Assembly: GCA_947169235.1 (NCBI GenBank)
Contig: CAMVOY010000002.1
Location: 19,542 to 83,541 of the forward strand
Direction of reading: 5' to 3'
DNA: 64,000 bases
From: an uncultured Lachnospiraceae bacterium
GTDB lineage: Bacteria; Bacillota; Clostridia; Lachnospirales; Lachnospiraceae
Position numbers and translations under genes: made by a program. Positions 1-64,000 of the stretch are shown in pieces; the first letter of the stretch is position 1, and each line of letters opens with the position of its first letter. A model generated the notes under the pieces. The model ran no database searches. It was not told the origin of the DNA and saw nothing but the letters and a program-made list of their open reading frames with translations.

Positions 1-726
1 ATCCAGTTCGTACTTACAGAGGTTAACGTACATAAGCGTCGTATCATCGGTGACAGACGCTGCCTCATCGTTGAGGAGAAGAAAAAGCTTCAGGAGGAGC
101 TTCTCAGTCGTATAGAGGTTGGTCAGATGATCGAGGGTACGGTAAAGAACCTCACAGATTTCGGCGCATTCATCGACCTCGGTGGAGCAGACGGACTCCT
201 TCACATCTCAGAGATGAGCTGGGGACGTGTTGATGATCCGAAGAAGCTTTTCAAGGTCGGCGATACCGTAAAGGTAAAGATCAAGGATATCAATGATACC
301 AAGATCGCTCTTACCATGAAGTTCGACGAGAACAATCCATGGAAGGATGCTGCTGAGAAGTACGCAGTTGGCAATGTGATCACCGGTAAGGTTGCACGTA
401 TGACTGACTTTGGCGCATTTGTAGAGCTTGAGGAAGGCATCGATGCACTTCTCCATGTTTCTCAGATCGCTATCGATCATGTTGAGAAGCCTTCTGACGT
501 ACTTAAGGTTGGTCAGGAAGTGACAGCAAAGATCGTTGATTTCAACGAGGAGACAAAGAAGATTTCACTTAGTGTTAAAGCTTTAGAGATTGAAAAGCAG
601 AAGGCTGAGCAGGCTGCTGCAGGTGATGCAAAAGAAGCTGCACCTGCCGAAGACGCGACAGAAGAGCCGGCTGAGGAGCCTGTAGAGGAAGTAGCTGCTA
701 CTGAGGAGTCATCTGACGAGGAATAA
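1..726 (+). CDS. S1 RNA-binding domain protein (RpsA-like), 5' truncated by window edge
   Basis: Frame 1 is open from base 1 (IQFVLTEVNVHKRRIIGDRRCLIVEE...). Two S1 motifs are visible (GTVKNLTDFGAFIDLGGADGLLHISEMSW; GKVARMTDFGAFVELEEGIDALLHVSQI). Acidic C-terminal tail. Confidence 0.9.
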   Translation: MQFVLTEVNVHKRRIIGDRRCLIVEEKKKLQEELLSRIEVGQMIEGTVKNLTDFGAFIDLGGADGLLHISEMSWGRVDDPKKLFKVGDTVKVKIKDINDTKIALTMKFDENNPWKDAAEKYAVGNVITGKVARMTDFGAFVELEEGIDALLHVSQIAIDHVEKPSDVLKVGQEVTAKIVDFNEETKKISLSVKALEIEKQKAEQAAAGDAKEAAPAEDATEEPAEEPVEEVAATEESSDEE

Positions 727-731
727 TATAA

Positions 732-1520
732 ATGGCAAATACATATGAGGATTTCAAAACCTGGTTTTTGAGACTTTCCGGAATTGATCTTAATTGCTAT
801 AAAGAAAGCCAGATGAAAAGAAGGATCGACAATTTTTATACGCGTCGTAAGTTCAACGGTTATGAGGACTTTTTCGCGGCATTGTCAAAAGATGACCAGA
901 TGCAGAAGGATTTCACCGGTTATCTTACGATAAACGTTTCAGAGTTTTATCGGAATCCGCCACAGTGGCAGACAGTAGAAAAGGAAGTATACCCGACACT
1001 CATTGATCGATTCGGTAAAAACTTAAATATCTGGAGTGCCGCCTGCTCGACAGGAGATGAGCCGTATACGCTTGCGATGCTTTTGGCTGAGCATGTGCCG
1101 TTACATCAGGTGAATATCCTTGCAACCGATCTGGATGTGGATATTCTTAAAAAGGCTCAGGAAGGACGCTATATTGAAAAGAGTATAGCGGGGCTTCCAA
1201 AGGTTTACAGAGATAAGTATTTTGTGTCGGATGGTGACGGGTTTGTGCGCATTTCCGATGATATCAAGAAAAGGATAACCTTTAAGCATCACAATCTGCT
1301 CAAAGACCCTTATCCGCGCGGAATGCACCTTATAGTCTGTCGAAATGTCATGATATACTTCACTGAGGAAGCTAAGGACGTGATCTACCGCAAGTTCTCA
1401 GATGCTATGGTCGATAACGGTATCTTCTTTGTGGGAAGTACAGAGCAGATAATCAAGCCTGCACAGTACAGTTTTGTCAGTGCGAAGTCATTTTTCTATG
1501 AGAAATCTAAGGATTTATAG
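732..1520 (+). CDS. cheR: CheR-family protein-glutamate O-methyltransferase
   Basis: SAM motif WSAACSTGDEPYTLAM; CRNVMIYFTEEAKD and GIFFVGSTEQI typical of CheR. Confidence 0.9.
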   Translation: MANTYEDFKTWFLRLSGIDLNCYKESQMKRRIDNFYTRRKFNGYEDFFAALSKDDQMQKDFTGYLTINVSEFYRNPPQWQTVEKEVYPTLIDRFGKNLNIWSAACSTGDEPYTLAMLLAEHVPLHQVNILATDLDVDILKKAQEGRYIEKSIAGLPKVYRDKYFVSDGDGFVRISDDIKKRITFKHHNLLKDPYPRGMHLIVCRNVMIYFTEEAKDVIYRKFSDAMVDNGIFFVGSTEQIIKPAQYSFVSAKSFFYEKSKDL

Positions 1521-1539
1521 ACATTTGAAAAAATGATAA

Positions 1540-1570
1540 GGCCACCCCGCGTTTTTAACACGGGGTGGTC
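1540..1570 (+). terminator. GC-rich hairpin between cheR and plsX (weak terminator or attenuator)
   Basis: GGCCACCCCG / CGGGGTGGTC, about 10 bp stem (one G-T pair), no strong T tract. Confidence 0.5.
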
Positions 1571-1606
1571 ATTACTGTTTAATAGGAGATTGAAAAGGAG
1601 GTAATT

Positions 1607-2614
1607 ATGGACGTTACTGTAGCGCTCGATGCAATGGGCGGCGACTACGCTCCGAAGGAGACTGTAAGCGGTGCGATAGAAGCTGTTAAGGAATTTGGTC
1701 AGATATCAGTTATCCTGGTTGGAAGAGAGGCTGATATTAATAATGAGCTGTCAAAGTATGAGGATTATCCGAAGGACAGGATCAAAGTCGTAAACGCTGA
1801 TGAGATCATCGATATGGGTGAGGTTCCAACTCTTGCCATAAAGGAGAAAAAGAATTCTTCATTGGTTGTAGCAATGAAACTCGTGCGCGACGGTGAGGCG
1901 GATGCTATCGTCTCCGCGGGTTCTACAGGAGCGATCCTTGTTGGCGGACAGCTGGTCGTAGGTCGTATTAAGGGTGTAAAAAGGCCTGCACTTGCTCCGT
2001 TTTTGCCTACAAAGAAGGGCATGAGCCTTCTGATCGACTGCGGCGCAAATGTTGATGCCAAGCCGGAGAACCTGGTGCAGTTCGCTCAGATGGGTTCGAT
2101 TTACTATGAAAACGTTATGGGTGTAAAGAATCCTACCGTTGGTATCGTGAATATCGGTACCGAGGAGGAAAAGGGCAATAAACTTGTCAAGGAAACCGGA
2201 CCTTTGCTTAAGGAATGCAAGGATATAAACTTCATAGGGAGCGTGGAGGCCAGAGATATTCCGTCAAAACCGTCAAATGTACTTGTTTGCGAGGCTTTTG
2301 TCGGAAATGTTATCCTTAAACTGTTTGAGGGTCTGGCACTCACATTCCTTGGTGTTGTCAAAAAGGCACTTTTTAAGAGTACAAAGACAAAGGTGGGTGC
2401 GCTGCTTATTAAAAAGTCACTGAAGGAGCAGCTGTCGCTTTTTGATACAAAGGATCAGGGTGGAGCTCCGCTTCTGGGACTTAAGGGTCTCGTTGTCAAG
2501 GCTCATGGTAATTCAAAGAGCTTTGAGATCAAAACGGCGATAGGACAATGCATCACCTTTAAGGAAAATGATATAAGCGGTAAGATTTCAAAGGTTGTTG
2601 GTGGTAATGAGTAA
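1607..2614 (+). CDS. plsX: phosphate acyltransferase PlsX
   Basis: MDVTVALDAMGGDYAPKE N-terminus; SAGSTGAILVGG; RBS AAAAGGAGG. Confidence 0.97.
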   Translation: MDVTVALDAMGGDYAPKETVSGAIEAVKEFGQISVILVGREADINNELSKYEDYPKDRIKVVNADEIIDMGEVPTLAIKEKKNSSLVVAMKLVRDGEADAIVSAGSTGAILVGGQLVVGRIKGVKRPALAPFLPTKKGMSLLIDCGANVDAKPENLVQFAQMGSIYYENVMGVKNPTVGIVNIGTEEEKGNKLVKETGPLLKECKDINFIGSVEARDIPSKPSNVLVCEAFVGNVILKLFEGLALTFLGVVKKALFKSTKTKVGALLIKKSLKEQLSLFDTKDQGGAPLLGLKGLVVKAHGNSKSFEIKTAIGQCITFKENDISGKISKVVGGNE

Positions 2615-3320
2615 ATCAAATCAGGAATTATTTTTAGAGTCCATAGGCTATCGATTTTCCGACATTTCATTATTTGAGACTGCGTTGACTCACTCATCTT
2701 ATGCGAATGATAAAGGGCTTGAGTACACCAGTAATAATGAACGGTTGGAGTTTTTGGGTGATGCTGTTTTGGAGCTTGTTTCGAGCAGGTTTATCTTTGA
2801 TGAGCATCCCGATATGGTCGAAGGAGAGATGACCACGCTCAGGGCTAGCCTTGTATGTGAACAGAGTTTGGCAGAGGCAGCGAGGCAAATAGGACTCGAT
2901 AAGCATTTGATACTTGGTCACGGAGAAGAAAAAACCGGTGGAAGAATGCGGGATTCTATCCAATCAGACGCTTTTGAGGCTTTGATCGGTGCGATCTATC
3001 TCGATGGCGGCTACGATGAGGCAGAGAAGTTCATTAAGAAATATATCCTGACAGACATTGAACACAAGAGATTATACTATGATTCAAAGTCAAAACTTCA
3101 GGAGATCGTTCAAAGCTATTTTCATGAGGGTGCAAGTATCGTTTATGAAGTGGTTGATGAATCAGGACCGGCTCATGACAAGCTTTTTACCATCGGATTG
3201 AAAGTTCAGGGGAAAGAGTTTACGAAGGCAACCGGTCATACAAAGAAAAAAGCCGAACAGGAGGCCGCCTATCAGGCATTACTCATGCTGAAGGATAAGG
3301 ACCTTTTGTCATTATTATAA
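2607..3320 (+). CDS. rnc: ribonuclease III
   Basis: [15 protein letters not shown] signature; C-terminal dsRBD ([15 protein letters not shown]). ATG at 2607 overlaps the plsX stop. Confidence 0.97.
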
Positions 3321-3334
3321 AGGGGCAGGACAAG

Positions 3335-6300
3335 ATGTATTTAAAAAGTATTGAAGTACACGGATTTAAATCATTTGCCAACAAGCTGATCTTTGAGTTC
3401 AATAACGGGATTACTGGTATTGTTGGACCGAACGGTAGCGGAAAGAGTAACGTAGCTGACGCCGTACGTTGGGTGCTTGGTGAGCAGAGCGCCAAGCAGC
3501 TTCGTGGTGCAAGCATGCAGGATGTCATTTTTTCCGGTACCGAGCTTCGTAAACCGCAAAGTTATGCTTATGTTGCGCTGACTATAGCAAATGACGATCA
3601 CAAACTTGATACTCCGTTCGAGGAGGTCCAGATCGCCAGAAAGGTCTACAGATCAGGTGAGAGTGAATATCTGTTAAATGGCGCAGTATGCAGACTTCGC
3701 GACGTACAGGAGCTTTTTTTCGATACCGGAATCGGAAAAGAAGGATATTCGATTATCGGACAGGGACAGATCGACAAGATACTTTCAGGTAAGCCCGAGG
3801 ACAGACGTGAGCTTTTTGATGAGGCTGCAGGTATCGTCAAGTTTAAAAAGAGAAAGGCATCCGCTGAAAAGAGTCTCGAGGCGGAGAAGCTTAACTTAAC
3901 GCGAGTTGAGGATATCTTAGGAGAGCTGACTCTCCGCGTGGAGCCTCTTAAGGAGCAGTCAGAAAAGGCAAAAAAGTACATCGATCTGAAAAATGAGCTG
4001 AAGGACATGGAGATCGGGCTTTTCCGTTTGGAGTATGAAGCTCTGAACAACGACAAGGAAAAGCTTGACGAGACCATACAGACGGCAAACGATGACCTTA
4101 ACCGTGCAAAGGAAGAGAAGGAAGCAACGGCGGAGGCTTTCAGCCAGCTTGATGAGACTATTCAGAACTTTGATCAGTCAATCCAGGACAAAAAGGATCA
4201 GATTCAGAAGAATCAACTTGCTTTGCAGAATTGTGAATCCGAGATCAGAGTGTGTAAGGAAAAGATATCTTCGATCGAGCAGGGAAAATCATTTTTCCGT
4301 GACCGTGAGGAGGCTATACTTGAGTCGATAAAGGAGATCGAGGAAGAGCAGGCTCAGTATGCAGATGAGAAGGCTCAGATCGATGAGAACTTAAAGGATA
4401 TGGAGATCCGTGAGCAGAATGCTCAGGATGCTCTTACTGAGCTTGAGAAAGAGATCGTTGAAAAGGAGATCAGGCTCGGCGAGGAGAATGAAGCGATCAT
4501 TGACTCCATGAACCGTTCTTCTGAGATAACGCTTCGTCAGCAGAAACTGCGTTCACAGCTTGATCAGAATCGTCTTCGTCAGGCCGAGATGAACCAAAAG
4601 ATCATCACCAATCAGTCAAAGGTTGACGAGGCTACTCAGGCAATGAAAAATGAGGAGGCCGATTTCAAAGAGGCCAAGGCCAAATATGATGATGAGTATA
4701 TCGCGCACAAGAATATTCTTGCAAAGATAGAAGCAAAGCGTGCGGAGATACTCGAACAGAATCGCAAGATAGATGAGACGAAGAGTGAGTATCACAGGGA
4801 GAACTCCCGTCTTGAAACGTTGAAAAACATGACAGAACGTTATGAGGGATACAGCCAGAGTATCCGTCATGTCATGGAACAGAAGAAAGTAAATAAGGGC
4901 GTTCTTGGCGTAGTGGCCGACATCATCAAGGTTGACCGTAAATATGAGATCGCTGTGGAGACCTGTCTGGGAGGAAATATCCAGAACATCATAACAAAGG
5001 ATGAGCAGGTCGCTAAGGATATGATCAATCTCCTTAAAGAGAATCATTACGGACGCGCGACATTTTTGCCGTTAACCACAGTGACTCCTACCGGAAAGGA
5101 GCCGTGGCCTGAGGAGGCAGAGAGTAAAAAGGGTGTCCTTGGTTCGGTTGACAGCTTTGTTGAAAGGGATGACAAGTATGACAAGATAGTGAGATATCTG
5201 CTTGGAAGATATTTGCTTGTCGATACCATTGATAATGCGCTTAAGATCAACAAAGAGTTCGGGTATTCCATCAGGATCGTCACGCTTGACGGTGAACTGA
5301 TGAATCCGGGTGGTGCGATATCCGGTGGTGCGTTCAAGAACAAAAATCACCTGCTCGGACGAGGTCGCGAGATCGAAAAGCTTGGTGAATCATTAAAAGA
5401 GATCGAGAAAAAGCTCGAAACTATCCGTCAGGGGATTGCTGATCGTGAAGAAGAGATCGTGATGATGACTGAGACAGCTACCGAGAAAGCATCAAAGCTT
5501 CAGGAACTCGAGCTTCGCCAGAATACGGCAAAGATCAAATATGATCAGGCCGTCAGCATAAAAGAGGAAACCGAAAAAGAATATAATTCCATTGCAGATG
5601 ATAAGAAGGCTTTGGAAAGAGAAAAGAGCGATATTGAGACTGCCATCAAGTCTATCGATGAATCTTTGGAGCTTTCGAAAAATGAAGAGGAGCTTTCCAA
5701 ACAGCAGGTTGAGACTCTCGGAAATGAGATCAATGATGCTCATGACAAACAGTCGGCTGACCAGGAAGCACTGAATGAGCTCAGACTTGAAATGACATCT
5801 GTTCGCGGCAAACTAAGCTTCATCGATGAGAATATCGAAAGACTTACTAACGCAGCCGCATCAGCGAAGGAGCAGCTTGATGCCATCCATGCTGAGGCTG
5901 ACAACTCCGATTCATCGATCAAGGAGCATGAGGATCAGATCAAGGCATATGAGCTTCGTATCGAAGAACTCAAGGAGAATAATATAAACCTTGATAAGAC
6001 CGTTGAGGAAGAAAAGGTTAAAAAGCAGGAGCTCATGGACTCCCAGAAACAGGCTTTTGAGTCCAGAGAGAAGCTTCTTACACGTATCGGCGACCTGAAT
6101 AAAGAGGTTTTCCGATTGGAGTCTCAGCGTGAAAAGGTTGATGAAAAGCTTGAAAGCCAGATAGATTACATCTGGAATGAGTACGAGCTTACATACCATA
6201 ATATCACTGAGATGGAGTTCGATGATTCCATTTCGAAAACCGAAAGAAGCCAGAGAGTCGGTAAGCTTCGTTCGAGCATAAGATCACTGGGTGATGTAAA

Positions 6301-6898
6301 CGTAAACGCTATCGAGGAATACAAAGAGATCTATGAAAGGTACACAGTGCTCACTACTCAGCATGATGATCTCGTTGCATCCGAAGAAAAGCTTCGCGGT
6401 ATCATCGAGGAACTCGATACCGAGATGAGAAGGCAGTTTTCCGAGAAGTTTGCGGCGATCCAGAAAGAGTTTGACAAGGTATTTAAGGAGCTTTTCGGTG
6501 GCGGTAAGGGTACGCTTGAGCTTACCATTGACGAGGATGTACTTGATGCAGGTATCATGATCAATGCACAGCCGCCGGGAAAAAAGCTTACAAATATGAT
6601 GCAGCTCTCAGGTGGAGAGAAGGCACTTACGGCGATATCGTTGCTTTTTGCGATCCAGAACCTGAAACCTTCACCATTCTGTCTGCTGGATGAGATCGAG
6701 GCGGCGCTTGATGATTCGAACGTTAAACGATATGCCAAGTATCTTCATAAACTGACTAAGAATACACAGTTTATCGTTATCACGCATCGTAAGGGAACCA
6801 TGGAGGCGGCTGACGTTCTTTACGGTATCACGATGCAGGAGAAGGGTGTCTCGACGCTCGTTTCCGTTAAACTTATCGAGGAACAACTAGACGACTAG
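3335..6898 (+). CDS. smc: chromosome segregation protein SMC
   Basis: Walker [21 protein letters not shown]; hinge GGAISGG; signature [17 protein letters not shown]; long coiled coils. Confidence 0.98.
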
Positions 6899-6902
6899 CG
6901 AC

Positions 6903-6980
6903 GCGCCGAACGCAATGTGAGCTTTTCTCACGACTCGTGGCTACGCCAGCTCGCTGTGAGAAAACTCACGCCGTCGGCGC
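6903..6980. repeat. Imperfect hairpin between smc and copy A of the intergenic element
   Basis: GCGCCGA(6903-6909)/TCGGCGC(6974-6980); GTGAGcTTTTCTCAC(6917-6931)/GTGAGAAAACTCAC(6956-6969); inner TGGC-tac-GCCA. Confidence 0.6.
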
Positions 6981-6988
6981 TGTTAACA

Positions 6989-7161
6989 GGCTCCCGACTA
7001 GGACTGTTTAAGATTGTCCTAGCGGGGGATGTGTCTTTAACGTCGTTGCGCAGGCGAGGTTAGGAAACTCGAAGAGTTTCCTTCGAGCCGCACAACGTGA
7101 CGTTAAAGAAAAAAGCGAAAGCGTGCCCCCGCGGACATTTAAACAGTCCGTATAGGGAGCC
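6989..7161 (+). repeat. Intergenic nested-hairpin element, copy A
   Basis: Outer arms GGCTCCCgactaGGACTGTTTA / TAAACAGTCCgtataGGGAGCC; P1 GCGGGGG/CCCCCGC; loop ATGTGTC; P2 CTTTAACGTC/GACGTTAAAG; tip AGGAAACTC/GAGTTTCCT; 3' loop AAAAAAGCGAAAGCGTG. Core shared with copies B, C, D. Confidence 0.85.
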
Positions 7162-7175
7162 GATAGGAGAATAAC

Positions 7176-8096
7176 ATGGGATTTTTTGAGAGATTAAGAA
7201 ACGGAATGAGCAAGTCGCGCAACCAGATGTCCGAATATATGGACGATGTGTTTGCGGCGGGACGTCCTATCGATGATGATTTTTACGAGGAGCTCGAAGA
7301 GATACTCGTTATGGCTGATGTCGGTGCCGAGACATCAGAGAAGATCATTGATGAGATGAAAGAACGTATCGAAGAGAAAAAATGGTCCGACGCTTATCTT
7401 GCAAAAGATATACTTAAGGACATTTTTAAAGAGAAGCTTGAGATGCCTATGGATGCGTATTTCTTCATGAATCGCAAATCTGTTGTTCTGGTTATCGGTG
7501 TAAATGGCGTCGGAAAGACAACAAGCGTTGGAAAGATGTCTGCGCTACTTAAGAACAGAGGCAAGAAAGTGTTACTGTGCGCTGCTGATACTTTCAGGGC
7601 CGGTGCTATAGAACAGCTCAAGGAATGGTCAAAAAGAGCGGGCGTTGATATTATTGCAGGTACTGAAGGACAGGATCCCGCATCTATCGTATATGATGCC
7701 GTTGCGGCTGCCAAGGCAAGAGATGTAGACATACTTTTGTGTGATACGGCGGGTCGACTTCATAACAAAAAGAATCTCATGAACGAGCTTCACAAAATCC
7801 ATACGATACTTGACAAGGAGTATCCGGGAGCTTATCTTGAGACACTTATAGTAGTTGATGCTACGACCGGACAGAACGCTTTACAGCAGGTAAAGGATTT
7901 CTCCGATGTTACCAATGTTACCGGAGTTATACTCACAAAAATGGATGGTACCGCAAAGGGCGGTATTGCAGTGGGGATCTGGTCCGAGTTAAATATCCCG
8001 GTTAAGTTTATCGGTGTGGGGGAGACGATAGAAGACCTTGATATGTTCAAGGGTGATGAATATGTTGAAGCTCTGCTTGGAAATACAGAGAGCTGA
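7176..8096 (+). CDS. ftsY: signal recognition particle receptor FtsY
   Basis: GVNGVGKTTSVGKMSALL; DTAGRLHNKKNLMNEL; TKMDGTAKGG; follows smc. Confidence 0.97.
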   Translation: MGFFERLRNGMSKSRNQMSEYMDDVFAAGRPIDDDFYEELEEILVMADVGAETSEKIIDEMKERIEEKKWSDAYLAKDILKDIFKEKLEMPMDAYFFMNRKSVVLVIGVNGVGKTTSVGKMSALLKNRGKKVLLCAADTFRAGAIEQLKEWSKRAGVDIIAGTEGQDPASIVYDAVAAAKARDVDILLCDTAGRLHNKKNLMNELHKIHTILDKEYPGAYLETLIVVDATTGQNALQQVKDFSDVTNVTGVILTKMDGTAKGGIAVGIWSELNIPVKFIGVGETIEDLDMFKGDEYVEALLGNTES

Positions 8097-8134
8097 TATC
8101 GGAATATTTTTGATGCATAGGAGGAGTATCGGTA

Positions 8135-9355
8135 ATGGATTTTGAACCATCACTTTTGTTTACACCGGATGGTGTGAGAGATGTGTACGGACGAGAATGC
8201 AGGGAGTATAATGTTATTCGACGTATGATAAGACAGGAGATGGAGCTTTACGGATTCCGTGATATCAAGACTCCGAGCTACGAGTTTTTTGATATTTTTA
8301 ATAAGGAAAGAGGAACCGTTCCGTCGAACCAGATGTTTAAGTTTTTTGACAGACATAACAACACGCTGGTTTTGAGGCCTGATCATACACCGCAGATCGC
8401 AAGGTGCGTGGCCAGATATTATGCGGATGAGGATATGCAGCTCAGGCTTTGTTATACCGGAAACACTTTTATCCATAACACTTCTTATCAGGGCAAGCTT
8501 TCCGAAACAACTCAAATCGGAGCAGAGATAATCGGTGATGCTTCTTCTGATGCGGATGGAGAGATGCTTACGCTTGCGATCGAATGTCTGAAAAAGAGCG
8601 GGCTTAAGGATTTTAGTGTTGATGTAGGACATGCCGGTGTATTCAGAGGACTTGTTCGTAAAGCCGGACTTGATATCGAGGAGATAAAAAAGCTCAGGCA
8701 CTTCATTGAGAACAAAAACTCACATGCCGTAAAGGAGCTCCTTAGCGAAAAGTCAATGGATGATGGTGTGAGAGAGGTTCTGATCAGGCTACCGGAGATT
8801 TTTGCTGATGATGATTCGTTGACATTTGTAAAAGAAAGAGTTTCTGATGAGGAAACCCTGGCTGCAATAGAAAGACTTGAAACTATCCGTGATATATTGG
8901 ACGGTTTCAACATGCTCGATCATGTTACTTTTGATCTTGGAATGCTTGCCAAGATGGATTATTATACCGGGGTTATTTTTAAGGCTTATACATTCGGAAC
9001 CGGTGAGGCTATAGCGAGCGGAGGTCGTTATGACGATCTGATGGCGCAGTTTGGTAAGGATAAGCCGGCGGTCGGCGTGGTTTTCCTGCTCAACTCCCTG
9101 ATGGAGGCGCTCGCTTCCGAAAAGGTTGATGTTTTGACTCCGGATGAGGATATACTGATCCTGTACAGATCTACCAATCGTAACGTGGCTATAGATTTGG
9201 CCAAAAAGCTTCGCGACGAGGGGCAGCCGGCATTTCTTATGAGAAAAAATGCTGATCTGTCGCTCGAGGAGTATAAGGAATACGGTAAAAGACGCGGACT
9301 CAAGGAGCTTCGTTACATCGATGATACCGGAGAGATAACAGTATTTAATGTGTGA
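8135..9355 (+). CDS. hisZ: ATP phosphoribosyltransferase regulatory subunit HisZ
   Basis: HisS-like class II fold (VLRPDHTPQIARCVARYY; ASGGRYDDLMAQFG), adjacent to hisG. Confidence 0.93.
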   Translation: MDFEPSLLFTPDGVRDVYGRECREYNVIRRMIRQEMELYGFRDIKTPSYEFFDIFNKERGTVPSNQMFKFFDRHNNTLVLRPDHTPQIARCVARYYADEDMQLRLCYTGNTFIHNTSYQGKLSETTQIGAEIIGDASSDADGEMLTLAIECLKKSGLKDFSVDVGHAGVFRGLVRKAGLDIEEIKKLRHFIENKNSHAVKELLSEKSMDDGVREVLIRLPEIFADDDSLTFVKERVSDEETLAAIERLETIRDILDGFNMLDHVTFDLGMLAKMDYYTGVIFKAYTFGTGEAIASGGRYDDLMAQFGKDKPAVGVVFLLNSLMEALASEKVDVLTPDEDILILYRSTNRNVAIDLAKKLRDEGQPAFLMRKNADLSLEEYKEYGKRRGLKELRYIDDTGEITVFNV

Positions 9356-9377
9356 AGATGATAGAAAGGATCATTTT

Positions 9378-10031
9378 ATGGAAGGTACAGACAGATTTAT
9401 CACTATCGCTTTGGCAAAGGGCAGGCTCGCGATGCAGACCTTGGACCTTTTTGAAAAAAGCGGGATAACCTGTGATGAGATAAAGGATAAGGATACCAGA
9501 AAGCTTATATTTGTAAATCATGAACTTGGTTTAAAGTTCTTTTTGTCAAAGACTTCTGATGTGCCGACTTACGTAGAGTATGGCGCGGCAGATCTGGGCG
9601 TGGTCGGGTATGATACCATTTTTGAAGAGGGCAGAAAGATCCTTGAGGTATTGGACTTGGGACTTGGCAAATGCAATATGTGTGTCGCAGGCCCGGCTAT
9701 CGCAAAGGATGATCTTGAAAACGGCAGAATCAGACGAGTTGCCACGAAGTACCCGCGTATGGCAAAGGATTATTTTTATGAAAAAAAGCATCAGACTGTA
9801 GAGATCATAAAACTCAACGGTTCCGTGGAGCTTGCTCCCATAGTCGGACTGTCGGAGGTTATTGTTGATATAGTGGAAACGGGTTCGACACTGAAAGCAA
9901 ACGGACTTGAGGTGTTGGAAACAATATGTCCGTTATCTGCAAGAGTAATTGTAAACGAAGCCAGTATGAAACTACTCAGAGATCGTATCCTGGCATTGAT
10001 AAATGCGTTAAAGGAGGGCTTATGCGAGTAA
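9378..10031 (+). CDS. hisG: ATP phosphoribosyltransferase catalytic subunit HisG
   Basis: ITIALAKGRLAMQTLDLFEKSG; VVDIVETGSTLKANGLEVLE. ATG at 9378 after AGAAAGGA. Confidence 0.96.
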   Translation: MEGTDRFITIALAKGRLAMQTLDLFEKSGITCDEIKDKDTRKLIFVNHELGLKFFLSKTSDVPTYVEYGAADLGVVGYDTIFEEGRKILEVLDLGLGKCNMCVAGPAIAKDDLENGRIRRVATKYPRMAKDYFYEKKHQTVEIIKLNGSVELAPIVGLSEVIVDIVETGSTLKANGLEVLETICPLSARVIVNEASMKLLRDRILALINALKEGLCE

Positions 10032-11323
10032 TAGAATTAAATGATAAAACAAAAAAAGAGGTTCTTTCTACTCTTTCAAAGCGCAGCTTCGGAGCTGATG
10101 AGGAGATACAAAAGATAGTTGATCAGATCATCGCCGATGTCCGTGAAAATGGTGACGAGGCGTTGGTTCGTCTCACTGAGGGCCTTGACGGCGTTAAGCT
10201 CAGACCTGATCAGTTCAGAGTGAGCAAAGCTGAGATTGATGATGCTTACAAAAAAGTTGATGATTCTCTGATAGAGACGATCAAAAAAGCTATCGATAAT
10301 ATCAAGAGTTATCATGAAAAACAGGTCAGACAGAGTTTTATTTCCACCCGTGAAGATGGAGTGATGCTCGGGCAGAGGATAACTCCCATTGAAAAAGTCG
10401 GTGTTTATGTACCGGGTGGAAGAGCTCCGCTGTCATCATCAGTTCTTATGAATGTCGTGCCGGCAAAGGTAGCCGGTGTTCCGCAGATCGTAATGATGAC
10501 TCCTCCGTCAAAGGATGGAACGATCACTCCTGAGGTTTTGGTTGCAGCTGATCTTTCAGGTTGTGATGAGATATATAAGATTGGCGGAGCGCAGGCTGTT
10601 GCTGCTCTTGCCTACGGTACTGATACCGTGCCAAAAGTGTATAAGATCGTTGGCCCCGGGAATATTTTTGTGACACTTGCGAAAAAGGCGGTTTTCGGAA
10701 CTGTTGGGATCGATTCTGTCGCAGGCCCTTCAGAAATCCTGGTACTGGCGGATGAGACTGCAACTCCTGAGTATGTTGCATGTGATCTTTTGAGCCAGGC
10801 TGAGCATGATCCGATGTCATCAGCAGTTCTGGTCACAACTGATAAGTCGATTGCAAAAAAGGTTGAAAAACTCGCAAACAGTTTCGCAAAGGAGCAGTCC
10901 AGACGTGAGATAATCGAAAAATCGCTGGAGGATTGGGGTTATATTCTGGTTGCGAAAAACATGGATGAAGCGATAGATATCGTTAATGATATAGCCAGCG
11001 AGCATTTGGAGATCCTCACCAAAAACGCATTTGATGTGATGTGCAGGATCAAAAATGCCGGTGCTATCTTTATGGGAGAATATAGCTGTGAGCCGCTCGG
11101 TGACTATTTCGCCGGCCCCGATCATGTGCTTCCGACCTGCGGTACGGCAAGGTTTTCATCACCGTTATCCGTTGATGAGTTTATCAAAAAAACCAGTCTG
11201 ATCTCTTATTCAAAGGAAGCATTGGAGCAGGCTAATGAGGATATCATCGCATTTGCCAAGGCTGAGAAGCTTTATGCTCATGCAAACTCCATCGCTGTCA
11301 GATTCGGCAAGGAAGTCAAATAA
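10022..11323 (+). CDS. hisD: histidinol dehydrogenase
   Basis: [59 protein letters not shown] at 10022 after AAGGAGG, overlapping the hisG end. Confidence 0.97.
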
Positions 11324-11357
11324 TATCGAAAAATGGCATTTTTCTTAAAAAAATTGC

Positions 11358-11386
11358 TTGACTGAGAGCCGAAAGTATGTTATAGT
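11358..11386 (+). promoter_or_regulatory. sigma-A-type promoter for rplS
   Basis: TTGACT (11358-11363), 17 bp spacer, TATAGT (11381-11386). Confidence 0.8.
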
Positions 11387-11388
11387 TC

Positions 11389-11457
11389 TAACGTTGTGCA
11401 AAATAATCATTAGATGGTCCGCTAAAGATATATTACTTTATGAACATCGAACGTTAA
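11389..11457 (+). promoter_or_regulatory. rplS 5'UTR, candidate L19-type ribosomal leader
   Basis: UTR closed by TAACGTT...AACGTTA; L19 leaders are known upstream of rplS in Firmicutes. Detailed structure not verified. Confidence 0.35.
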
Positions 11458-11469
11458 GGAGGAAGAAAG

Positions 11470-11817
11470 ATGAACGACATTATCAAGAAGATCGAAGACG
11501 AACAGCTTCGTGCAGAAACGTTCGACTTCAACATCGGTGACACTGTACGTGTTCACGCAAAGGTAAAAGAGGGACAGCGCGAGCGTATCCAGGTATTCGA
11601 GGGTACAGTGCTCAAGAGACAGGGCGGTTCAAGCCGTGAGACCTTCACTGTTCGTAAGTTTTCAAACGGTGTAGGCGTCGAGAAGACCTGGCCTCTTCAT
11701 TCACCAATTGTTGAGAAGATTGAGGTTGTACGTCGTGGTAAAGTAAGACGTGCTAAGCTTAACTATCTGAGAAGCCGCACAGGTAAGGCTGCAAAGGTTA
11801 AAGAGCTTGTAAGATAA
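11470..11817 (+). CDS. rplS: 50S ribosomal protein L19
   Basis: [41 protein letters not shown]. Confidence 0.98.
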
Positions 11818-11841
11818 TAACTATTCTCACAAAGAAAACAT

Positions 11842-11875
11842 GGTCAACGAATTATTATGATTTGTTGACCTTTTT
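11842..11875 (+). terminator. Rho-independent terminator after rplS
   Basis: GGTCAAC ... GTTGACC followed by TTTTT. Confidence 0.85.
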
Positions 11876-11914
11876 CCTATATTTATGGTGTGCAGTTTGA
11901 TATGGAGGACGTAA

Positions 11915-12550
11915 ATGAATCTCCGATTCGAGGAAGAGGCTAAGAAGGAAAAAAGAAAAAAGCTGATATATGAAACGATAAGATATCTGATATATGTTGT
12001 AATCGTTATCTTTTTTGCATGGTGCATTATTAACCTCTGCCTGAAAAAGGTCACAATGATCGGTTCTTCCATGGAAAACACACTCCACAGTGGGCAGGAG
12101 ATCATAGTCAACACATTTTTTAAAAGATTTGTGTCACCGGGCAGAAACTCAGTCATAGCATTTTTTCCGGAAACAGGAGCTGACAATAAAGAAAGAACGG
12201 ATTCATCGATCCTGATAAGAAGGATTGTCGGTCTTCCCGGAGAAAGAGTAAAGATATCGGGAGGCTATGTCTACATTAATGGCAAAAAGCTCGAAGAGGA
12301 TTATGAGTTCGACAGAAATGTATCATCCGGGCAGGCTGATCAGGAAGTGAGCCTTAAGGATAATGAGTATTTTGTACTTAGTGATAAAAGGACTGATCTG
12401 GATGACAGCAGGAGTTCGAGTTTTACGAAGGTAATAAGCGATAATATAATAGGTACTGTTATTCTCCAGTTGGATCCGTTTGGATTTATTGCAGGTCCTG
12501 AGCCTGATAAAACCGAATCCGATGAAGACGAGGAGAAATCAGAGGAGTGA
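11915..12550 (+). CDS. lepB: signal peptidase I (paralog 1)
   Basis: N-terminal TM; MIGSSMENTLHSGQEIIVN (catalytic Ser); IRRIVGLPGERVKISGGYVYING. Confidence 0.9.
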   Translation: MNLRFEEEAKKEKRKKLIYETIRYLIYVVIVIFFAWCIINLCLKKVTMIGSSMENTLHSGQEIIVNTFFKRFVSPGRNSVIAFFPETGADNKERTDSSILIRRIVGLPGERVKISGGYVYINGKKLEEDYEFDRNVSSGQADQEVSLKDNEYFVLSDKRTDLDDSRSSSFTKVISDNIIGTVILQLDPFGFIAGPEPDKTESDEDEEKSEE

Positions 12551-12557
12551 GCATTTA

Positions 12558-13415
12558 ATGCATTTTCAATGGTTTCCGGGTCACATGACTAAGGCGATCA
12601 GATCCATGAAGGAGGAGATTCGCCTTATTGATATCGTGATCGAGCTGATAGATGCAAGGATCCCCGTAAGTTCAAGGAATCCAGAGATAGATACTTTGGC
12701 GCAGGGCAAAACCAGGATCCTGCTTTTAAACAAGACTGATATGGCTGATAAGTCTCAGACCGATAAATGGGTTGAGTATTTTGAGTCAAAGGGCTTATAT
12801 GCGCTTTCTATCAATGCAAAAAAGAAACAGGATCTAAGCAGAGTAAACAGACTGATTGATGAGGCTGTACGTATAAAACGGGAAAAGGATCTCAAACGAG
12901 GGATTAAAAATCGCCCTGTACGTGCCATGATCGTCGGCATTCCGAATGTCGGAAAATCCACTTTCATAAACAGTTTTTCCGGACGGGCATCTACCAAAAC
13001 CGGCAATAAACCCGGAGTTACAAAGGGAAAGCAGTGGATAAGGCTTTCAGGCGGCAAAAATGGTGGTAGTGTAGAGTTACTGGATACACCCGGGATTCTA
13101 TGGCCGAAGTTTGAAGACCAGACAGTCGGGCTTCATCTGGCTTGGATCGGCTCGATAAAAGATGAATTGATAGTAAGCACCGATCTTGCTTTGGATCTGA
13201 TCGAGTTTTTGGAGACGGAGCATAAGGGTGTAATAAGTGAACATTATGGATTTGAGCCGGAGGGCGATTCTGTTCATATTTTGGAACAGCTGGCCGCTGC
13301 TCGTGGCTGTAAAGCTCGTGGCGGCGAGCCTGACTTTGATAAAGCGGCATTTTTCCTGCTTGATGATTTCAGAAATGCCAGGCTCGGAAGTATAACGATT
13401 GAATGTGTTTCCTGA
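12558..13415 (+). CDS. rbgA: ribosome biogenesis GTPase YlqF/RbgA
   Basis: MHFQWFPGHMTKAIR start; circularly permuted GTPase order (LLNKTD ... GIPNVGKSTFINS ... DTPGILWPKF). Confidence 0.95.
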   Translation: MHFQWFPGHMTKAIRSMKEEIRLIDIVIELIDARIPVSSRNPEIDTLAQGKTRILLLNKTDMADKSQTDKWVEYFESKGLYALSINAKKKQDLSRVNRLIDEAVRIKREKDLKRGIKNRPVRAMIVGIPNVGKSTFINSFSGRASTKTGNKPGVTKGKQWIRLSGGKNGGSVELLDTPGILWPKFEDQTVGLHLAWIGSIKDELIVSTDLALDLIEFLETEHKGVISEHYGFEPEGDSVHILEQLAAARGCKARGGEPDFDKAAFFLLDDFRNARLGSITIECVS

Positions 13416-13431
13416 AAACGGAGGTTTATAT

Positions 13432-14610
13432 ATGAGTGATTTTGATCGCGATGCTTTGTTCTCCGATATTGATAAGATAATGGAACAACAGGGTTTTTCA
13501 AATATAGGTTCCTCATCAATGCCGGTAGAGATTGAGGCTACGGATGAGCCCGAATCCGAAAATATGGCTACCATTCAGCCTCATGAGCTGGATATGATCG
13601 AGCGTGTGGTGAATCCGGAGCTTGCTGCCAAACGCGTTGAGTTAGAACTGGAAACGCAGGAAGAGCTGATGGAGGCTCAGCCTTTAGATGATCAGCAGAT
13701 AAATGTCGGGCAGACTTTTCCTGAACCTGTCGCTGCAAGCGCTCCTACGGTAAACGATGCAGAAGAAGAGAGCATGGAACCTGATGTAGTATCATTGTCT
13801 CTTGAAAAGCCGGTCTCACCAAATTATGAAGATATGGTTGAACCTGAGGTCAATTTAACAAGGTCAGAACCGGTTTCACCAGATAAGTTTACGACCATTG
13901 AAAAACCAATGGAATGGTCGTTAGGAAGTGAATCCAAGTCAGGCGAGGAACAGAAGTCAGAGAATTATGTACCTCCGGTTTCTTATCTTGAGGAGGCATC
14001 ATCTGATGGAATACAGGTTGAAAATGTTGCATTCGGTGATATATCCGTAGGTGTGGAAACTGAGAGCGTCGAGTTTTCTGTAGGTCATCCGTTTATCAGG
14101 TTATTTAGAAATATTCTGATCGTGGTGGCGTTAGCTCTTGTGATCTCTTTGTTTATCACAAAGTTTATTGCATCTCACACGTCAGTTGACGGCTCATCAA
14201 TGTCACCAACACTTACAAGTGGCGATCAACTGATAGTAGAGAAGTTCAGCTATTATTTCCATGATCCCGAAAGATTTGATATTGTGGTATTCCCGATCTC
14301 AACTGAGGATGACTATATTAAACGTGTCATAGGTCTTCCGGGGGAAACTGTTCAGATAGTGAACGGACAGGTATACATAAACGGAAATTTGCTTACAGAC
14401 GACAGATACGGAGCTGAGATCATCGAGGATCCGGGAACAGCTGCGGATACAATATTTCTTCAGCCCGATGAGTATTTTGTTCTCGGAGACAACAGAAATG
14501 CGAGTGTGGACAGCCGTTTCCCTGAGGTTGGACTGATCCATAAGAAAGATATAGAAGGAAGAGCATGGTTAAGGTTTTATCCATTTGGCTCTTTTGGTTT
14601 GGTTAACTGA
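13432..14610 (+). CDS. lepB: signal peptidase I (paralog 2) with long acidic N-terminal extension
   Basis: C-terminal SPase I (VDGSSMSPTLTSGDQLIVEK; YIKRVIGLPGETVQI; GDNRNASVDSRF) preceded by about 220 aa acidic low-complexity sequence. Confidence 0.88.
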   Translation: MSDFDRDALFSDIDKIMEQQGFSNIGSSSMPVEIEATDEPESENMATIQPHELDMIERVVNPELAAKRVELELETQEELMEAQPLDDQQINVGQTFPEPVAASAPTVNDAEEESMEPDVVSLSLEKPVSPNYEDMVEPEVNLTRSEPVSPDKFTTIEKPMEWSLGSESKSGEEQKSENYVPPVSYLEEASSDGIQVENVAFGDISVGVETESVEFSVGHPFIRLFRNILIVVALALVISLFITKFIASHTSVDGSSMSPTLTSGDQLIVEKFSYYFHDPERFDIVVFPISTEDDYIKRVIGLPGETVQIVNGQVYINGNLLTDDRYGAEIIEDPGTAADTIFLQPDEYFVLGDNRNASVDSRFPEVGLIHKKDIEGRAWLRFYPFGSFGLVN

Positions 14611-14625
14611 TACCGGAGGATTGAG

Positions 14626-15099
14626 ATGGAGATTGAAAAGAAGTATCTTGTGAAATACCTTCCCTCTGACCTTGATAAATACGAAGGAATTGAAATCGAG
14701 CAGGCATATTTATGCCAGGATCCGACACTTCGTATTAGGAGAAAAGGTACCAAATATATATTTACTTACAAGAAAAGGGTACCGAACACGGATGAAAAAA
14801 TAAATTTAGCTGAGGAAATAGAGTCAGAACTTGATTTTGATTCCTATATGCATTTGTTCAAAAAGGCGGATGGTATCCCTATCCACAAGACCAGATATGT
14901 CATCCCTTATGACGGATATAACATTGAGCTTGATGTTTTTCATGGTGCGAGAGAGGGTTTCTGCCTTGCAGAAGTTGAGTTCATGTCCGTTGAAGACAGT
15001 CTTGATTTTTCTCCGCCGGAATGGTTCGGTGAGGACGTAAGTGGAGATATACGGTATACCAATTCATATATGGCTATGCATGATCTGAAGGAACACTGA
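14626..15099 (+). CDS. CYTH domain protein (triphosphate tunnel metalloenzyme family)
   Basis: MEIEKKYLV start; alternating charged strands (LRIRRKGTKYIFTYKKR; IELDVFHG). Confidence 0.85.
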   Translation: MEIEKKYLVKYLPSDLDKYEGIEIEQAYLCQDPTLRIRRKGTKYIFTYKKRVPNTDEKINLAEEIESELDFDSYMHLFKKADGIPIHKTRYVIPYDGYNIELDVFHGAREGFCLAEVEFMSVEDSLDFSPPEWFGEDVSGDIRYTNSYMAMHDLKEH

Positions 15100-15169
15100 A
15101 AGTATCGGTGTTGCTTTTGAGTCATTGATATTATTTGTTGTATATAATTGATATTATTTAAGAAAAAAC

Positions 15170-16569
<1,400 letters not shown>

Positions 16570-16601
16570 TCCAAAGTATGTAATTCATTGAAAACTATTA
16601 A

Positions 16602-16672
16602 AAAGAAGCATGTATATCTCGTTTCGGGCACGTAAGTTGAGATATTTCATGCTTCTTTTTTATTAGTCTGGA
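16602..16672 (+). terminator. terminator after gdhA
   Basis: AAGAAGCATGtATATCTC ... GAGATATtTCATGCTTCTTTTTT. Confidence 0.85.
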
Positions 16673-16748
16673 ACAGATTTTACGTAAGTCTGAATTATTC
16701 AACAACTCCGGAACAAATCTTACATGAGTCTGAACAATCCGACAACTC
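16669..16748. repeat. two 40-bp tandem units at the 3' end of lexA
   Basis: 16669-16708 TGGAACAGATTTTACGTAAGTCTGAATTATTCAACAACTC; 16709-16748 CGGAACAAATCTTACATGAGTCTGAACAATCCGACAACTC; 31/40 identical by hand count. Confidence 0.8.
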
Positions 16749-17334
16749 TGCCTAAGATGATCACCTCATTTACGATGATCGGATCCATGGATGAGTTCTC
16801 AGGCTGAAGGCGATAGTGGTCTTTCTCTTTGTAATAAGTTTTTACGGTGGCGGAGTCGTCTATCAGTGCGACGACGATGTCACCGTTTTTAGCTACCGGA
16901 GTCTGCTGAGCGATGATACGGTCGCCATCGTATATACCTGCTTCGATCATGGAATCTCCTCTGACATCGAGCATGAACAGATCACCTGCAGGCAGCTCAC
17001 TGGAAAGAAGAGGAAAATAACCGGATATATTCTGCTCGGCAAATAACGGCGCTCCGGCTGCAACCTGACCGATCATTGGGATATTCCTCATCTCTCTGCG
17101 TGTCATATTGAATCCGTCATCAACTATCTCTATAGCTCTGGGTTTGGCAGGATCACGTCTGATGTAACCGTTTAATTCAAGTGTTTCAAGATGAGAATGT
17201 ACTGATGAAGGCGACTTCAGGTGAACAGCATCACATATCTCGCGAACAGAAGGCGGATACCCCTTGTCAAGGATCTGCTGTTTCATATATGAGAGAATCT
17301 CACTCTGTTTTGCGGAAATTTTACCCTGCGCCAT
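16720..17334 (-). CDS. lexA: LexA repressor
   Basis: MAQGKISAKQSEILSYMKQQILDKGYPPSVREICDAVHLKSPSSVHSHLETL; VRGDSMIEAGIYDGD catalytic Ser. Confidence 0.97.
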   Translation of the reverse strand: MAQGKISAKQSEILSYMKQQILDKGYPPSVREICDAVHLKSPSSVHSHLETLELNGYIRRDPAKPRAIEIVDDGFNMTRREMRNIPMIGQVAAGAPLFAEQNISGYFPLLSSELPAGDLFMLDVRGDSMIEAGIYDGDRIIAQQTPVAKNGDIVVALIDDSATVKTYYKEKDHYRLQPENSSMDPIIVNEVIILGRVVGLFRLM

Positions 17335-17393
17335 AATGACCTCACAATCCGGGGATACACAAATCCCCTGTTTGATTTTCTTGTTACAGAACA

Positions 17394-17422
17394 ATAGTAT
17401 CATATTTTTGATAATTTGTCAA
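17394..17422 (-). promoter_or_regulatory. lexA promoter
   Basis: Minus strand TTGACA, 17 bp, TACTAT. Confidence 0.75.
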
Positions 17423-17433
17423 ACATTTGTTCG
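17420..17433. promoter_or_regulatory. LexA box overlapping the lexA -35 region
   Basis: Plus CAAACATTTGTTCG / minus CGAACAAATGTTTG, close to the Gram-positive SOS box (CGAAC-N4-GTTCG). Confidence 0.85.
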
Positions 17434-17453
17434 AAAAAATATATTTTTATCAA

Positions 17454-17482
17454 TTGACAAAACAAGGCAAGATGAGTATAAT
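17454..17482 (+). promoter_or_regulatory. divergent promoter for SH3-domain gene
   Basis: TTGACA, 17 bp, TATAAT (17477-17482). Confidence 0.8.
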
Positions 17483-17510
17483 ATTTAAGGTATGGTTAAA
17501 AGCTCGAAGA

Positions 17511-17660
17511 GCTCGTCGTGGAGGAATAGTGTGAAAAATCACATTGATATGCTGATTTTTCACACGGCTGTTTGTGACGAGCCCAAACAGCCTTTGATCC
17601 GACATGCGTGCCGAAAGCACGCATGCGGTGACTCGCACAAGTGCTCGTCGTGGAGGAATA
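17511..17660 (+). promoter_or_regulatory. structured 5'UTR with duplicated SD region and three perfect hairpins
   Basis: Direct repeat GCTCGTCGTGGAGGAATA at 17511-17528 and 17643-17660; stems GTGTGAAAAATCA/TGATTTTTCACAC, GGCTGTTTG/CAAACAGCC, CATGCGTGC/GCACGCATG. Confidence 0.75.
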
Positions 17661-17662
17661 AT

Positions 17663-18418
17663 ATGAGCAAGAAAAAGTACGGATTTTTCGGAAGAATAAA
17701 AAGATCGGATAATCCGGCATTCGAAATAGGGATGTTTTCAATAAGTGTAGCTATATCTCTGGCCGTTCTGGTAGGAGTTGTATTAGTTGCATGGTTCTAT
17801 ATCAAAGGTCAGACCAATCGTTATACTGAGGAAGAGGTCAATGCAGGAACCGTTACCCAGGCTGCCGTGGAGGTTGATAAAACTGAGGAGGAGCCTGTAC
17901 AGACGGTGGATCCCAATCAGGAAATGATCGAGAATGATGATCTTATCGATTATGAAGACGAGTTAAAAACAGCTGAGTATGCGTATACTACCAGTGATGT
18001 CAACCTTCGTTCGGAGCCCAGCCTGACTGCTTTGGTTGTTATGAAGGTTCCTTTTGGAGCCTCAGTAGATATGATCAGCTATGATGGCGGAGATTGGGCG
18101 AAGGTTTCATATCAGGGACAGGAAGGCTATATCAATGCAATGTATCTTTCTGTTGATAAGCCGGTTCCGATCGAAGAACAGCCTGCTATCGAGGTTACAC
18201 CGAAGCCTGTAAAGACGCCTAAGCCGACCAAGACACCTGAGGAGACAGTAGCTCCTGATGAAACAGAAGAGCCGGATTATCCTGAGGTGACCGAAGAGCC
18301 AACGGAGCCTACTGAGGCTCCGCCGGAGAAGACCAAAAAGCCTGCTCCTACTGAGGCTCCACCGGAGGAGACTGAACCACCGGCAGAAACAGAAGCGCCG
18401 GCGGCACCGGAAGAGTAA
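17663..18418 (+). CDS. membrane-anchored SH3 domain protein with P/T/E-rich tail
   Basis: TM near N-terminus; SH3_3-like VNLRSEPSLTALVVMKVPFGASVDMISYDGGDWAKVSYQGQEGYI; low-complexity PTEAPPEETEPP tail. Confidence 0.8.
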   Translation: MSKKKYGFFGRIKRSDNPAFEIGMFSISVAISLAVLVGVVLVAWFYIKGQTNRYTEEEVNAGTVTQAAVEVDKTEEEPVQTVDPNQEMIENDDLIDYEDELKTAEYAYTTSDVNLRSEPSLTALVVMKVPFGASVDMISYDGGDWAKVSYQGQEGYINAMYLSVDKPVPIEEQPAIEVTPKPVKTPKPTKTPEETVAPDETEEPDYPEVTEEPTEPTEAPPEKTKKPAPTEAPPEETEPPAETEAPAAPEE

Positions 18419-18442
18419 AGGGAGATAGGGGAGGAACGATCG

Positions 18443-21094
18443 ATGGGACAGCTATCCCCCATGATGGCAAACTATCTGAATACAAAGGAAGAATATAAAG
18501 ACTGCATTCTTTTCTATCGTTTGGGCGATTTTTATGAGATGTTCTTTGATGACGCGCTTACCGTATCAAAGGAACTCGAACTCACCTTGACCGGAAAAGC
18601 GTGCGGCCTCGAAGAGCGGGCACCCATGTGTGGTGTCCCCTTTCATTCTGCGGATACATATATCTATCGACTTGTAGAAAAAGGTTTTAAAGTTGCCATA
18701 TGTGAACAAATGGAGGATCCCAAGCAGGCCAAAGGACTTGTTCGCCGAGAGGTGACCAGGATAATCACGCCGGGAACCAATTCGTTTACCCAGACTCTTA
18801 AAGAAGACAGAAACAACTATCTCATGGGAATAGTAGCAGGCCCCGAGGGATTCGGTATAGCCGTTACTGACGTAACTACCGGAGAGTTTCACGTTTCGAG
18901 GATCTCTGATATCAGCAAACTTCTTGACGAGATCAATCGTTACATGCCTTCAGAGATAATCGCAAATGATGCGTTCTATCTGGTCAATATCGATCTGAAC
19001 GATCTTAAGGATCGTCTTCATATATCCATATCAGCTTTGGAACCAAGATTTTTTTCTCCAGAAAATGTAGAGAGAACTCTTTGTGATCATTTCAGAGTTA
19101 AGACTACTCAGGGGCTCGGGTTAGATGATATCCCTCTCTGCAAAACTGCATGCGGTTGTGTTATGCAGTATCTCTATGAGACTCAAAAATGTTCCCTTGA
19201 TCATATCAGTCATATACAGATCGATCAAGCGGGAACAACGATGCTCCTCGACAGAAACACCCGAAGAAACCTTGAGCTTGTTGAAACGATGCGCGAAAAA
19301 CAGAAACGCGGATCTCTCCTTTGGGTACTTGACAAAACAAAAACGGCAATGGGTGCGAGGATGCTCAGGGCCGGAGTTGAGAGACCTCTTTTAGTACGTG
19401 ACGAGATCGAACAAAGATATGATGCGATCAAGGATCTGAATACAGACCCGGTAACCAGAGAGGAATTAAGAGAGTATCTCGGCCCGGTTTATGATATGGA
19501 GAGACTTATCAGTAAGATCAGTTATCAGTCAATCAATGCCAGAGATATGCTTGCGCTCGACTCGTCTTTAGCGATCCTTCCGTCTATAAAGGAACTGGTA
19601 GAGGGCTTCAGCTGTACATTGTTTAAAAAACTCTCATCAGAAATGGACGCATTGGAAGATCTTCACTTGATGATAAAGGATGCGATAGATGAGGATCCGC
19701 CGATGACATTACGCGAAGGCGGGATCATAAAGAGCGGTTTTAACGATGAGGTTGACAGACTGCGTCAGGCAAAGACAAAAGGCAAAGACTGGCTTGCAGA
19801 GCTGGAGGCGAGAGAAAAGGAGAATACCGGCATCAAGAATCTCAGGATCAAATACAATAAAGTATTTGGTTATTATCTTGAGGTCACCAAGTCATTTTTA
19901 TCTCAGGTGCCACAGGACTGGACCAGGAAGCAGACACTTACAAACGCTGAACGATTTACAACTCCCGAGCTTAAGGAGATGGAGGATACCATCCTCGGAG
20001 CCGAGGACAGGCTTTATCAGCTTGAATACGGGCTTTTCTGTGAGCTTAGAGATGAACTTGCAAAACATATCGAACGTATCCAAAAAACAGCGCATGTTAT
20101 CGCGATGATCGATATGCTTGCTTCATTGGCCTATGTTGCCGAAAGAGAGAACTACTGCAGACCTGAGATAGTAAACGACGGATCATTGTATATAAAAAAG
20201 GGCCGACACCCGGTTATTGAAAAAATGATAGAGCATGATCTGTTCGTAGCCAACGACACCAGGCTTGATACAAAATCGCAAAGGATCGCTATCATTACAG
20301 GCCCGAATATGGCCGGTAAATCCACATATATGCGACAAACTGCTCTTATACAGCTTATGGCTCAGCTGGGGTCATATGTACCTGCAGAGAGTGCAAAGCT
20401 CTCGATAGTCGACAGGATATTCACAAGAGTAGGAGCTTCGGATGACTTGGCAAGCGGTCAGTCTACGTTCATGGTCGAGATGACTGAGGTCGCAAACATT
20501 CTTCACCATGCAACTAAGGACAGTCTGATAATACTTGATGAGATTGGAAGAGGAACCTCTACATTTGACGGCTTGTCCATAGCATGGGCAGTTGTTGAAC
20601 ATATAGCTGACAAGACAAAGATCGGCGCAAAGACTCTGTTTGCAACTCATTATCATGAGCTTACCGAACTCGGTGGTATGCTTGAGGGGATCAAAAACTA
20701 CTGCATCGCCGTCAAGGAAGATGGTGAGGACGTTATATTTTTAAGAAAGATAGTAGAGGGTGGTGCCGACAGAAGTTATGGTATTCAGGTCGCGAAGCTT
20801 GCCGGCGTCCCGGAGGAGGTTTTAAGCAGAGCCAGAGTTATTTCCGATAATCTCGAGAACAATGAGGTCACCTCCATGCCTATGACAGTATTGGCTGCAA
20901 AACCTGCAAATATCAAGGTACAGGGAGATGACATAGGACCCAGACAGCTGTCTATTTTTGATACGCTCGGAGATGATACTCAGATGGATGACATATTGTG
21001 TGAGATCAGAGATACCGATCTTTCGAATATCACACCGATGCAGGCCATGAACCTTGTTAATAAATGGCAGAACGAGATATCGGATAAATGGTGA
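18443..21094 (+). CDS. mutS: DNA mismatch repair protein MutS
   Basis: GDFYEMFFDDA; GPNMAGKSTYMRQTALI; LIILDEIGRGTSTFDGLSIAW. Confidence 0.98.
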   Translation: MGQLSPMMANYLNTKEEYKDCILFYRLGDFYEMFFDDALTVSKELELTLTGKACGLEERAPMCGVPFHSADTYIYRLVEKGFKVAICEQMEDPKQAKGLVRREVTRIITPGTNSFTQTLKEDRNNYLMGIVAGPEGFGIAVTDVTTGEFHVSRISDISKLLDEINRYMPSEIIANDAFYLVNIDLNDLKDRLHISISALEPRFFSPENVERTLCDHFRVKTTQGLGLDDIPLCKTACGCVMQYLYETQKCSLDHISHIQIDQAGTTMLLDRNTRRNLELVETMREKQKRGSLLWVLDKTKTAMGARMLRAGVERPLLVRDEIEQRYDAIKDLNTDPVTREELREYLGPVYDMERLISKISYQSINARDMLALDSSLAILPSIKELVEGFSCTLFKKLSSEMDALEDLHLMIKDAIDEDPPMTLREGGIIKSGFNDEVDRLRQAKTKGKDWLAELEAREKENTGIKNLRIKYNKVFGYYLEVTKSFLSQVPQDWTRKQTLTNAERFTTPELKEMEDTILGAEDRLYQLEYGLFCELRDELAKHIERIQKTAHVIAMIDMLASLAYVAERENYCRPEIVNDGSLYIKKGRHPVIEKMIEHDLFVANDTRLDTKSQRIAIITGPNMAGKSTYMRQTALIQLMAQLGSYVPAESAKLSIVDRIFTRVGASDDLASGQSTFMVEMTEVANILHHATKDSLIILDEIGRGTSTFDGLSIAWAVVEHIADKTKIGAKTLFATHYHELTELGGMLEGIKNYCIAVKEDGEDVIFLRKIVEGGADRSYGIQVAKLAGVPEEVLSRARVISDNLENNEVTSMPMTVLAAKPANIKVQGDDIGPRQLSIFDTLGDDTQMDDILCEIRDTDLSNITPMQAMNLVNKWQNEISDKW

Positions 21095-21128
21095 TATTTA
21101 GGACAACAAAAAAAGAAAGGTAAATTTG

Positions 21129-22934
21129 ATGATTCAGGTACTTGATAAACTGACTGTTGATCAGATAGCTGCCGGAGAGGTGGTAGAGAGGCCGTTATCA
21201 ATAGTAAAAGAGCTTGTAGAAAACGCCATCGACGCAGGCGCGGATGCCATAACGGTTGAAGTAAAGGGCGGAGGGATCGATCATATCCGTGTTACGGATA
21301 ATGGTATAGGTATTGAGAAAAATGAGATACCTACCGCATTTTTGCGTCATGCAACAAGCAAGATAATAGATGCAAAAGATCTTCTGAACCTGACCAGTTT
21401 AGGGTTCAGAGGAGAGGCTTTATCGAGTATAGCTGCCATTTCAAAGGTGGAGCTTATTACGCGAACTCACGATTCCATTGTCGGTACAAGATATATCATA
21501 GAAGGAGGCGAGGAGGTAAAGACCGAAGAGATAGGAAGCCCGGAGGGGACAACCTTTATCATTCGTGATGTGTTCTACAATACGCCTGCCAGACGCGAAT
21601 TTCTGAAATCAAAGGTAACCGAGTCAAATGCCATTTCAGAATGCATGCTTACTTTTTCTCTGTCGCATCCTGAGATAAGATTTCAGTTTATAAATGATGG
21701 AAAGCCGAAGCTTAAGACTGCCGGAGATGCTTCGCTTAGAACAAATATATATTACAATTTCGGTTCCGATCTGACAAAGGTGTTGATACCGATAGAGGCA
21801 GGTATTGATGACATTGTTTTGACAGGATATATCGCAAAGCCCGAGTTCTCACGCGGCAATCGCAGTTATATGCACTATTTTGTGAACGGCAGATATATTA
21901 AAAACAATACGATTCATGCTGCGATCATGGATGCATACAGAGATTATCTGATGAATCACAGATTCCCGTTTGTGACTCTTATGCTCTCCGTAAAACCTGA
22001 GCTTGTTGATGTAAATATCCATCCGACAAAAAAGGAGATTCGTTTCAGGGATGAAAAGCCCGTGTATGAGCTTTTTTATCACTCGATAAAGGATGCGCTT
22101 GACAGGATTACACTTATTCCCGAGGAAACTCTGGGAGATGATGAGGATAAAACAGAACCTGTTATTGAAAAAGCCCCCGAACCGTTTGAAAAGGTCAGAT
22201 ACGAGAGAGAAGAAGAAACTTCTGATAACAGGGTCAGGGAAGTACTGATCGAACATGAGCCCGCCAAGGTAAGTTTTACCCAGCAGCGTTTCGATGAGGA
22301 GCCTGATGAGATCGAAGAGCCTTCATCATTTTTATCGGAGAATCTTTTTAGACAGGAGCAGACCCCGTCGTTTAGGATCATAGGCCAGGTGTTCGAAACC
22401 TATTGGCTGATTGAATATAAGGAAGAGCTTTTGATCATAGATCAGCATGCTGCACATGAGAAGGTTCTGTATGAGCGTGTTGTAAAGAAAATGAGAGAAA
22501 AAAAGGGTATGAGTCAGCCCCTTTTAGCGCCTATAGTTGTATCTCTTTCAGGAAAAGAAAGAACAGCTCTTTTGGAGAACTCCGAGGCATTTTTACAGAT
22601 AGGTTTTGAATGGGAGGAGTTCGGTGACAGGGAGTACCTGATTAAGGCTGTGCCGGCAGACTTTTTGAATCTGGATGCGCGTGAGATCTTTATAGACATA
22701 CTCGACAGCCTGATGGATGGCATGAAAGGCAAAAAGCCTGAGATGATCCTGGACAGACTGGCGACTATCTCATGTAAGGCAGCTGTTAAAGGTAATAATA
22801 CGTTGTCATTTTCTGAGGTAAAAACACTGATATCGGAAATGCTCTCGTTAGAGGAGCCGTATCACTGCCCGCATGGCAGACCTACTACAATATCACTGAG
22901 TAAATATGAGTTTGAAAAAAGGTTCAAAAGATAA
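21129..22934 (+). CDS. mutL: DNA mismatch repair protein MutL
   Basis: IQVLDKLTVDQIAAGEVVERPLSIVKELVENAIDAGA; GFRGEALSSI; C-terminal DQHAAHEKVLYE. Confidence 0.97.
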   Translation: MIQVLDKLTVDQIAAGEVVERPLSIVKELVENAIDAGADAITVEVKGGGIDHIRVTDNGIGIEKNEIPTAFLRHATSKIIDAKDLLNLTSLGFRGEALSSIAAISKVELITRTHDSIVGTRYIIEGGEEVKTEEIGSPEGTTFIIRDVFYNTPARREFLKSKVTESNAISECMLTFSLSHPEIRFQFINDGKPKLKTAGDASLRTNIYYNFGSDLTKVLIPIEAGIDDIVLTGYIAKPEFSRGNRSYMHYFVNGRYIKNNTIHAAIMDAYRDYLMNHRFPFVTLMLSVKPELVDVNIHPTKKEIRFRDEKPVYELFYHSIKDALDRITLIPEETLGDDEDKTEPVIEKAPEPFEKVRYEREEETSDNRVREVLIEHEPAKVSFTQQRFDEEPDEIEEPSSFLSENLFRQEQTPSFRIIGQVFETYWLIEYKEELLIIDQHAAHEKVLYERVVKKMREKKGMSQPLLAPIVVSLSGKERTALLENSEAFLQIGFEWEEFGDREYLIKAVPADFLNLDAREIFIDILDSLMDGMKGKKPEMILDRLATISCKAAVKGNNTLSFSEVKTLISEMLSLEEPYHCPHGRPTTISLSKYEFEKRFKR

Positions 22935-23872
22935 TGAGTGAAAAAAGGCCGCTTTTAATCATATCAGGACCGACTGCCGTCGGAAAGACCGATCTTTCTC
23001 TGGAAATATGCAGAGAAATTGGGGGCGAGGTGATAAATGCCGACTCCATGCAGGTTTATAAGGGAATGGATATCGGTACGGCCAAGCTTCCCAAAGAAGA
23101 CAGAGCCGGTATCCCGCATCATCTGATCGATATACTCGATCCGACTGAGTGTTTTGATGTGGTAAGATTTAAGGCTGAAGCAGAAAATTGTATTGAAGAT
23201 ATATGTAGTCGCGGGAGAACTCCGGTACTTGTCGGCGGGACCGGATTCTATATTCAGGCAGTATTATATGATATAGATTTTTCCGATGAGGAGCCTGATG
23301 AGACTCTGAGAAATGAGTTAACCGAATATGCACAGACCCACGGACAGGATGCCCTTCATAAAAGGTTATCAGAAATTGATAAAGCTTCAGCTGAGGCTAT
23401 CCATCCGAATAATGTAAAAAGGGTTATCAGAGCCATTGAGTTTTATGAAAAGACTCATACTCCGATATCTTTGCACAATGATGAACAAAGAAAAAAAGAA
23501 AGCCCTTATCGTTTTTTGTATTCAGTGTTGACATGTGACAGAAATACATTGTACAGCAGGATCGACAAAAGAGTCGACCAAATGATCGAACAGGGACTGG
23601 TGTCAGAGGTCCAAGCCTTATTAAATCAGGGCGTGACCCGAAAAATGACAAGCATGCAGGGCCTGGGATACAAGGAGATGGCCGGATTTCTGGCGGGAGA
23701 GTATGATCTCGACGAGGCGGTAAGGATACTCAAACGGGACACCAGGCATTTTGCAAAAAGACAGTTGACCTGGTATAAAAGAGAAAAAGAGGTTACATAT
23801 TTTTACAAGGATGACTATAAATCCGATAAAGAATTGGCAAAGGCAATAATTGAGAGGTTTAACAATGTATAA
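22934..23872 (+). CDS. miaA: tRNA dimethylallyltransferase
   Basis: ISGPTAVGKTDLSLEI; NADSMQVYKGMDIGTAKL. Confidence 0.97.
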   Translation: MSEKRPLLIISGPTAVGKTDLSLEICREIGGEVINADSMQVYKGMDIGTAKLPKEDRAGIPHHLIDILDPTECFDVVRFKAEAENCIEDICSRGRTPVLVGGTGFYIQAVLYDIDFSDEEPDETLRNELTEYAQTHGQDALHKRLSEIDKASAEAIHPNNVKRVIRAIEFYEKTHTPISLHNDEQRKKESPYRFLYSVLTCDRNTLYSRIDKRVDQMIEQGLVSEVQALLNQGVTRKMTSMQGLGYKEMAGFLAGEYDLDEAVRILKRDTRHFAKRQLTWYKREKEVTYFYKDDYKSDKELAKAIIERFNNV

Positions 23873-25142
23873 AGAACTTGGGATATCGGATCAGGTGATG
23901 GCACTTGCAAATAAATCATTACAAAGCCTGGAACCTGTTTTTAAAAAAATAGATGGCGTAGCTGAAGCGGGAACTCTTAAAGTCCTAAAAGCCATGCAGG
24001 ATAACCATGTGGCGGAAAACCATCTCTTCGGAACGACGGGCTACGGCTACAATGATGATGGACGAGACACGCTTGAAAAGGTCTATGCGTCGGTATTTCA
24101 CACTGAGGCTGCACTGGTAAGATCTCAGATCACCTGCGGAACTCATGCATTAAATGTCGCACTGTCTGCCATCTTGAGACCCGGAGATGAGCTTTTAAGC
24201 CCCGTAGGAAAGCCATATGATACGCTTGAGAATGTGATCGGGATCGACGGAAGAGGAGCCGGGATGGGGTCTTTGGCCGAATATGGAGTGACATATGCTC
24301 AGGCGGACCTTAAAGAGGATTCGACCTTTGATTATGATGCCATAAAGGCAAAGATAAATGAAAAAACACGTATGGTCACGATCCAAAAGTCAAAGGGCTA
24401 TGCGATGAGAAAGACTCTTTCCGTAAGACAGATCGGGGAACTGATCAGCTTTATCAAAGGTATAAAGCCTGATATTATCTGTATGGTTGATAATTGTTAC
24501 GGAGAGTTCGTAGAGGATATCGAACCTACGGATGTCGGTGCGGACATGTGCGTAGGTTCTCTGATAAAGAATCCCGGTGGTGGCTTGGCTCCAATGGGTG
24601 GATATATTGTCGGCAGGAAGGAACTTATAGAAAAATGTGCCTACAGACTCACATCCCCGGGTCTGGGCGCCGAAGTCGGAGCATCACTTTCCATAAATCC
24701 TTCACTTTATCAGGGATTATATATGGCGCCTACGGTCGTAGCATCCGCCTTGAAAAGCGCTGTTTTTGCGGCTCATCTGTATTCAGGTCTCGGATTTGAG
24801 ACTTCACCCGGACCAAATGATGAAAGATTTGATATAATCCAGGCCATAAAACTTGGCAGCCCCGAACGGATAATAGCCTTTTGTCAGGGTATACAGGCTG
24901 CGTCGCCTGTTGATGCTCATGTCACTCCCGAGCCATATTCCATGCCCGGATATCACTGTGATGTTATCATGGCGGCCGGAGCATTTATCCAGGGGGCGAG
25001 CATCGAGCTTACTGCAGATGCGCCTATCGAAGAGCCTTATGCCGTATATTTCCAGGGTGGACTCACTTTTCCGCATGGCAAACTGGGAATTCTCAAATCT
25101 TTGCAAAAACTGGTTGATAAAAAGCTTGTAAATGTGGTATAA
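23865..25142 (+). CDS. methionine gamma-lyase family / 'aluminum resistance' PLP protein (YnbB-like)
   Basis: NHLFGTTGYGYNDDGRDTLEKVYA; KNPGGGLAPMGGYIVG; downstream of miaA as in many Firmicutes. Confidence 0.88.
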   Translation: MYKELGISDQVMALANKSLQSLEPVFKKIDGVAEAGTLKVLKAMQDNHVAENHLFGTTGYGYNDDGRDTLEKVYASVFHTEAALVRSQITCGTHALNVALSAILRPGDELLSPVGKPYDTLENVIGIDGRGAGMGSLAEYGVTYAQADLKEDSTFDYDAIKAKINEKTRMVTIQKSKGYAMRKTLSVRQIGELISFIKGIKPDIICMVDNCYGEFVEDIEPTDVGADMCVGSLIKNPGGGLAPMGGYIVGRKELIEKCAYRLTSPGLGAEVGASLSINPSLYQGLYMAPTVVASALKSAVFAAHLYSGLGFETSPGPNDERFDIIQAIKLGSPERIIAFCQGIQAASPVDAHVTPEPYSMPGYHCDVIMAAGAFIQGASIELTADAPIEEPYAVYFQGGLTFPHGKLGILKSLQKLVDKKLVNVV

Positions 25143-25179
25143 TTATTCAAACTTACGATGAAGGAGAGGACGGATTATC

Positions 25180-26172
25180 ATGTCATCAAAAGCAATCGGA
25201 ATCGATTTCGGAACGAGCTCTATCAAAATTTATAAAAATGATGAGGGTATCATTCTGCATCAAAAGAATGTTATCGCTGTATATAACAAGGAGCATACAT
25301 TTGCAGTAGGTAATGAAGCATACGAGATGTATGAAAAAGCTCCTGCAAATATTGTAGTATCTTATCCTGTAAAAAACGGTGTTATAGCAGATATTGGTAA
25401 TATGCAGTCTCTGATCGACTATTTCTTCGCTGAGCTTGACGGAAAAAAGCGATTTAAGGGCGCCGAATACTATATCGCCGTACCTACGGATATAACAGAG
25501 GTTGAAAAGAGAGCGTATTTTGACCTGATCTCAAATACAAACCTGAAGCCAAAGAGGATCAATATCGTTGAAAAGCCGATAGCAGATGCTCTCGGTATGG
25601 ATCTCGATATCACGGGTACCACAGGAACTCTTGTTGTGGATATCGGTGCGAATACAACTGAGGTTTCGATCCTTTCATTGGGAGGTATCGTACAGAGTCG
25701 CCTTATACCGATCGGAGGAAACAGATTTAACGAATCTATTATCGCTCGTATAAAAAGAGACAGAAACTTTGTTATAGGAGAGAGGACTGCAGAGGAGATA
25801 AAGACTTCAATCGCATCAGCCTTTGAAAATGATGAGACCATGGATGTGTGCGGGCGCAACCTTGTTACCGGTCTTCCCAGCGAGATCACAGTAACAGGTA
25901 ACGAAGTTCATCGTGCTCTTATAGATCTTTTCCAGAGCATAGTGGATCAGATCAAAGTACTTCTTGAAAGAACACCGGCGGAGATCTCGTCCGATATTTA
26001 CAAGCACGGACTTTACCTGACAGGCGGTTCGTCTCAGATCGGAGAGCTCGGACAGTTCTTCTATCAGAATCTCGGACTCAGAGTAAACCTCTGCAATGAA
26101 CCTGAGAGTTCAGTTGTTATGGGACTTGGTGCCATAATTGAAAATCCGAATCTGACACGCCTTACTCAGTAA
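25180..26172 (+). CDS. mreB: rod shape-determining protein, MreB/Mbl family
   Basis: IGIDFGTSSIKIY; VVDIGANTTEVSILSLGG; LTGGSSQI; followed by mreC and mreD. Confidence 0.92.
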   Translation: MSSKAIGIDFGTSSIKIYKNDEGIILHQKNVIAVYNKEHTFAVGNEAYEMYEKAPANIVVSYPVKNGVIADIGNMQSLIDYFFAELDGKKRFKGAEYYIAVPTDITEVEKRAYFDLISNTNLKPKRINIVEKPIADALGMDLDITGTTGTLVVDIGANTTEVSILSLGGIVQSRLIPIGGNRFNESIIARIKRDRNFVIGERTAEEIKTSIASAFENDETMDVCGRNLVTGLPSEITVTGNEVHRALIDLFQSIVDQIKVLLERTPAEISSDIYKHGLYLTGGSSQIGELGQFFYQNLGLRVNLCNEPESSVVMGLGAIIENPNLTRLTQ

Positions 26173-26205
26173 TAAAAGTGATAATATAGGGAACGGAAGA
26201 TTAAA

Positions 26206-27081
26206 ATGAGTAAACGAAAGAGAAAATTTTCGATACATCCGAAATTTATATATATATTTCTTACAATTCTATGTTTTGTCCTGGTAGTGCTGTCTTTCAA
26301 ATTTTCTGACAGTTTTGTTGGCGTAAAAACCACTCTGGGAAACGTCATTACCCCTATGCAAAAAGGAATAAACAGCGTGGGTAAGTTTTTTTCCGATAAG
26401 CTTGATTTCATGGAATCAAAAGAAAAGCTTATGGCCGAAAACGAAGAGCTGAAGAAAAAGATCGACGAACTTTCCTACGACAACAAGATCCTTGCGGGCG
26501 AGAACTCAAATCTTGAGAACTACCGCGAGCTTTATAAACTTGACAAAAAATACCCCGACTATCCAAAAGTTGCCGCTACGGTAGTGAGCCGTGACGGAAA
26601 TAACTGGTTCCATGTGTTTACCATTGATAAGGGGACTGCTGACGGTGTTAATGTCGATATGAACGTGATCGCAGGCAACGGACTTGTCGGTATAATAAGT
26701 GAAGCCGGAGAGCACTATGCAAAAGTCCGTGCGATAATCGATGATAAGAGTAATGTATCCGCCATGTTTGAAAAAACGGGTGAGACCTGTATGGTAAAGG
26801 GCAACATGGAGAGTATTTTTAACGGATATATTGATGTTGAGATGATCAGTAATTCCGCTGACGTTAAGGAAGGAGATGAGGTGGTAACCTCGCACGTTAG
26901 TGACAAATTCCTTCAGGGCCTTTCGGTAGGCTATATAAAGGATATCAAGGAAGATCCGTCAACTCTTTCAAAAACTGCTCATCTGACTCCGGTGGTATCA
27001 TTTGATCAGCTCGAGACCGTGCTTATTATTACGCAGCTCAAAGATTCTACAGAAGTGAAGGATATGTCTAATTATGATTAA
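26206..27081 (+). CDS. mreC: rod shape-determining protein MreC
   Basis: N-terminal TM, coiled coil, VVSRDGNNWFHVFTIDKGTADGV and VIAGNGLVGIISE. Confidence 0.93.
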   Translation: MSKRKRKFSIHPKFIYIFLTILCFVLVVLSFKFSDSFVGVKTTLGNVITPMQKGINSVGKFFSDKLDFMESKEKLMAENEELKKKIDELSYDNKILAGENSNLENYRELYKLDKKYPDYPKVAATVVSRDGNNWFHVFTIDKGTADGVNVDMNVIAGNGLVGIISEAGEHYAKVRAIIDDKSNVSAMFEKTGETCMVKGNMESIFNGYIDVEMISNSADVKEGDEVVTSHVSDKFLQGLSVGYIKDIKEDPSTLSKTAHLTPVVSFDQLETVLIITQLKDSTEVKDMSNYD

Positions 27082-27589
27082 GAAGGTAGTGATATCAATA
27101 CTTATGATATTAGTCGCCTTCCTTTTGCAGACGACTTTTTTCCAGGTGTTAGAGCTCGCAAACGTCGTGCCTAACCTTCTGTTGGTCGTAACCGTAAGCT
27201 ACGGATATCTTCGCGGACGTACGCATGGAATGTGGATTGGTCTGATATGCGGTCTGATGCTTGATATGATGTACGGAAGCGTTATAGGGCTTTATGGTTT
27301 TATTTTTATGACCATTGGTTTCTTTATCGGTTACATTAAAAAACTATTTTTCACGGAAAGTATCATACTGCCTATAGTTTTGATCTCTGTAGGTGATTTT
27401 GTTTATAATATGTATTACTATATTACGGAGTTTTTGCTTCGCGGAAGATTGCATTTTTTCTTTTATTTGACAAGAGTTATGTTACCTGAGATTCTCTATA
27501 CGGTATTGGTTGGACTGTTGTTATATTATCTCATCAACTTTTTGGAGAAACTCGGCAGTAATGGAAGAAGAGGAAGGGAGGAACTATAG
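27074..27589 (+). CDS. mreD: rod shape-determining protein MreD
   Basis: Small multi-TM protein directly after mreC; GLMLDMMYGSVIGLYGF. Confidence 0.88.
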   Translation: MIKKVVISILMILVAFLLQTTFFQVLELANVVPNLLLVVTVSYGYLRGRTHGMWIGLICGLMLDMMYGSVIGLYGFIFMTIGFFIGYIKKLFFTESIILPIVLISVGDFVYNMYYYITEFLLRGRLHFFFYLTRVMLPEILYTVLVGLLLYYLINFLEKLGSNGRRGREEL

Positions 27590-27591
27590 CC

Positions 27592-30477
27592 ATGTGGGAA
27601 AGTATATGGCAGGGCCTCCGATCTATAGTAAAATCGAGGCTTTTTGTACTGGTAACAACATACATAGTGCTTTTTTCGATAATCATTATCAGGATGTTTA
27701 TCCTGCAGATTATAAGCGGTGAAGAGTACGATAAACAAGCTTCCATAAGAAATACCAAGGTCAGAACGATCAAAAGCGCCAGGGGTGAGATATACGATTG
27801 CAACGGAAAGCTTTTGGCGGGAAATGAGCAAAGCTATGCTGTTACTATTGAGGATACGGGAGAGCTCACCGATAACATTTCTAAAAATGCGATGATCCTC
27901 AAGTGTATCAATCTGATAAAAAAGAATAACGATAAGATCGATCTGACTTTCCCTATCAAGATCACAAAAAAGGGAAAGAAAGTTTTTAATGTTGAAAAGA
28001 ACTCGGAGTTAAGATTTAAACGCGATATTTTCTTTAAAAAAAGTGTAGATGAGCTTTCTGATGAGCAGGAGAATATGACTGCCGAAGAAATTTTTGATTA
28101 TCTGAGAACCACTGATAAACCAAATACAACAAGGTTTTTCTCACCTGAATTAAAGGATGAAAAAACAGGAAAGCTTTTGGAACCGAATTATACTGACGAA
28201 GAGGCTCTTCAGATCATGACGGTTCGTTATGCCATGCTTATGAAGACATATTCAAAATATGAGCCGATCACCATAAGCTCAGGTGTAAATGAGAGAACCG
28301 TAGCTGCCATCAAAGAAAGCTCGGCTGATATGCCCGGTGTTGAGATCGCTACCGATCTTCACAGGGTTTACTATGACAGCGAGTATTTCTCTCATATAAT
28401 AGGCTATACGGGGCTTATTTCCGAGGAGACTCTGGAACAGTATAAATACGCTGATGAAACAAGCGACTATTCCGCTTCGGATCAGATAGGTAAGACTGGA
28501 ATCGAAAAGGAATACGAAAGCATACTTAAGGGTAAAAAGGGACAGGAGACCCTTGTTCTGGATTCATCATCCAGGATCGTTCAACAGAACCGGTCAAAGG
28601 AACCCATATCCGGAAGCGACGTGTACCTGTCCATAGATTCTGAGCTGCAGAAGGCAACCTATCTGCTTGCCGCAAAAGAAGTCTCGGGAATCCTTTTGTC
28701 AAAACTTATTGATTCGAGGTCTCACGGAACAAAAGGTAAAAAAGCTTCAGGAATCCTTGTTTCGATATATGATGTATATGATGCGATCCTTCAAAACAGT
28801 ATCGTTGATGTAAGTCATTTTTCATCAAATAAGGCTACCAGACTTGAAAAAAGTATATATAGCAGATTTTCCGAAGAAAAAGAAAGAGCATTAGAGAGGA
28901 TCAAAAAAGAGCTTTCCTATAACAATAAAAAAGCCATGAACTCTTTGTCAGAGTCCATGAATGAATATATGTTATATATTTACGAGATGCTTGAATCAAA
29001 TCAGGTTCTCTCTGTCAAAAGGTCAGATGCTACTGACAACACTCTTTTGAAGTTTAAAAATGGCAAGATATCGCTCAGTGAGTTTATCGTATATGCCATC
29101 AGAAACAACTGGATAAATCTTGAGTATCTTGATATTGATGCAAACTATTATTCTTCTGAAGAGGTGTTTGATAAGATCTCATCATACATTCTTGATGAGC
29201 TCTCGGATGATTTTACCTTTGATAAAAAGGTTTATCACGTAATGGTAAGCAATGACGAGATCAGCGGAAGAGAGATATGTCTTCTTTTGTTCGATCAGGA
29301 TGTCTTGAAAATGAATACCACTACGTATCAGGAAATCGAAGCAGGGATGACTTCACCTTACTCTTTTATAAAGAGCAAGATCACAAGCATGGAGCTTCCG
29401 GTCGGAGATCTCGGCCTCACACCATGTGCCTGCTCGGTCGTTATAACTGACGTAAAGACCGGTAAGGTATTATCAATGGTATCTTATCCGAGCTATGACA
29501 ACAATAAGTTTGCCAATTCTGTTGATGCAAACTATTACAATAAAGTGGTTACCAGTTCTGCGTTTCCTCTGATGAACAGGGCTACACAGCAGAAGACTGC
29601 TCCGGGATCGACTTTCAAGATGGTCACCGCGACATCAGTACTTGAGGAAGGTTTTATCGATCCATATACAAGAGTTAAGGATACGGTCACATTCGACAAG
29701 ATCAATCCTCCGTGGCCGAAATGCTGGTCAAGTGTAGGACATGGAACAATAAATGTCACTCAAGCCATTCAGCATTCATGTAACTACTTTTTCTACGAAA
29801 TGGGTTACCTTTTAGGTAACGGGCATGAGAATATAGTTGATAACGAAAAGGGACTATCCAGACTTCGCAAATACGCTGCGATGTATGGACTGACGCAGAA
29901 GTCCGGAGTAGAGGTTCCGGAGGCTGAGCCGACGTTTTCCGATGTCGATGTTGTCAGATCATCGATCGGTCAGGCATCGAACTCGTATACACCGTCTCAG
30001 CTTTCAAGATATGTTACAACATTAGCTAATGGCGGAACCTGTTATGACCTTACTCTGGTTGACAAGATAAAAGATGTGTTTGAAGATAACGCCAGAAAGA
30101 ATAAGGCAAAGGTAAAGGATGAGCTTTCGATCACTCCGTCAACTCTTAATGCCATAAGGACCGGTATGAGAAGAGTTGTGGATTCGGGAAGTATCACATC
30201 ACTTTTTGATAAACTGCCTGTACATGTTGCAGGAAAAACAGGTACTGCTCAGATCACCAATAATGAGCCTAATCACGCTTTGTTTGTAAGCTTTGCTCCG
30301 TATGAGAATCCTGAGATCTCAGTTACGGTTCAGATACCTAACGGATTTACATCAGGTAATGCGGCTGAGCTTGCATCAAATATTTACAAGTATTATTATG
30401 ATAAGTCATCAAGAGCAGACCTTCTCAAGAAAAAGGTTACACTTCCTGCTCTGTCTACGGATGTTGTCATGGACTGA
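27592..30477 (+). CDS. mrdA: penicillin-binding protein 2 class transpeptidase with a large insertion
   Basis: GEIYDCNGKLLAGN; APGSTFKM (SxxK), SCNYFFYEMG (SxN), GKTGTAQ (KTG); mreBCD context. Confidence 0.92.
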   Translation: MWESIWQGLRSIVKSRLFVLVTTYIVLFSIIIIRMFILQIISGEEYDKQASIRNTKVRTIKSARGEIYDCNGKLLAGNEQSYAVTIEDTGELTDNISKNAMILKCINLIKKNNDKIDLTFPIKITKKGKKVFNVEKNSELRFKRDIFFKKSVDELSDEQENMTAEEIFDYLRTTDKPNTTRFFSPELKDEKTGKLLEPNYTDEEALQIMTVRYAMLMKTYSKYEPITISSGVNERTVAAIKESSADMPGVEIATDLHRVYYDSEYFSHIIGYTGLISEETLEQYKYADETSDYSASDQIGKTGIEKEYESILKGKKGQETLVLDSSSRIVQQNRSKEPISGSDVYLSIDSELQKATYLLAAKEVSGILLSKLIDSRSHGTKGKKASGILVSIYDVYDAILQNSIVDVSHFSSNKATRLEKSIYSRFSEEKERALERIKKELSYNNKKAMNSLSESMNEYMLYIYEMLESNQVLSVKRSDATDNTLLKFKNGKISLSEFIVYAIRNNWINLEYLDIDANYYSSEEVFDKISSYILDELSDDFTFDKKVYHVMVSNDEISGREICLLLFDQDVLKMNTTTYQEIEAGMTSPYSFIKSKITSMELPVGDLGLTPCACSVVITDVKTGKVLSMVSYPSYDNNKFANSVDANYYNKVVTSSAFPLMNRATQQKTAPGSTFKMVTATSVLEEGFIDPYTRVKDTVTFDKINPPWPKCWSSVGHGTINVTQAIQHSCNYFFYEMGYLLGNGHENIVDNEKGLSRLRKYAAMYGLTQKSGVEVPEAEPTFSDVDVVRSSIGQASNSYTPSQLSRYVTTLANGGTCYDLTLVDKIKDVFEDNARKNKAKVKDELSITPSTLNAIRTGMRRVVDSGSITSLFDKLPVHVAGKTGTAQITNNEPNHALFVSFAPYENPEISVTVQIPNGFTSGNAAELASNIYKYYYDKSSRADLLKKKVTLPALSTDVVMD

Positions 30478-30507
30478 TCCGTATATATCAAAAACGGAGG
30501 GTGCACT

Positions 30508-31665
30508 ATGAATCTGCGGATTTTTCAATGGTTATCATTGAAACGATATACGTGGAAAAACTACGATTTTTCATTGATCGGAGTTGTATTAGTGTTGTCC
30601 ATTATTTCCACTTTTATCATATCTCGAGTGACAAACAACTTTTCCATGGGGAAGCAGATGTTCGGTCTGGTCCTTGGATTTATAGTGATGCTTATTACAT
30701 CAATAATTGACTACCATTCGTTATGTAAATATGTTATTCTGTTTTATGCAGTTTCAACACTCATGGTTATTGCGACTAAGTTTTCACCGATCGGTACGGA
30801 TCTTTCCACAAACTCGTACAGATGGCTGGATCTGGGGTTGTATTATTTCCAGCCTTCCGAGGTGTTAAAAGTTGTCATGATACTCACTCTGGCTGCTTTA
30901 TTTAACAGATATGAGGAGAATGAAGACCGAAATATCAAAAGCTGGAAGGTTTTCTTTTTGGCATGTATCGTGACATTTTTCCCGACGTTTTTCGTGTTGA
31001 TACAGTCAGATCTGAGCTCAAGTATGGTCATAATCGTTGTGTTGGTCATGATGCTTATAAGTTCAGGTATCGGCGCACGTATTCTGGGGCCTGTTGCTGC
31101 GATAGTTATTCCCGTGACCGTCGGGTTCTTTTGGTATATAACCACACCGGGCGACAAGCTGTTTTTGAACCAGTATCAGGTTGAACGTATAGTCGGATTT
31201 CTGCACCCGGAGGAAGAGGCACTGGGTACGATGTTTCAGCAGAATAATGCCGTGGTATCCATAGCTTCCGGAAAGCTTTACGGAAAACTTATGGTCGATG
31301 CTGATTCAACAGTCAGAAATTATAACACTGTCAGCGTCAGAGATTCTGATTTTGTATGGACACCGATAAGTGAGGAATTCGGTTTTATCGGATGTATGAT
31401 AATACTTGCACTTTTATCTGTCATCATCATCAAATCTTTCCTTGCCGCAAAACATGCGAGAGATTATATGGGTATGATGATCGCTATCGGAATAGGAACG
31501 ATGTTTACCATTCAGGTATTCTTTAATATCGGAGTCAATACATCGATACTTCCGAATACGGGTCTGCCGCTACCGTTTCTAAGCAGCGGTGTTTCATCTT
31601 TGTTAAGTTCGATGATCGCGGTTGGTCTATTGATCAATATCGGGATACAACCGTCTCGTCGATAA
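30508..31665 (+). CDS. rodA: FtsW/RodA/SpoVE family glycosyltransferase
   Basis: Polytopic; SYRWLDLGLYYFQPSEVLKVVMIL; FNIGVNTSILPNTGLPLPFLSSGVSSL. Confidence 0.92.
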   Translation: MNLRIFQWLSLKRYTWKNYDFSLIGVVLVLSIISTFIISRVTNNFSMGKQMFGLVLGFIVMLITSIIDYHSLCKYVILFYAVSTLMVIATKFSPIGTDLSTNSYRWLDLGLYYFQPSEVLKVVMILTLAALFNRYEENEDRNIKSWKVFFLACIVTFFPTFFVLIQSDLSSSMVIIVVLVMMLISSGIGARILGPVAAIVIPVTVGFFWYITTPGDKLFLNQYQVERIVGFLHPEEEALGTMFQQNNAVVSIASGKLYGKLMVDADSTVRNYNTVSVRDSDFVWTPISEEFGFIGCMIILALLSVIIIKSFLAAKHARDYMGMMIAIGIGTMFTIQVFFNIGVNTSILPNTGLPLPFLSSGVSSLLSSMIAVGLLINIGIQPSRR

Positions 31666-31686
31666 ATAAAGGGGGAAAAAGGATAT

Positions 31687-32085
31687 ATGAATATCGGTTT
31701 GATCGCGCATGATTCTAAAAAGATACTCATGCAAAACTTTTGTATTGCTTATCATGGGATATTAAGCAAGCACAAAATCTTCGCCACAGGTACGACCGGA
31801 AGGCTAATAGAAGAGGTTACAAATCTCTCTGTTCACAAGTTTTTGGCAGGACATCTTGGTGGCGAAAAACAGCTCGGAGCGCAGATTGAAGGTAACGAGA
31901 TCGATCTTGTGATCTTTTTACGTGATCCTCTGACTCCGAAGTCACATGAACCTGATGTAAGTAATATGTTTCAGCTGTGTGATGTTCATAACATCCCACT
32001 TGCTACGAATGTAGCTACAGCAGAACTGCTTATTAAAGCTCTGGAACGAGGTGATCTTGATTGGAGAGAGCTGGTAAGAATGTAG
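31687..32085 (+). CDS. mgsA: methylglyoxal synthase
   Basis: [50 protein letters not shown]. Confidence 0.95.
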
Positions 32086-32105
32086 AGGAACATAACGTTG
32101 TAAAA

Positions 32106-33455
32106 ATGCGACGCCGTCAGACACCCGGTATCGCATTTTTCCTGACGCTTTTGATCCTGTTATATCTTATCATACTCGCATGGAACTATTTTACAAAAAG
32201 CCATGTATCCATTTACGAGGTCAATACTTCCGAAATCTCAGATGACTCTCCTTTATTTGCTTACGTAGTAAGAGAAGAGGAGGTCGTGACCACTGATGAC
32301 GCCGGTTATATAAACTATTATATTTCCGAAGGATCCAGAGTAGGCAAAGGAAACATTGTCTATACTCTGGATGATAATGATTCCCTGCGTGAAATGCTCG
32401 GCAGTATCAGAAATGATAATGCTGCAGTTACAGAGATTTCTCCCATCAGAGAACAGATTGATTCCTTTAACAACAGCTTTAGTCTGTCAAACTATCAGGA
32501 TGCATCCAATTTCCATTTTTCCATCAACAATATAATACTCGAACATAGCCGCGGTAATCTCTACAAGACCATGAAAAAGCAGATAAAGGCCTCAGGAGCG
32601 GACACTCAGTATCGTAAGTATAAAGCGCCAAAATGTGGTGTTATTTCCTACTATACGGACGGATATGAGGATGTAAGAAGTTCAAAAGTAACACCTGAAC
32701 TTATAAAATCCAACGGGTCCATCGAGAGAAAACAGGTCGCTTCCACAGGTCATGTAATGTCAGGAGAAGCTGCATATAAGCTTGTTACTTCGAATGACTG
32801 GTCATTGGTGACAGAACTTGATGACAGCTATTATCAGGCGCTTAAGGATGAAGATTCTGTTCGTATAACCATCCTTCGTGACGGAGTTTCTTTTAATGCA
32901 TCGATAAGACATTTCGAGCGAAACGGAAAGCACCTCTGCGAGCTTAGTACATCGAGATATATGGAAAGATATATCAATGACAGATTTCTCAGGATCGAGT
33001 TTAATCTTCGACACGCCAAGGGATTAAAGATCCCGAACAGCTCAATCCTTAAGAAAGAATACTATGAAGTCCCACAGGATTTCATCACTGTAAATAACGG
33101 TAAACAAACCATCGTAAAACAGGTGACTGACCCCGATAAAGGTACCTCGGTTGAGAATATAGATATCACGTCAAGCTTTACCGACGAGGATAAAACATAT
33201 ATCAGAGATTCCCGACTGACTGCCGGAGATACCATCATGTCCGGCGCCGGAGGACTCTTTACTCTAAACAAAAAAATGGACCGGGAGGGTGTTTATTCCG
33301 TCAATGAGGGCTTCTGCAGGTTCCGTCCGGTAAACGTATTATACCAGAATAAAGAGTATTCGATCATCGCTAATGATACGAAAGACGGCCTGAAATCATT
33401 CGATCATATTGTCGTTGATCCATCAGAACTGACGGACAATGATTTTATTGATTAA
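32106..33455 (+). CDS. HlyD-like membrane-anchored protein upstream of ylmE/sepF
   Basis: N-terminal TM then biotinyl-like hairpin (YYISEGSRVGKGNIVYTL); position before ylmE-sepF. Start uncertain. Confidence 0.7.
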   Translation: MRRRQTPGIAFFLTLLILLYLIILAWNYFTKSHVSIYEVNTSEISDDSPLFAYVVREEEVVTTDDAGYINYYISEGSRVGKGNIVYTLDDNDSLREMLGSIRNDNAAVTEISPIREQIDSFNNSFSLSNYQDASNFHFSINNIILEHSRGNLYKTMKKQIKASGADTQYRKYKAPKCGVISYYTDGYEDVRSSKVTPELIKSNGSIERKQVASTGHVMSGEAAYKLVTSNDWSLVTELDDSYYQALKDEDSVRITILRDGVSFNASIRHFERNGKHLCELSTSRYMERYINDRFLRIEFNLRHAKGLKIPNSSILKKEYYEVPQDFITVNNGKQTIVKQVTDPDKGTSVENIDITSSFTDEDKTYIRDSRLTAGDTIMSGAGGLFTLNKKMDREGVYSVNEGFCRFRPVNVLYQNKEYSIIANDTKDGLKSFDHIVVDPSELTDNDFID

Positions 33456-33474
33456 TCTGTGCCAAACTAAACGA

Positions 33475-33612
33475 GCGTGATGAAAAATGTGTATCACTGT
33501 TCGGGATGTGTCTTGTACGTCGTTGCGTAGCGTGCGTTTTATGCACGCATGCAACGTGACGTACAAGAAAAAAGCGCAAGCGTGCCCGAACAGATACACG
33601 CTTTCATCACGC
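33475..33612 (+). repeat. Intergenic nested-hairpin element, copy B
   Basis: GCGTGATGAAA/TTTCATCACGC; GTGTATC/GATACAC; TGTTCGGG/CCCGAACA; loop ATGTGTC; TTGTACGTC/GACGTACAA; GTTGC/GCAAC; GCGTGC/GCACGC; 3' loop GAAAAAAGCGCAAGCGTG. Confidence 0.9.
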
Positions 33613-33636
33613 GACGTATAGAGAAAGGAGTAACGA

Positions 33637-34335
33637 ATGTCAGTTACAGAAAATCTGGAAGAGGTTGAACGAAGAATATGTGCAGCATGTGAGCGCGCGG
33701 GACGTGACAGGAGCGAAGTTACGCTTATTGCAGTAAGCAAGACTAAACCTATCGAAATGATCGAAGAAGCCGTAGATGCCGGTATTCGTATTTTCGGTGA
33801 GAATAAAGTTCAGGAACTCGTGCAGAAGCATGATGAGATGGAAGATGGTCTGGAATGGCATATGATCGGCCATCTGCAAACAAATAAAGTAAAAATGCTC
33901 CCTGGTCGCACAAAGATGATCCACAGTGTTGATTCTTTACATTTGGCCGAGGAGATTGACAAACAATATGCCAAACATGGTGAGATCGCTCATGTTTTGA
34001 TCGAGGTTAACATGGCCGGAGAGGAGAGCAAGTTCGGACTCGCACCACAAGATGTGGAGTCATTTTTGGACGAAATCGCAAAATTTGCCAATATTTATGT
34101 CCATGGACTGATGACAATTGCCCCATTTGTGGAAGATGCGAATGAAAATCGGAAGATTTTTGCAGATTTAAAGAAATTACTTATTGACATGAGAAGGAAA
34201 AACAACGATAATATAGATATGAGAGAATTGTCCATGGGGATGACCGGTGACTATGAAGTAGCAATAGAAGAGGGGGCTACTTTTGTAAGAGTTGGAACCG
34301 GTATCTTTGGGGCGAGAAACTATCAGAAAGGATGA
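33637..34335 (+). CDS. ylmE: YggS/YlmE family PLP homeostasis protein
   Basis: TLIAVSKTKPIEMIEEAVDAGIRIFGENKVQEL; WHMIGHLQTNKVK; ELSMGMTGDYEVAIEEGATFVRVGTGIFG. Confidence 0.95.
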   Translation: MSVTENLEEVERRICAACERAGRDRSEVTLIAVSKTKPIEMIEEAVDAGIRIFGENKVQELVQKHDEMEDGLEWHMIGHLQTNKVKMLPGRTKMIHSVDSLHLAEEIDKQYAKHGEIAHVLIEVNMAGEESKFGLAPQDVESFLDEIAKFANIYVHGLMTIAPFVEDANENRKIFADLKKLLIDMRRKNNDNIDMRELSMGMTGDYEVAIEEGATFVRVGTGIFGARNYQKG

Positions 34336-34341
34336 AGTTAG

Positions 34342-34860
34342 ATGGCTTTAAAATCAGTTTTGGATTTCTTCAAGATCGGAGAAGACGAAGACGACGATTA
34401 CGAAGATGATTACTATGAGAATGAAGAGGCTGCGGCACCCGTAGAAAGAGAGCCCAAGAAGAGAGCTTTTACTTCTCAGACACGTGAAGAAACAGTTGAC
34501 GAGGAATCGACAAAGAGGCCGTCATTCCTCAGCTCTAAACAGAAGGTGGTGGCTATGAAACCAGCAATGCAGGTAAATATCATCTCTCCAAGTTCATTTG
34601 AGGATTCTCAGGAAATCTGTAACAAGCTTTTATCCGGAAGACCGGTAGTAGTTAACCTTGAGGGCTTTGATCCGGATGATGCACAGCGTATTATGGATTT
34701 CATTTCAGGTTGTATCTATGCGATAAACGGAAAATACAATCAGATCGCCAAGTATATATTTATCTTTTCGCCGGAAAACGTGGATATCAACAGCGATTCT
34801 TTGTCAATCAATGACAATAATACCGTATCCATGATGCCTACCATCGAGAAAGAGTTCTAG
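34342..34860 (+). CDS. sepF: cell division protein SepF
   Basis: Acidic linker then SPSSFEDSQEICNKLLSGRPVVVNLEGFDPDDAQRIMDFISGCIYAINGKYNQI. Confidence 0.94.
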   Translation: MALKSVLDFFKIGEDEDDDYEDDYYENEEAAAPVEREPKKRAFTSQTREETVDEESTKRPSFLSSKQKVVAMKPAMQVNIISPSSFEDSQEICNKLLSGRPVVVNLEGFDPDDAQRIMDFISGCIYAINGKYNQIAKYIFIFSPENVDINSDSLSINDNNTVSMMPTIEKEF

Positions 34861-34872
34861 GAGGAGTGAGCG

Positions 34873-36384
34873 ATGCTGTCGCCATTAGAATTAGAGAATA
34901 AACGTATTCTGACAAACAAGCGTAAGTATGATCGTTATGAGATGGACGAATACCTTGATATGGTGTTCGAGAATTATAAAGAGCTTTTTAATGAATACGA
35001 AGAACAGAAAAAACAGATAAAAACTCTCAGCGAGGGGATTCAGTATTATCGTTCTATAGAGTCCACCATGCAGAAGGCTTTGCTTCTGGCGGAGAAGACA
35101 TCAAAAGAGACCAAAGATGCTGCCATTCTCAAAGCTGAAGCTATCGAGAAGGATGCCACTAATAAAGCAACCAGGATTCTCGGTACAGCTGAGCAGGAGT
35201 ATACACGTATTCGTGAAAAATGTATCGAACTGGTAACTCAGTTTAATAATTACAAAGCACAGCTTCAGATCGCAGCAAATGAACAGCTTAAACTGATCAC
35301 AAGTACCACGTTTGATATTGAGACTCCGGAGATTGACAAACAGGACGATGTTAAAGCGTCAGGCCTTGAGTCTGTAGATGCTGCACCTGTTGAACAGCCT
35401 GTTGAGCAGCCTGTTGTTTCACCCGTTGAGCCGGTACCTCCGGTAGAATCTTTTGTTTCAGCTGATGTAAATACAGCTCAGCCGGAATCATTTGTGCAGC
35501 AGGCAGCTGATGTTACGCCTGTTGAGCCTGTAGAGACAGCTGCGTCTGTCGATATGGTAGCGCCTGTTGAGACGGCAAAAGCTGTACAGCCGGCAGAGAC
35601 AGTTTCACCTGTTGAGCCTGATTTTCAGCACGTAGAGACAGCTGCACCTGTTGAACCTGTTGTTAAAAGCGTTGAGGCAGCTTCACCTATAGAGCCTGTA
35701 GTTCAGTCCGTAAAGACTGCTACGCCTGTTGAGCCGGCCTTTAATCAGGCATCTGACTCGTCAGTTCCTGTTCATCAGGAACCGGTATTTGAGCATGTAA
35801 CAGCAGATAACGCTGCGGCCAATAATGCGCCTATGATAACCGAAGAGCGCCCGAAATCGAATGTATATTCGTACTCTGCAACAGGAAACACCAATCCTTT
35901 ACCGAAGCTTTCGGAGGAACAGATCGCAGGTACGAGTGCTATGGCTGTAGAGCAGCCGCAGGAGCAGGATGTTTCTTCTCAGTTTGAGATGTATACAGAG
36001 GCACCTGTTGAGTCTGCCAAGCCTGAACCTGTATCTGAAAAGACAATGGTGCTTCCGGATGTAAAGAATGTTGACAGAGATTCATTACGAGTTTCAAAAA
36101 CCTACTCTGAAGAAGAGCAGCTTCAGATACTTTCTGCCGAGACTATCAATCTCGGTGATTCAATAAAAGCTGTCAAAGAAAAGGAAATGCTTGAGGTTCC
36201 GAAAAAAGAAGAGAGTGAAAAGATCGTTTTGGAGCCGGGTGTAACTGAGACGCCTGTTTCAGGACAGCCCAAAACCGGTCTTGATACCATACTTCAGAGT
36301 ATGACCATAGGTAAAAAGAAAAAAGCGAACGGAGATGGTGCCGAGGATCCATTTGAGTTTCTTGGCAGCGTAGATGATTTCTGA
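34873..36384 (+). CDS. divIVA: DivIVA-domain protein with long VEPV-rich repeat region
   Basis: N-terminal DivIVA-like coiled coil (MLSPLELENKRILTNKRKYDRYEMDEYLDMVFENYKELF); C-terminal [A/P]VEPV repeats; follows sepF. Confidence 0.85.
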   Translation: MLSPLELENKRILTNKRKYDRYEMDEYLDMVFENYKELFNEYEEQKKQIKTLSEGIQYYRSIESTMQKALLLAEKTSKETKDAAILKAEAIEKDATNKATRILGTAEQEYTRIREKCIELVTQFNNYKAQLQIAANEQLKLITSTTFDIETPEIDKQDDVKASGLESVDAAPVEQPVEQPVVSPVEPVPPVESFVSADVNTAQPESFVQQAADVTPVEPVETAASVDMVAPVETAKAVQPAETVSPVEPDFQHVETAAPVEPVVKSVEAASPIEPVVQSVKTATPVEPAFNQASDSSVPVHQEPVFEHVTADNAAANNAPMITEERPKSNVYSYSATGNTNPLPKLSEEQIAGTSAMAVEQPQEQDVSSQFEMYTEAPVESAKPEPVSEKTMVLPDVKNVDRDSLRVSKTYSEEEQLQILSAETINLGDSIKAVKEKEMLEVPKKEESEKIVLEPGVTETPVSGQPKTGLDTILQSMTIGKKKKANGDGAEDPFEFLGSVDDF

Positions 36385-36893
36385 TGAATGAAAAACGCTT
36401 TCCATTGATGAAGATACATGTAGTCTTTTCGGCTGTCTTCATTATTGCATTAGTACTTGATCGTATAACGAAAATCTGGGCGTCGTCCCATCTTATATCC
36501 GAGGATGTAAGTGTATGGGATGGCGTTCTTAAGTTTCATTATCTGGAAAATCAGGGGGCAGCCTGGGGTCTTTTTCAAAATGCCTTCTGGCTTTTTTATA
36601 TTATTACGGCAGTTGCCGTAGTTGTCATGGCGATCATCTATGCAAGGATACCATTTACCAAAAGATACCATTTTCTAAGATTTCTTTTAGTTATGCTTTG
36701 TGCCGGCGCGGTTGGCAATTTTATCGATCGTGCATGTTATCATTATGTCGTTGATTTTATCTGCGTTGAGTTTATCAATTTCCCGGTGTTTAATGTTGCG
36801 GATATTTATGTGACGGTATCTGTGTTTTTGATTGTAATTGCCCTGTTTTTCAAATACAGCAAGGATGATGATCTATGGAAAAAGAAAGCGTAG
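36384..36893 (+). CDS. lspA: lipoprotein signal peptidase
   Basis: DRITKIWA; LENQGAAWGLFQ; GAVGNFIDRA; VFNVADIYV. Confidence 0.96.
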   Translation: MNEKRFPLMKIHVVFSAVFIIALVLDRITKIWASSHLISEDVSVWDGVLKFHYLENQGAAWGLFQNAFWLFYIITAVAVVVMAIIYARIPFTKRYHFLRFLLVMLCAGAVGNFIDRACYHYVVDFICVEFINFPVFNVADIYVTVSVFLIVIALFFKYSKDDDLWKKKA

Positions 36894-37828
36894 CTTGTGA
36901 TCAGGTTATACAGCTTTTCGTCAGTCGAGGCGATGATGATCTTCGTCTCGATATTTTTTTGACGGAACAGACAGAATACTCCAGATCATTTATTCAAAAG
37001 CTGATCAAACAGGAGAGTATCACCATTGATGATGCGCCTGCAAAAAAATCAGGTCAGACCATACATGCCGGATCCGTCATCAAGCTTTATGTTCCACCAG
37101 TAAGAGAGCTGAATGTCGAAGCGGAGGAAATGGATCTTGACATCGTATACGAGGATGAGGATGTGATCCTTATCAATAAACCCAAAGGAATGGTTGTCCA
37201 TCCGGCACCGGGACATGAGTCTCATACACTCGTAAACGGACTGATGTACCACTGCAGGAATCAGCTGTCAAATATAAACGGGATACTTCGCCCGGGGATA
37301 GTTCACAGGATCGATATGGATACGACCGGAATAATCATCGCATGTAAAAATGACACGGCACATCAATGCCTGGCAAAACAGTTTGCGGATCACAGCATTA
37401 CCAGACGTTATCAGGCGATAGTGTATAACAATTTTAAAGAAGATGATGGTACGATAGATAAGCCTCTTGCCAGAGATCCGAAAGACAGAAAACGCATGGC
37501 GGTCGTATCAGCGGATAAAGGTCGCAGGGCAGTAACTCATTATCATGTATTGGATCATTTGAACAACAGGTTCAATCATATAGAATGTAGACTTGAGACA
37601 GGCAGAACTCACCAGATCAGAGTTCATATGGCATCAATAAGACATCCCTTACTTGGTGATGAAGTATACGGTCCCAAACCCGAATCAGCCTTTTCATCGC
37701 TTGAAGGACAGGTTCTTCACGCAGGAATACTGGGATTTGTCCATCCCCGGACGGGTCAATATATGGAGTTTGAATCAGAGTTGCCGCAATATTTTGTGTC
37801 TTTGTTAGAACGCCTTAAAAATAATTAA
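36875..37828 (+). CDS. rluD: RluA/RluD family 23S rRNA pseudouridine synthase
   Basis: S4 domain; INKPKGMVVHPAPGH; GIVHRIDMDTTGIIIACK; LETGRTHQIRVHM. Confidence 0.94.
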   Translation: MEKESVACDQVIQLFVSRGDDDLRLDIFLTEQTEYSRSFIQKLIKQESITIDDAPAKKSGQTIHAGSVIKLYVPPVRELNVEAEEMDLDIVYEDEDVILINKPKGMVVHPAPGHESHTLVNGLMYHCRNQLSNINGILRPGIVHRIDMDTTGIIIACKNDTAHQCLAKQFADHSITRRYQAIVYNNFKEDDGTIDKPLARDPKDRKRMAVVSADKGRRAVTHYHVLDHLNNRFNHIECRLETGRTHQIRVHMASIRHPLLGDEVYGPKPESAFSSLEGQVLHAGILGFVHPRTGQYMEFESELPQYFVSLLERLKNN

Positions 37829-37847
37829 AAAACACGAAAAAAACCTC

Positions 37848-37917
37848 TTGACAAGACCATGTACACAGGTGTAGAATAGCTATTGCAACGACGAAAAATC
37901 GTGTGTACACATTTGTA
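37848..37917 (+). promoter_or_regulatory. promoter plus two TACA-N4-TGTA dyads upstream of BlaI-like gene
   Basis: TTGACA (37848-37853), 18 bp, TAGAAT (37872-37877); TACACAGGTGTA (37862-37873) and TACACATTTGTA (37906-37917). Confidence 0.75.
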
Positions 37918-37935
37918 GAACGAGGGGATATATTA

Positions 37936-38319
37936 ATGGCAAACAAATCTGATGAAATCCGATTGCATGAGGGTGAGTTAAACGTGATGGAGCTTTTATG
38001 GTCCAACAGCGTTCTCGCTGCAAAAGATATTGCAAAGATCATCAAGGAGTATATCGGTTGGGAGAAGAATACGACCTATACGGTTATTAAACGTCTGATC
38101 GATAAAGGTGCCGTGTCACGTGAGGATCCCGGTTTTAACTGCAGAGCCAAGGTCACCAAAAAGGAAGTTCAGCGTATTGAGACCGAGGCCTTGTTATCAA
38201 AAATGTTTAACGGATCACTCAGCGTATTTATCCAGGATTATCTTGGACAGAGAAAACTGAACACTGAAGAGATAATTGAGCTTCAGAGAATGATCAATAG
38301 AAATCAGAAAGCCGGTTGA
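37936..38319 (+). CDS. BlaI/MecI/CopY family transcriptional regulator
   Basis: LHEGELNVMELLWSNSVLAAKDIAKIIKEYIGWEKNTTYTVIKRLIDKGAVSREDPGFNCRAKVTKKE winged helix. Confidence 0.9.
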   Translation: MANKSDEIRLHEGELNVMELLWSNSVLAAKDIAKIIKEYIGWEKNTTYTVIKRLIDKGAVSREDPGFNCRAKVTKKEVQRIETEALLSKMFNGSLSVFIQDYLGQRKLNTEEIIELQRMINRNQKAG

Positions 38320-38360
38320 TCGATAGCAGTGGTTCTCAGATTAAATAATGAATCAGATAT

Positions 38361-38392
38361 GCCTTATGACTCAGGTCATAGGGCTTTTCTTT
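38361..38392 (+). terminator. terminator after BlaI-like gene
   Basis: GCCtTATGAC / GTCATAgGGC followed by TTTTCTTT. Confidence 0.75.
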
Positions 38393-38521
38393 ATATCCGG
38401 ATAATGCGCGTAAATACGGTACTTGGAGAATATATTATGATATGAGAGAGATAACTCTCTTGGACAAACTCCAGTTTTTCAAAAACCTTGACATATAACT
38501 TGTTTATATGATATTATATTA

Positions 38522-38682
38522 CCGTATGATTGGATTGCGTATCTGTGAGGACACGCTTTCGCTTTTTCATCATACGTCACGTTGTGCGGCTCGAAGAAAA
38601 CGTAAACGTTTTCTTATACCTCGCCTGCGCAACGACGTATGATGGACATTCCTCACAGTAATACGCTTATCCAATCATACGG
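38522..38682 (-). repeat. Intergenic nested-hairpin element, copy C
   Basis: Outer CCGTATGATTGGAT/ATCCAATCATACGG (14 bp perfect); minus strand CTGTGAGGA/TCCTCACAG, loop ATGTCC, ATCATACGTC/GACGTATGAT, AAGAAAACG/CGTTTTCTT, 3' loop GAAAAAGCGAAAGCGTG. Confidence 0.88.
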
Positions 38683-38764
38683 GTTGGTTTTCAACATCAG
38701 ATAAAACAAGTTATAAAGTCAATCATTTAAAAATACTGTCGCTTCAATTTTCAGTAGACTAAAT

Positions 38765-38802
38765 GAGCGTGATGGAAAAAGCGTATCACCGTAAGGGATG
38801 TG
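38765..38802 (+). repeat. Intergenic element, truncated copy E (5' half only)
   Basis: GAGCGTGATGGAAAAAGCGTATCACCGTAAGGGATGTG matches the 5' arm and loop start of copy B, then diverges. Confidence 0.7.
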
Positions 38803-38847
38803 CTTATTCAATCATACTGTTATCTAGTCTTTGCCAAAGTTGAATAA

Positions 38848-38987
38848 GGCGTGATGAAGAATGTGTATCACTGTGATGGATGTCTCTTGAACGTCGGTGC
38901 GTAGCGTGCGTATTTTGCACGCATGCACCGCTACGTTCAAGAAAAAAGCGCAAGCGTGCCATCACAGATACACGTATTCATCACGCC
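38848..38987 (+). repeat. Intergenic nested-hairpin element, copy D
   Basis: GGCGTGATGAA/TTCATCACGCC; GTGTATC/GATACAC; TGTGATGG/CCATCACA; loop ATGTCTC; TTGAACGT/ACGTTCAA; GGTGC/GCACC; GCGTGC/GCACGC; GAAAAAAGCGCAAGCGTG. Confidence 0.9.
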
Positions 38988-39025
38988 GTAAACATTATAT
39001 GTTATTACATTAGGAGGAAAATCAA

Positions 39026-40096
39026 ATGGCCACTGATAAAAAGATCACGTATCACGAGCAGACGTCTCGTGAAAACACACGAAAGCTTCGTGAGGTATTG
39101 GAGACTTTGCCTCCGTTTTGCAGAGATTATTTTCGTGCAATGGAACCAAAGACTTCAGCTAAGACCAGAATAAGCTACGTATACGATATACGCCTTTTCT
39201 TTACATTTTTATGCGAAAGTAATCCTTACTTCAAAAAGAAAGATAACATCACATCGATAAGGCTTGATGAATTGGAACAGCTCAATGCTATCGATATCGA
39301 GGAATTTATGGAGTATTTGAAGCTGTATGAGGATGAGTCAGGTGTGACTCATACAAATGGTGAACGAGGCTTAAAACGCAAATTAGCGTCTCTGAGGAGC
39401 TTTTTCAATTATTATTACAAGCATGAGCTCATAAAGACCAATCCAACGGTCATCGTAGACATGCCAAAGCTTCATAAACAGGAGATAACGAGGCTTGATT
39501 ATGATGAGGTGGCAAATCTTTTAGACTATGTTGAGCATGGCGGAGAGGCGATGTCCGGCATGAAAAGAACATATTTTGAGAAGAATCGCATCAGAAATCT
39601 TGCACTCTTCACTCTCCTGCTCGGCACCGGTATACGTGTTTCCGAGTGTGTCGGTCTGGATACGGAGGATATTGATTTCAAGAATAATCGGATCAGGATC
39701 ATACGAAAAGGCGGCAAAGAAGACTTCGTTTACTTCGGTGACGAGGTTGCCGAGGCTATGTATACATATTATGAAGAACGTAAAACCATCGATACAAAAC
39801 CGGGCCATGAGCACGCGTTTTTCTTATCGATTCAAAAAAGACGAATCACGGTGCAGGCTGTTGAGGATCTCGTAAAAGAGGCTGCCTCTCATGTGACGAC
39901 TGTTAAACATATCACGCCACATAAGCTCAGATCAACCTATGGTACCAGTCTTTATCGTGAAACCGGCGATATTTATCTCGTGGCTGAGGTTTTGGGGCAT
40001 AACGACGTAAATACAACGAGACGACACTACGCTGCGCTCGATGAGGATCGCAAACGAAGGGCCGCCTCGGCAGTTACATTACGTAAGGACGAATAG
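39026..40096 (+). CDS. tyrosine recombinase (XerC/D-like)
   Basis: LLLGTGIRVSECVGLDTEDIDF; HKLRSTYGTSLYRETGDIYLVAEVLGHNDVNTTRRHY: R...H-x-x-R...H...Y catalytic set. Confidence 0.93.
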   Translation: MATDKKITYHEQTSRENTRKLREVLETLPPFCRDYFRAMEPKTSAKTRISYVYDIRLFFTFLCESNPYFKKKDNITSIRLDELEQLNAIDIEEFMEYLKLYEDESGVTHTNGERGLKRKLASLRSFFNYYYKHELIKTNPTVIVDMPKLHKQEITRLDYDEVANLLDYVEHGGEAMSGMKRTYFEKNRIRNLALFTLLLGTGIRVSECVGLDTEDIDFKNNRIRIIRKGGKEDFVYFGDEVAEAMYTYYEERKTIDTKPGHEHAFFLSIQKRRITVQAVEDLVKEAASHVTTVKHITPHKLRSTYGTSLYRETGDIYLVAEVLGHNDVNTTRRHYAALDEDRKRRAASAVTLRKDE

Positions 40097-40097
40097 A

Positions 40098-41927
40098 TCA
40101 CCTTTTTGTCGGATATTTTTTGAAGAATGAATCAATAACTCCTGCGATTGTCTTGGATGCTTTGTTTTTAAAGCTGGTTGTGTTTACACGCTTGTGATCC
40201 TTATCTCCGCTAAGGAAACAAAGCTCAATAAGAATCGCCGGCACGCTGTTTCTCTTGATCACATAGAAACCGGCACTCTTTACTCCGCGGTCAGCTGTTT
40301 TAAGAGCATTTACTATAGCGGTATCCATCATACTTGCCATGATGGAGCTTTTTATCCCTGAGAACGATGATTTATTGTTGCTTGTGGAATAATAAACCTC
40401 CGTACCATTTGCTTTTTTGTTATCCGCAGAGTTCATATGCAGGCTGACAAACGCATCTGCACCGACCTTTGCAGCAAACCTCGACCTGTCATCCAATGTG
40501 ACAAAGCTGTCATTCATTCGGGTCCAGTACACCTTTATCTTTGGATTTGCATCTCTGAAATACTTATGAAGTATCGTGTATCCCATATTCAGATTCAGAT
40601 TTTTCTCATGGATGCCATAATGCGAGGCTCCGTTGTCAAAATCCCCATGACCGCAGTCGAACACCAGGATATTTTTGAAGATCTTTCTGGGTTTATCCAG
40701 TGTGACCAAAAATTCGTCTCCGATACGATCGATCTTGTAGCCCTGAAGTGTTTTCGTCGTGATCTTTATTACGGTATTCCCACTTGACGTGGTTGAAACC
40801 TTGTATTTCTTTATGTAGTCATTGTTGATCACCGGCGGATGCTCTGTATAAAACTTGTAATGATCACCTTTGATTATTATCTTGAAAGCTTTTGTATACT
40901 TGACAGAATCGTAGCATTCATCCACCTTGATGCTGTCTATGAGATACGAAGTATCCGGTCTTGAAAACTTCAGTGAATAATTATACTGCTGACCTGTCTG
41001 TGTCGAATAATCCCAAAGAAGCTTGAAATGCAGATGCTTTTCAACTGTCGTATATGTAAACTCTGTCACATCGGTACAATACAGAGTGATCGTTACCTTT
41101 CCGTTTTCCTCGGATACAACCATGCGCTGCACGATATCACCGAATCTGTCAAACATCTTTATATCAGGCAAAAACATCGAGTCGGGAAGCGTGATGGTAA
41201 TGACCTGACTGCTCCTGTCTACGCTCACTGAATCAAAAGATGCCTGCCTGTCACCGTAAAAATCAAGGTCAATGTACGCCATATTGTCAAACATGGAGTA
41301 CTTTCCTACAGCCTCTGATATGTGATTCTTTGATGTATCTGTATCCTCTGTGGTACCTTTCCAGTCAAATAACAATGACCTATACATGCTATATTTAAGC
41401 GTCGCAGAATCCCATGAGCCTGTATATCCCATCGCAGAAATAAATCTTGCCAACGGGATGCACAAAACGGGTGCATCTGTATCTTTTTGAACAATTGTTA
41501 TAGGCTTCGTAAGTGAATAAGCAGTCGGTTTTTCATCTTTTTCAACAGTAAAGCTGCTCTCTCCTGCTTTCATGTAAATGGTAGTTTTTGTGTCTTCGTC
41601 ATATGCTCTGTACGATGCCAAAGTCTCATCGTATGAAAAATCAAATCCCCATACGTTTTTGATAAGCTCTTCGGCTGGCGCATACAGAATACCGTTTATC
41701 TTTATTATGGGAAGGCTTTGGAACGAATAATCCTTGTGATGATATATAAGTGAGCCCTGAACACCGGTATACATCTGTGTCGATCCGTCATATGTGATGT
41801 TAAAAGGTGCGGGTTCCTTTTTATTATTTGACTTCGCCTGAGAGTTCACGGCAAAAACAGACAGAGACAGTACCGTTAATGCCAAAGCAAGCAAGGCACT
41901 GCTCAAAAATGAAAGTCTGAACTTCAT
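40098..41927 (-). CDS. N-acetylmuramoyl-L-alanine amidase (Amidase_3) with N-terminal copper-amine-oxidase-like domain
   Basis: Signal peptide; LVFDCGHGDFDNGASHYGIHEKNLNLNMG; ADAFVSLHMNSADNKKANGTEVYYS; PAILIELCFLS. Confidence 0.9.
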   Translation of the reverse strand: MKFRLSFLSSALLALALTVLSLSVFAVNSQAKSNNKKEPAPFNITYDGSTQMYTGVQGSLIYHHKDYSFQSLPIIKINGILYAPAEELIKNVWGFDFSYDETLASYRAYDEDTKTTIYMKAGESSFTVEKDEKPTAYSLTKPITIVQKDTDAPVLCIPLARFISAMGYTGSWDSATLKYSMYRSLLFDWKGTTEDTDTSKNHISEAVGKYSMFDNMAYIDLDFYGDRQASFDSVSVDRSSQVITITLPDSMFLPDIKMFDRFGDIVQRMVVSEENGKVTITLYCTDVTEFTYTTVEKHLHFKLLWDYSTQTGQQYNYSLKFSRPDTSYLIDSIKVDECYDSVKYTKAFKIIIKGDHYKFYTEHPPVINNDYIKKYKVSTTSSGNTVIKITTKTLQGYKIDRIGDEFLVTLDKPRKIFKNILVFDCGHGDFDNGASHYGIHEKNLNLNMGYTILHKYFRDANPKIKVYWTRMNDSFVTLDDRSRFAAKVGADAFVSLHMNSADNKKANGTEVYYSTSNNKSSFSGIKSSIMASMMDTAIVNALKTADRGVKSAGFYVIKRNSVPAILIELCFLSGDKDHKRVNTTSFKNKASKTIAGVIDSFFKKYPTKR

Positions 41928-42050
41928 AACACTATTCCTCCAATCGCCCCAAAACGCTTCATTAAATTAATCATGCACTGCATAATATAACGTTTTTACA
42001 TGACAAAATCATGTCAACACATATGATTTTTCGTTATTTTTTAAAAAAAT

Positions 42051-42121
42051 CGAATATTTGTTCGAAAAATGTATTGACAAACATCTGTTCGTGTGATATA
42101 TTTGTATCAAACAGATGTTCG
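42051..42121 (+). promoter_or_regulatory. promoter with three LexA-box-like dyads
   Basis: Boxes CGAATATTTGTTCG (42051-42064), CAAACATCTGTTCG (42078-42091), CAAACAGATGTTCG (42108-42121); -35 TTGACA (42074-42079), 17 bp, -10 TATATT (42097-42102). Confidence 0.85.
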
Positions 42122-42147
42122 GTTTATGTTTGAAAAGGAGAATGACT

Positions 42148-42462
42148 ATGATCACAAAGTTTTTAACAGGGAAAAGATCTGTAATATGCGGGGTGATTGC
42201 CGTAGTGGTGTTATGTGTGCTGTTTTTCCTGATGTTCAACTCCAACGCTTCAGCTGACTCCGGTGACTTGCTTTCAGTGCGAGGCTACGAGCGTGTGCTT
42301 ATCCGTCCGGGAGATACGCTGGATAAGCTTTCAAAGAAATATGCATACAGCTACTCTCATATCTCTCCATCAGAATACAAAAACCAGATCATTCAGCTGA
42401 ATGATCTGGACAGTGACTATATCCGCGAAGGGATATACCTTATGATGCCTGTTTGCAAATAG
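42148..42462 (+). CDS. small membrane-anchored LysM protein, YneA-like SOS division inhibitor candidate
   Basis: TM (VICGVIAVVVLCVLFFLMF) then LysM-like YERVLIRPGDTLDKLSKKYAYSYSH...IIQLNDL; SD AAAAGGAG 7 nt before ATG 42148. Confidence 0.75.
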   Translation: MITKFLTGKRSVICGVIAVVVLCVLFFLMFNSNASADSGDLLSVRGYERVLIRPGDTLDKLSKKYAYSYSHISPSEYKNQIIQLNDLDSDYIREGIYLMMPVCK

Positions 42463-42470
42463 AGGATGTA

Positions 42471-42707
42471 TCAGTCGTCCTCTCCTCTGATCTTTATCGC
42501 ACCGCTTGAGAGCTCATCGATAGCGATAGAAAGCGGCTTAGGGCACTTGATCTTCTCCTCGAGAGGTTCAGAACCATCGATGATCTGCTTTGCGCGCTTT
42601 GCTGTGGCAAGTACGATCGAATAACGGCTGTTTACAACCGGCTGTTCGCCCTGCTCTACCTCGCTGTTTGCGATATTCATAAGGTCTGTGTAAGATGGAT
42701 GTAACAT
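42471..42707 (-). CDS. rpoZ: DNA-directed RNA polymerase subunit omega
   Basis: MLHPSYTDLMNI...NSRYSIVLATAKRAKQIID; upstream of the gmk cluster. Confidence 0.9.
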   Translation of the reverse strand: MLHPSYTDLMNIANSEVEQGEQPVVNSRYSIVLATAKRAKQIIDGSEPLEEKIKCPKPLSIAIDELSSGAIKIRGEDD

Positions 42708-42727
42708 TGTATTTCTCCTTTCTGCTC

Positions 42728-43441
42728 CTAGTTTACAAATCCAAACTTGTTCAATGGCCATATTCTCATGAAAGCCTTGCCCTCTATAAAGCTTCTTTTT
42801 ACAGGACCCGGCGCATCTTCCTCGGCCATTTCATCAAGCTCATCTTCTGAATATTTATCTGCGTATTTTTCAATGGTTTCAGGAGGAATCTTTCTACTGT
42901 CAAGCGATACCGCTCTGTTATCTCCCAAAACAAAGTACTCATCTTCTTTTAATGTGTAACCTTTTGCTGCCAGGCCTTCCTCATCCATGGCGTTCTTGGC
43001 GTATTTATCCTCGATAACCTGGCCATTCACCTTGATCGTATTCTTTTCGATCTGAATTGTCTCACCCGGCAAACCATATACTCTCTTTATATAAAACTCA
43101 GAGTCATCAACTTCTTTACCCTTTGGATAGAAAACTACTATATCATATCTTTCAGGATCATGGAAGGCATAGGATATTTTATCTATGAGAAGCCTCTCGC
43201 CATCATGAAGAGTGTCCTCCATGGATTCACCGGATACATTGGTCGACTGACAAACATATCTGGGAACTACATATACACATACAAATATCAGGACAATGTA
43301 TATTCCAATCTCAATTCCGATACTGAGTTTCGATCTTGATTTTGTTTCTTCTTCCTTTTTTTCGACGGGTTTTGAGGTATTTACATCATCAAAGTCCTCA
43401 ACCACGACGAAATCGTCTCTGTCTTCAATATTACCGGTCAT
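42728..43441 (-). CDS. lepB: signal peptidase I (paralog 3)
   Basis: STNVSGESMEDTLHDGERLLIDKISY; FYIKRVYGLPGETIQIEK; GDNRAVSLDSR. Confidence 0.92.
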   Translation of the reverse strand: MTGNIEDRDDFVVVEDFDDVNTSKPVEKKEEETKSRSKLSIGIEIGIYIVLIFVCVYVVPRYVCQSTNVSGESMEDTLHDGERLLIDKISYAFHDPERYDIVVFYPKGKEVDDSEFYIKRVYGLPGETIQIEKNTIKVNGQVIEDKYAKNAMDEEGLAAKGYTLKEDEYFVLGDNRAVSLDSRKIPPETIEKYADKYSEDELDEMAEEDAPGPVKRSFIEGKAFMRIWPLNKFGFVN

Positions 43442-43458
43442 CTTTTCATCTCCAACAC

Positions 43459-44094
43459 TTATGAAAACTTTTCTTTTACCAGGTCAGCGAGTTCCTTTGC
43501 CAACTCATCAATTATCTCCGATTGACGGTCTGTAAGGTTATGCTGACTGTTTATGATGCCCATGATCTGTTCTACAGCTCTGTCAAGGTCATCATTTATG
43601 ATAAGATAATCATAATCCTTAATAAAATGTGTTTCACGAACAGTCTGTTCAAAACGAATACTTATCTGTTCATCGCTCTCTGTTCCGCGGTTCTTTAACC
43701 TGTCATACAGATCCTTCGCTGTCGGCGGAACGACGAACATAAGGACAGCGTCAGGGAAAAGCTTTTTGACCTGCATACCTCCCTGCACCTCGATCTCGAG
43801 AATAACATCCTTACCTTCAGCAAGCCTGTCTTCAATTGCTTTTTTGGGGGTTCCGTAATAATTCCCTGCATACTCGGCATACTCTATAAGTTCTTTTTCA
43901 TGGATCATTCTTTCGAACTCATCTTTGGATACGAAATAATAATCTTTGCCGTCAACCTCTCCGGATCTGGGAGCTCTGGTTGTACACGATATCGAGAGGA
44001 AGATCTCATGATCAGCTAAAAGTCTTCTGACCAATGTACCTTTTCCTGCGCCCGAAAACCCCGAAATTACGGTAAGAACACCTTTTTTATTCAC
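43459..44094 (-). CDS. gmk: guanylate kinase
   Basis: VISGFSGAGKGTLVRRLL; SCTTRAPRSGEVDGKDYYFVS. Confidence 0.97.
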   Translation of the reverse strand: MNKKGVLTVISGFSGAGKGTLVRRLLADHEIFLSISCTTRAPRSGEVDGKDYYFVSKDEFERMIHEKELIEYAEYAGNYYGTPKKAIEDRLAEGKDVILEIEVQGGMQVKKLFPDAVLMFVVPPTAKDLYDRLKNRGTESDEQISIRFEQTVRETHFIKDYDYLIINDDLDRAVEQIMGIINSQHNLTDRQSEIIDELAKELADLVKEKFS

Positions 44095-44344
44095 TCTCTA
44101 AATCCCCCTTTGCCGTATCAATACGAAGAACTATCGTCTCAGGCAATAATGCTGACAATACTATGCTGTTGTTTTCCATCACGAGAACGGATTTAGTTTT
44201 TCTGCCGCAGGTGCCGTCCGTAGCCAGTCCATTATCCTTTGCTGCCTGAACCATACGCTTAACCGGAGCTGCATCCGGACCTACTATGCTAAAGATCTTC
44301 TCGGAGTTAACCATGTTTCCGAATCCGATATTGATAAAACTCAT
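44087..44344 (-). CDS. remA: DUF370 / RemA-like regulatory protein
   Basis: FINIGFGNMVNSEKIFSIVGPDAAPVKRMVQAAKDNG...GRKTKSVLVMENNSIVLSAL; yicC-remA-gmk order. Confidence 0.93.
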   Translation of the reverse strand: MSFINIGFGNMVNSEKIFSIVGPDAAPVKRMVQAAKDNGLATDGTCGRKTKSVLVMENNSIVLSALLPETIVLRIDTAKGDLESE

Positions 44345-44372
44345 ATTACTTCCAATCTGAAGCGCTACGCTC

Positions 44373-45251
44373 CTACTCTATATTCTGAATCTGTTCACGT
44401 ATCTTTTCAATAAGAGTCTTGAGCTCGATACCATAGTTGGCTATAGTGATATCAGTAGACTTTGAGAGGATCGTATTTGCTTCTCTGTTTAACTCCTGTG
44501 TAAGGAAATCAAGCTTACGGCCGATGTTTTCAGAATCATCAAGCGTGGTTCTCATATGATCGATATGAGTCTTCAACCTCACCATCTCTTCATCAACACA
44601 AAGCTTGTCAGCGTATATCACCATCTCAGAAGCAAGCACTCTCTCATCGATCTGCTTGTCAGCAAGAAGATCTTCTGCCTTTTTTCTGATACGTGCCGTG
44701 TACTCATCAAGGATCTCCGGATAACGCTTTTCGATATTATCAGTTATCTTTTTAACTTCATCAAGCTTTTTGTTAATATCCTCAGCCAGACTCTTTCCTT
44801 CGATGCCCCTGCTCTGAACGAACTGCTCTCCGGCATCAGATAATGCTTTTTCAATAAGTGGTGTGATGATCTCTTCATCAACCGGAGCCTCAGAAAGAGT
44901 AAACACTTCAGGAAGTCTTGCGATCCTATATGCGTCTGTTTTAAATCTCATGGAATTATCAAGAGCCATCTGACGGATGCCCTCGAGATATGCACTTGCA
45001 ACTGATCTGTTGTATGTGATCGAAATATCAGATTCCCCCTGAGCTTCGATGGTCAAAAATACATCGACTTTTCCTCTCGACGCATATTTCTTTACCGTAG
45101 AACGAATCTCATTTTCAAAAAAACCGAATTTATGCGGCATACGAACACTTATATCAAGATACCTGTGATTGACGGATTTCAACTCCACACATACCTTATA
45201 CTGGTCGTTTGCTGATTCTCCTCTTCCGAATCCGGTCATGCTTTGTATCAT
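44373..45251 (-). CDS. yicC: YicC family endoribonuclease-like protein
   Basis: MIQSMTGFGRGESAND; C-terminal GRKLDFLTQELNREANTILSKS. Confidence 0.94.
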   Translation of the reverse strand: MIQSMTGFGRGESANDQYKVCVELKSVNHRYLDISVRMPHKFGFFENEIRSTVKKYASRGKVDVFLTIEAQGESDISITYNRSVASAYLEGIRQMALDNSMRFKTDAYRIARLPEVFTLSEAPVDEEIITPLIEKALSDAGEQFVQSRGIEGKSLAEDINKKLDEVKKITDNIEKRYPEILDEYTARIRKKAEDLLADKQIDERVLASEMVIYADKLCVDEEMVRLKTHIDHMRTTLDDSENIGRKLDFLTQELNREANTILSKSTDITIANYGIELKTLIEKIREQIQNIE

Positions 45252-45321
45252 ATCACACCTCCCAAACAATAGCATACTGTATTATTATAGAATAAAAACG
45301 CCCCAAAGTCAAGGAAACTCG

Positions 45322-45350
45322 TTGACTGAATGAAAAAAAAATGATAAACT
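45322..45350 (+). promoter_or_regulatory. promoter for rqcH
   Basis: TTGACT, 17 bp, TAAACT. Confidence 0.6.
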
Positions 45351-45398
45351 GTGTGAATAGGTAATAATTGCTGTTAATCATACAAAAAAGGAAAAGCC

Positions 45399-47282
45399 AT
45401 GGCATTTGACGGAATAACCATATCAGCGCTTGTAAATGAACTTAAATACAACCTGATTGACGGACATATCAAAAAGATAGCACAGCCTGAACCCGACGAA
45501 CTTACACTTACGATCCAGGCTCCTTTTGGCATCTCAAAAATCGGCCCTAAGTCCGATAATAATACCACTGACGCTGATGAAAATAACTCTGATACATCTA
45601 CGCAGAAAAAACGTCAAACGCTACGTTTAAAGCTATCTGCAAACGCTTCTCTTCCGCTTTTGTATCTAACAGGTGAAAACAAGACTTCACCTCTGACCGC
45701 CCCCAATTTCTGTATGCTTTTACGCAAGCATATTTCGGGTGCCAGGATAACGGATATACGCCAGGAGGGTTTGGAACGTGTAGTAAGATTTGTCCTGTCG
45801 ACTAAAAACGAGCTGTTGGACGATGTTTCATATGCCCTTGTCATCGAGATCATGGGTAAACACAGCAACATCATTTTCCTTGATGATAAGGATATGGTAA
45901 TCGATTCGATCAAGCATGTAAATGGTCTTATGAGCTCAGTAAGAGAGGTCCTGCCGGGCAGAGAATACTTCATTCCAAATACTCTCGATAAAAAGAATCC
46001 GAATGAGATTACTACCGAATACTGGAATCACGATATTTTTACAAAGCCATCTTCGATAGCAAAAGCCATATCCGGGTCCATGTCCGGGATATCGCTTATC
46101 ATGGCTCAGGAGATGTGCTACAGGGCTGATATTGACGGAGATGCACCCACAGCCTCCTTAAACGGGAATGAGCGTTCACGTTTGATGCAGATTTACAGAG
46201 ATATCATGAGCATGGTTTCCGAGGATGTTTTTGAACCGGTTATTTACTACGATAATGAGGTTCCAAAGGAGTTCTCAATGATAAGGCTTTCCATGTATGA
46301 CAGTCTTGCAAGTGAAGCCATGGATTCTCCTTCTGCCGTGGTTGAACGCTTTTACAGTGAAAAAGACTCCCTGACCCGAATCAGAGCAAAATCATCAGAT
46401 CTAAAGAATACTGTTCAGACACATTTTGAACGAACGGCAAAGAAACTCGACATATTGCAAAAGCAGATTAAAGACACGGAAAAACGTGACAAATACAAGG
46501 TGTACGGCGAACTCATAAACACCTATGGTTATTCCGAATTACCTGTTCTTCCGTCACCGGATGCCGCAGAAGGTGACAAGCTGACACTTCACTGCATAAA
46601 TCATTATGATGGCAAAGAAGTTGATATCAATATCGATCCTACACTCTCTGTTTCTGATAATGCAAATAAATACTTTGACAGATATAATAAACTGAAAAGG
46701 ACATTTGATGCTGCTTCCGAACAGATAAAACTTGCACATGAGGAATACGATCATCTCGAATCTATCCTTACGGAGCTTTCCATTGCCCGCAAGGAGGAAG
46801 ATCTGGTCGCCATACGTTCGGAATTGAATGATCATGGTTATATCAAGTCAACAGGTAATAATAAACGAAAAAAACAACTGCCTAAAAGCGAACCACTTCA
46901 TTTCATATCATCAGATGGTTATGATATCTTTGTAGGGAAGAATAACTATCAGAATGAAGAGCTGACCTTCAAAATAGCAACAGGTAATGACTGGTGGTTT
47001 CATGCCAAACAGATGCCCGGTTCACATGTGATCATAAAGTGCAACGGAGACGAACCGCCTATAAGCACATTTGAAGAAGCTGCAGCTTTAGCTGCCCTGT
47101 TCTCAAAGGGCAAAAACTCAGATAAACTTGAGATAGATTACACACAAAAGAAAAATGTCAAGAAACCGGGCGGTGGCAAACCCGGATTCGTTGTATACTA
47201 TACAAACTATTCAATACTTGCATCAAAGGGTGATCTCAAACGGATAAAGCCCGCAACTGCCGAGGAGGAGGCTTTTTTATGA
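45399..47282 (+). CDS. rqcH: NFACT family protein RqcH
   Basis: MAFDGITISALVNELKYNLIDGHIKKIAQPE; DUF814 NDWWFHAKQMPGSHVIIKC. Confidence 0.94.
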   Translation: MAFDGITISALVNELKYNLIDGHIKKIAQPEPDELTLTIQAPFGISKIGPKSDNNTTDADENNSDTSTQKKRQTLRLKLSANASLPLLYLTGENKTSPLTAPNFCMLLRKHISGARITDIRQEGLERVVRFVLSTKNELLDDVSYALVIEIMGKHSNIIFLDDKDMVIDSIKHVNGLMSSVREVLPGREYFIPNTLDKKNPNEITTEYWNHDIFTKPSSIAKAISGSMSGISLIMAQEMCYRADIDGDAPTASLNGNERSRLMQIYRDIMSMVSEDVFEPVIYYDNEVPKEFSMIRLSMYDSLASEAMDSPSAVVERFYSEKDSLTRIRAKSSDLKNTVQTHFERTAKKLDILQKQIKDTEKRDKYKVYGELINTYGYSELPVLPSPDAAEGDKLTLHCINHYDGKEVDINIDPTLSVSDNANKYFDRYNKLKRTFDAASEQIKLAHEEYDHLESILTELSIARKEEDLVAIRSELNDHGYIKSTGNNKRKKQLPKSEPLHFISSDGYDIFVGKNNYQNEELTFKIATGNDWWFHAKQMPGSHVIIKCNGDEPPISTFEEAAALAALFSKGKNSDKLEIDYTQKKNVKKPGGGKPGFVVYYTNYSILASKGDLKRIKPATAEEEAFL

Positions 47283-48103
47283 GCATTTCATATGACACAC
47301 ATATGCACACTTCATTCTCTCCTGATTCAAATGCCACATTGGATGAGCAGGTGAATACCGCCTGTTCCATGGGGCTTAGAGGTATATGTATAACCGATCA
47401 CATGGATTATGATTTTCCGGTGGATCAGTGCCAGGGCTATGATACTAATCCGTTTATTTTTGATGAAAAAAAATATTTGGATTCCATAAATAATATCTCG
47501 GATAAAATGCCAAATTTTGAAGTTTTAAAAGGCGTTGAGATCGGATTACAAACTGATCCTTCCGTGGCAAATAAAAACAAACAATTGATCATAAATAACT
47601 TCTTTGATGAAGTGATCGGTTCCATTCATCTGATAGATAAAAAAGATCCATATTATCCTGACTTTTGGAAAGGAACGGATCAAAAATCCGTATTAAAAAA
47701 ATACTTTGAAATAACACTTGAAAACCTCAAATTGTTTTCGGATATAAATATACTCGGGCATCTTGACTATGCAACCAGATACATGCCTGATATCAATGAG
47801 TATGAACCCAAGGATTATTTTGAGATCACTGATGCGATCATGGAGTTTTTGATCGGACATGAAATAGCTCTGGAGATTAATACTTCAGGACTAAAAAAAG
47901 GATACGGGCTTACAAACCCGCATCCTGAACTTATCAAAAGATACTATGAACTGGGTGGCAGACTGATCTCAACAGGGTCGGATGCACACTCTCCGGACGC
48001 GATAGCATACGGATTTGAGACGATCAATGAAAATTTGATCTCATATGGATTCAGGGAATATGTCATCTACAAATCACGCAAACCGATCCTTTTACCTCTA
48101 TGA
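47279..48103 (+). CDS. PHP domain histidinol-phosphatase (HisK/HisJ-type)
   Basis: YDTHMHTSFSPDSNATLDEQV; GICITDHMDYDFP; ISTGSDAHSPDAIAYGFE. Confidence 0.88.
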   Translation: MSISYDTHMHTSFSPDSNATLDEQVNTACSMGLRGICITDHMDYDFPVDQCQGYDTNPFIFDEKKYLDSINNISDKMPNFEVLKGVEIGLQTDPSVANKNKQLIINNFFDEVIGSIHLIDKKDPYYPDFWKGTDQKSVLKKYFEITLENLKLFSDINILGHLDYATRYMPDINEYEPKDYFEITDAIMEFLIGHEIALEINTSGLKKGYGLTNPHPELIKRYYELGGRLISTGSDAHSPDAIAYGFETINENLISYGFREYVIYKSRKPILLPL

Positions 48104-48104
48104 A

Positions 48105-51100
48105 TCATTTGATAATGATCTTGTGATAACTTCTTGAACCGCCGTTTGTTCTGGTCACGACCTCTTCCGTATGGAAGTGGTCTTTTTTCTTTTCTATAGT
48201 CTCATCAAGCTCTGCTGCCAACGGTCTCATAGGTCTGTTGACAACCGGTACCGGTCTCTTGGTGATCTCAGGAGCCTCATTATCATCAACCTGGATAAAG
48301 CCTTCTCCGGATATCGTATCTTCATCAACTTTTTCCTGAACAGGCGGCTCTTCTCCGGGCTTCGGAATAAACAGATGCTCGTCATTTTCCTTGGGAACGC
48401 CGGCATCAGCATCCATTCTGGTGAATGAGAACACCGGACTACGCTCAGCATGATTGATAACCTGCGAAGGTGTAGTCTTTTTCTCATGCTTGGGCGCCAT
48501 ATCTTCGGTACGATCAATCCTCTCAGGCTCAAATTTTGTAATCTTCGGTTCATTTTCGGCCGGAGCCTCTTTTGCAGCCTCAGCATTTTCATCAGCACTA
48601 ATCTCAGGTTCAGTCATCACAGCCTCAGATTCACTTGTCATGGTCTCAGGCTCACTCATATCAACGGAAGGCTCAGGCAGAATCTCTTCGGGAACCGTCG
48701 CTGTAGCCATATCCCTGAATGATACAAATGAATCATCGGGTTCATCTTGAAGTACAGTCTCTTCTTCAGGTTCTTCGGGAATAACCTCTTCCATCGCTGC
48801 CGGCATAAACATAAACGATGACGATTCTTTTTCCTGCTCGACATCAGTTATGTCCTCTATGGTTTCTTGTTCAGGCTCGATCGGAGCTATATCCTCGATA
48901 GATTCTTCTTCCGGCTCGATCGGAACTATATCCTCTACAACATCTTCGTGAGGCTCTGCAACGACAAACTCAAGATCATCAACCAATGTCTTCGGTTCTT
49001 CATCAATTGACATAAATCCTTCTTCATCAGGATTTACGAGCTTCTCAGCTATCGTTTCTTCATGATCTGTTATATCTTCACTCTTGATGATATCCAGCTC
49101 ATCCGGATCAGAATCTATCTGCATGAAATCCATGTGTTCCAAGGAAACATATTCATTTTCAGGCTCAAGAGGCTTGGAATCAAGGCGCTCCTCAGTAGTG
49201 TCTGAAATCGAATCAAATGAAAGCACATCAAGAGAAGGCTCATCTGCATTGTCAGGTGCTGAAGCAGAAACCACATCCGGAACCATATCCTCCGGAGTTT
49301 CCTTGAGCTGCTCTTCCGCACGCCAACGATCCTCAAGACCGCTTATGGTCGGAACCTCACCATACTCACCTTCAGTAGTACCGAAATTATAATCCTCGTT
49401 TTTAAGGACAACTTCAGCTTCGGACTTATCATCCGCATGTTCTATTACATCAGCCATATCCTCTCTTGCAATCTCGCTCATTCGTTTAATACTGTCAGAT
49501 ACATCCAGACGGTCAAGCAGATTGTCAAGTTGTTCATCCTCAGAAAGAGCTGACTGTTCAGCACGGGCTTCAACATCATCAGTACCACTTTCGGAACCTA
49601 ACGCTGCTGCAGCCTTGGAAAGCTCTTCTGCCGCTTCATTCGCCTCAACGGCAGACTCAGCAGCAGCTGCTGCAACCTCAGCTACCTCTGCATCATCAGA
49701 CTCGGCAGCCTCGACCTCGGGTACATCAGGAATCTCAACCTGAGGGATCTCGGTTTCCTCAATGGCAGTCAGGACATCCACAGGAGCATTGAGCTTACCG
49801 CTGTTCTGATAACCGCTAAGAACGATAGTATCAGATTCCGCACGATTTGACCCGTGCAACTGATCATCGGAAGATGTGACAATACTCTCAAGCTGTGAAA
49901 CATCTTTGACTTCCGCAGTATTCGGATCAGCAGGTCTGATACTCATCGGAGGTATGGATGCCTGGATAGTCTCAGCGCTCGGATGCAGATCCTCACCCGT
50001 AAACAGAACACGTCCGGGTGCAGCCTGTTTCTTTTCTTCCTCGGCTGTATCGGCAATCGCCTGGATCTCCTCTTCGGTCTTGCCGGCCTCCTTGGCCTCC
50101 TTCTGCTCTTTGGCAACTTCTATGTCTTTTTCACGTTCAGCCTGTCTCTGTTTGCGAAGCTCATCATCACGGATAAACTCGTTAGAAACATGCCATTCCA
50201 TGAAGTTGTCACTGGTACTTACTTTATCAATATCATACGGTTCAACATCTTCTTTTGTTTTCACGGACACCTCACTTTTTTCTGTCGAAGCTGCTTTTTC
50301 ATCAACAGCAGAAGCCACTTTTGCTACAGGTTCGGAATCAGAGGACGACGACTGACGATTCTCATCAGCTACCTTTTCTTTAACAACCGGATCATCTGTG
50401 ATCGAGCTGATAACAGGTATCTCATCTGTATCAGACTTAACATCATATGCATCGTCTTCATCTTCGTCTTCTTCATCATATTTTGTCAGAAACTCCGGTA
50501 ACAGCATATTGTAAAGTCCATATGCAGAGAGCAAACCTGTCATATAAGTAAGATAATAACCATGAGTCTCAGGCAGATCAAATATCGCATATCCGCATAC
50601 GGCAAAAATAGTCGCAAGGAGTATGGGTCCGATAGAAGAAAGCTTTCTTCTGATGGCATATACACCTGCCATGCTCGCAAAGATCAAAAGTATTATCGAA
50701 AAAATACCATAATCAAATGCATGGAAAAGCACCGTGACTAACATGTTATGCAGCTTGTCGCAGAAATAAACAATAATGTCTCCGCTCTCAGAAGCAGCAG
50801 CAAACCCGGGCTCTACTCCGCCGGGGAACAGAGAACCCAAGTCTTTTTCAAGTAAAAATGACATGATCACGGTAAATATGGCTGATCCCGCGACGATAAA
50901 GCCGGCCATAAACGGTCCCTTGGTAACAAGAGTATCCACGCTTCGGATATTCGCAAATAGCAATGAAAGCGCACATCCGATACAGATGATCGCGGCAAGC
51001 GGATTCAGGCATATAAATGCGCCAAACAGGGCGCAAAGAACAACCAATGCAAAGATGACCACAGCATTGCTACGGCCAAACTGAGGTATGATGTTCTTCA

Positions 51101-51614
51101 TGATAAGTAAAAATACAAAGAACGGTACAAGAATACAAAGAATCCTAAGGATCTCACTGTTATCGAACACTACCCATCCGGTATTGATCGCAAAATAAGT
51201 AAGTGCAAATGAAAAAACCAGCCCCAAAAGACCGCACAATCTGCCACCGAGCATACGGCAAACGCCATATACTACCGCCAGGTACAAACCAAACCATAGA
51301 GCAGAATCCGTACCATAATCCGAGATCAGGCAGAATCCGATTATAACCAATACCAAGGCAAAGATGCCTTCAAGTACGATAAGGGGTTTGTTTTCTCTTT
51401 GGATACCACGAAGGACTGCTTTCTCACGCAAAAAGAAAGCAGCGATAAATATCAAAATAACACCGATAGTCATGAGAATAGCAAAAATAACCCCCATACC
51501 ATCCTGCGAAAAATACTCATACGACATAGCCGCCACATTCAGACAGCAAAGCAACATGAGCAATATGAATACGAACGAATACACGATCGTTACATAATTT
51601 CGCTTAAATCTCAT
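48105..51614 (-). CDS. large protein: N-terminal polytopic membrane domain plus very long acidic disordered C-terminus; function unknown
   Basis: Many TM segments in the first ~370 aa, then ~800 aa rich in E/D/P/V; basic C-terminal end (GGSRSYHKIIIK). Confidence 0.75.
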   Translation of the reverse strand: MRFKRNYVTIVYSFVFILLMLLCCLNVAAMSYEYFSQDGMGVIFAILMTIGVILIFIAAFFLREKAVLRGIQRENKPLIVLEGIFALVLVIIGFCLISDYGTDSALWFGLYLAVVYGVCRMLGGRLCGLLGLVFSFALTYFAINTGWVVFDNSEILRILCILVPFFVFLLIMKNIIPQFGRSNAVVIFALVVLCALFGAFICLNPLAAIICIGCALSLLFANIRSVDTLVTKGPFMAGFIVAGSAIFTVIMSFLLEKDLGSLFPGGVEPGFAAASESGDIIVYFCDKLHNMLVTVLFHAFDYGIFSIILLIFASMAGVYAIRRKLSSIGPILLATIFAVCGYAIFDLPETHGYYLTYMTGLLSAYGLYNMLLPEFLTKYDEEDEDEDDAYDVKSDTDEIPVISSITDDPVVKEKVADENRQSSSSDSEPVAKVASAVDEKAASTEKSEVSVKTKEDVEPYDIDKVSTSDNFMEWHVSNEFIRDDELRKQRQAEREKDIEVAKEQKEAKEAGKTEEEIQAIADTAEEEKKQAAPGRVLFTGEDLHPSAETIQASIPPMSIRPADPNTAEVKDVSQLESIVTSSDDQLHGSNRAESDTIVLSGYQNSGKLNAPVDVLTAIEETEIPQVEIPDVPEVEAAESDDAEVAEVAAAAAESAVEANEAAEELSKAAAALGSESGTDDVEARAEQSALSEDEQLDNLLDRLDVSDSIKRMSEIAREDMADVIEHADDKSEAEVVLKNEDYNFGTTEGEYGEVPTISGLEDRWRAEEQLKETPEDMVPDVVSASAPDNADEPSLDVLSFDSISDTTEERLDSKPLEPENEYVSLEHMDFMQIDSDPDELDIIKSEDITDHEETIAEKLVNPDEEGFMSIDEEPKTLVDDLEFVVAEPHEDVVEDIVPIEPEEESIEDIAPIEPEQETIEDITDVEQEKESSSFMFMPAAMEEVIPEEPEEETVLQDEPDDSFVSFRDMATATVPEEILPEPSVDMSEPETMTSESEAVMTEPEISADENAEAAKEAPAENEPKITKFEPERIDRTEDMAPKHEKKTTPSQVINHAERSPVFSFTRMDADAGVPKENDEHLFIPKPGEEPPVQEKVDEDTISGEGFIQVDDNEAPEITKRPVPVVNRPMRPLAAELDETIEKKKDHFHTEEVVTRTNGGSRSYHKIIIK

Positions 51615-51726
51615 GATGTCCTCCGAGAATTCATGGTTTCTATACACCCGATAGATATTTTATCACATTGATCATGTTTTTTCAAGGAAAAAATCACGCA
51701 ATTGACGTATTTCGGCATATTTTTGA

Positions 51727-53730
51727 TCATAATCCCATCATATTGCGAAGTTCATCCTCAGTAATTATCGGGATATTGAGTGATTTGGCTTTTTTATTCT
51801 TGGAGGACGCAGACATAATGTCGTTATTTACGAGATAATCGGTGTTTGCACTGACTGCTGAAGCAACATGACCGCCAAGCGATTCTATCCTGTCCTTGCA
51901 CTCTCCTCTGTTTGCAAATGTATTAAGGCTTCCGGTGATAACGAAGGTTTTGCCGGACAATGCACCCGATCCATCGGAAAACTCGGGAACGGAAACTCGT
52001 AATATGCCATCGAGTTCTCTCACCAATGCCCTGTTTTTCTCATCCGAAACATAGTCGATGATGCTGTCTGCCAGATTTTCACCGATACCATTTACTTTAA
52101 GAAGTTCATCTCTTGTTATATCCAGAAATCCCAACAGAGTGATCGAAGGATACGCTCTTACAATATCCTTTGCAGTAGCAAGGCCTATCCCTTTTATCCC
52201 CAGGGCAAATATCACATTTGGAAGTGATGCGTCCTTTGCCGTCTCTATCGCATTTTTGAGGTTTTCAAATGACTTCTCGCGAATCTTCATTGTATCATCA
52301 TTTATGATCTTATCTTTGTGTTCGGACAGATCAAAAATATCAACACACGATCTTATAATGCCGCGCTGAATCCATTTCTCCAGTGTAGCCTCCGAGATAC
52401 CGTCTATATTCATGGCGTCACGACTGACAAAGTGCATCAGGGAGCGTATCTGTTTCGCATAGCACTCTTCGTTCGGGCACATCAAAACTGTGGATCCGTT
52501 CTCGTTTACAAGCTCAGTAGGGCTGCCGCATACGGGACATTTTTCAGGGGGCACACAGGTACCGCTTCCTGTGAGATTCGACTCGATCTGAGGGATGATC
52601 ATATTCGCCTTGTAAACGGTGATCCTGTCACCAATACCGAGCTTAAGCTCATTAAGGATGCTGACATTGTGAACACTTGCCCTCTGCACGGTGGTCCCTT
52701 CAAGCTCAACAGGCTCAAATATCGCAACAGGATTTATAAGTCCGGTTCTGCTGGCACTCCATTCTATATCGATAAGAGTTGTCTCGGCGGTTTCATCCTG
52801 CCATTTGAGAGCTATGGAATCACGTGGCGCCTTGGCGGTCCTGCCAAGACTTTTTGAGAAAGCAATATCATCATAGGTTAGAACCAGGCCATCGCTCGGA
52901 AGGTCGGACTCGGAAACCTCTTTCGAAAAATCACTTACAGCGTCTTTCAGATTACTTATGTTAACCTGCTTATAAGGAGCGAGCTCGAACCCCTGTTCCT
53001 TAATAAAAATAAGCTCATCTTCCTTGCTGCCTTCATCAAGTGAGGGTGTTCCTTCTCCTTCACCATCAAGCTCTATAAGGTTATATGCATAGAATCTCAC
53101 ACGTCTCTTGGCTGTGATCTCATTGTTCAGCTGCCTGACAGATCCGGAACACAGATTTCTGGGATTCTTGTACTGAGTTACACTTTCATCATTTGATTCA
53201 CGGCGGTTAAGCTCTTCAAAATCAGAATACCTGATTAGAGCCTCGCCTCGAAGCACCATTCTTCCCAAATACGGTATGCGACCCGGAAGATTTTTAAAGG
53301 TCTTTGCATTGTTGGTGATAACCTCACCGACTTCGCCGTTTCCGCGAGTAAGTGCTTTTACCAGAACTCCGTTCTCATATGTGATGATGATCGAGAGCCC
53401 ATCGAGCTTCATTGACAGAAGTCCTTTTTGGTCGCCGAGCCAGTCGCTGAGCTCATCAATATCCTTCGTTTTGGACAATGACAGCATAGGTGCCACGTGC
53501 GCCTCCTTGGGAAGCTCACTTAAGGTCTCATAACCGACCTTGGACGTAGGAGAACCCGAAAGGACGATTCCTGTCTTTTCTTCAAGTTCGACAAGTTCAT
53601 CATAGAGTTTGTCGTATTCGTAGTTTGACATGATCTCATCTTCGCCCGAATAATAGACCATTGCCGCACGATCAAGTATCGTGACAAGCTCATGCATACG
53701 TTGTTTTTCTTTTTCCATAGTATCCTCCAT
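51727..53730 (-). CDS. ligA: NAD-dependent DNA ligase LigA
   Basis: SMKLDGLSIIITYENGVL; Zn finger CPVCGSPTELV...CPNEECYAK; BRCT at C-terminus (LSGKTFVITGSLNTFANR). Start could be 53718. Confidence 0.94.
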   Translation of the reverse strand: MEDTMEKEKQRMHELVTILDRAAMVYYSGEDEIMSNYEYDKLYDELVELEEKTGIVLSGSPTSKVGYETLSELPKEAHVAPMLSLSKTKDIDELSDWLGDQKGLLSMKLDGLSIIITYENGVLVKALTRGNGEVGEVITNNAKTFKNLPGRIPYLGRMVLRGEALIRYSDFEELNRRESNDESVTQYKNPRNLCSGSVRQLNNEITAKRRVRFYAYNLIELDGEGEGTPSLDEGSKEDELIFIKEQGFELAPYKQVNISNLKDAVSDFSKEVSESDLPSDGLVLTYDDIAFSKSLGRTAKAPRDSIALKWQDETAETTLIDIEWSASRTGLINPVAIFEPVELEGTTVQRASVHNVSILNELKLGIGDRITVYKANMIIPQIESNLTGSGTCVPPEKCPVCGSPTELVNENGSTVLMCPNEECYAKQIRSLMHFVSRDAMNIDGISEATLEKWIQRGIIRSCVDIFDLSEHKDKIINDDTMKIREKSFENLKNAIETAKDASLPNVIFALGIKGIGLATAKDIVRAYPSITLLGFLDITRDELLKVNGIGENLADSIIDYVSDEKNRALVRELDGILRVSVPEFSDGSGALSGKTFVITGSLNTFANRGECKDRIESLGGHVASAVSANTDYLVNNDIMSASSKNKKAKSLNIPIITEDELRNMMGL

Positions 53731-53736
53731 GACGAA

Positions 53737-54426
53737 TTATCCCATGATGCTTTCAATCTCTTCGGGAGACAATTCTCTAAACTCACCTTCAGGCTGATCA
53801 CCCAATCTGATCGAAACGAACCTGATCCGTTTAAGAGATGTGACCTTATAACCGAAATACTCACACATACGTCGAATCTGACGATTGAGCCCCTGTGTAA
53901 GGACAATATGAAAGGTTTTTCCTTCCTGATCAAATATCCTGCAGGGCTTGGTCATGGTCTCCAGTATCGGAACTCCCTGCTCCATAGCTTTGATCACATC
54001 TTTTGTGATAGGTTTGTCCGTAGTGACTATGTATTCCTTTTCATGGTCATTTCGACCTCTCATCAGCTCATCTGCGAGCTTCCCATCGTTTGTAAGAAGA
54101 ATAAGACCCGTAGAATCCTTATCCAGTCTGCCTATGGGGAATACCCGCTCCCTATAATCGATAACATCCAAAAGATTCGGATGCTCCTTCTCTGATGTCG
54201 TACATATAACACCCTTTGGTTTGTTGTAGGCCAGTATCACTTCTTTTCTGTTTACAGACACTATAACACCGTCGACAAAAACCTCATCTTTATCGGCTAC
54301 GGTATCACCGAGAACAGCCTTGCGATCGTTTATCACCACTCTCCCGGAATCTATTAGTCTGTCAGCCTCTCGTCTGGAACAAACTCCGAAATGACTTAAA
54401 TATCTGTTGATCCTCATAGGTTCCAT
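53737..54426 (-). CDS. RsuA/RluB/RluF family pseudouridine synthase
   Basis: MRINRYLSHFGVCSRREADRLIDSGRVVIN; FPIGRLDKDSTGLILLTNDG; LTQGLNRQIRRMCEYFG. Confidence 0.92.
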   Translation of the reverse strand: MEPMRINRYLSHFGVCSRREADRLIDSGRVVINDRKAVLGDTVADKDEVFVDGVIVSVNRKEVILAYNKPKGVICTTSEKEHPNLLDVIDYRERVFPIGRLDKDSTGLILLTNDGKLADELMRGRNDHEKEYIVTTDKPITKDVIKAMEQGVPILETMTKPCRIFDQEGKTFHIVLTQGLNRQIRRMCEYFGYKVTSLKRIRFVSIRLGDQPEGEFRELSPEEIESIMG

Positions 54427-54479
54427 CAAAAACACTCTCCCGTTTTCAATCAAAATCAAAATCCAAAAATATTAGAAAA

Positions 54480-54512
54480 CACCTGTGGCAGGAACATGCC
54501 TCACCACAGGTG
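54480..54512 (-). terminator. terminator downstream of the 54535-55179 gene
   Basis: Minus strand CACCTGTGG ... CCACAGGTG followed by TTTTCTAATATTTT. Confidence 0.8.
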
Positions 54513-54534
54513 AATAAAGATCATATTTTCGATA

Positions 54535-55179
54535 TCAGTAAGCTGCTGCTCCGGAAACACTCGCAGCCGAGCCTGATGCAGCCTTAATCTCGCGATCCAT
54601 ACGCTGATACAGCTGTCTGAACGTAGGATCAGAGTTGATCGCTTCATCGAGCGACTTCTGAACTTCGGTAGTCAGCTTTATTATGGCTTCATTCTGGTCA
54701 GCCGAAAGAATGAAGTCCTCCTGAACCTCATCAAGAGCGCTCAGATAAATGATATACTTATTATCTGAGGTCGATGTCACATAAAAAGCGGAAAGGCACG
54801 GTGCCGGAGTGTCGATATTCTTCATCTTCATGTCATATTTGGCATAAACACGATAACCGTTCCCTTCGGAATTCTCAATCACATAGCAGTTTATATTGGT
54901 GTAATCCTCTACGTATGCAGCCATCGCGGTAAACTTTGCTTTGTCAATCTGATTGACATCGCTGACGATCGACTCAAAGGCATCCATATCCACTGATTTC
55001 TTTGCAGTGAAATACTCCGCTATAAGAGCATTTATCTCAGGATACTCGTTCATTGTCAATTCAGCTTCGGAGGCGTTCTCGCCGCCTTTGCTGCTGGGTA
55101 TCAGAGTCAGGATGAAGAATCCCAGAACCAACGTAGCTACAGATATTATGATTATAAGCTTTTTATATTGCATCTTCAT
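54535..55179 (-). CDS. membrane-anchored hypothetical protein
   Basis: N-terminal TM; NTF2-like composition (YPEINALIAEYFTAKKSVDMDAFESIV). Family not recognised with certainty. Confidence 0.65.
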   Translation of the reverse strand: MKMQYKKLIIIISVATLVLGFFILTLIPSSKGGENASEAELTMNEYPEINALIAEYFTAKKSVDMDAFESIVSDVNQIDKAKFTAMAAYVEDYTNINCYVIENSEGNGYRVYAKYDMKMKNIDTPAPCLSAFYVTSTSDNKYIIYLSALDEVQEDFILSADQNEAIIKLTTEVQKSLDEAINSDPTFRQLYQRMDREIKAASGSAASVSGAAAY

Positions 55180-55214
55180 GGTAAGATCACATTCCTTTAA
55201 TCAAAGTATTGAAC

Positions 55215-55287
<73 letters not shown>

Positions 55288-55328
55288 ATACCTTGTCTAT
55301 TATAATAAATCCTACCCGTTTTGTAAAG

Positions 55329-56192
55329 TCAAAATTGAAAACGATTTTCGCTCCTATCATACAGATAAGCCTTATCGGAAAGAATATCTGTAGATATAAG
55401 CTGTTCTTCATTTATAGTACGAATGATATCATTAATGTCCTCAACATCGCAAACAACGCCTTTAGGAATGATCAACACTTCATGAATACTGCTTGGTATC
55501 ACGTAAAGATCGTCGCCTATCCTTTCTGCGATTCGTCTCATCAGATCCTCATACAGGACAGCTGTCGCACCGAAGACAAAGTACTCATTCGACAGCAGTA
55601 GCAAATCGAACTCGTGATCTTCCATCCCCAAAACATCGGAAAGCTTTTTTGTCACCGCCGGAAACAGGATCGGAGTATTCTTCTTTGCGAGTTTCATAAG
55701 ATCACCCGGCTTTTTCTCCCAGGCATCCATTAACTCATATGTGATCTTTAAAGATTCTACTCCACTGCAATCAACCTTACATACCACTGTGAAAATGATG
55801 GCAAGATCCATATAGATAATGTGCGGAACATTCTCCAGAAACTTTTTGTTTTTCTTCAACGAAACAAGTCTGTAGACAATCCTGTCTTTCACATCGTCAA
55901 AATTAAGTGACAGATCAAAGTGATCAGCCTTATCTGCTACCAAAGATCTGTATGACAATAGTATCTTGTCGACAGCCTCATCTACCGTGAGTTTTTTACG
56001 ACAGTAGTCATCATAAAACCTGTCAATGTAGAACACGGGAGATATCTTTTCCGGATTGAAAAAAATCGTGACACCGTAATACTCGGTATCGTTATTTTTC
56101 ATATAGATGTGAGAACTCACAGATGCCCCTGCGATCTCGGGGCGTGTTTTCAGGCCCTCTTCAACCTGAATCAAAAAATCATCTTTTGACAT
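55329..56192 (-). CDS. hypothetical protein, resembles DUF5688 family
   Basis: MSKDDFLIQVEEGLKTR...NNDTEYYGVTIFF...ISPVFYIDRFYDDYCRKKLTVDEAVDKI; family recalled from similar Lachnospiraceae proteins. Confidence 0.6.
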   Translation of the reverse strand: MSKDDFLIQVEEGLKTRPEIAGASVSSHIYMKNNDTEYYGVTIFFNPEKISPVFYIDRFYDDYCRKKLTVDEAVDKILLSYRSLVADKADHFDLSLNFDDVKDRIVYRLVSLKKNKKFLENVPHIIYMDLAIIFTVVCKVDCSGVESLKITYELMDAWEKKPGDLMKLAKKNTPILFPAVTKKLSDVLGMEDHEFDLLLLSNEYFVFGATAVLYEDLMRRIAERIGDDLYVIPSSIHEVLIIPKGVVCDVEDINDIIRTINEEQLISTDILSDKAYLYDRSENRFQF

Positions 56193-56314
56193 GGAAAACT
56201 CCTTTCCCACTGTCAAAACGTACTCAAATCATATTTATATGATATCATATAAATATAACTTGCACAAGTGTCATTCAGACACGAAATCCTACCATTTAGA
56301 CAAATTTTAGGGCG

Positions 56315-56677
56315 TCATACGTCGCTCATCGATCCTCTGTCGATCTTCTGACCATCTCTCCATATTCTTTCGAGATCATAAAACAATCTGTCCTCTCTCG
56401 AAAAAATATGAACAATGACATCACCGTAATCCATGAGGATCCATGTGGATTTTGCATTCCCCTCTATTCTCTTAGTATTAAAGCCGGCTTCCATCATGCG
56501 CTGTTCCACCTGTTCAAGCATGGCCCTGATCTGGTTGGGATTATCTCCGTTTGCGATCACGAGATAATCAGCGATAACGGATATTTCATCAATCTTAAGT
56601 ATCTCTATATCTTCTCCGAGTTTCTCGTCAAGAGCATCATAGGCAACCATCGCCATTTTTTTTGAAGTATCACTCAT
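56315..56677 (-). CDS. rsfS: ribosome silencing factor RsfS
   Basis: IADYLVIANGDNPNQIRAMLEQVEQRM...STWILMDYGDVIVHIFSREDRLFYDLERIW. Confidence 0.96.
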   Translation of the reverse strand: MSDTSKKMAMVAYDALDEKLGEDIEILKIDEISVIADYLVIANGDNPNQIRAMLEQVEQRMMEAGFNTKRIEGNAKSTWILMDYGDVIVHIFSREDRLFYDLERIWRDGQKIDRGSMSDV

Positions 56678-56703
56678 AAGTATTCCTCCATATGTATGTC
56701 ATT

Positions 56704-57936
56704 TTACAGGTTTTCATAGTAGTTTAGTGTAGCAAGTGATGCTTCATCGATCACTCTGCCGGTTTGTTCCAAAAATGCTATGGTGTTCTCGATAACCCGT
56801 ATCAAGGTTCCATCAAGATCATGTCTGACTTGCTTTCTGAGTGAATCAAGTGGATTCTTTGCCTTTGGTATCACACGTCCCGGCTCGATATAGTCAGAAA
56901 TGTATATGATCTTTTCCAGTGTGGTCATTTCAGGCTTTCCAACCGTATGAACCCGGATCGCATTTATTATTTCTTCGTCTTTTACACCATATCGGTACTG
57001 AGCCAGATACGCGCCCAACTTTCCATGTATCAGGGACGGGTTATTTCGTTCAGTCTGACTGAGTTCGATCCCGTACTGATCACAGAGAGCTATCTGTTCT
57101 CCATCCGTATAGTATTTTGCACAATCATGAAGAAGTCCGGCAAGTCTCGACCTGATAGGAAGCGTCTCATCTCCGGCTGAATACAGGACTCCCAGCTCCT
57201 CAGCAGTATCTGCGACACCGAAAGAATGCTTTACTCTTTTGGGTCTGAGTGTTGATTTCAGGCAATGCTTGATATCGATTTCCGGTGGTACAAACGAATA
57301 CTTAAGCTCAGGGAAGCCATAAAGACCATGGAGCATTATGTAACGCCACACTCTCCTTGATAATGCATCAGGCCTCTGATCCTCGTTGATCAGGGTTTTG
57401 ATCTCATTTCGGATATCCGTTGAAGAAACATCAGCCATCTTATCAGATAGTTCCAAAGGAAGGAACTCACCATTAAACTGACTTGACCTTTTCTTACATA
57501 GAGTTTTTAACTCATCCATGGTCATGCCCGAACGCGGCGCAGCGATAATCGCCGCGTAATCAGCGATCTTTGCCGGCTCTCTCCATGTATCAAAAGCTTC
57601 CAGTGAGTCTCCGCCGAGAATAAAGTAAAGCCTGTCCCCGGGATGCTCATCCAAAAGCTCTCTAAGAGTCTCATAAGTATAGCTGACTCCGCCTTTTTTC
57701 AGCTCAAAATCAGATGCCTTGATCTTGTCATTTTTCATACTGTCGATAAGCAGCTTTACCATACGTAAACGATGATCATCACTGACATATTCTTTATTGG
57801 ATTTATGTGGCGGAATATTGGACGGCATCAAAAATACGGCATCCAGGTCATAAGTTTTTAGAGCCCGGAGAGCCATTTCGCGATGTGCCTTATGTGGCGG
57901 ATTAAAGCTTCCGCCAAGAATCCCTATCCTTGACAT
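56704..57936 (-). CDS. nadD: NadD-YqeK fusion: nicotinate-nucleotide adenylyltransferase plus HD-domain hydrolase
   Basis: N-half IGILGGSFNPPHKAHREMALRAL and YFILGGDSLEAFDTWRE; C-half LRPKRVKHSFGVADTAEELG...LAGLLHDCAKYY (HD). Confidence 0.93.
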   Translation of the reverse strand: MSRIGILGGSFNPPHKAHREMALRALKTYDLDAVFLMPSNIPPHKSNKEYVSDDHRLRMVKLLIDSMKNDKIKASDFELKKGGVSYTYETLRELLDEHPGDRLYFILGGDSLEAFDTWREPAKIADYAAIIAAPRSGMTMDELKTLCKKRSSQFNGEFLPLELSDKMADVSSTDIRNEIKTLINEDQRPDALSRRVWRYIMLHGLYGFPELKYSFVPPEIDIKHCLKSTLRPKRVKHSFGVADTAEELGVLYSAGDETLPIRSRLAGLLHDCAKYYTDGEQIALCDQYGIELSQTERNNPSLIHGKLGAYLAQYRYGVKDEEIINAIRVHTVGKPEMTTLEKIIYISDYIEPGRVIPKAKNPLDSLRKQVRHDLDGTLIRVIENTIAFLEQTGRVIDEASLATLNYYENL

Positions 57937-57992
57937 TTTACATAACTCCTTATTTAGAATGGGAGGTGTGAAAGAAAGCCATCCCGATCGTA

Positions 57993-59288
57993 TTAAGGGT
58001 AATATTCGAATTGCCATCCATAGATCTTAACTGTATCGCCTTCCCGGATACCCAGATCAACCAGCTCGTCCAGGATACCATTTTCCTGCATAAACTTTTG
58101 GAAGAAAGCAAAACCTTTTTCTGAATCCAGGTTGGTGTAACCAAGCATGCGCTCGATACGTGGGCCCTCAACCAGATAAGTATCCTCTTCCTCTTCGCTT
58201 TTGGCAACAGTATATGGTTCATCCGAAAGATCGGGTAGCTTAACTTCGTATTCACGCTCGTAAACGACGCGATCGTCAGGTATCTCATCCAGCTTATTTC
58301 TCACATGGAACAAAAGCTCCTTAACTCCCTCTCCTGTCGCAGCGGATATCGGATATACAGGTATTCCCTGAGGTTCGAACTCCTCACGAAGAAGTTCCAA
58401 AACAGCTTCTCTATCATCACCATAGATACAATCAAGCTTATTTGCCGCGATTATCTGAGGACGTTCAGCTAAAACCTCATCATACTCACGCAGTTCCTTA
58501 TTGATCGCATGGATATCCTCTATCGGATCACGACCTTCAGTAGATGCTGCATCAACCACATGAAGAATAAGTCTGGTCCTCTCGATATGACGAAGGAAAT
58601 CATGACCGAGACCCACTCCATCAGCTGCACCCTCGATAAGTCCGGGTATATCAGCCATAACAAAGCCTTTGGCTCCGTCCAGATCAACAACTCCCAAATG
58701 CGGATTCAATGTAGTGAAATGATAATTCGCTATCTTTGGTTTTGCGGCACTTACTCTGGATAATAAAGTTGACTTTCCGACATTGGGGAAACCAACCAGT
58801 CCCACATCCGCTATCACCTTAAGCTCAAGAATCACCTCAAGCTCAATACCCTGTTTGCCGGGCTGAGCGTACTTTGGTGCCTGCATGGTCGGAGTAGCGA
58901 AGTTCATGTTTCCTTTCCCACCATGACCACCCTTAAGGATCACCTCTCGGGTGTTTTCATATGACATATCAGTGATAACCTGGCCTGTAGTCGCCTCTTT
59001 AACGATAGTTCCCGCAGGTACCTTTACCACGAGATCCTCACCGTCAGCACCATGACAGCGTCTCTTGCCTCCGGGCTCACCGTTTCCGGCAAAATACTTC
59101 TGTTTAAATCGGAAATCACTCAAAGTATTAAGCCCCGGATCAACCTCGAATATCAGGTCTCCTCCGCGACCGCCGTCACCACCGTCCGGGCCACCGTTAG
59201 CTACGTATTTTTCTCGTCGAAAGCTGACATGTCCGTCGCCTCCGTTTCCTGATCGGATACGTATCGTTGCTTTATCACTAAATGACAT
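57993..59288 (-). CDS. obgE: GTPase Obg
   Basis: DKATIRIRSGNGGDGHVSFRREKYVANGGPDGGDGG; GFPNVGKSTLLSRVSAAKPKIANYHFTTL; C-terminal OCT-like domain. Confidence 0.97.
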   Translation of the reverse strand: MSFSDKATIRIRSGNGGDGHVSFRREKYVANGGPDGGDGGRGGDLIFEVDPGLNTLSDFRFKQKYFAGNGEPGGKRRCHGADGEDLVVKVPAGTIVKEATTGQVITDMSYENTREVILKGGHGGKGNMNFATPTMQAPKYAQPGKQGIELEVILELKVIADVGLVGFPNVGKSTLLSRVSAAKPKIANYHFTTLNPHLGVVDLDGAKGFVMADIPGLIEGAADGVGLGHDFLRHIERTRLILHVVDAASTEGRDPIEDIHAINKELREYDEVLAERPQIIAANKLDCIYGDDREAVLELLREEFEPQGIPVYPISAATGEGVKELLFHVRNKLDEIPDDRVVYEREYEVKLPDLSDEPYTVAKSEEEEDTYLVEGPRIERMLGYTNLDSEKGFAFFQKFMQENGILDELVDLGIREGDTVKIYGWQFEYYP

Positions 59289-59319
59289 GTTTATCCTCCA
59301 CAGATATACACTATTCGCC

Positions 59320-59356
59320 AAAAAAGGGGCTGACAAAACAAACGTCTGTCAGCCCC
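59320..59356 (-). terminator. terminator between rpmA and obgE
   Basis: Minus strand GGGGCTGACA...TGTCAGCCCC followed by TTTTTTT. Confidence 0.88.
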
Positions 59357-59373
59357 GTCAAATCGTTATCCCA

Positions 59374-59658
59374 TCAATCCTCCTTCGGATAAACGCTCGC
59401 AACCTTCTTGTCACGGCCCTTTCTCTCGAAGCGAAGGATTCCGTCAACCTTTGCATAGAGTGTATCATCGCCACCCTTGCCTACGTTGGTTCCCGGATGG
59501 ATCTTGGTTCCGCGCTGACGATACAGGATGTTTCCTGCAAGTACGAACTGGCCGTCTGCACGCTTCGCGCCAAGTCTCTTGGACTCGGAATCACGACCGT
59601 TCTTTGTGGAACCCATTCCCTTTTTATGGGCGAATAACTGAAGATTCATCTTCAACAT
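59374..59658 (-). CDS. rpmA: 50S ribosomal protein L27 with cleavable N-terminal extension
   Basis: [56 protein letters not shown]. Confidence 0.96.
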
Positions 59659-59692
59659 AACAGTCCCTCTTTTCCGCGTAATACGCTTACTA

Positions 59693-60022
59693 TCAATCAA
59701 TTGTTTCATATACCAAACTTACAAACTCGCTTCCGTACTGATCGATCACACCCTGTATTCCGAGTTCCAGACTCCTTAAAAGGATATCCGCCCTCTCGTT
59801 CGGTCTGTGATCAAATATTACTTCAAGCAGTCCCAAATCCTCGTCCTGCTCAACCTCAAATGTTTCTTCAGCCAGAATGCTTAACGAGTTTACGGTGTTT
59901 ATTCCAATCATGGACACCGCTGAACATATGATATCTTTTCCGTAGTTATCATATTCGGCATGGCCACTAATCCTGAAGGATAAGATAACGCCATCCTTTT
60001 TTCCGATCACGACTCTGATCAT
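59693..60022 (-). CDS. prp: ribosomal-processing cysteine protease Prp (YsxB)
   Basis: [30 protein letters not shown] (His/Cys); located between rplU and rpmA. Confidence 0.93.
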
Positions 60023-60327
60023 GCGATGATCTTGTCAATCTTGATCTGAGTATAAGGCTGTCTGTGACCATTCTTCTTGTGATAGCCTGTCTTTGGCTTG
60101 TAGCGATATACAACGACCTTTTTCTCCTTACCCTCGGTTACGACCGTACCCTTTACAGAAGCACCTGAAACGGTCGGATCACCGATCTTCATGGTCTTGT
60201 CGCCGATCACAAGTACCTGGTCGAAGGTAACCTCTGCGCCCTCAGCCACATCGAGCTTCTCAACGCGGATAACGTCGCCTTCCTCAACCTTGTACTGCTT
60301 TCCGCCTGTAGCGATAATTGCGTACAT
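60019..60327 (-). CDS. rplU: 50S ribosomal protein L21
   Basis: MYAIIATGGKQYKVEEGDVIRVEKLD; RYKPKTGYHKKNGHRQPYTQIKI. Confidence 0.97.
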   Translation of the reverse strand: MYAIIATGGKQYKVEEGDVIRVEKLDVAEGAEVTFDQVLVIGDKTMKIGDPTVSGASVKGTVVTEGKEKKVVVYRYKPKTGYHKKNGHRQPYTQIKIDKIIA

Positions 60328-60339
60328 AGATATTTACCT

Positions 60340-60433
60340 CCTATTCTTATGAGACTCGCCGGCTACGGTGTTCCGAAAAATACGGAAACTCGACCTCGCC
60401 GTGCGGTTTGGAGTGACTCAGAAAATCACACAC
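60340..60433 (-). promoter_or_regulatory. candidate L21 ribosomal protein leader
   Basis: Structured 5'UTR between promoter and rplU: CGGCGAGG...TTTCCGtatttttCGGAA...CACCGTAGCCGGCGAG; L21 leaders are known in Firmicutes. Confidence 0.6.
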
Positions 60434-60439
60434 TGACGT

Positions 60440-60468
60440 AGTTTAGCATAAAAATGTCGCGTTGTCAA
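60440..60468 (-). promoter_or_regulatory. promoter for rplU-prp-rpmA
   Basis: Minus strand TTGACA, 17 bp, TAAACT. Confidence 0.75.
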
Positions 60469-60483
60469 GGGATTTCTTGCATT

Positions 60484-63459
60484 TTAGGCTCTTTTTATCT
60501 TTACGCCCTTCGGCAGTCCCGAATCCATGATCAACTTCTTCAGCTTTTTAAACTGCTTAACCGTGCCCGATATAATGATTGTCCCTTTTTTCGCCATCGC
60601 ATTAAATGCGCCCTTTTCAATCTTTGTGACTCCTGTCGCGTTCATGTTGACCGTTTTGGGCTTGGTCTCGTTACCTTTAAGCATGTCTTTCTTCAGAGTA
60701 GTCACCTTATAAGTCTCGCCGTCAGCTTTAATCGTCTTTCCGATAGTGACGGTTTTCGACTTGCCTATCGTAGTCACACTGGTAAGCACTGCTACTTTCT
60801 TGTCATAATTGTTCTTTTGAGGAGGAACATCAAAAGTAGCTTTGGTTGTATTCTTACCTGCTTTTTCCTCAGTCTGTATAGTTGTAGTCTCACCGATGAC
60901 ATTTCCGGCCTTGTCTGTCTTTGGAACGGTAGTTGTAGTCGTTCTCGAAAAATCTCCCGAAGGTTGCTTAACCTCCTCAACCACAGTCTTGTCACCGGTC
61001 GGCGTAATCACACTGCTGTATGTTGTTTCTTTTCCCTTCGCATTGGTCTTTACTTCTTCATGTATTACAGCTCCATCAGCAGTTGTTATATCGGAAGTCT
61101 TTATGGTCGAACCATTTGTTTTGATTATCTCTGATGTCTTTTCAGAAGATCCGTCAGTCCTGGTTATTTCTTTTGTCTTTTCGACTGATCCGTCGACAAC
61201 CTGGGTTTCGGTTTCAACCGTCTCTGTTCCATCAGAATCCAGAGTGGTTGTAGTTGTGATTGTTCCTTTTTCCGTATTGACCTTCTCAGTCTTCTGATCA
61301 ACGATAGTCGGAGCCTGACTCTCTCCCGGCTTTACAGACGGTAATGGGCTGGCAGAAGGAGCACTACTCGGGCTCGGTGCAGGTGAGGCCTGACCACCTC
61401 CGCCGCCTCCGGAGCCTGAACCACCACCAGCTCCAGATCCGCCGGAACCTGAACCGCCGGAGCCTGATCCACCACCGGTGTTTGATCCACCGCCACCGGA
61501 AGGTGCCAGCCAAAGAATAACCGATCCTGTTTTTACATTATAATGGTCAGTGTCTGTAGGAGTATATGTCCAGTTATAAGAAGTTCCCTGAGTAACTACT
61601 GTTGAATCCGGCAAACTCCACGCAATAGTTCCTTCTGTCGGACTTAGTGTACCTATTTCAAGGTTCGCGTCGGCAAGCGTTTTATTTGCTTCACTTATAC
61701 TTGTGTATGTTGGTGCTCCGGAAATATCCACCTTCGTGATCGTGAGTCCCGCTGATCCTTTCAACGTAAGCCATCCCGCAGCTGTTACCTCATAATATAC
61801 AGTAATAGGTGTGGTTGTGATTTCAATCGCAGATGGCGAATTATCAGAAGAACAATCATTTTCAGCGTTACCATATCTTACAGTTGCGCCCGAAGTTGGA
61901 TTACTTACCGAAACACTAATCCCTTGATATGTACTATTATAAGGAAAACTTGAGTTTACAGTTACGGTAGGCGGCTTGATTTCAACCGGGGCACTTGCAT
62001 AGTCTGTGGTCAGGCCTTCATTAAAGTCAGTTGTGCTTGCATCATCAACATTTACATCCTCTGCTACCAGATACACATGGTAGTCCTGTCCCCATGTGCC
62101 GCTAATCTGAGACCTGTCAATGGTAAATGAACCCCCTGCTTCTAATCCGTTAGACAGCTTTGCATATTTCAAGACACTTGCATCTGAACTCCAACCCGTT
62201 GTGGCATTCCATGTTCCATCTGTAATGACATAAGACACCTGAGTAGGAGTATTATTAGATGAATTATCATTCACTGTATAAATAAGCTGAACTGATTCTG
62301 TCGCGTCGGTACGATTCACACTACCTGAAATGTTTGTGATCGTAAATCCACTGTCCAGTAATGTCAGCTTGTGAGTATTCGCCTCTCCCGAGATTGGCGA
62401 TGAGAATACAACCTTGCTCAGGTCGACATTAAATGCAGGACTGACACCACGACCCACATGTACATCAGATACATTTAAATATCCATCCATGTAAAAGGGG
62501 GTTCCGGCATAGGGGGAGCTATTATAAATGGCTGCGATGACGGGATCGTTTAAATCGATGTTTTGAATTACATGTCCACAAACATATCCGGCTCTATAAT
62601 TAACAGAATTCTGATCCGAACGTGTCCACCAATCACGACCGTTATCTGTCGATATGTTTTCTCCTATCATTACTTTTAATCGATTAGCACCTTGCGAGTC
62701 ATTTGTATAGCCATAATTTATATTAGATAAATCCTCCACATCGAGTAGAAAAACATGATCATTTGAAAGAGGTGTATAGACCCCGCCGAAATTACCTCCT
62801 ATTATACCAATAAAATCAACGGTACGTGACGGATTGCCATACGTAGTATGGGTTGGATGTCTATAACCCGTATAACCATGCTCCCCAATAGTACTTGCTG
62901 CAATTGAGCCTTTTTCGATAGACGTGAAAACATCGCTGTTTTCATAAAATTCATTACCATTTAGATATGTTCTGATATCACTGCCGGCCCATTTATTATA
63001 ATAATCTGTCGAAGAAGTATTTGGATTATAATTCGAATTAAACGCTTTATCAGTTAGAATGCTATCACAATCCAACAGCATCGTATTTTGGTTAGTATTT
63101 GTACCACTGAATCTATTTGTCCTGGGATCAAGAACACGGTATTTCACAGGCACGACATTAGTGCTACCGTTTGTACCACTATCATATTTCCCATAATACA
63201 CATAGTTTCCCGACCACGGAATATCTTGCCCCGTTCTTTGAAAGATCCATTCTTTAGTATCGTCATACGGATTCCCGGGAACCGGATTCCCGATCCCATT
63301 CGTCCCAAGCCCCGAAATGGTCTTGTCCTGCGATGTTGTCGCCTTAGATACCTTATTCTCTTTCGGGAGTATCGGGGTCAGACTCATCGCAAAGGCGACA
63401 GATATCGCCATAAACCTTCTCAAAAACCTATTCCGTAGTCTTCTGTTTCTCTCCATCAT
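60484..63459 (-). CDS. large secreted/surface protein with Gly/Ser and Thr/Glu repeat regions
   Basis: Signal peptide; DUF6273-like N-terminal region (WWTRSDQNSVNYRAGYV...GVSPAFNVDLSKVVF); GGGSGSGGSGSGG linker; ~15-residue TDGSSEKTSEI-type repeats; C-terminal BspA/LRR-like end. Confidence 0.8.
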   Translation of the reverse strand: MMERNRRLRNRFLRRFMAISVAFAMSLTPILPKENKVSKATTSQDKTISGLGTNGIGNPVPGNPYDDTKEWIFQRTGQDIPWSGNYVYYGKYDSGTNGSTNVVPVKYRVLDPRTNRFSGTNTNQNTMLLDCDSILTDKAFNSNYNPNTSSTDYYNKWAGSDIRTYLNGNEFYENSDVFTSIEKGSIAASTIGEHGYTGYRHPTHTTYGNPSRTVDFIGIIGGNFGGVYTPLSNDHVFLLDVEDLSNINYGYTNDSQGANRLKVMIGENISTDNGRDWWTRSDQNSVNYRAGYVCGHVIQNIDLNDPVIAAIYNSSPYAGTPFYMDGYLNVSDVHVGRGVSPAFNVDLSKVVFSSPISGEANTHKLTLLDSGFTITNISGSVNRTDATESVQLIYTVNDNSSNNTPTQVSYVITDGTWNATTGWSSDASVLKYAKLSNGLEAGGSFTIDRSQISGTWGQDYHVYLVAEDVNVDDASTTDFNEGLTTDYASAPVEIKPPTVTVNSSFPYNSTYQGISVSVSNPTSGATVRYGNAENDCSSDNSPSAIEITTTPITVYYEVTAAGWLTLKGSAGLTITKVDISGAPTYTSISEANKTLADANLEIGTLSPTEGTIAWSLPDSTVVTQGTSYNWTYTPTDTDHYNVKTGSVILWLAPSGGGGSNTGGGSGSGGSGSGGSGAGGGSGSGGGGGGQASPAPSPSSAPSASPLPSVKPGESQAPTIVDQKTEKVNTEKGTITTTTTLDSDGTETVETETQVVDGSVEKTKEITRTDGSSEKTSEIIKTNGSTIKTSDITTADGAVIHEEVKTNAKGKETTYSSVITPTGDKTVVEEVKQPSGDFSRTTTTTVPKTDKAGNVIGETTTIQTEEKAGKNTTKATFDVPPQKNNYDKKVAVLTSVTTIGKSKTVTIGKTIKADGETYKVTTLKKDMLKGNETKPKTVNMNATGVTKIEKGAFNAMAKKGTIIISGTVKQFKKLKKLIMDSGLPKGVKIKRA

Positions 63460-63509
63460 TCCTCTCTCCTTCCGAGTATACGCATTATTGACACTATAAA
63501 CAAAAGAAG

Positions 63510-63537
63510 GAAAGCCTCACTTTCGCAAGGCTTTCCG
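63510..63537 (-). terminator. terminator downstream of 63544-63972
   Basis: Minus strand GGAAAGCCTtgcgaaagtgAGGCTTTCC followed by TTCTTTTGTTT. Confidence 0.8.
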
Positions 63538-63543
63538 CCAAAA

Positions 63544-63972
63544 TCATTCGTCGTCGTTATGTCCTACAGGATACTTCTTGATGTTCCATACATATTTTTT
63601 CTTCCCATACTGGGCTTTTTTAAGCTTTGCCGTAACCTTAATGTGAGCATACCCTTTTTTAAGACCCTTTACTTCAAAATACGCTCCGTATTTATCATAT
63701 CTCTTTTTCTTTTTAATCTTCACGATTTTAGGAGAGTAGTTTTTTACGGAAATCTTAACTACCTTATTCCCATCCATAAGTGAACCGACATTCTCTTCTC
63801 TTGTCTCTCCGACATTCGGTCCGATGATCGGGAAACCCGGATCACATGTGATGGACAGTGGCCATCCGTCCTCAGCATTTGCCTGTGCCGGCTTGCTTGC
63901 AGCAACAACAGATAACATCATGGTAAGCACAAGCGAGAAAACAGTTAATGTGGCAAGTACTCTTTTTTTCAT
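63544..63972 (-). CDS. small secreted basic protein, Ig-like (BIG-type) fold suspected
   Basis: Signal peptide (MKKRVLATLTVFSLVLTMMLSVVAASKPAQA); VKNYSPKIVKIKKKKRYDKYGAYFEVKGLKKGYAHIKVTAKLK. Confidence 0.65.
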   Translation of the reverse strand: MKKRVLATLTVFSLVLTMMLSVVAASKPAQANAEDGWPLSITCDPGFPIIGPNVGETREENVGSLMDGNKVVKISVKNYSPKIVKIKKKKRYDKYGAYFEVKGLKKGYAHIKVTAKLKKAQYGKKKYVWNIKKYPVGHNDDE

Positions 63973-64000
63973 TTCTTTTCCTCCAATTCGTCAAAATAGC

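Follow-up and report, generated by a model that had tools for sequence, protein, structure and literature searches.

A mobile, sense-oriented repeat of Lachnospirales between Shine-Dalgarno sequence and start codon, possibly a translation switch

The DNA region in front of the gene for a membrane-anchored SH3-domain protein of an uncultured Lachnospiraceae bacterium carries one copy of a mobile element of Lachnospirales, which is inserted in sense orientation between a Shine-Dalgarno (SD) sequence and the start codon. Our best explanation is that of a small mobile element which integrates at this point and may be able to act as a translation switch, and we assign this whole reading a probability of roughly 0.55. 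The element belongs to a family whose copies share the insertion position, the sense orientation, a doubled SD where relatives have empty sites, a covarying fold and a strong conservation in place. It is a non-autonomous, small mobile repeat (MITE/BOX/RPE-like) with an unusual target specificity, and a two-state control of translation by such an element is plausible.

In the window, by which we mean the whole analyzed stretch of 64,000 nt, the 18-mer GCTCGTCGTGGAGGAATA is present exactly at 17511-17528 and 17643-17660, as an earlier note on this DNA had claimed, and there is no third site with up to three mismatches (0.06 expected). Between both copies lie the three perfect stems that had been described, namely hairpin 1 (17529-17541/17553-17565), hairpin 2 (17566-17574/17584-17592), and hairpin 3 (17603-17611/17617-17625), whereby the latter is longer than had been assumed, being extended by CCG/CGG around a bulged A (Table 1). 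Also as described, the loop of hairpin 2 contains the heptamer GACGAGC, which is exactly complementary to GCTCGTC in front of the right SD. The predicted RNA fold of the window copy has a free energy of -67.5 kcal/mol (z = -6.0), which was reached by 0 of 200 shuffled sequences. The downstream gene product harbors a bacterial SH3 domain (PF08239, 3.1e-12). The longest open reading frame (17492-18418, 308 aa) begins 5' of the element and crosses it in frame with the SH3 gene. An automatic annotation could thus wrongly add about 57 residues to the SH3 protein, as the leader frame of the element can be mistaken for an N-terminal extension.

Table 1. Positions of the element copy, of neighboring genes and of a second repeat in the window
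Feature	Start	End	Strand	Remark
Divergent lexA	16720	17334	-	Anchor for locating orthologous empty sites
Left copy of the 18-mer	17511	17528	+	Tail-like GCTCGTCGT, original SD GGAGG (17520-17524) and spacer ending in TA
Hairpin 1	17529	17565	+	Start of the mobile element (GTGTGAAAAATC...GATTTTTCACAC)
GTG	17531	17533	+	Possible start of a leader ORF, which in this copy shares the frame of the SH3 gene
Hairpin 2	17566	17592	+	Loop carries the putative pseudoknot strand
Pseudoknot 5' strand	17576	17582	+	Putative; GACGAGC in the loop of hairpin 2
Hairpin 3	17599	17628	+	Contains a bulged A; longer by 22 nt in some copies, missing from minimal forms
Pseudoknot 3' strand (tail)	17643	17649	+	Putative; GCTCGTC, 2 nt 5' of the right SD
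Right SD	17652	17660	+	GGAGGAATA, TA end, start codon 2 nt further
SH3-domain protein gene	17663	18418	+	Downstream gene, membrane-anchored product
Second repeat, copy	33475	33612		
Second repeat, copy	38849	38986		
Second repeat, partial copy	7026	7128		
Second repeat, inverted copy	38539	38601		

The region had been read either as a regulatory 5'UTR of the SH3 gene or as an insertion. A genome search with 17480-17670 as a query yielded full or partial copies on many contigs, so that the insert 17529-17660 is dispersed, and relatives keep the SH3 gene without it, which bears out the insertion alternative. Although local hairpins and complementarity do exist, a 5'UTR that is private to the SH3 gene is refuted and practically without any probability, as the closest relatives have the gene but lack the element and the same element stands before unrelated genes. 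The covariance model found 16 matches, the window copy included, in the genome of the window (13 under stricter filters) and matches in 32 of the 39 genomes of the genus, with up to 51 per genome. Outside the genus the distribution in other Lachnospirales is patchy, and across the order only 10 of 245 sampled genomes, from 7 of 114 genera, gave matches under the stricter filters. With a type-B copy as a query, 21 of 41 relatives showed matches, and a scan for hairpin 1 with one genome per species yielded at least 114 stretches, nearly all of them labelled as Lachnospiraceae or related Clostridiales. The element is usually about 130 letters long (range about 95-175 bp), whereby hairpin 1 is common to all subtypes, whereas hairpin 3 and the tail differ. 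Neither a scan of the IMG/VR viral contigs for the hairpin-1 pattern nor a search of the PLSDB plasmids gave a match, and thus the element appears not to travel on the phages or plasmids of these collections. An Rfam scan of the window detected only a tRNA, and a permissive scan of 17450-17720 only a chance match; a search of the literature outside subscription papers retrieved no earlier description of the element. Remnants are also found at SDs, one consisting of the head only (L015) and two of the tail only (L014, L020). In several subtypes (L269, L273, L276, L284, L285) the loop of hairpin 1 contains a 21-nt hairpin, CCAAAGAACTAAAGTTCTTGG, that looks like an insertion.

All examined copies are in sense orientation and lie between an SD and a start codon, from which usually 2 nt separate them. 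Among 108 unique copies, 100 precede, in sense, an ORF of 60 aa or more that has an SD and a start codon (ATG in 96 cases), most of these lying 133-165 nt from the element start; in most of the remaining eight, SD and ATG are likewise present and the ORF is short or truncated. An SD-like tetramer occurs within 14 nt upstream of 132 of 141 copies (background 22%), and the two bases preceding the element are T in 118 and A in 134 of the 141 copies. TA is present at the left flank in about 80% of cases vs 12% at positions -4/-3 of control genes. Thus, the GTG of the element stands where the original ATG stood relative to the left SD. The invariance of TGAAAAA stems in part from the search pattern itself and was not counted as evidence. 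The downstream genes, which include tsf, prmA, ruvA, hypD, ABC transporter genes, and the SH3 gene, have no common theme.

Joined flanks of ten copies from the window's genome were compared with six relatives. This search, which the earlier note had suggested, revealed clean empty sites with the gene kept. At five loci (filled/empty: L006/L195, L003/L202, L010/L207, L012/L201, window/L166), the empty site has a single SD, whereas the filled site has two. The empty relative of the window locus (G011) reads GCCCTGACGGAGGAACA and then ATATG. At L006, the empty relative has AATAAAGTGGAGGATTA directly followed by ATATGCCGG; in the filled site the element follows this SD, and ATATGCCGG is preceded by another ATGGAGGATTA. 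At L010, the native SD is the left one, GGAGGCTA, in contrast to AAAGGATTA on the right, and at L058, L079, L105, and L109 an identical non-standard spacer is found on both sides of the element. Left and right SD segments within a copy are more similar to each other (6.15) than permuted pairs (5.31, sd 0.125). This mixture of native and non-native SDs would fit a recombination over short SD-TA homology or a duplication of variable extent. A simple 18-bp target duplication, as had been considered, does not hold for the window copy, where only the 9 bp of GGAGGAATA represent SD and spacer. The segment GCTCGTCGT, which precedes the left SD, agrees with the tail of a type-A copy, and the empty relative has AGCCCTGAC instead. 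Since tandems of a tail and an element also occur at other loci (L003, L007, L094, L122, L150), GCTCGTCGT is most likely the remnant of an earlier copy. One gene carries different element types in two species (L271 in G017, L277 in G004), which represents either a replacement or independent insertions at one SD.

The strong covariation argues for a fold of three hairpins and a pseudoknot, in which the loop of hairpin 2 would pair with the stretch just 5' of the right SD. In 107 aligned matches, 97.6% of the cells are paired and double changes occur in 28 of 36 pairs, whereby these absolute numbers lean towards the model to which the alignment was fitted. The covariation score was 0.318 compared to 0.083 for shuffled and at most 0.070 for slid controls. 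Helix 1 is paired in 99.6% of the cells and has eight pairs with double changes, helix 2 has eight covarying pairs, and in helix 3 all 12 of 12 pairs covary; hairpin 1 varies with compensation, for example GTATG..CATAC and GATTG..CAATC. The pseudoknot helix scored 19.9 vs 16.5 for permuted pairs (sd 0.32) and 11.4 for shuffled loops, and loop and tail sequences change together by subtype (CCGGAGCGT/ACGCTCCGG, GACGAGCA/TGCTCGTC, TTTCTGAGCGA/TCGCTCAGAAA, TGTCAGAGC/GCTCTGACA). Thus, the interaction of loop and tail is a conserved property of the whole family. By inspection, forms without hairpin 3 (L278, L288, L299) also seem to retain it. The earlier note had named two observations that would refute a loop-SD interaction, relatives keeping the gene without the complementarity and a dispersed insert with unrelated loops. 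The gene is indeed kept without the insert and the insert is dispersed, but the loops elsewhere are not unrelated, as they change with the tails.

It could also be that the element is a purely selfish, MITE-like repeat, which is folded as DNA for its mobilization, makes its insertion harmless by its own SD, and regulates nothing. We consider this possible, though doubtful. It would agree with the patchy distribution, with near-identical copies at unrelated genes, with tandem and truncated copies, with the lack of a functional theme downstream, and with insertion at TA, a trait of many bacterial MITEs (PMC2229807). In addition, the helix mismatches G-T and A-C are about equally rare (34 vs 28), whereas a constraint on a sense-strand RNA should favor G-U, although as a test of the strand this comparison was uninformative. 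However, resident copies, loops included, show about 13-fold fewer changes than the adjoining sequence. At five loci where two species have a copy in common, 4 of 695 element positions are changed compared to 268 of 3594 flank positions (Fisher p = 2e-16 for the pooled loci; the test takes a single pair at each locus, largely from two groups of species, and disregards linkage). The 149 nt of the copies L248, L249, and L250 from three species show no difference, compared to 5-11% in their flanks. For these types and those of L270/L273, the genomes in question showed no similar donor copy, their other copies being of different types, and this speaks against recent copying from a sister copy. A role as translation switch, our preferred reading, would explain why resident copies are conserved.

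According to this preferred reading, the right SD would serve the translation of the gene, and a leader could start from the left SD together with the GTG of the element. The tail 5' of the right SD would have two partners in the mRNA, either the loop of hairpin 2, which leaves the SD free, or the SD itself, which is then covered. In the main subtypes the tail contains CTCC or CTC and is able to pair with GGAG of the hairpin-2 loop or of the SD, and thus the pseudoknot would free the SD. In predictions limited to nested folding, the right SD is less often unpaired than control SDs (0.34 vs 0.45, p = 0.004), and its main partner is its own tail (0.34 vs 0.10 in controls, p = 1.6e-8). In type A, to which the window copy belongs, the pairing of tail and SD is short (CTC/GAG) and the anti-SD pairing weak, so that the switch is less certain for this copy. 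Ribosomes on the leader, a protein, or temperature are candidates for driving the switch. Riboswitches with an SD-proximal pseudoknot, such as preQ1 and SAM-II, have a pseudoknot strand that adjoins the SD and may mask it. The element likewise has a conserved secondary structure adjoining the SD, a putative pseudoknot strand next to it, and a possible SD masking, but it is mobile, its loops vary by copy, and it presents neither a ligand or pathway theme nor an Rfam match.

The downstream gene might instead be controlled by a leader-peptide attenuator with an ORF from GTG 17531, which we regard as improbable. Positions 3-5 of the element are GTG, TTG, or ATG in 141 of 141 copies (whereby TG was required by the search pattern), 51 of 86 copies have an open frame 1, the leader frame, while stops always interrupt frames 2 and 3, and in eight copies the leader ends at the ATG, with its TGA overlapping ATGA. 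However, the frame is closed in the other 35 of the 86 copies, the peptide is not conserved, some copies such as L292 read GTG TAA at once, and an open frame is partly a by-product of the conserved hairpin 1. Searches of the leader peptide against Pfam and NCBIfam yielded no family.

Left flanks look native and right SDs look either native or donor-derived, which suggests that integration proceeds in the manner of site-specific recombination or of transposition over short SD-TA homology. The target would consist of an SD, a short spacer ending in TA, the cut, two arbitrary bases, and ATG. Y1 transposase (PF01797) was absent from the copy-rich, mostly draft assemblies G000 (the genome of the window), G002, G023, and G022 and present in the copy-free G054; reverse transcriptase (PF00078, RVT_1) was absent from G000 (16 matches) and G023 (51 matches), again among mostly draft assemblies. 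These absences are only suggestive. None of the examined hairpin-1 copies contains a protein gene, and no long autonomous version with the same ends was seen among the loci read. An RNA-mediated insertion, in which a reverse transcriptase copies a retro-element or intron-like RNA into the SD in a SINE-like manner and the insert is perhaps spliced out of the mRNA, would suit the structured RNA, the 5' GTGTG, which is similar to the 5' consensus of group II introns, and the tail-only remnants, which look like 5' truncations. It is nevertheless unlikely given the lack of RVT_1 in both genomes (although metagenome-assembled genomes can miss multicopy genes); moreover, no group II domains V/VI were recognized and the right SD makes splicing needless. 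Extending the switch reading, one may tentatively picture a mobile RNA switch that recognizes the SD/start context, inserts there together with an SD and a pseudoknot of its own, and is kept by selection, whereby many unrelated genes of a genome would come under a common translational control.

The element behaves like a MITE or a BOX element and is not filed under any named family. Bacterial MITEs and other small repeats (Correia/NEMIS, ERIC, RUP) have been reviewed (PMC2229807). Like MITEs, which are about 100-200 bp long, non-coding, highly base-paired, and dispersed, with TA at the ends and direct repeats of the target, the element is short (<200 bp), non-autonomous, and dispersed and has TA at both ends, with a longer SD duplication in many copies. 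It differs from them in its single orientation, the insertion at a fixed point, namely between SD and start codon, and the strong conservation in place, and by inspection the left end TAGTGTGAAAAATC does not match the complement of the right end TAATCTCCATTCCG as terminal inverted repeats. BOX elements of Streptococcus pneumoniae are similarly modular, hairpin-rich, transcribed, small, and mobile and have no known role, but they also occur in pseudogenes and at gene 3' ends (PMC3049150), whereas the element targets the junction of SD and start codon and carries an SD. Rickettsia palindromic elements have a similar size, are palindromic, and are tolerated in translated regions (PMC2229807); they lie in frame within genes, while the element precedes the start codon and has a non-conserved leader frame. 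The TAACTGA repeats of Beggiatoaceae are likewise oriented, lie directly upstream of many unrelated start codons, and are suspected of translational control, but they are arrays of a heptamer that extend over the expected ribosome-binding site, mostly without an SD, and contain neither hairpins nor a pseudoknot (PMC4679880).

A second dispersed intergenic repeat of about 140 bp with a long hairpin (GCGTGATGAARAATGTGTATC...GATACACG..TTCATCACGC) is unrelated to the element. To this repeat belong the copies B and D, to which the earlier note had linked GCACGCATGC from the third stem; the two families have only this one palindromic 10-mer in common (17617-17626, 33543-33552, 38917-38926), which looks like chance.

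Small mobile repeats are usually viewed as scattered debris. This element lands at one functional point of the gene in one orientation, also in front of housekeeping genes such as tsf, ruvA, and prmA, and afterwards is more conserved than the coding sequence beside it. If the switch is not real, it would still be a DNA element with an unusual choice of target. If the switch is real, transposition would spread translational control over a genome.
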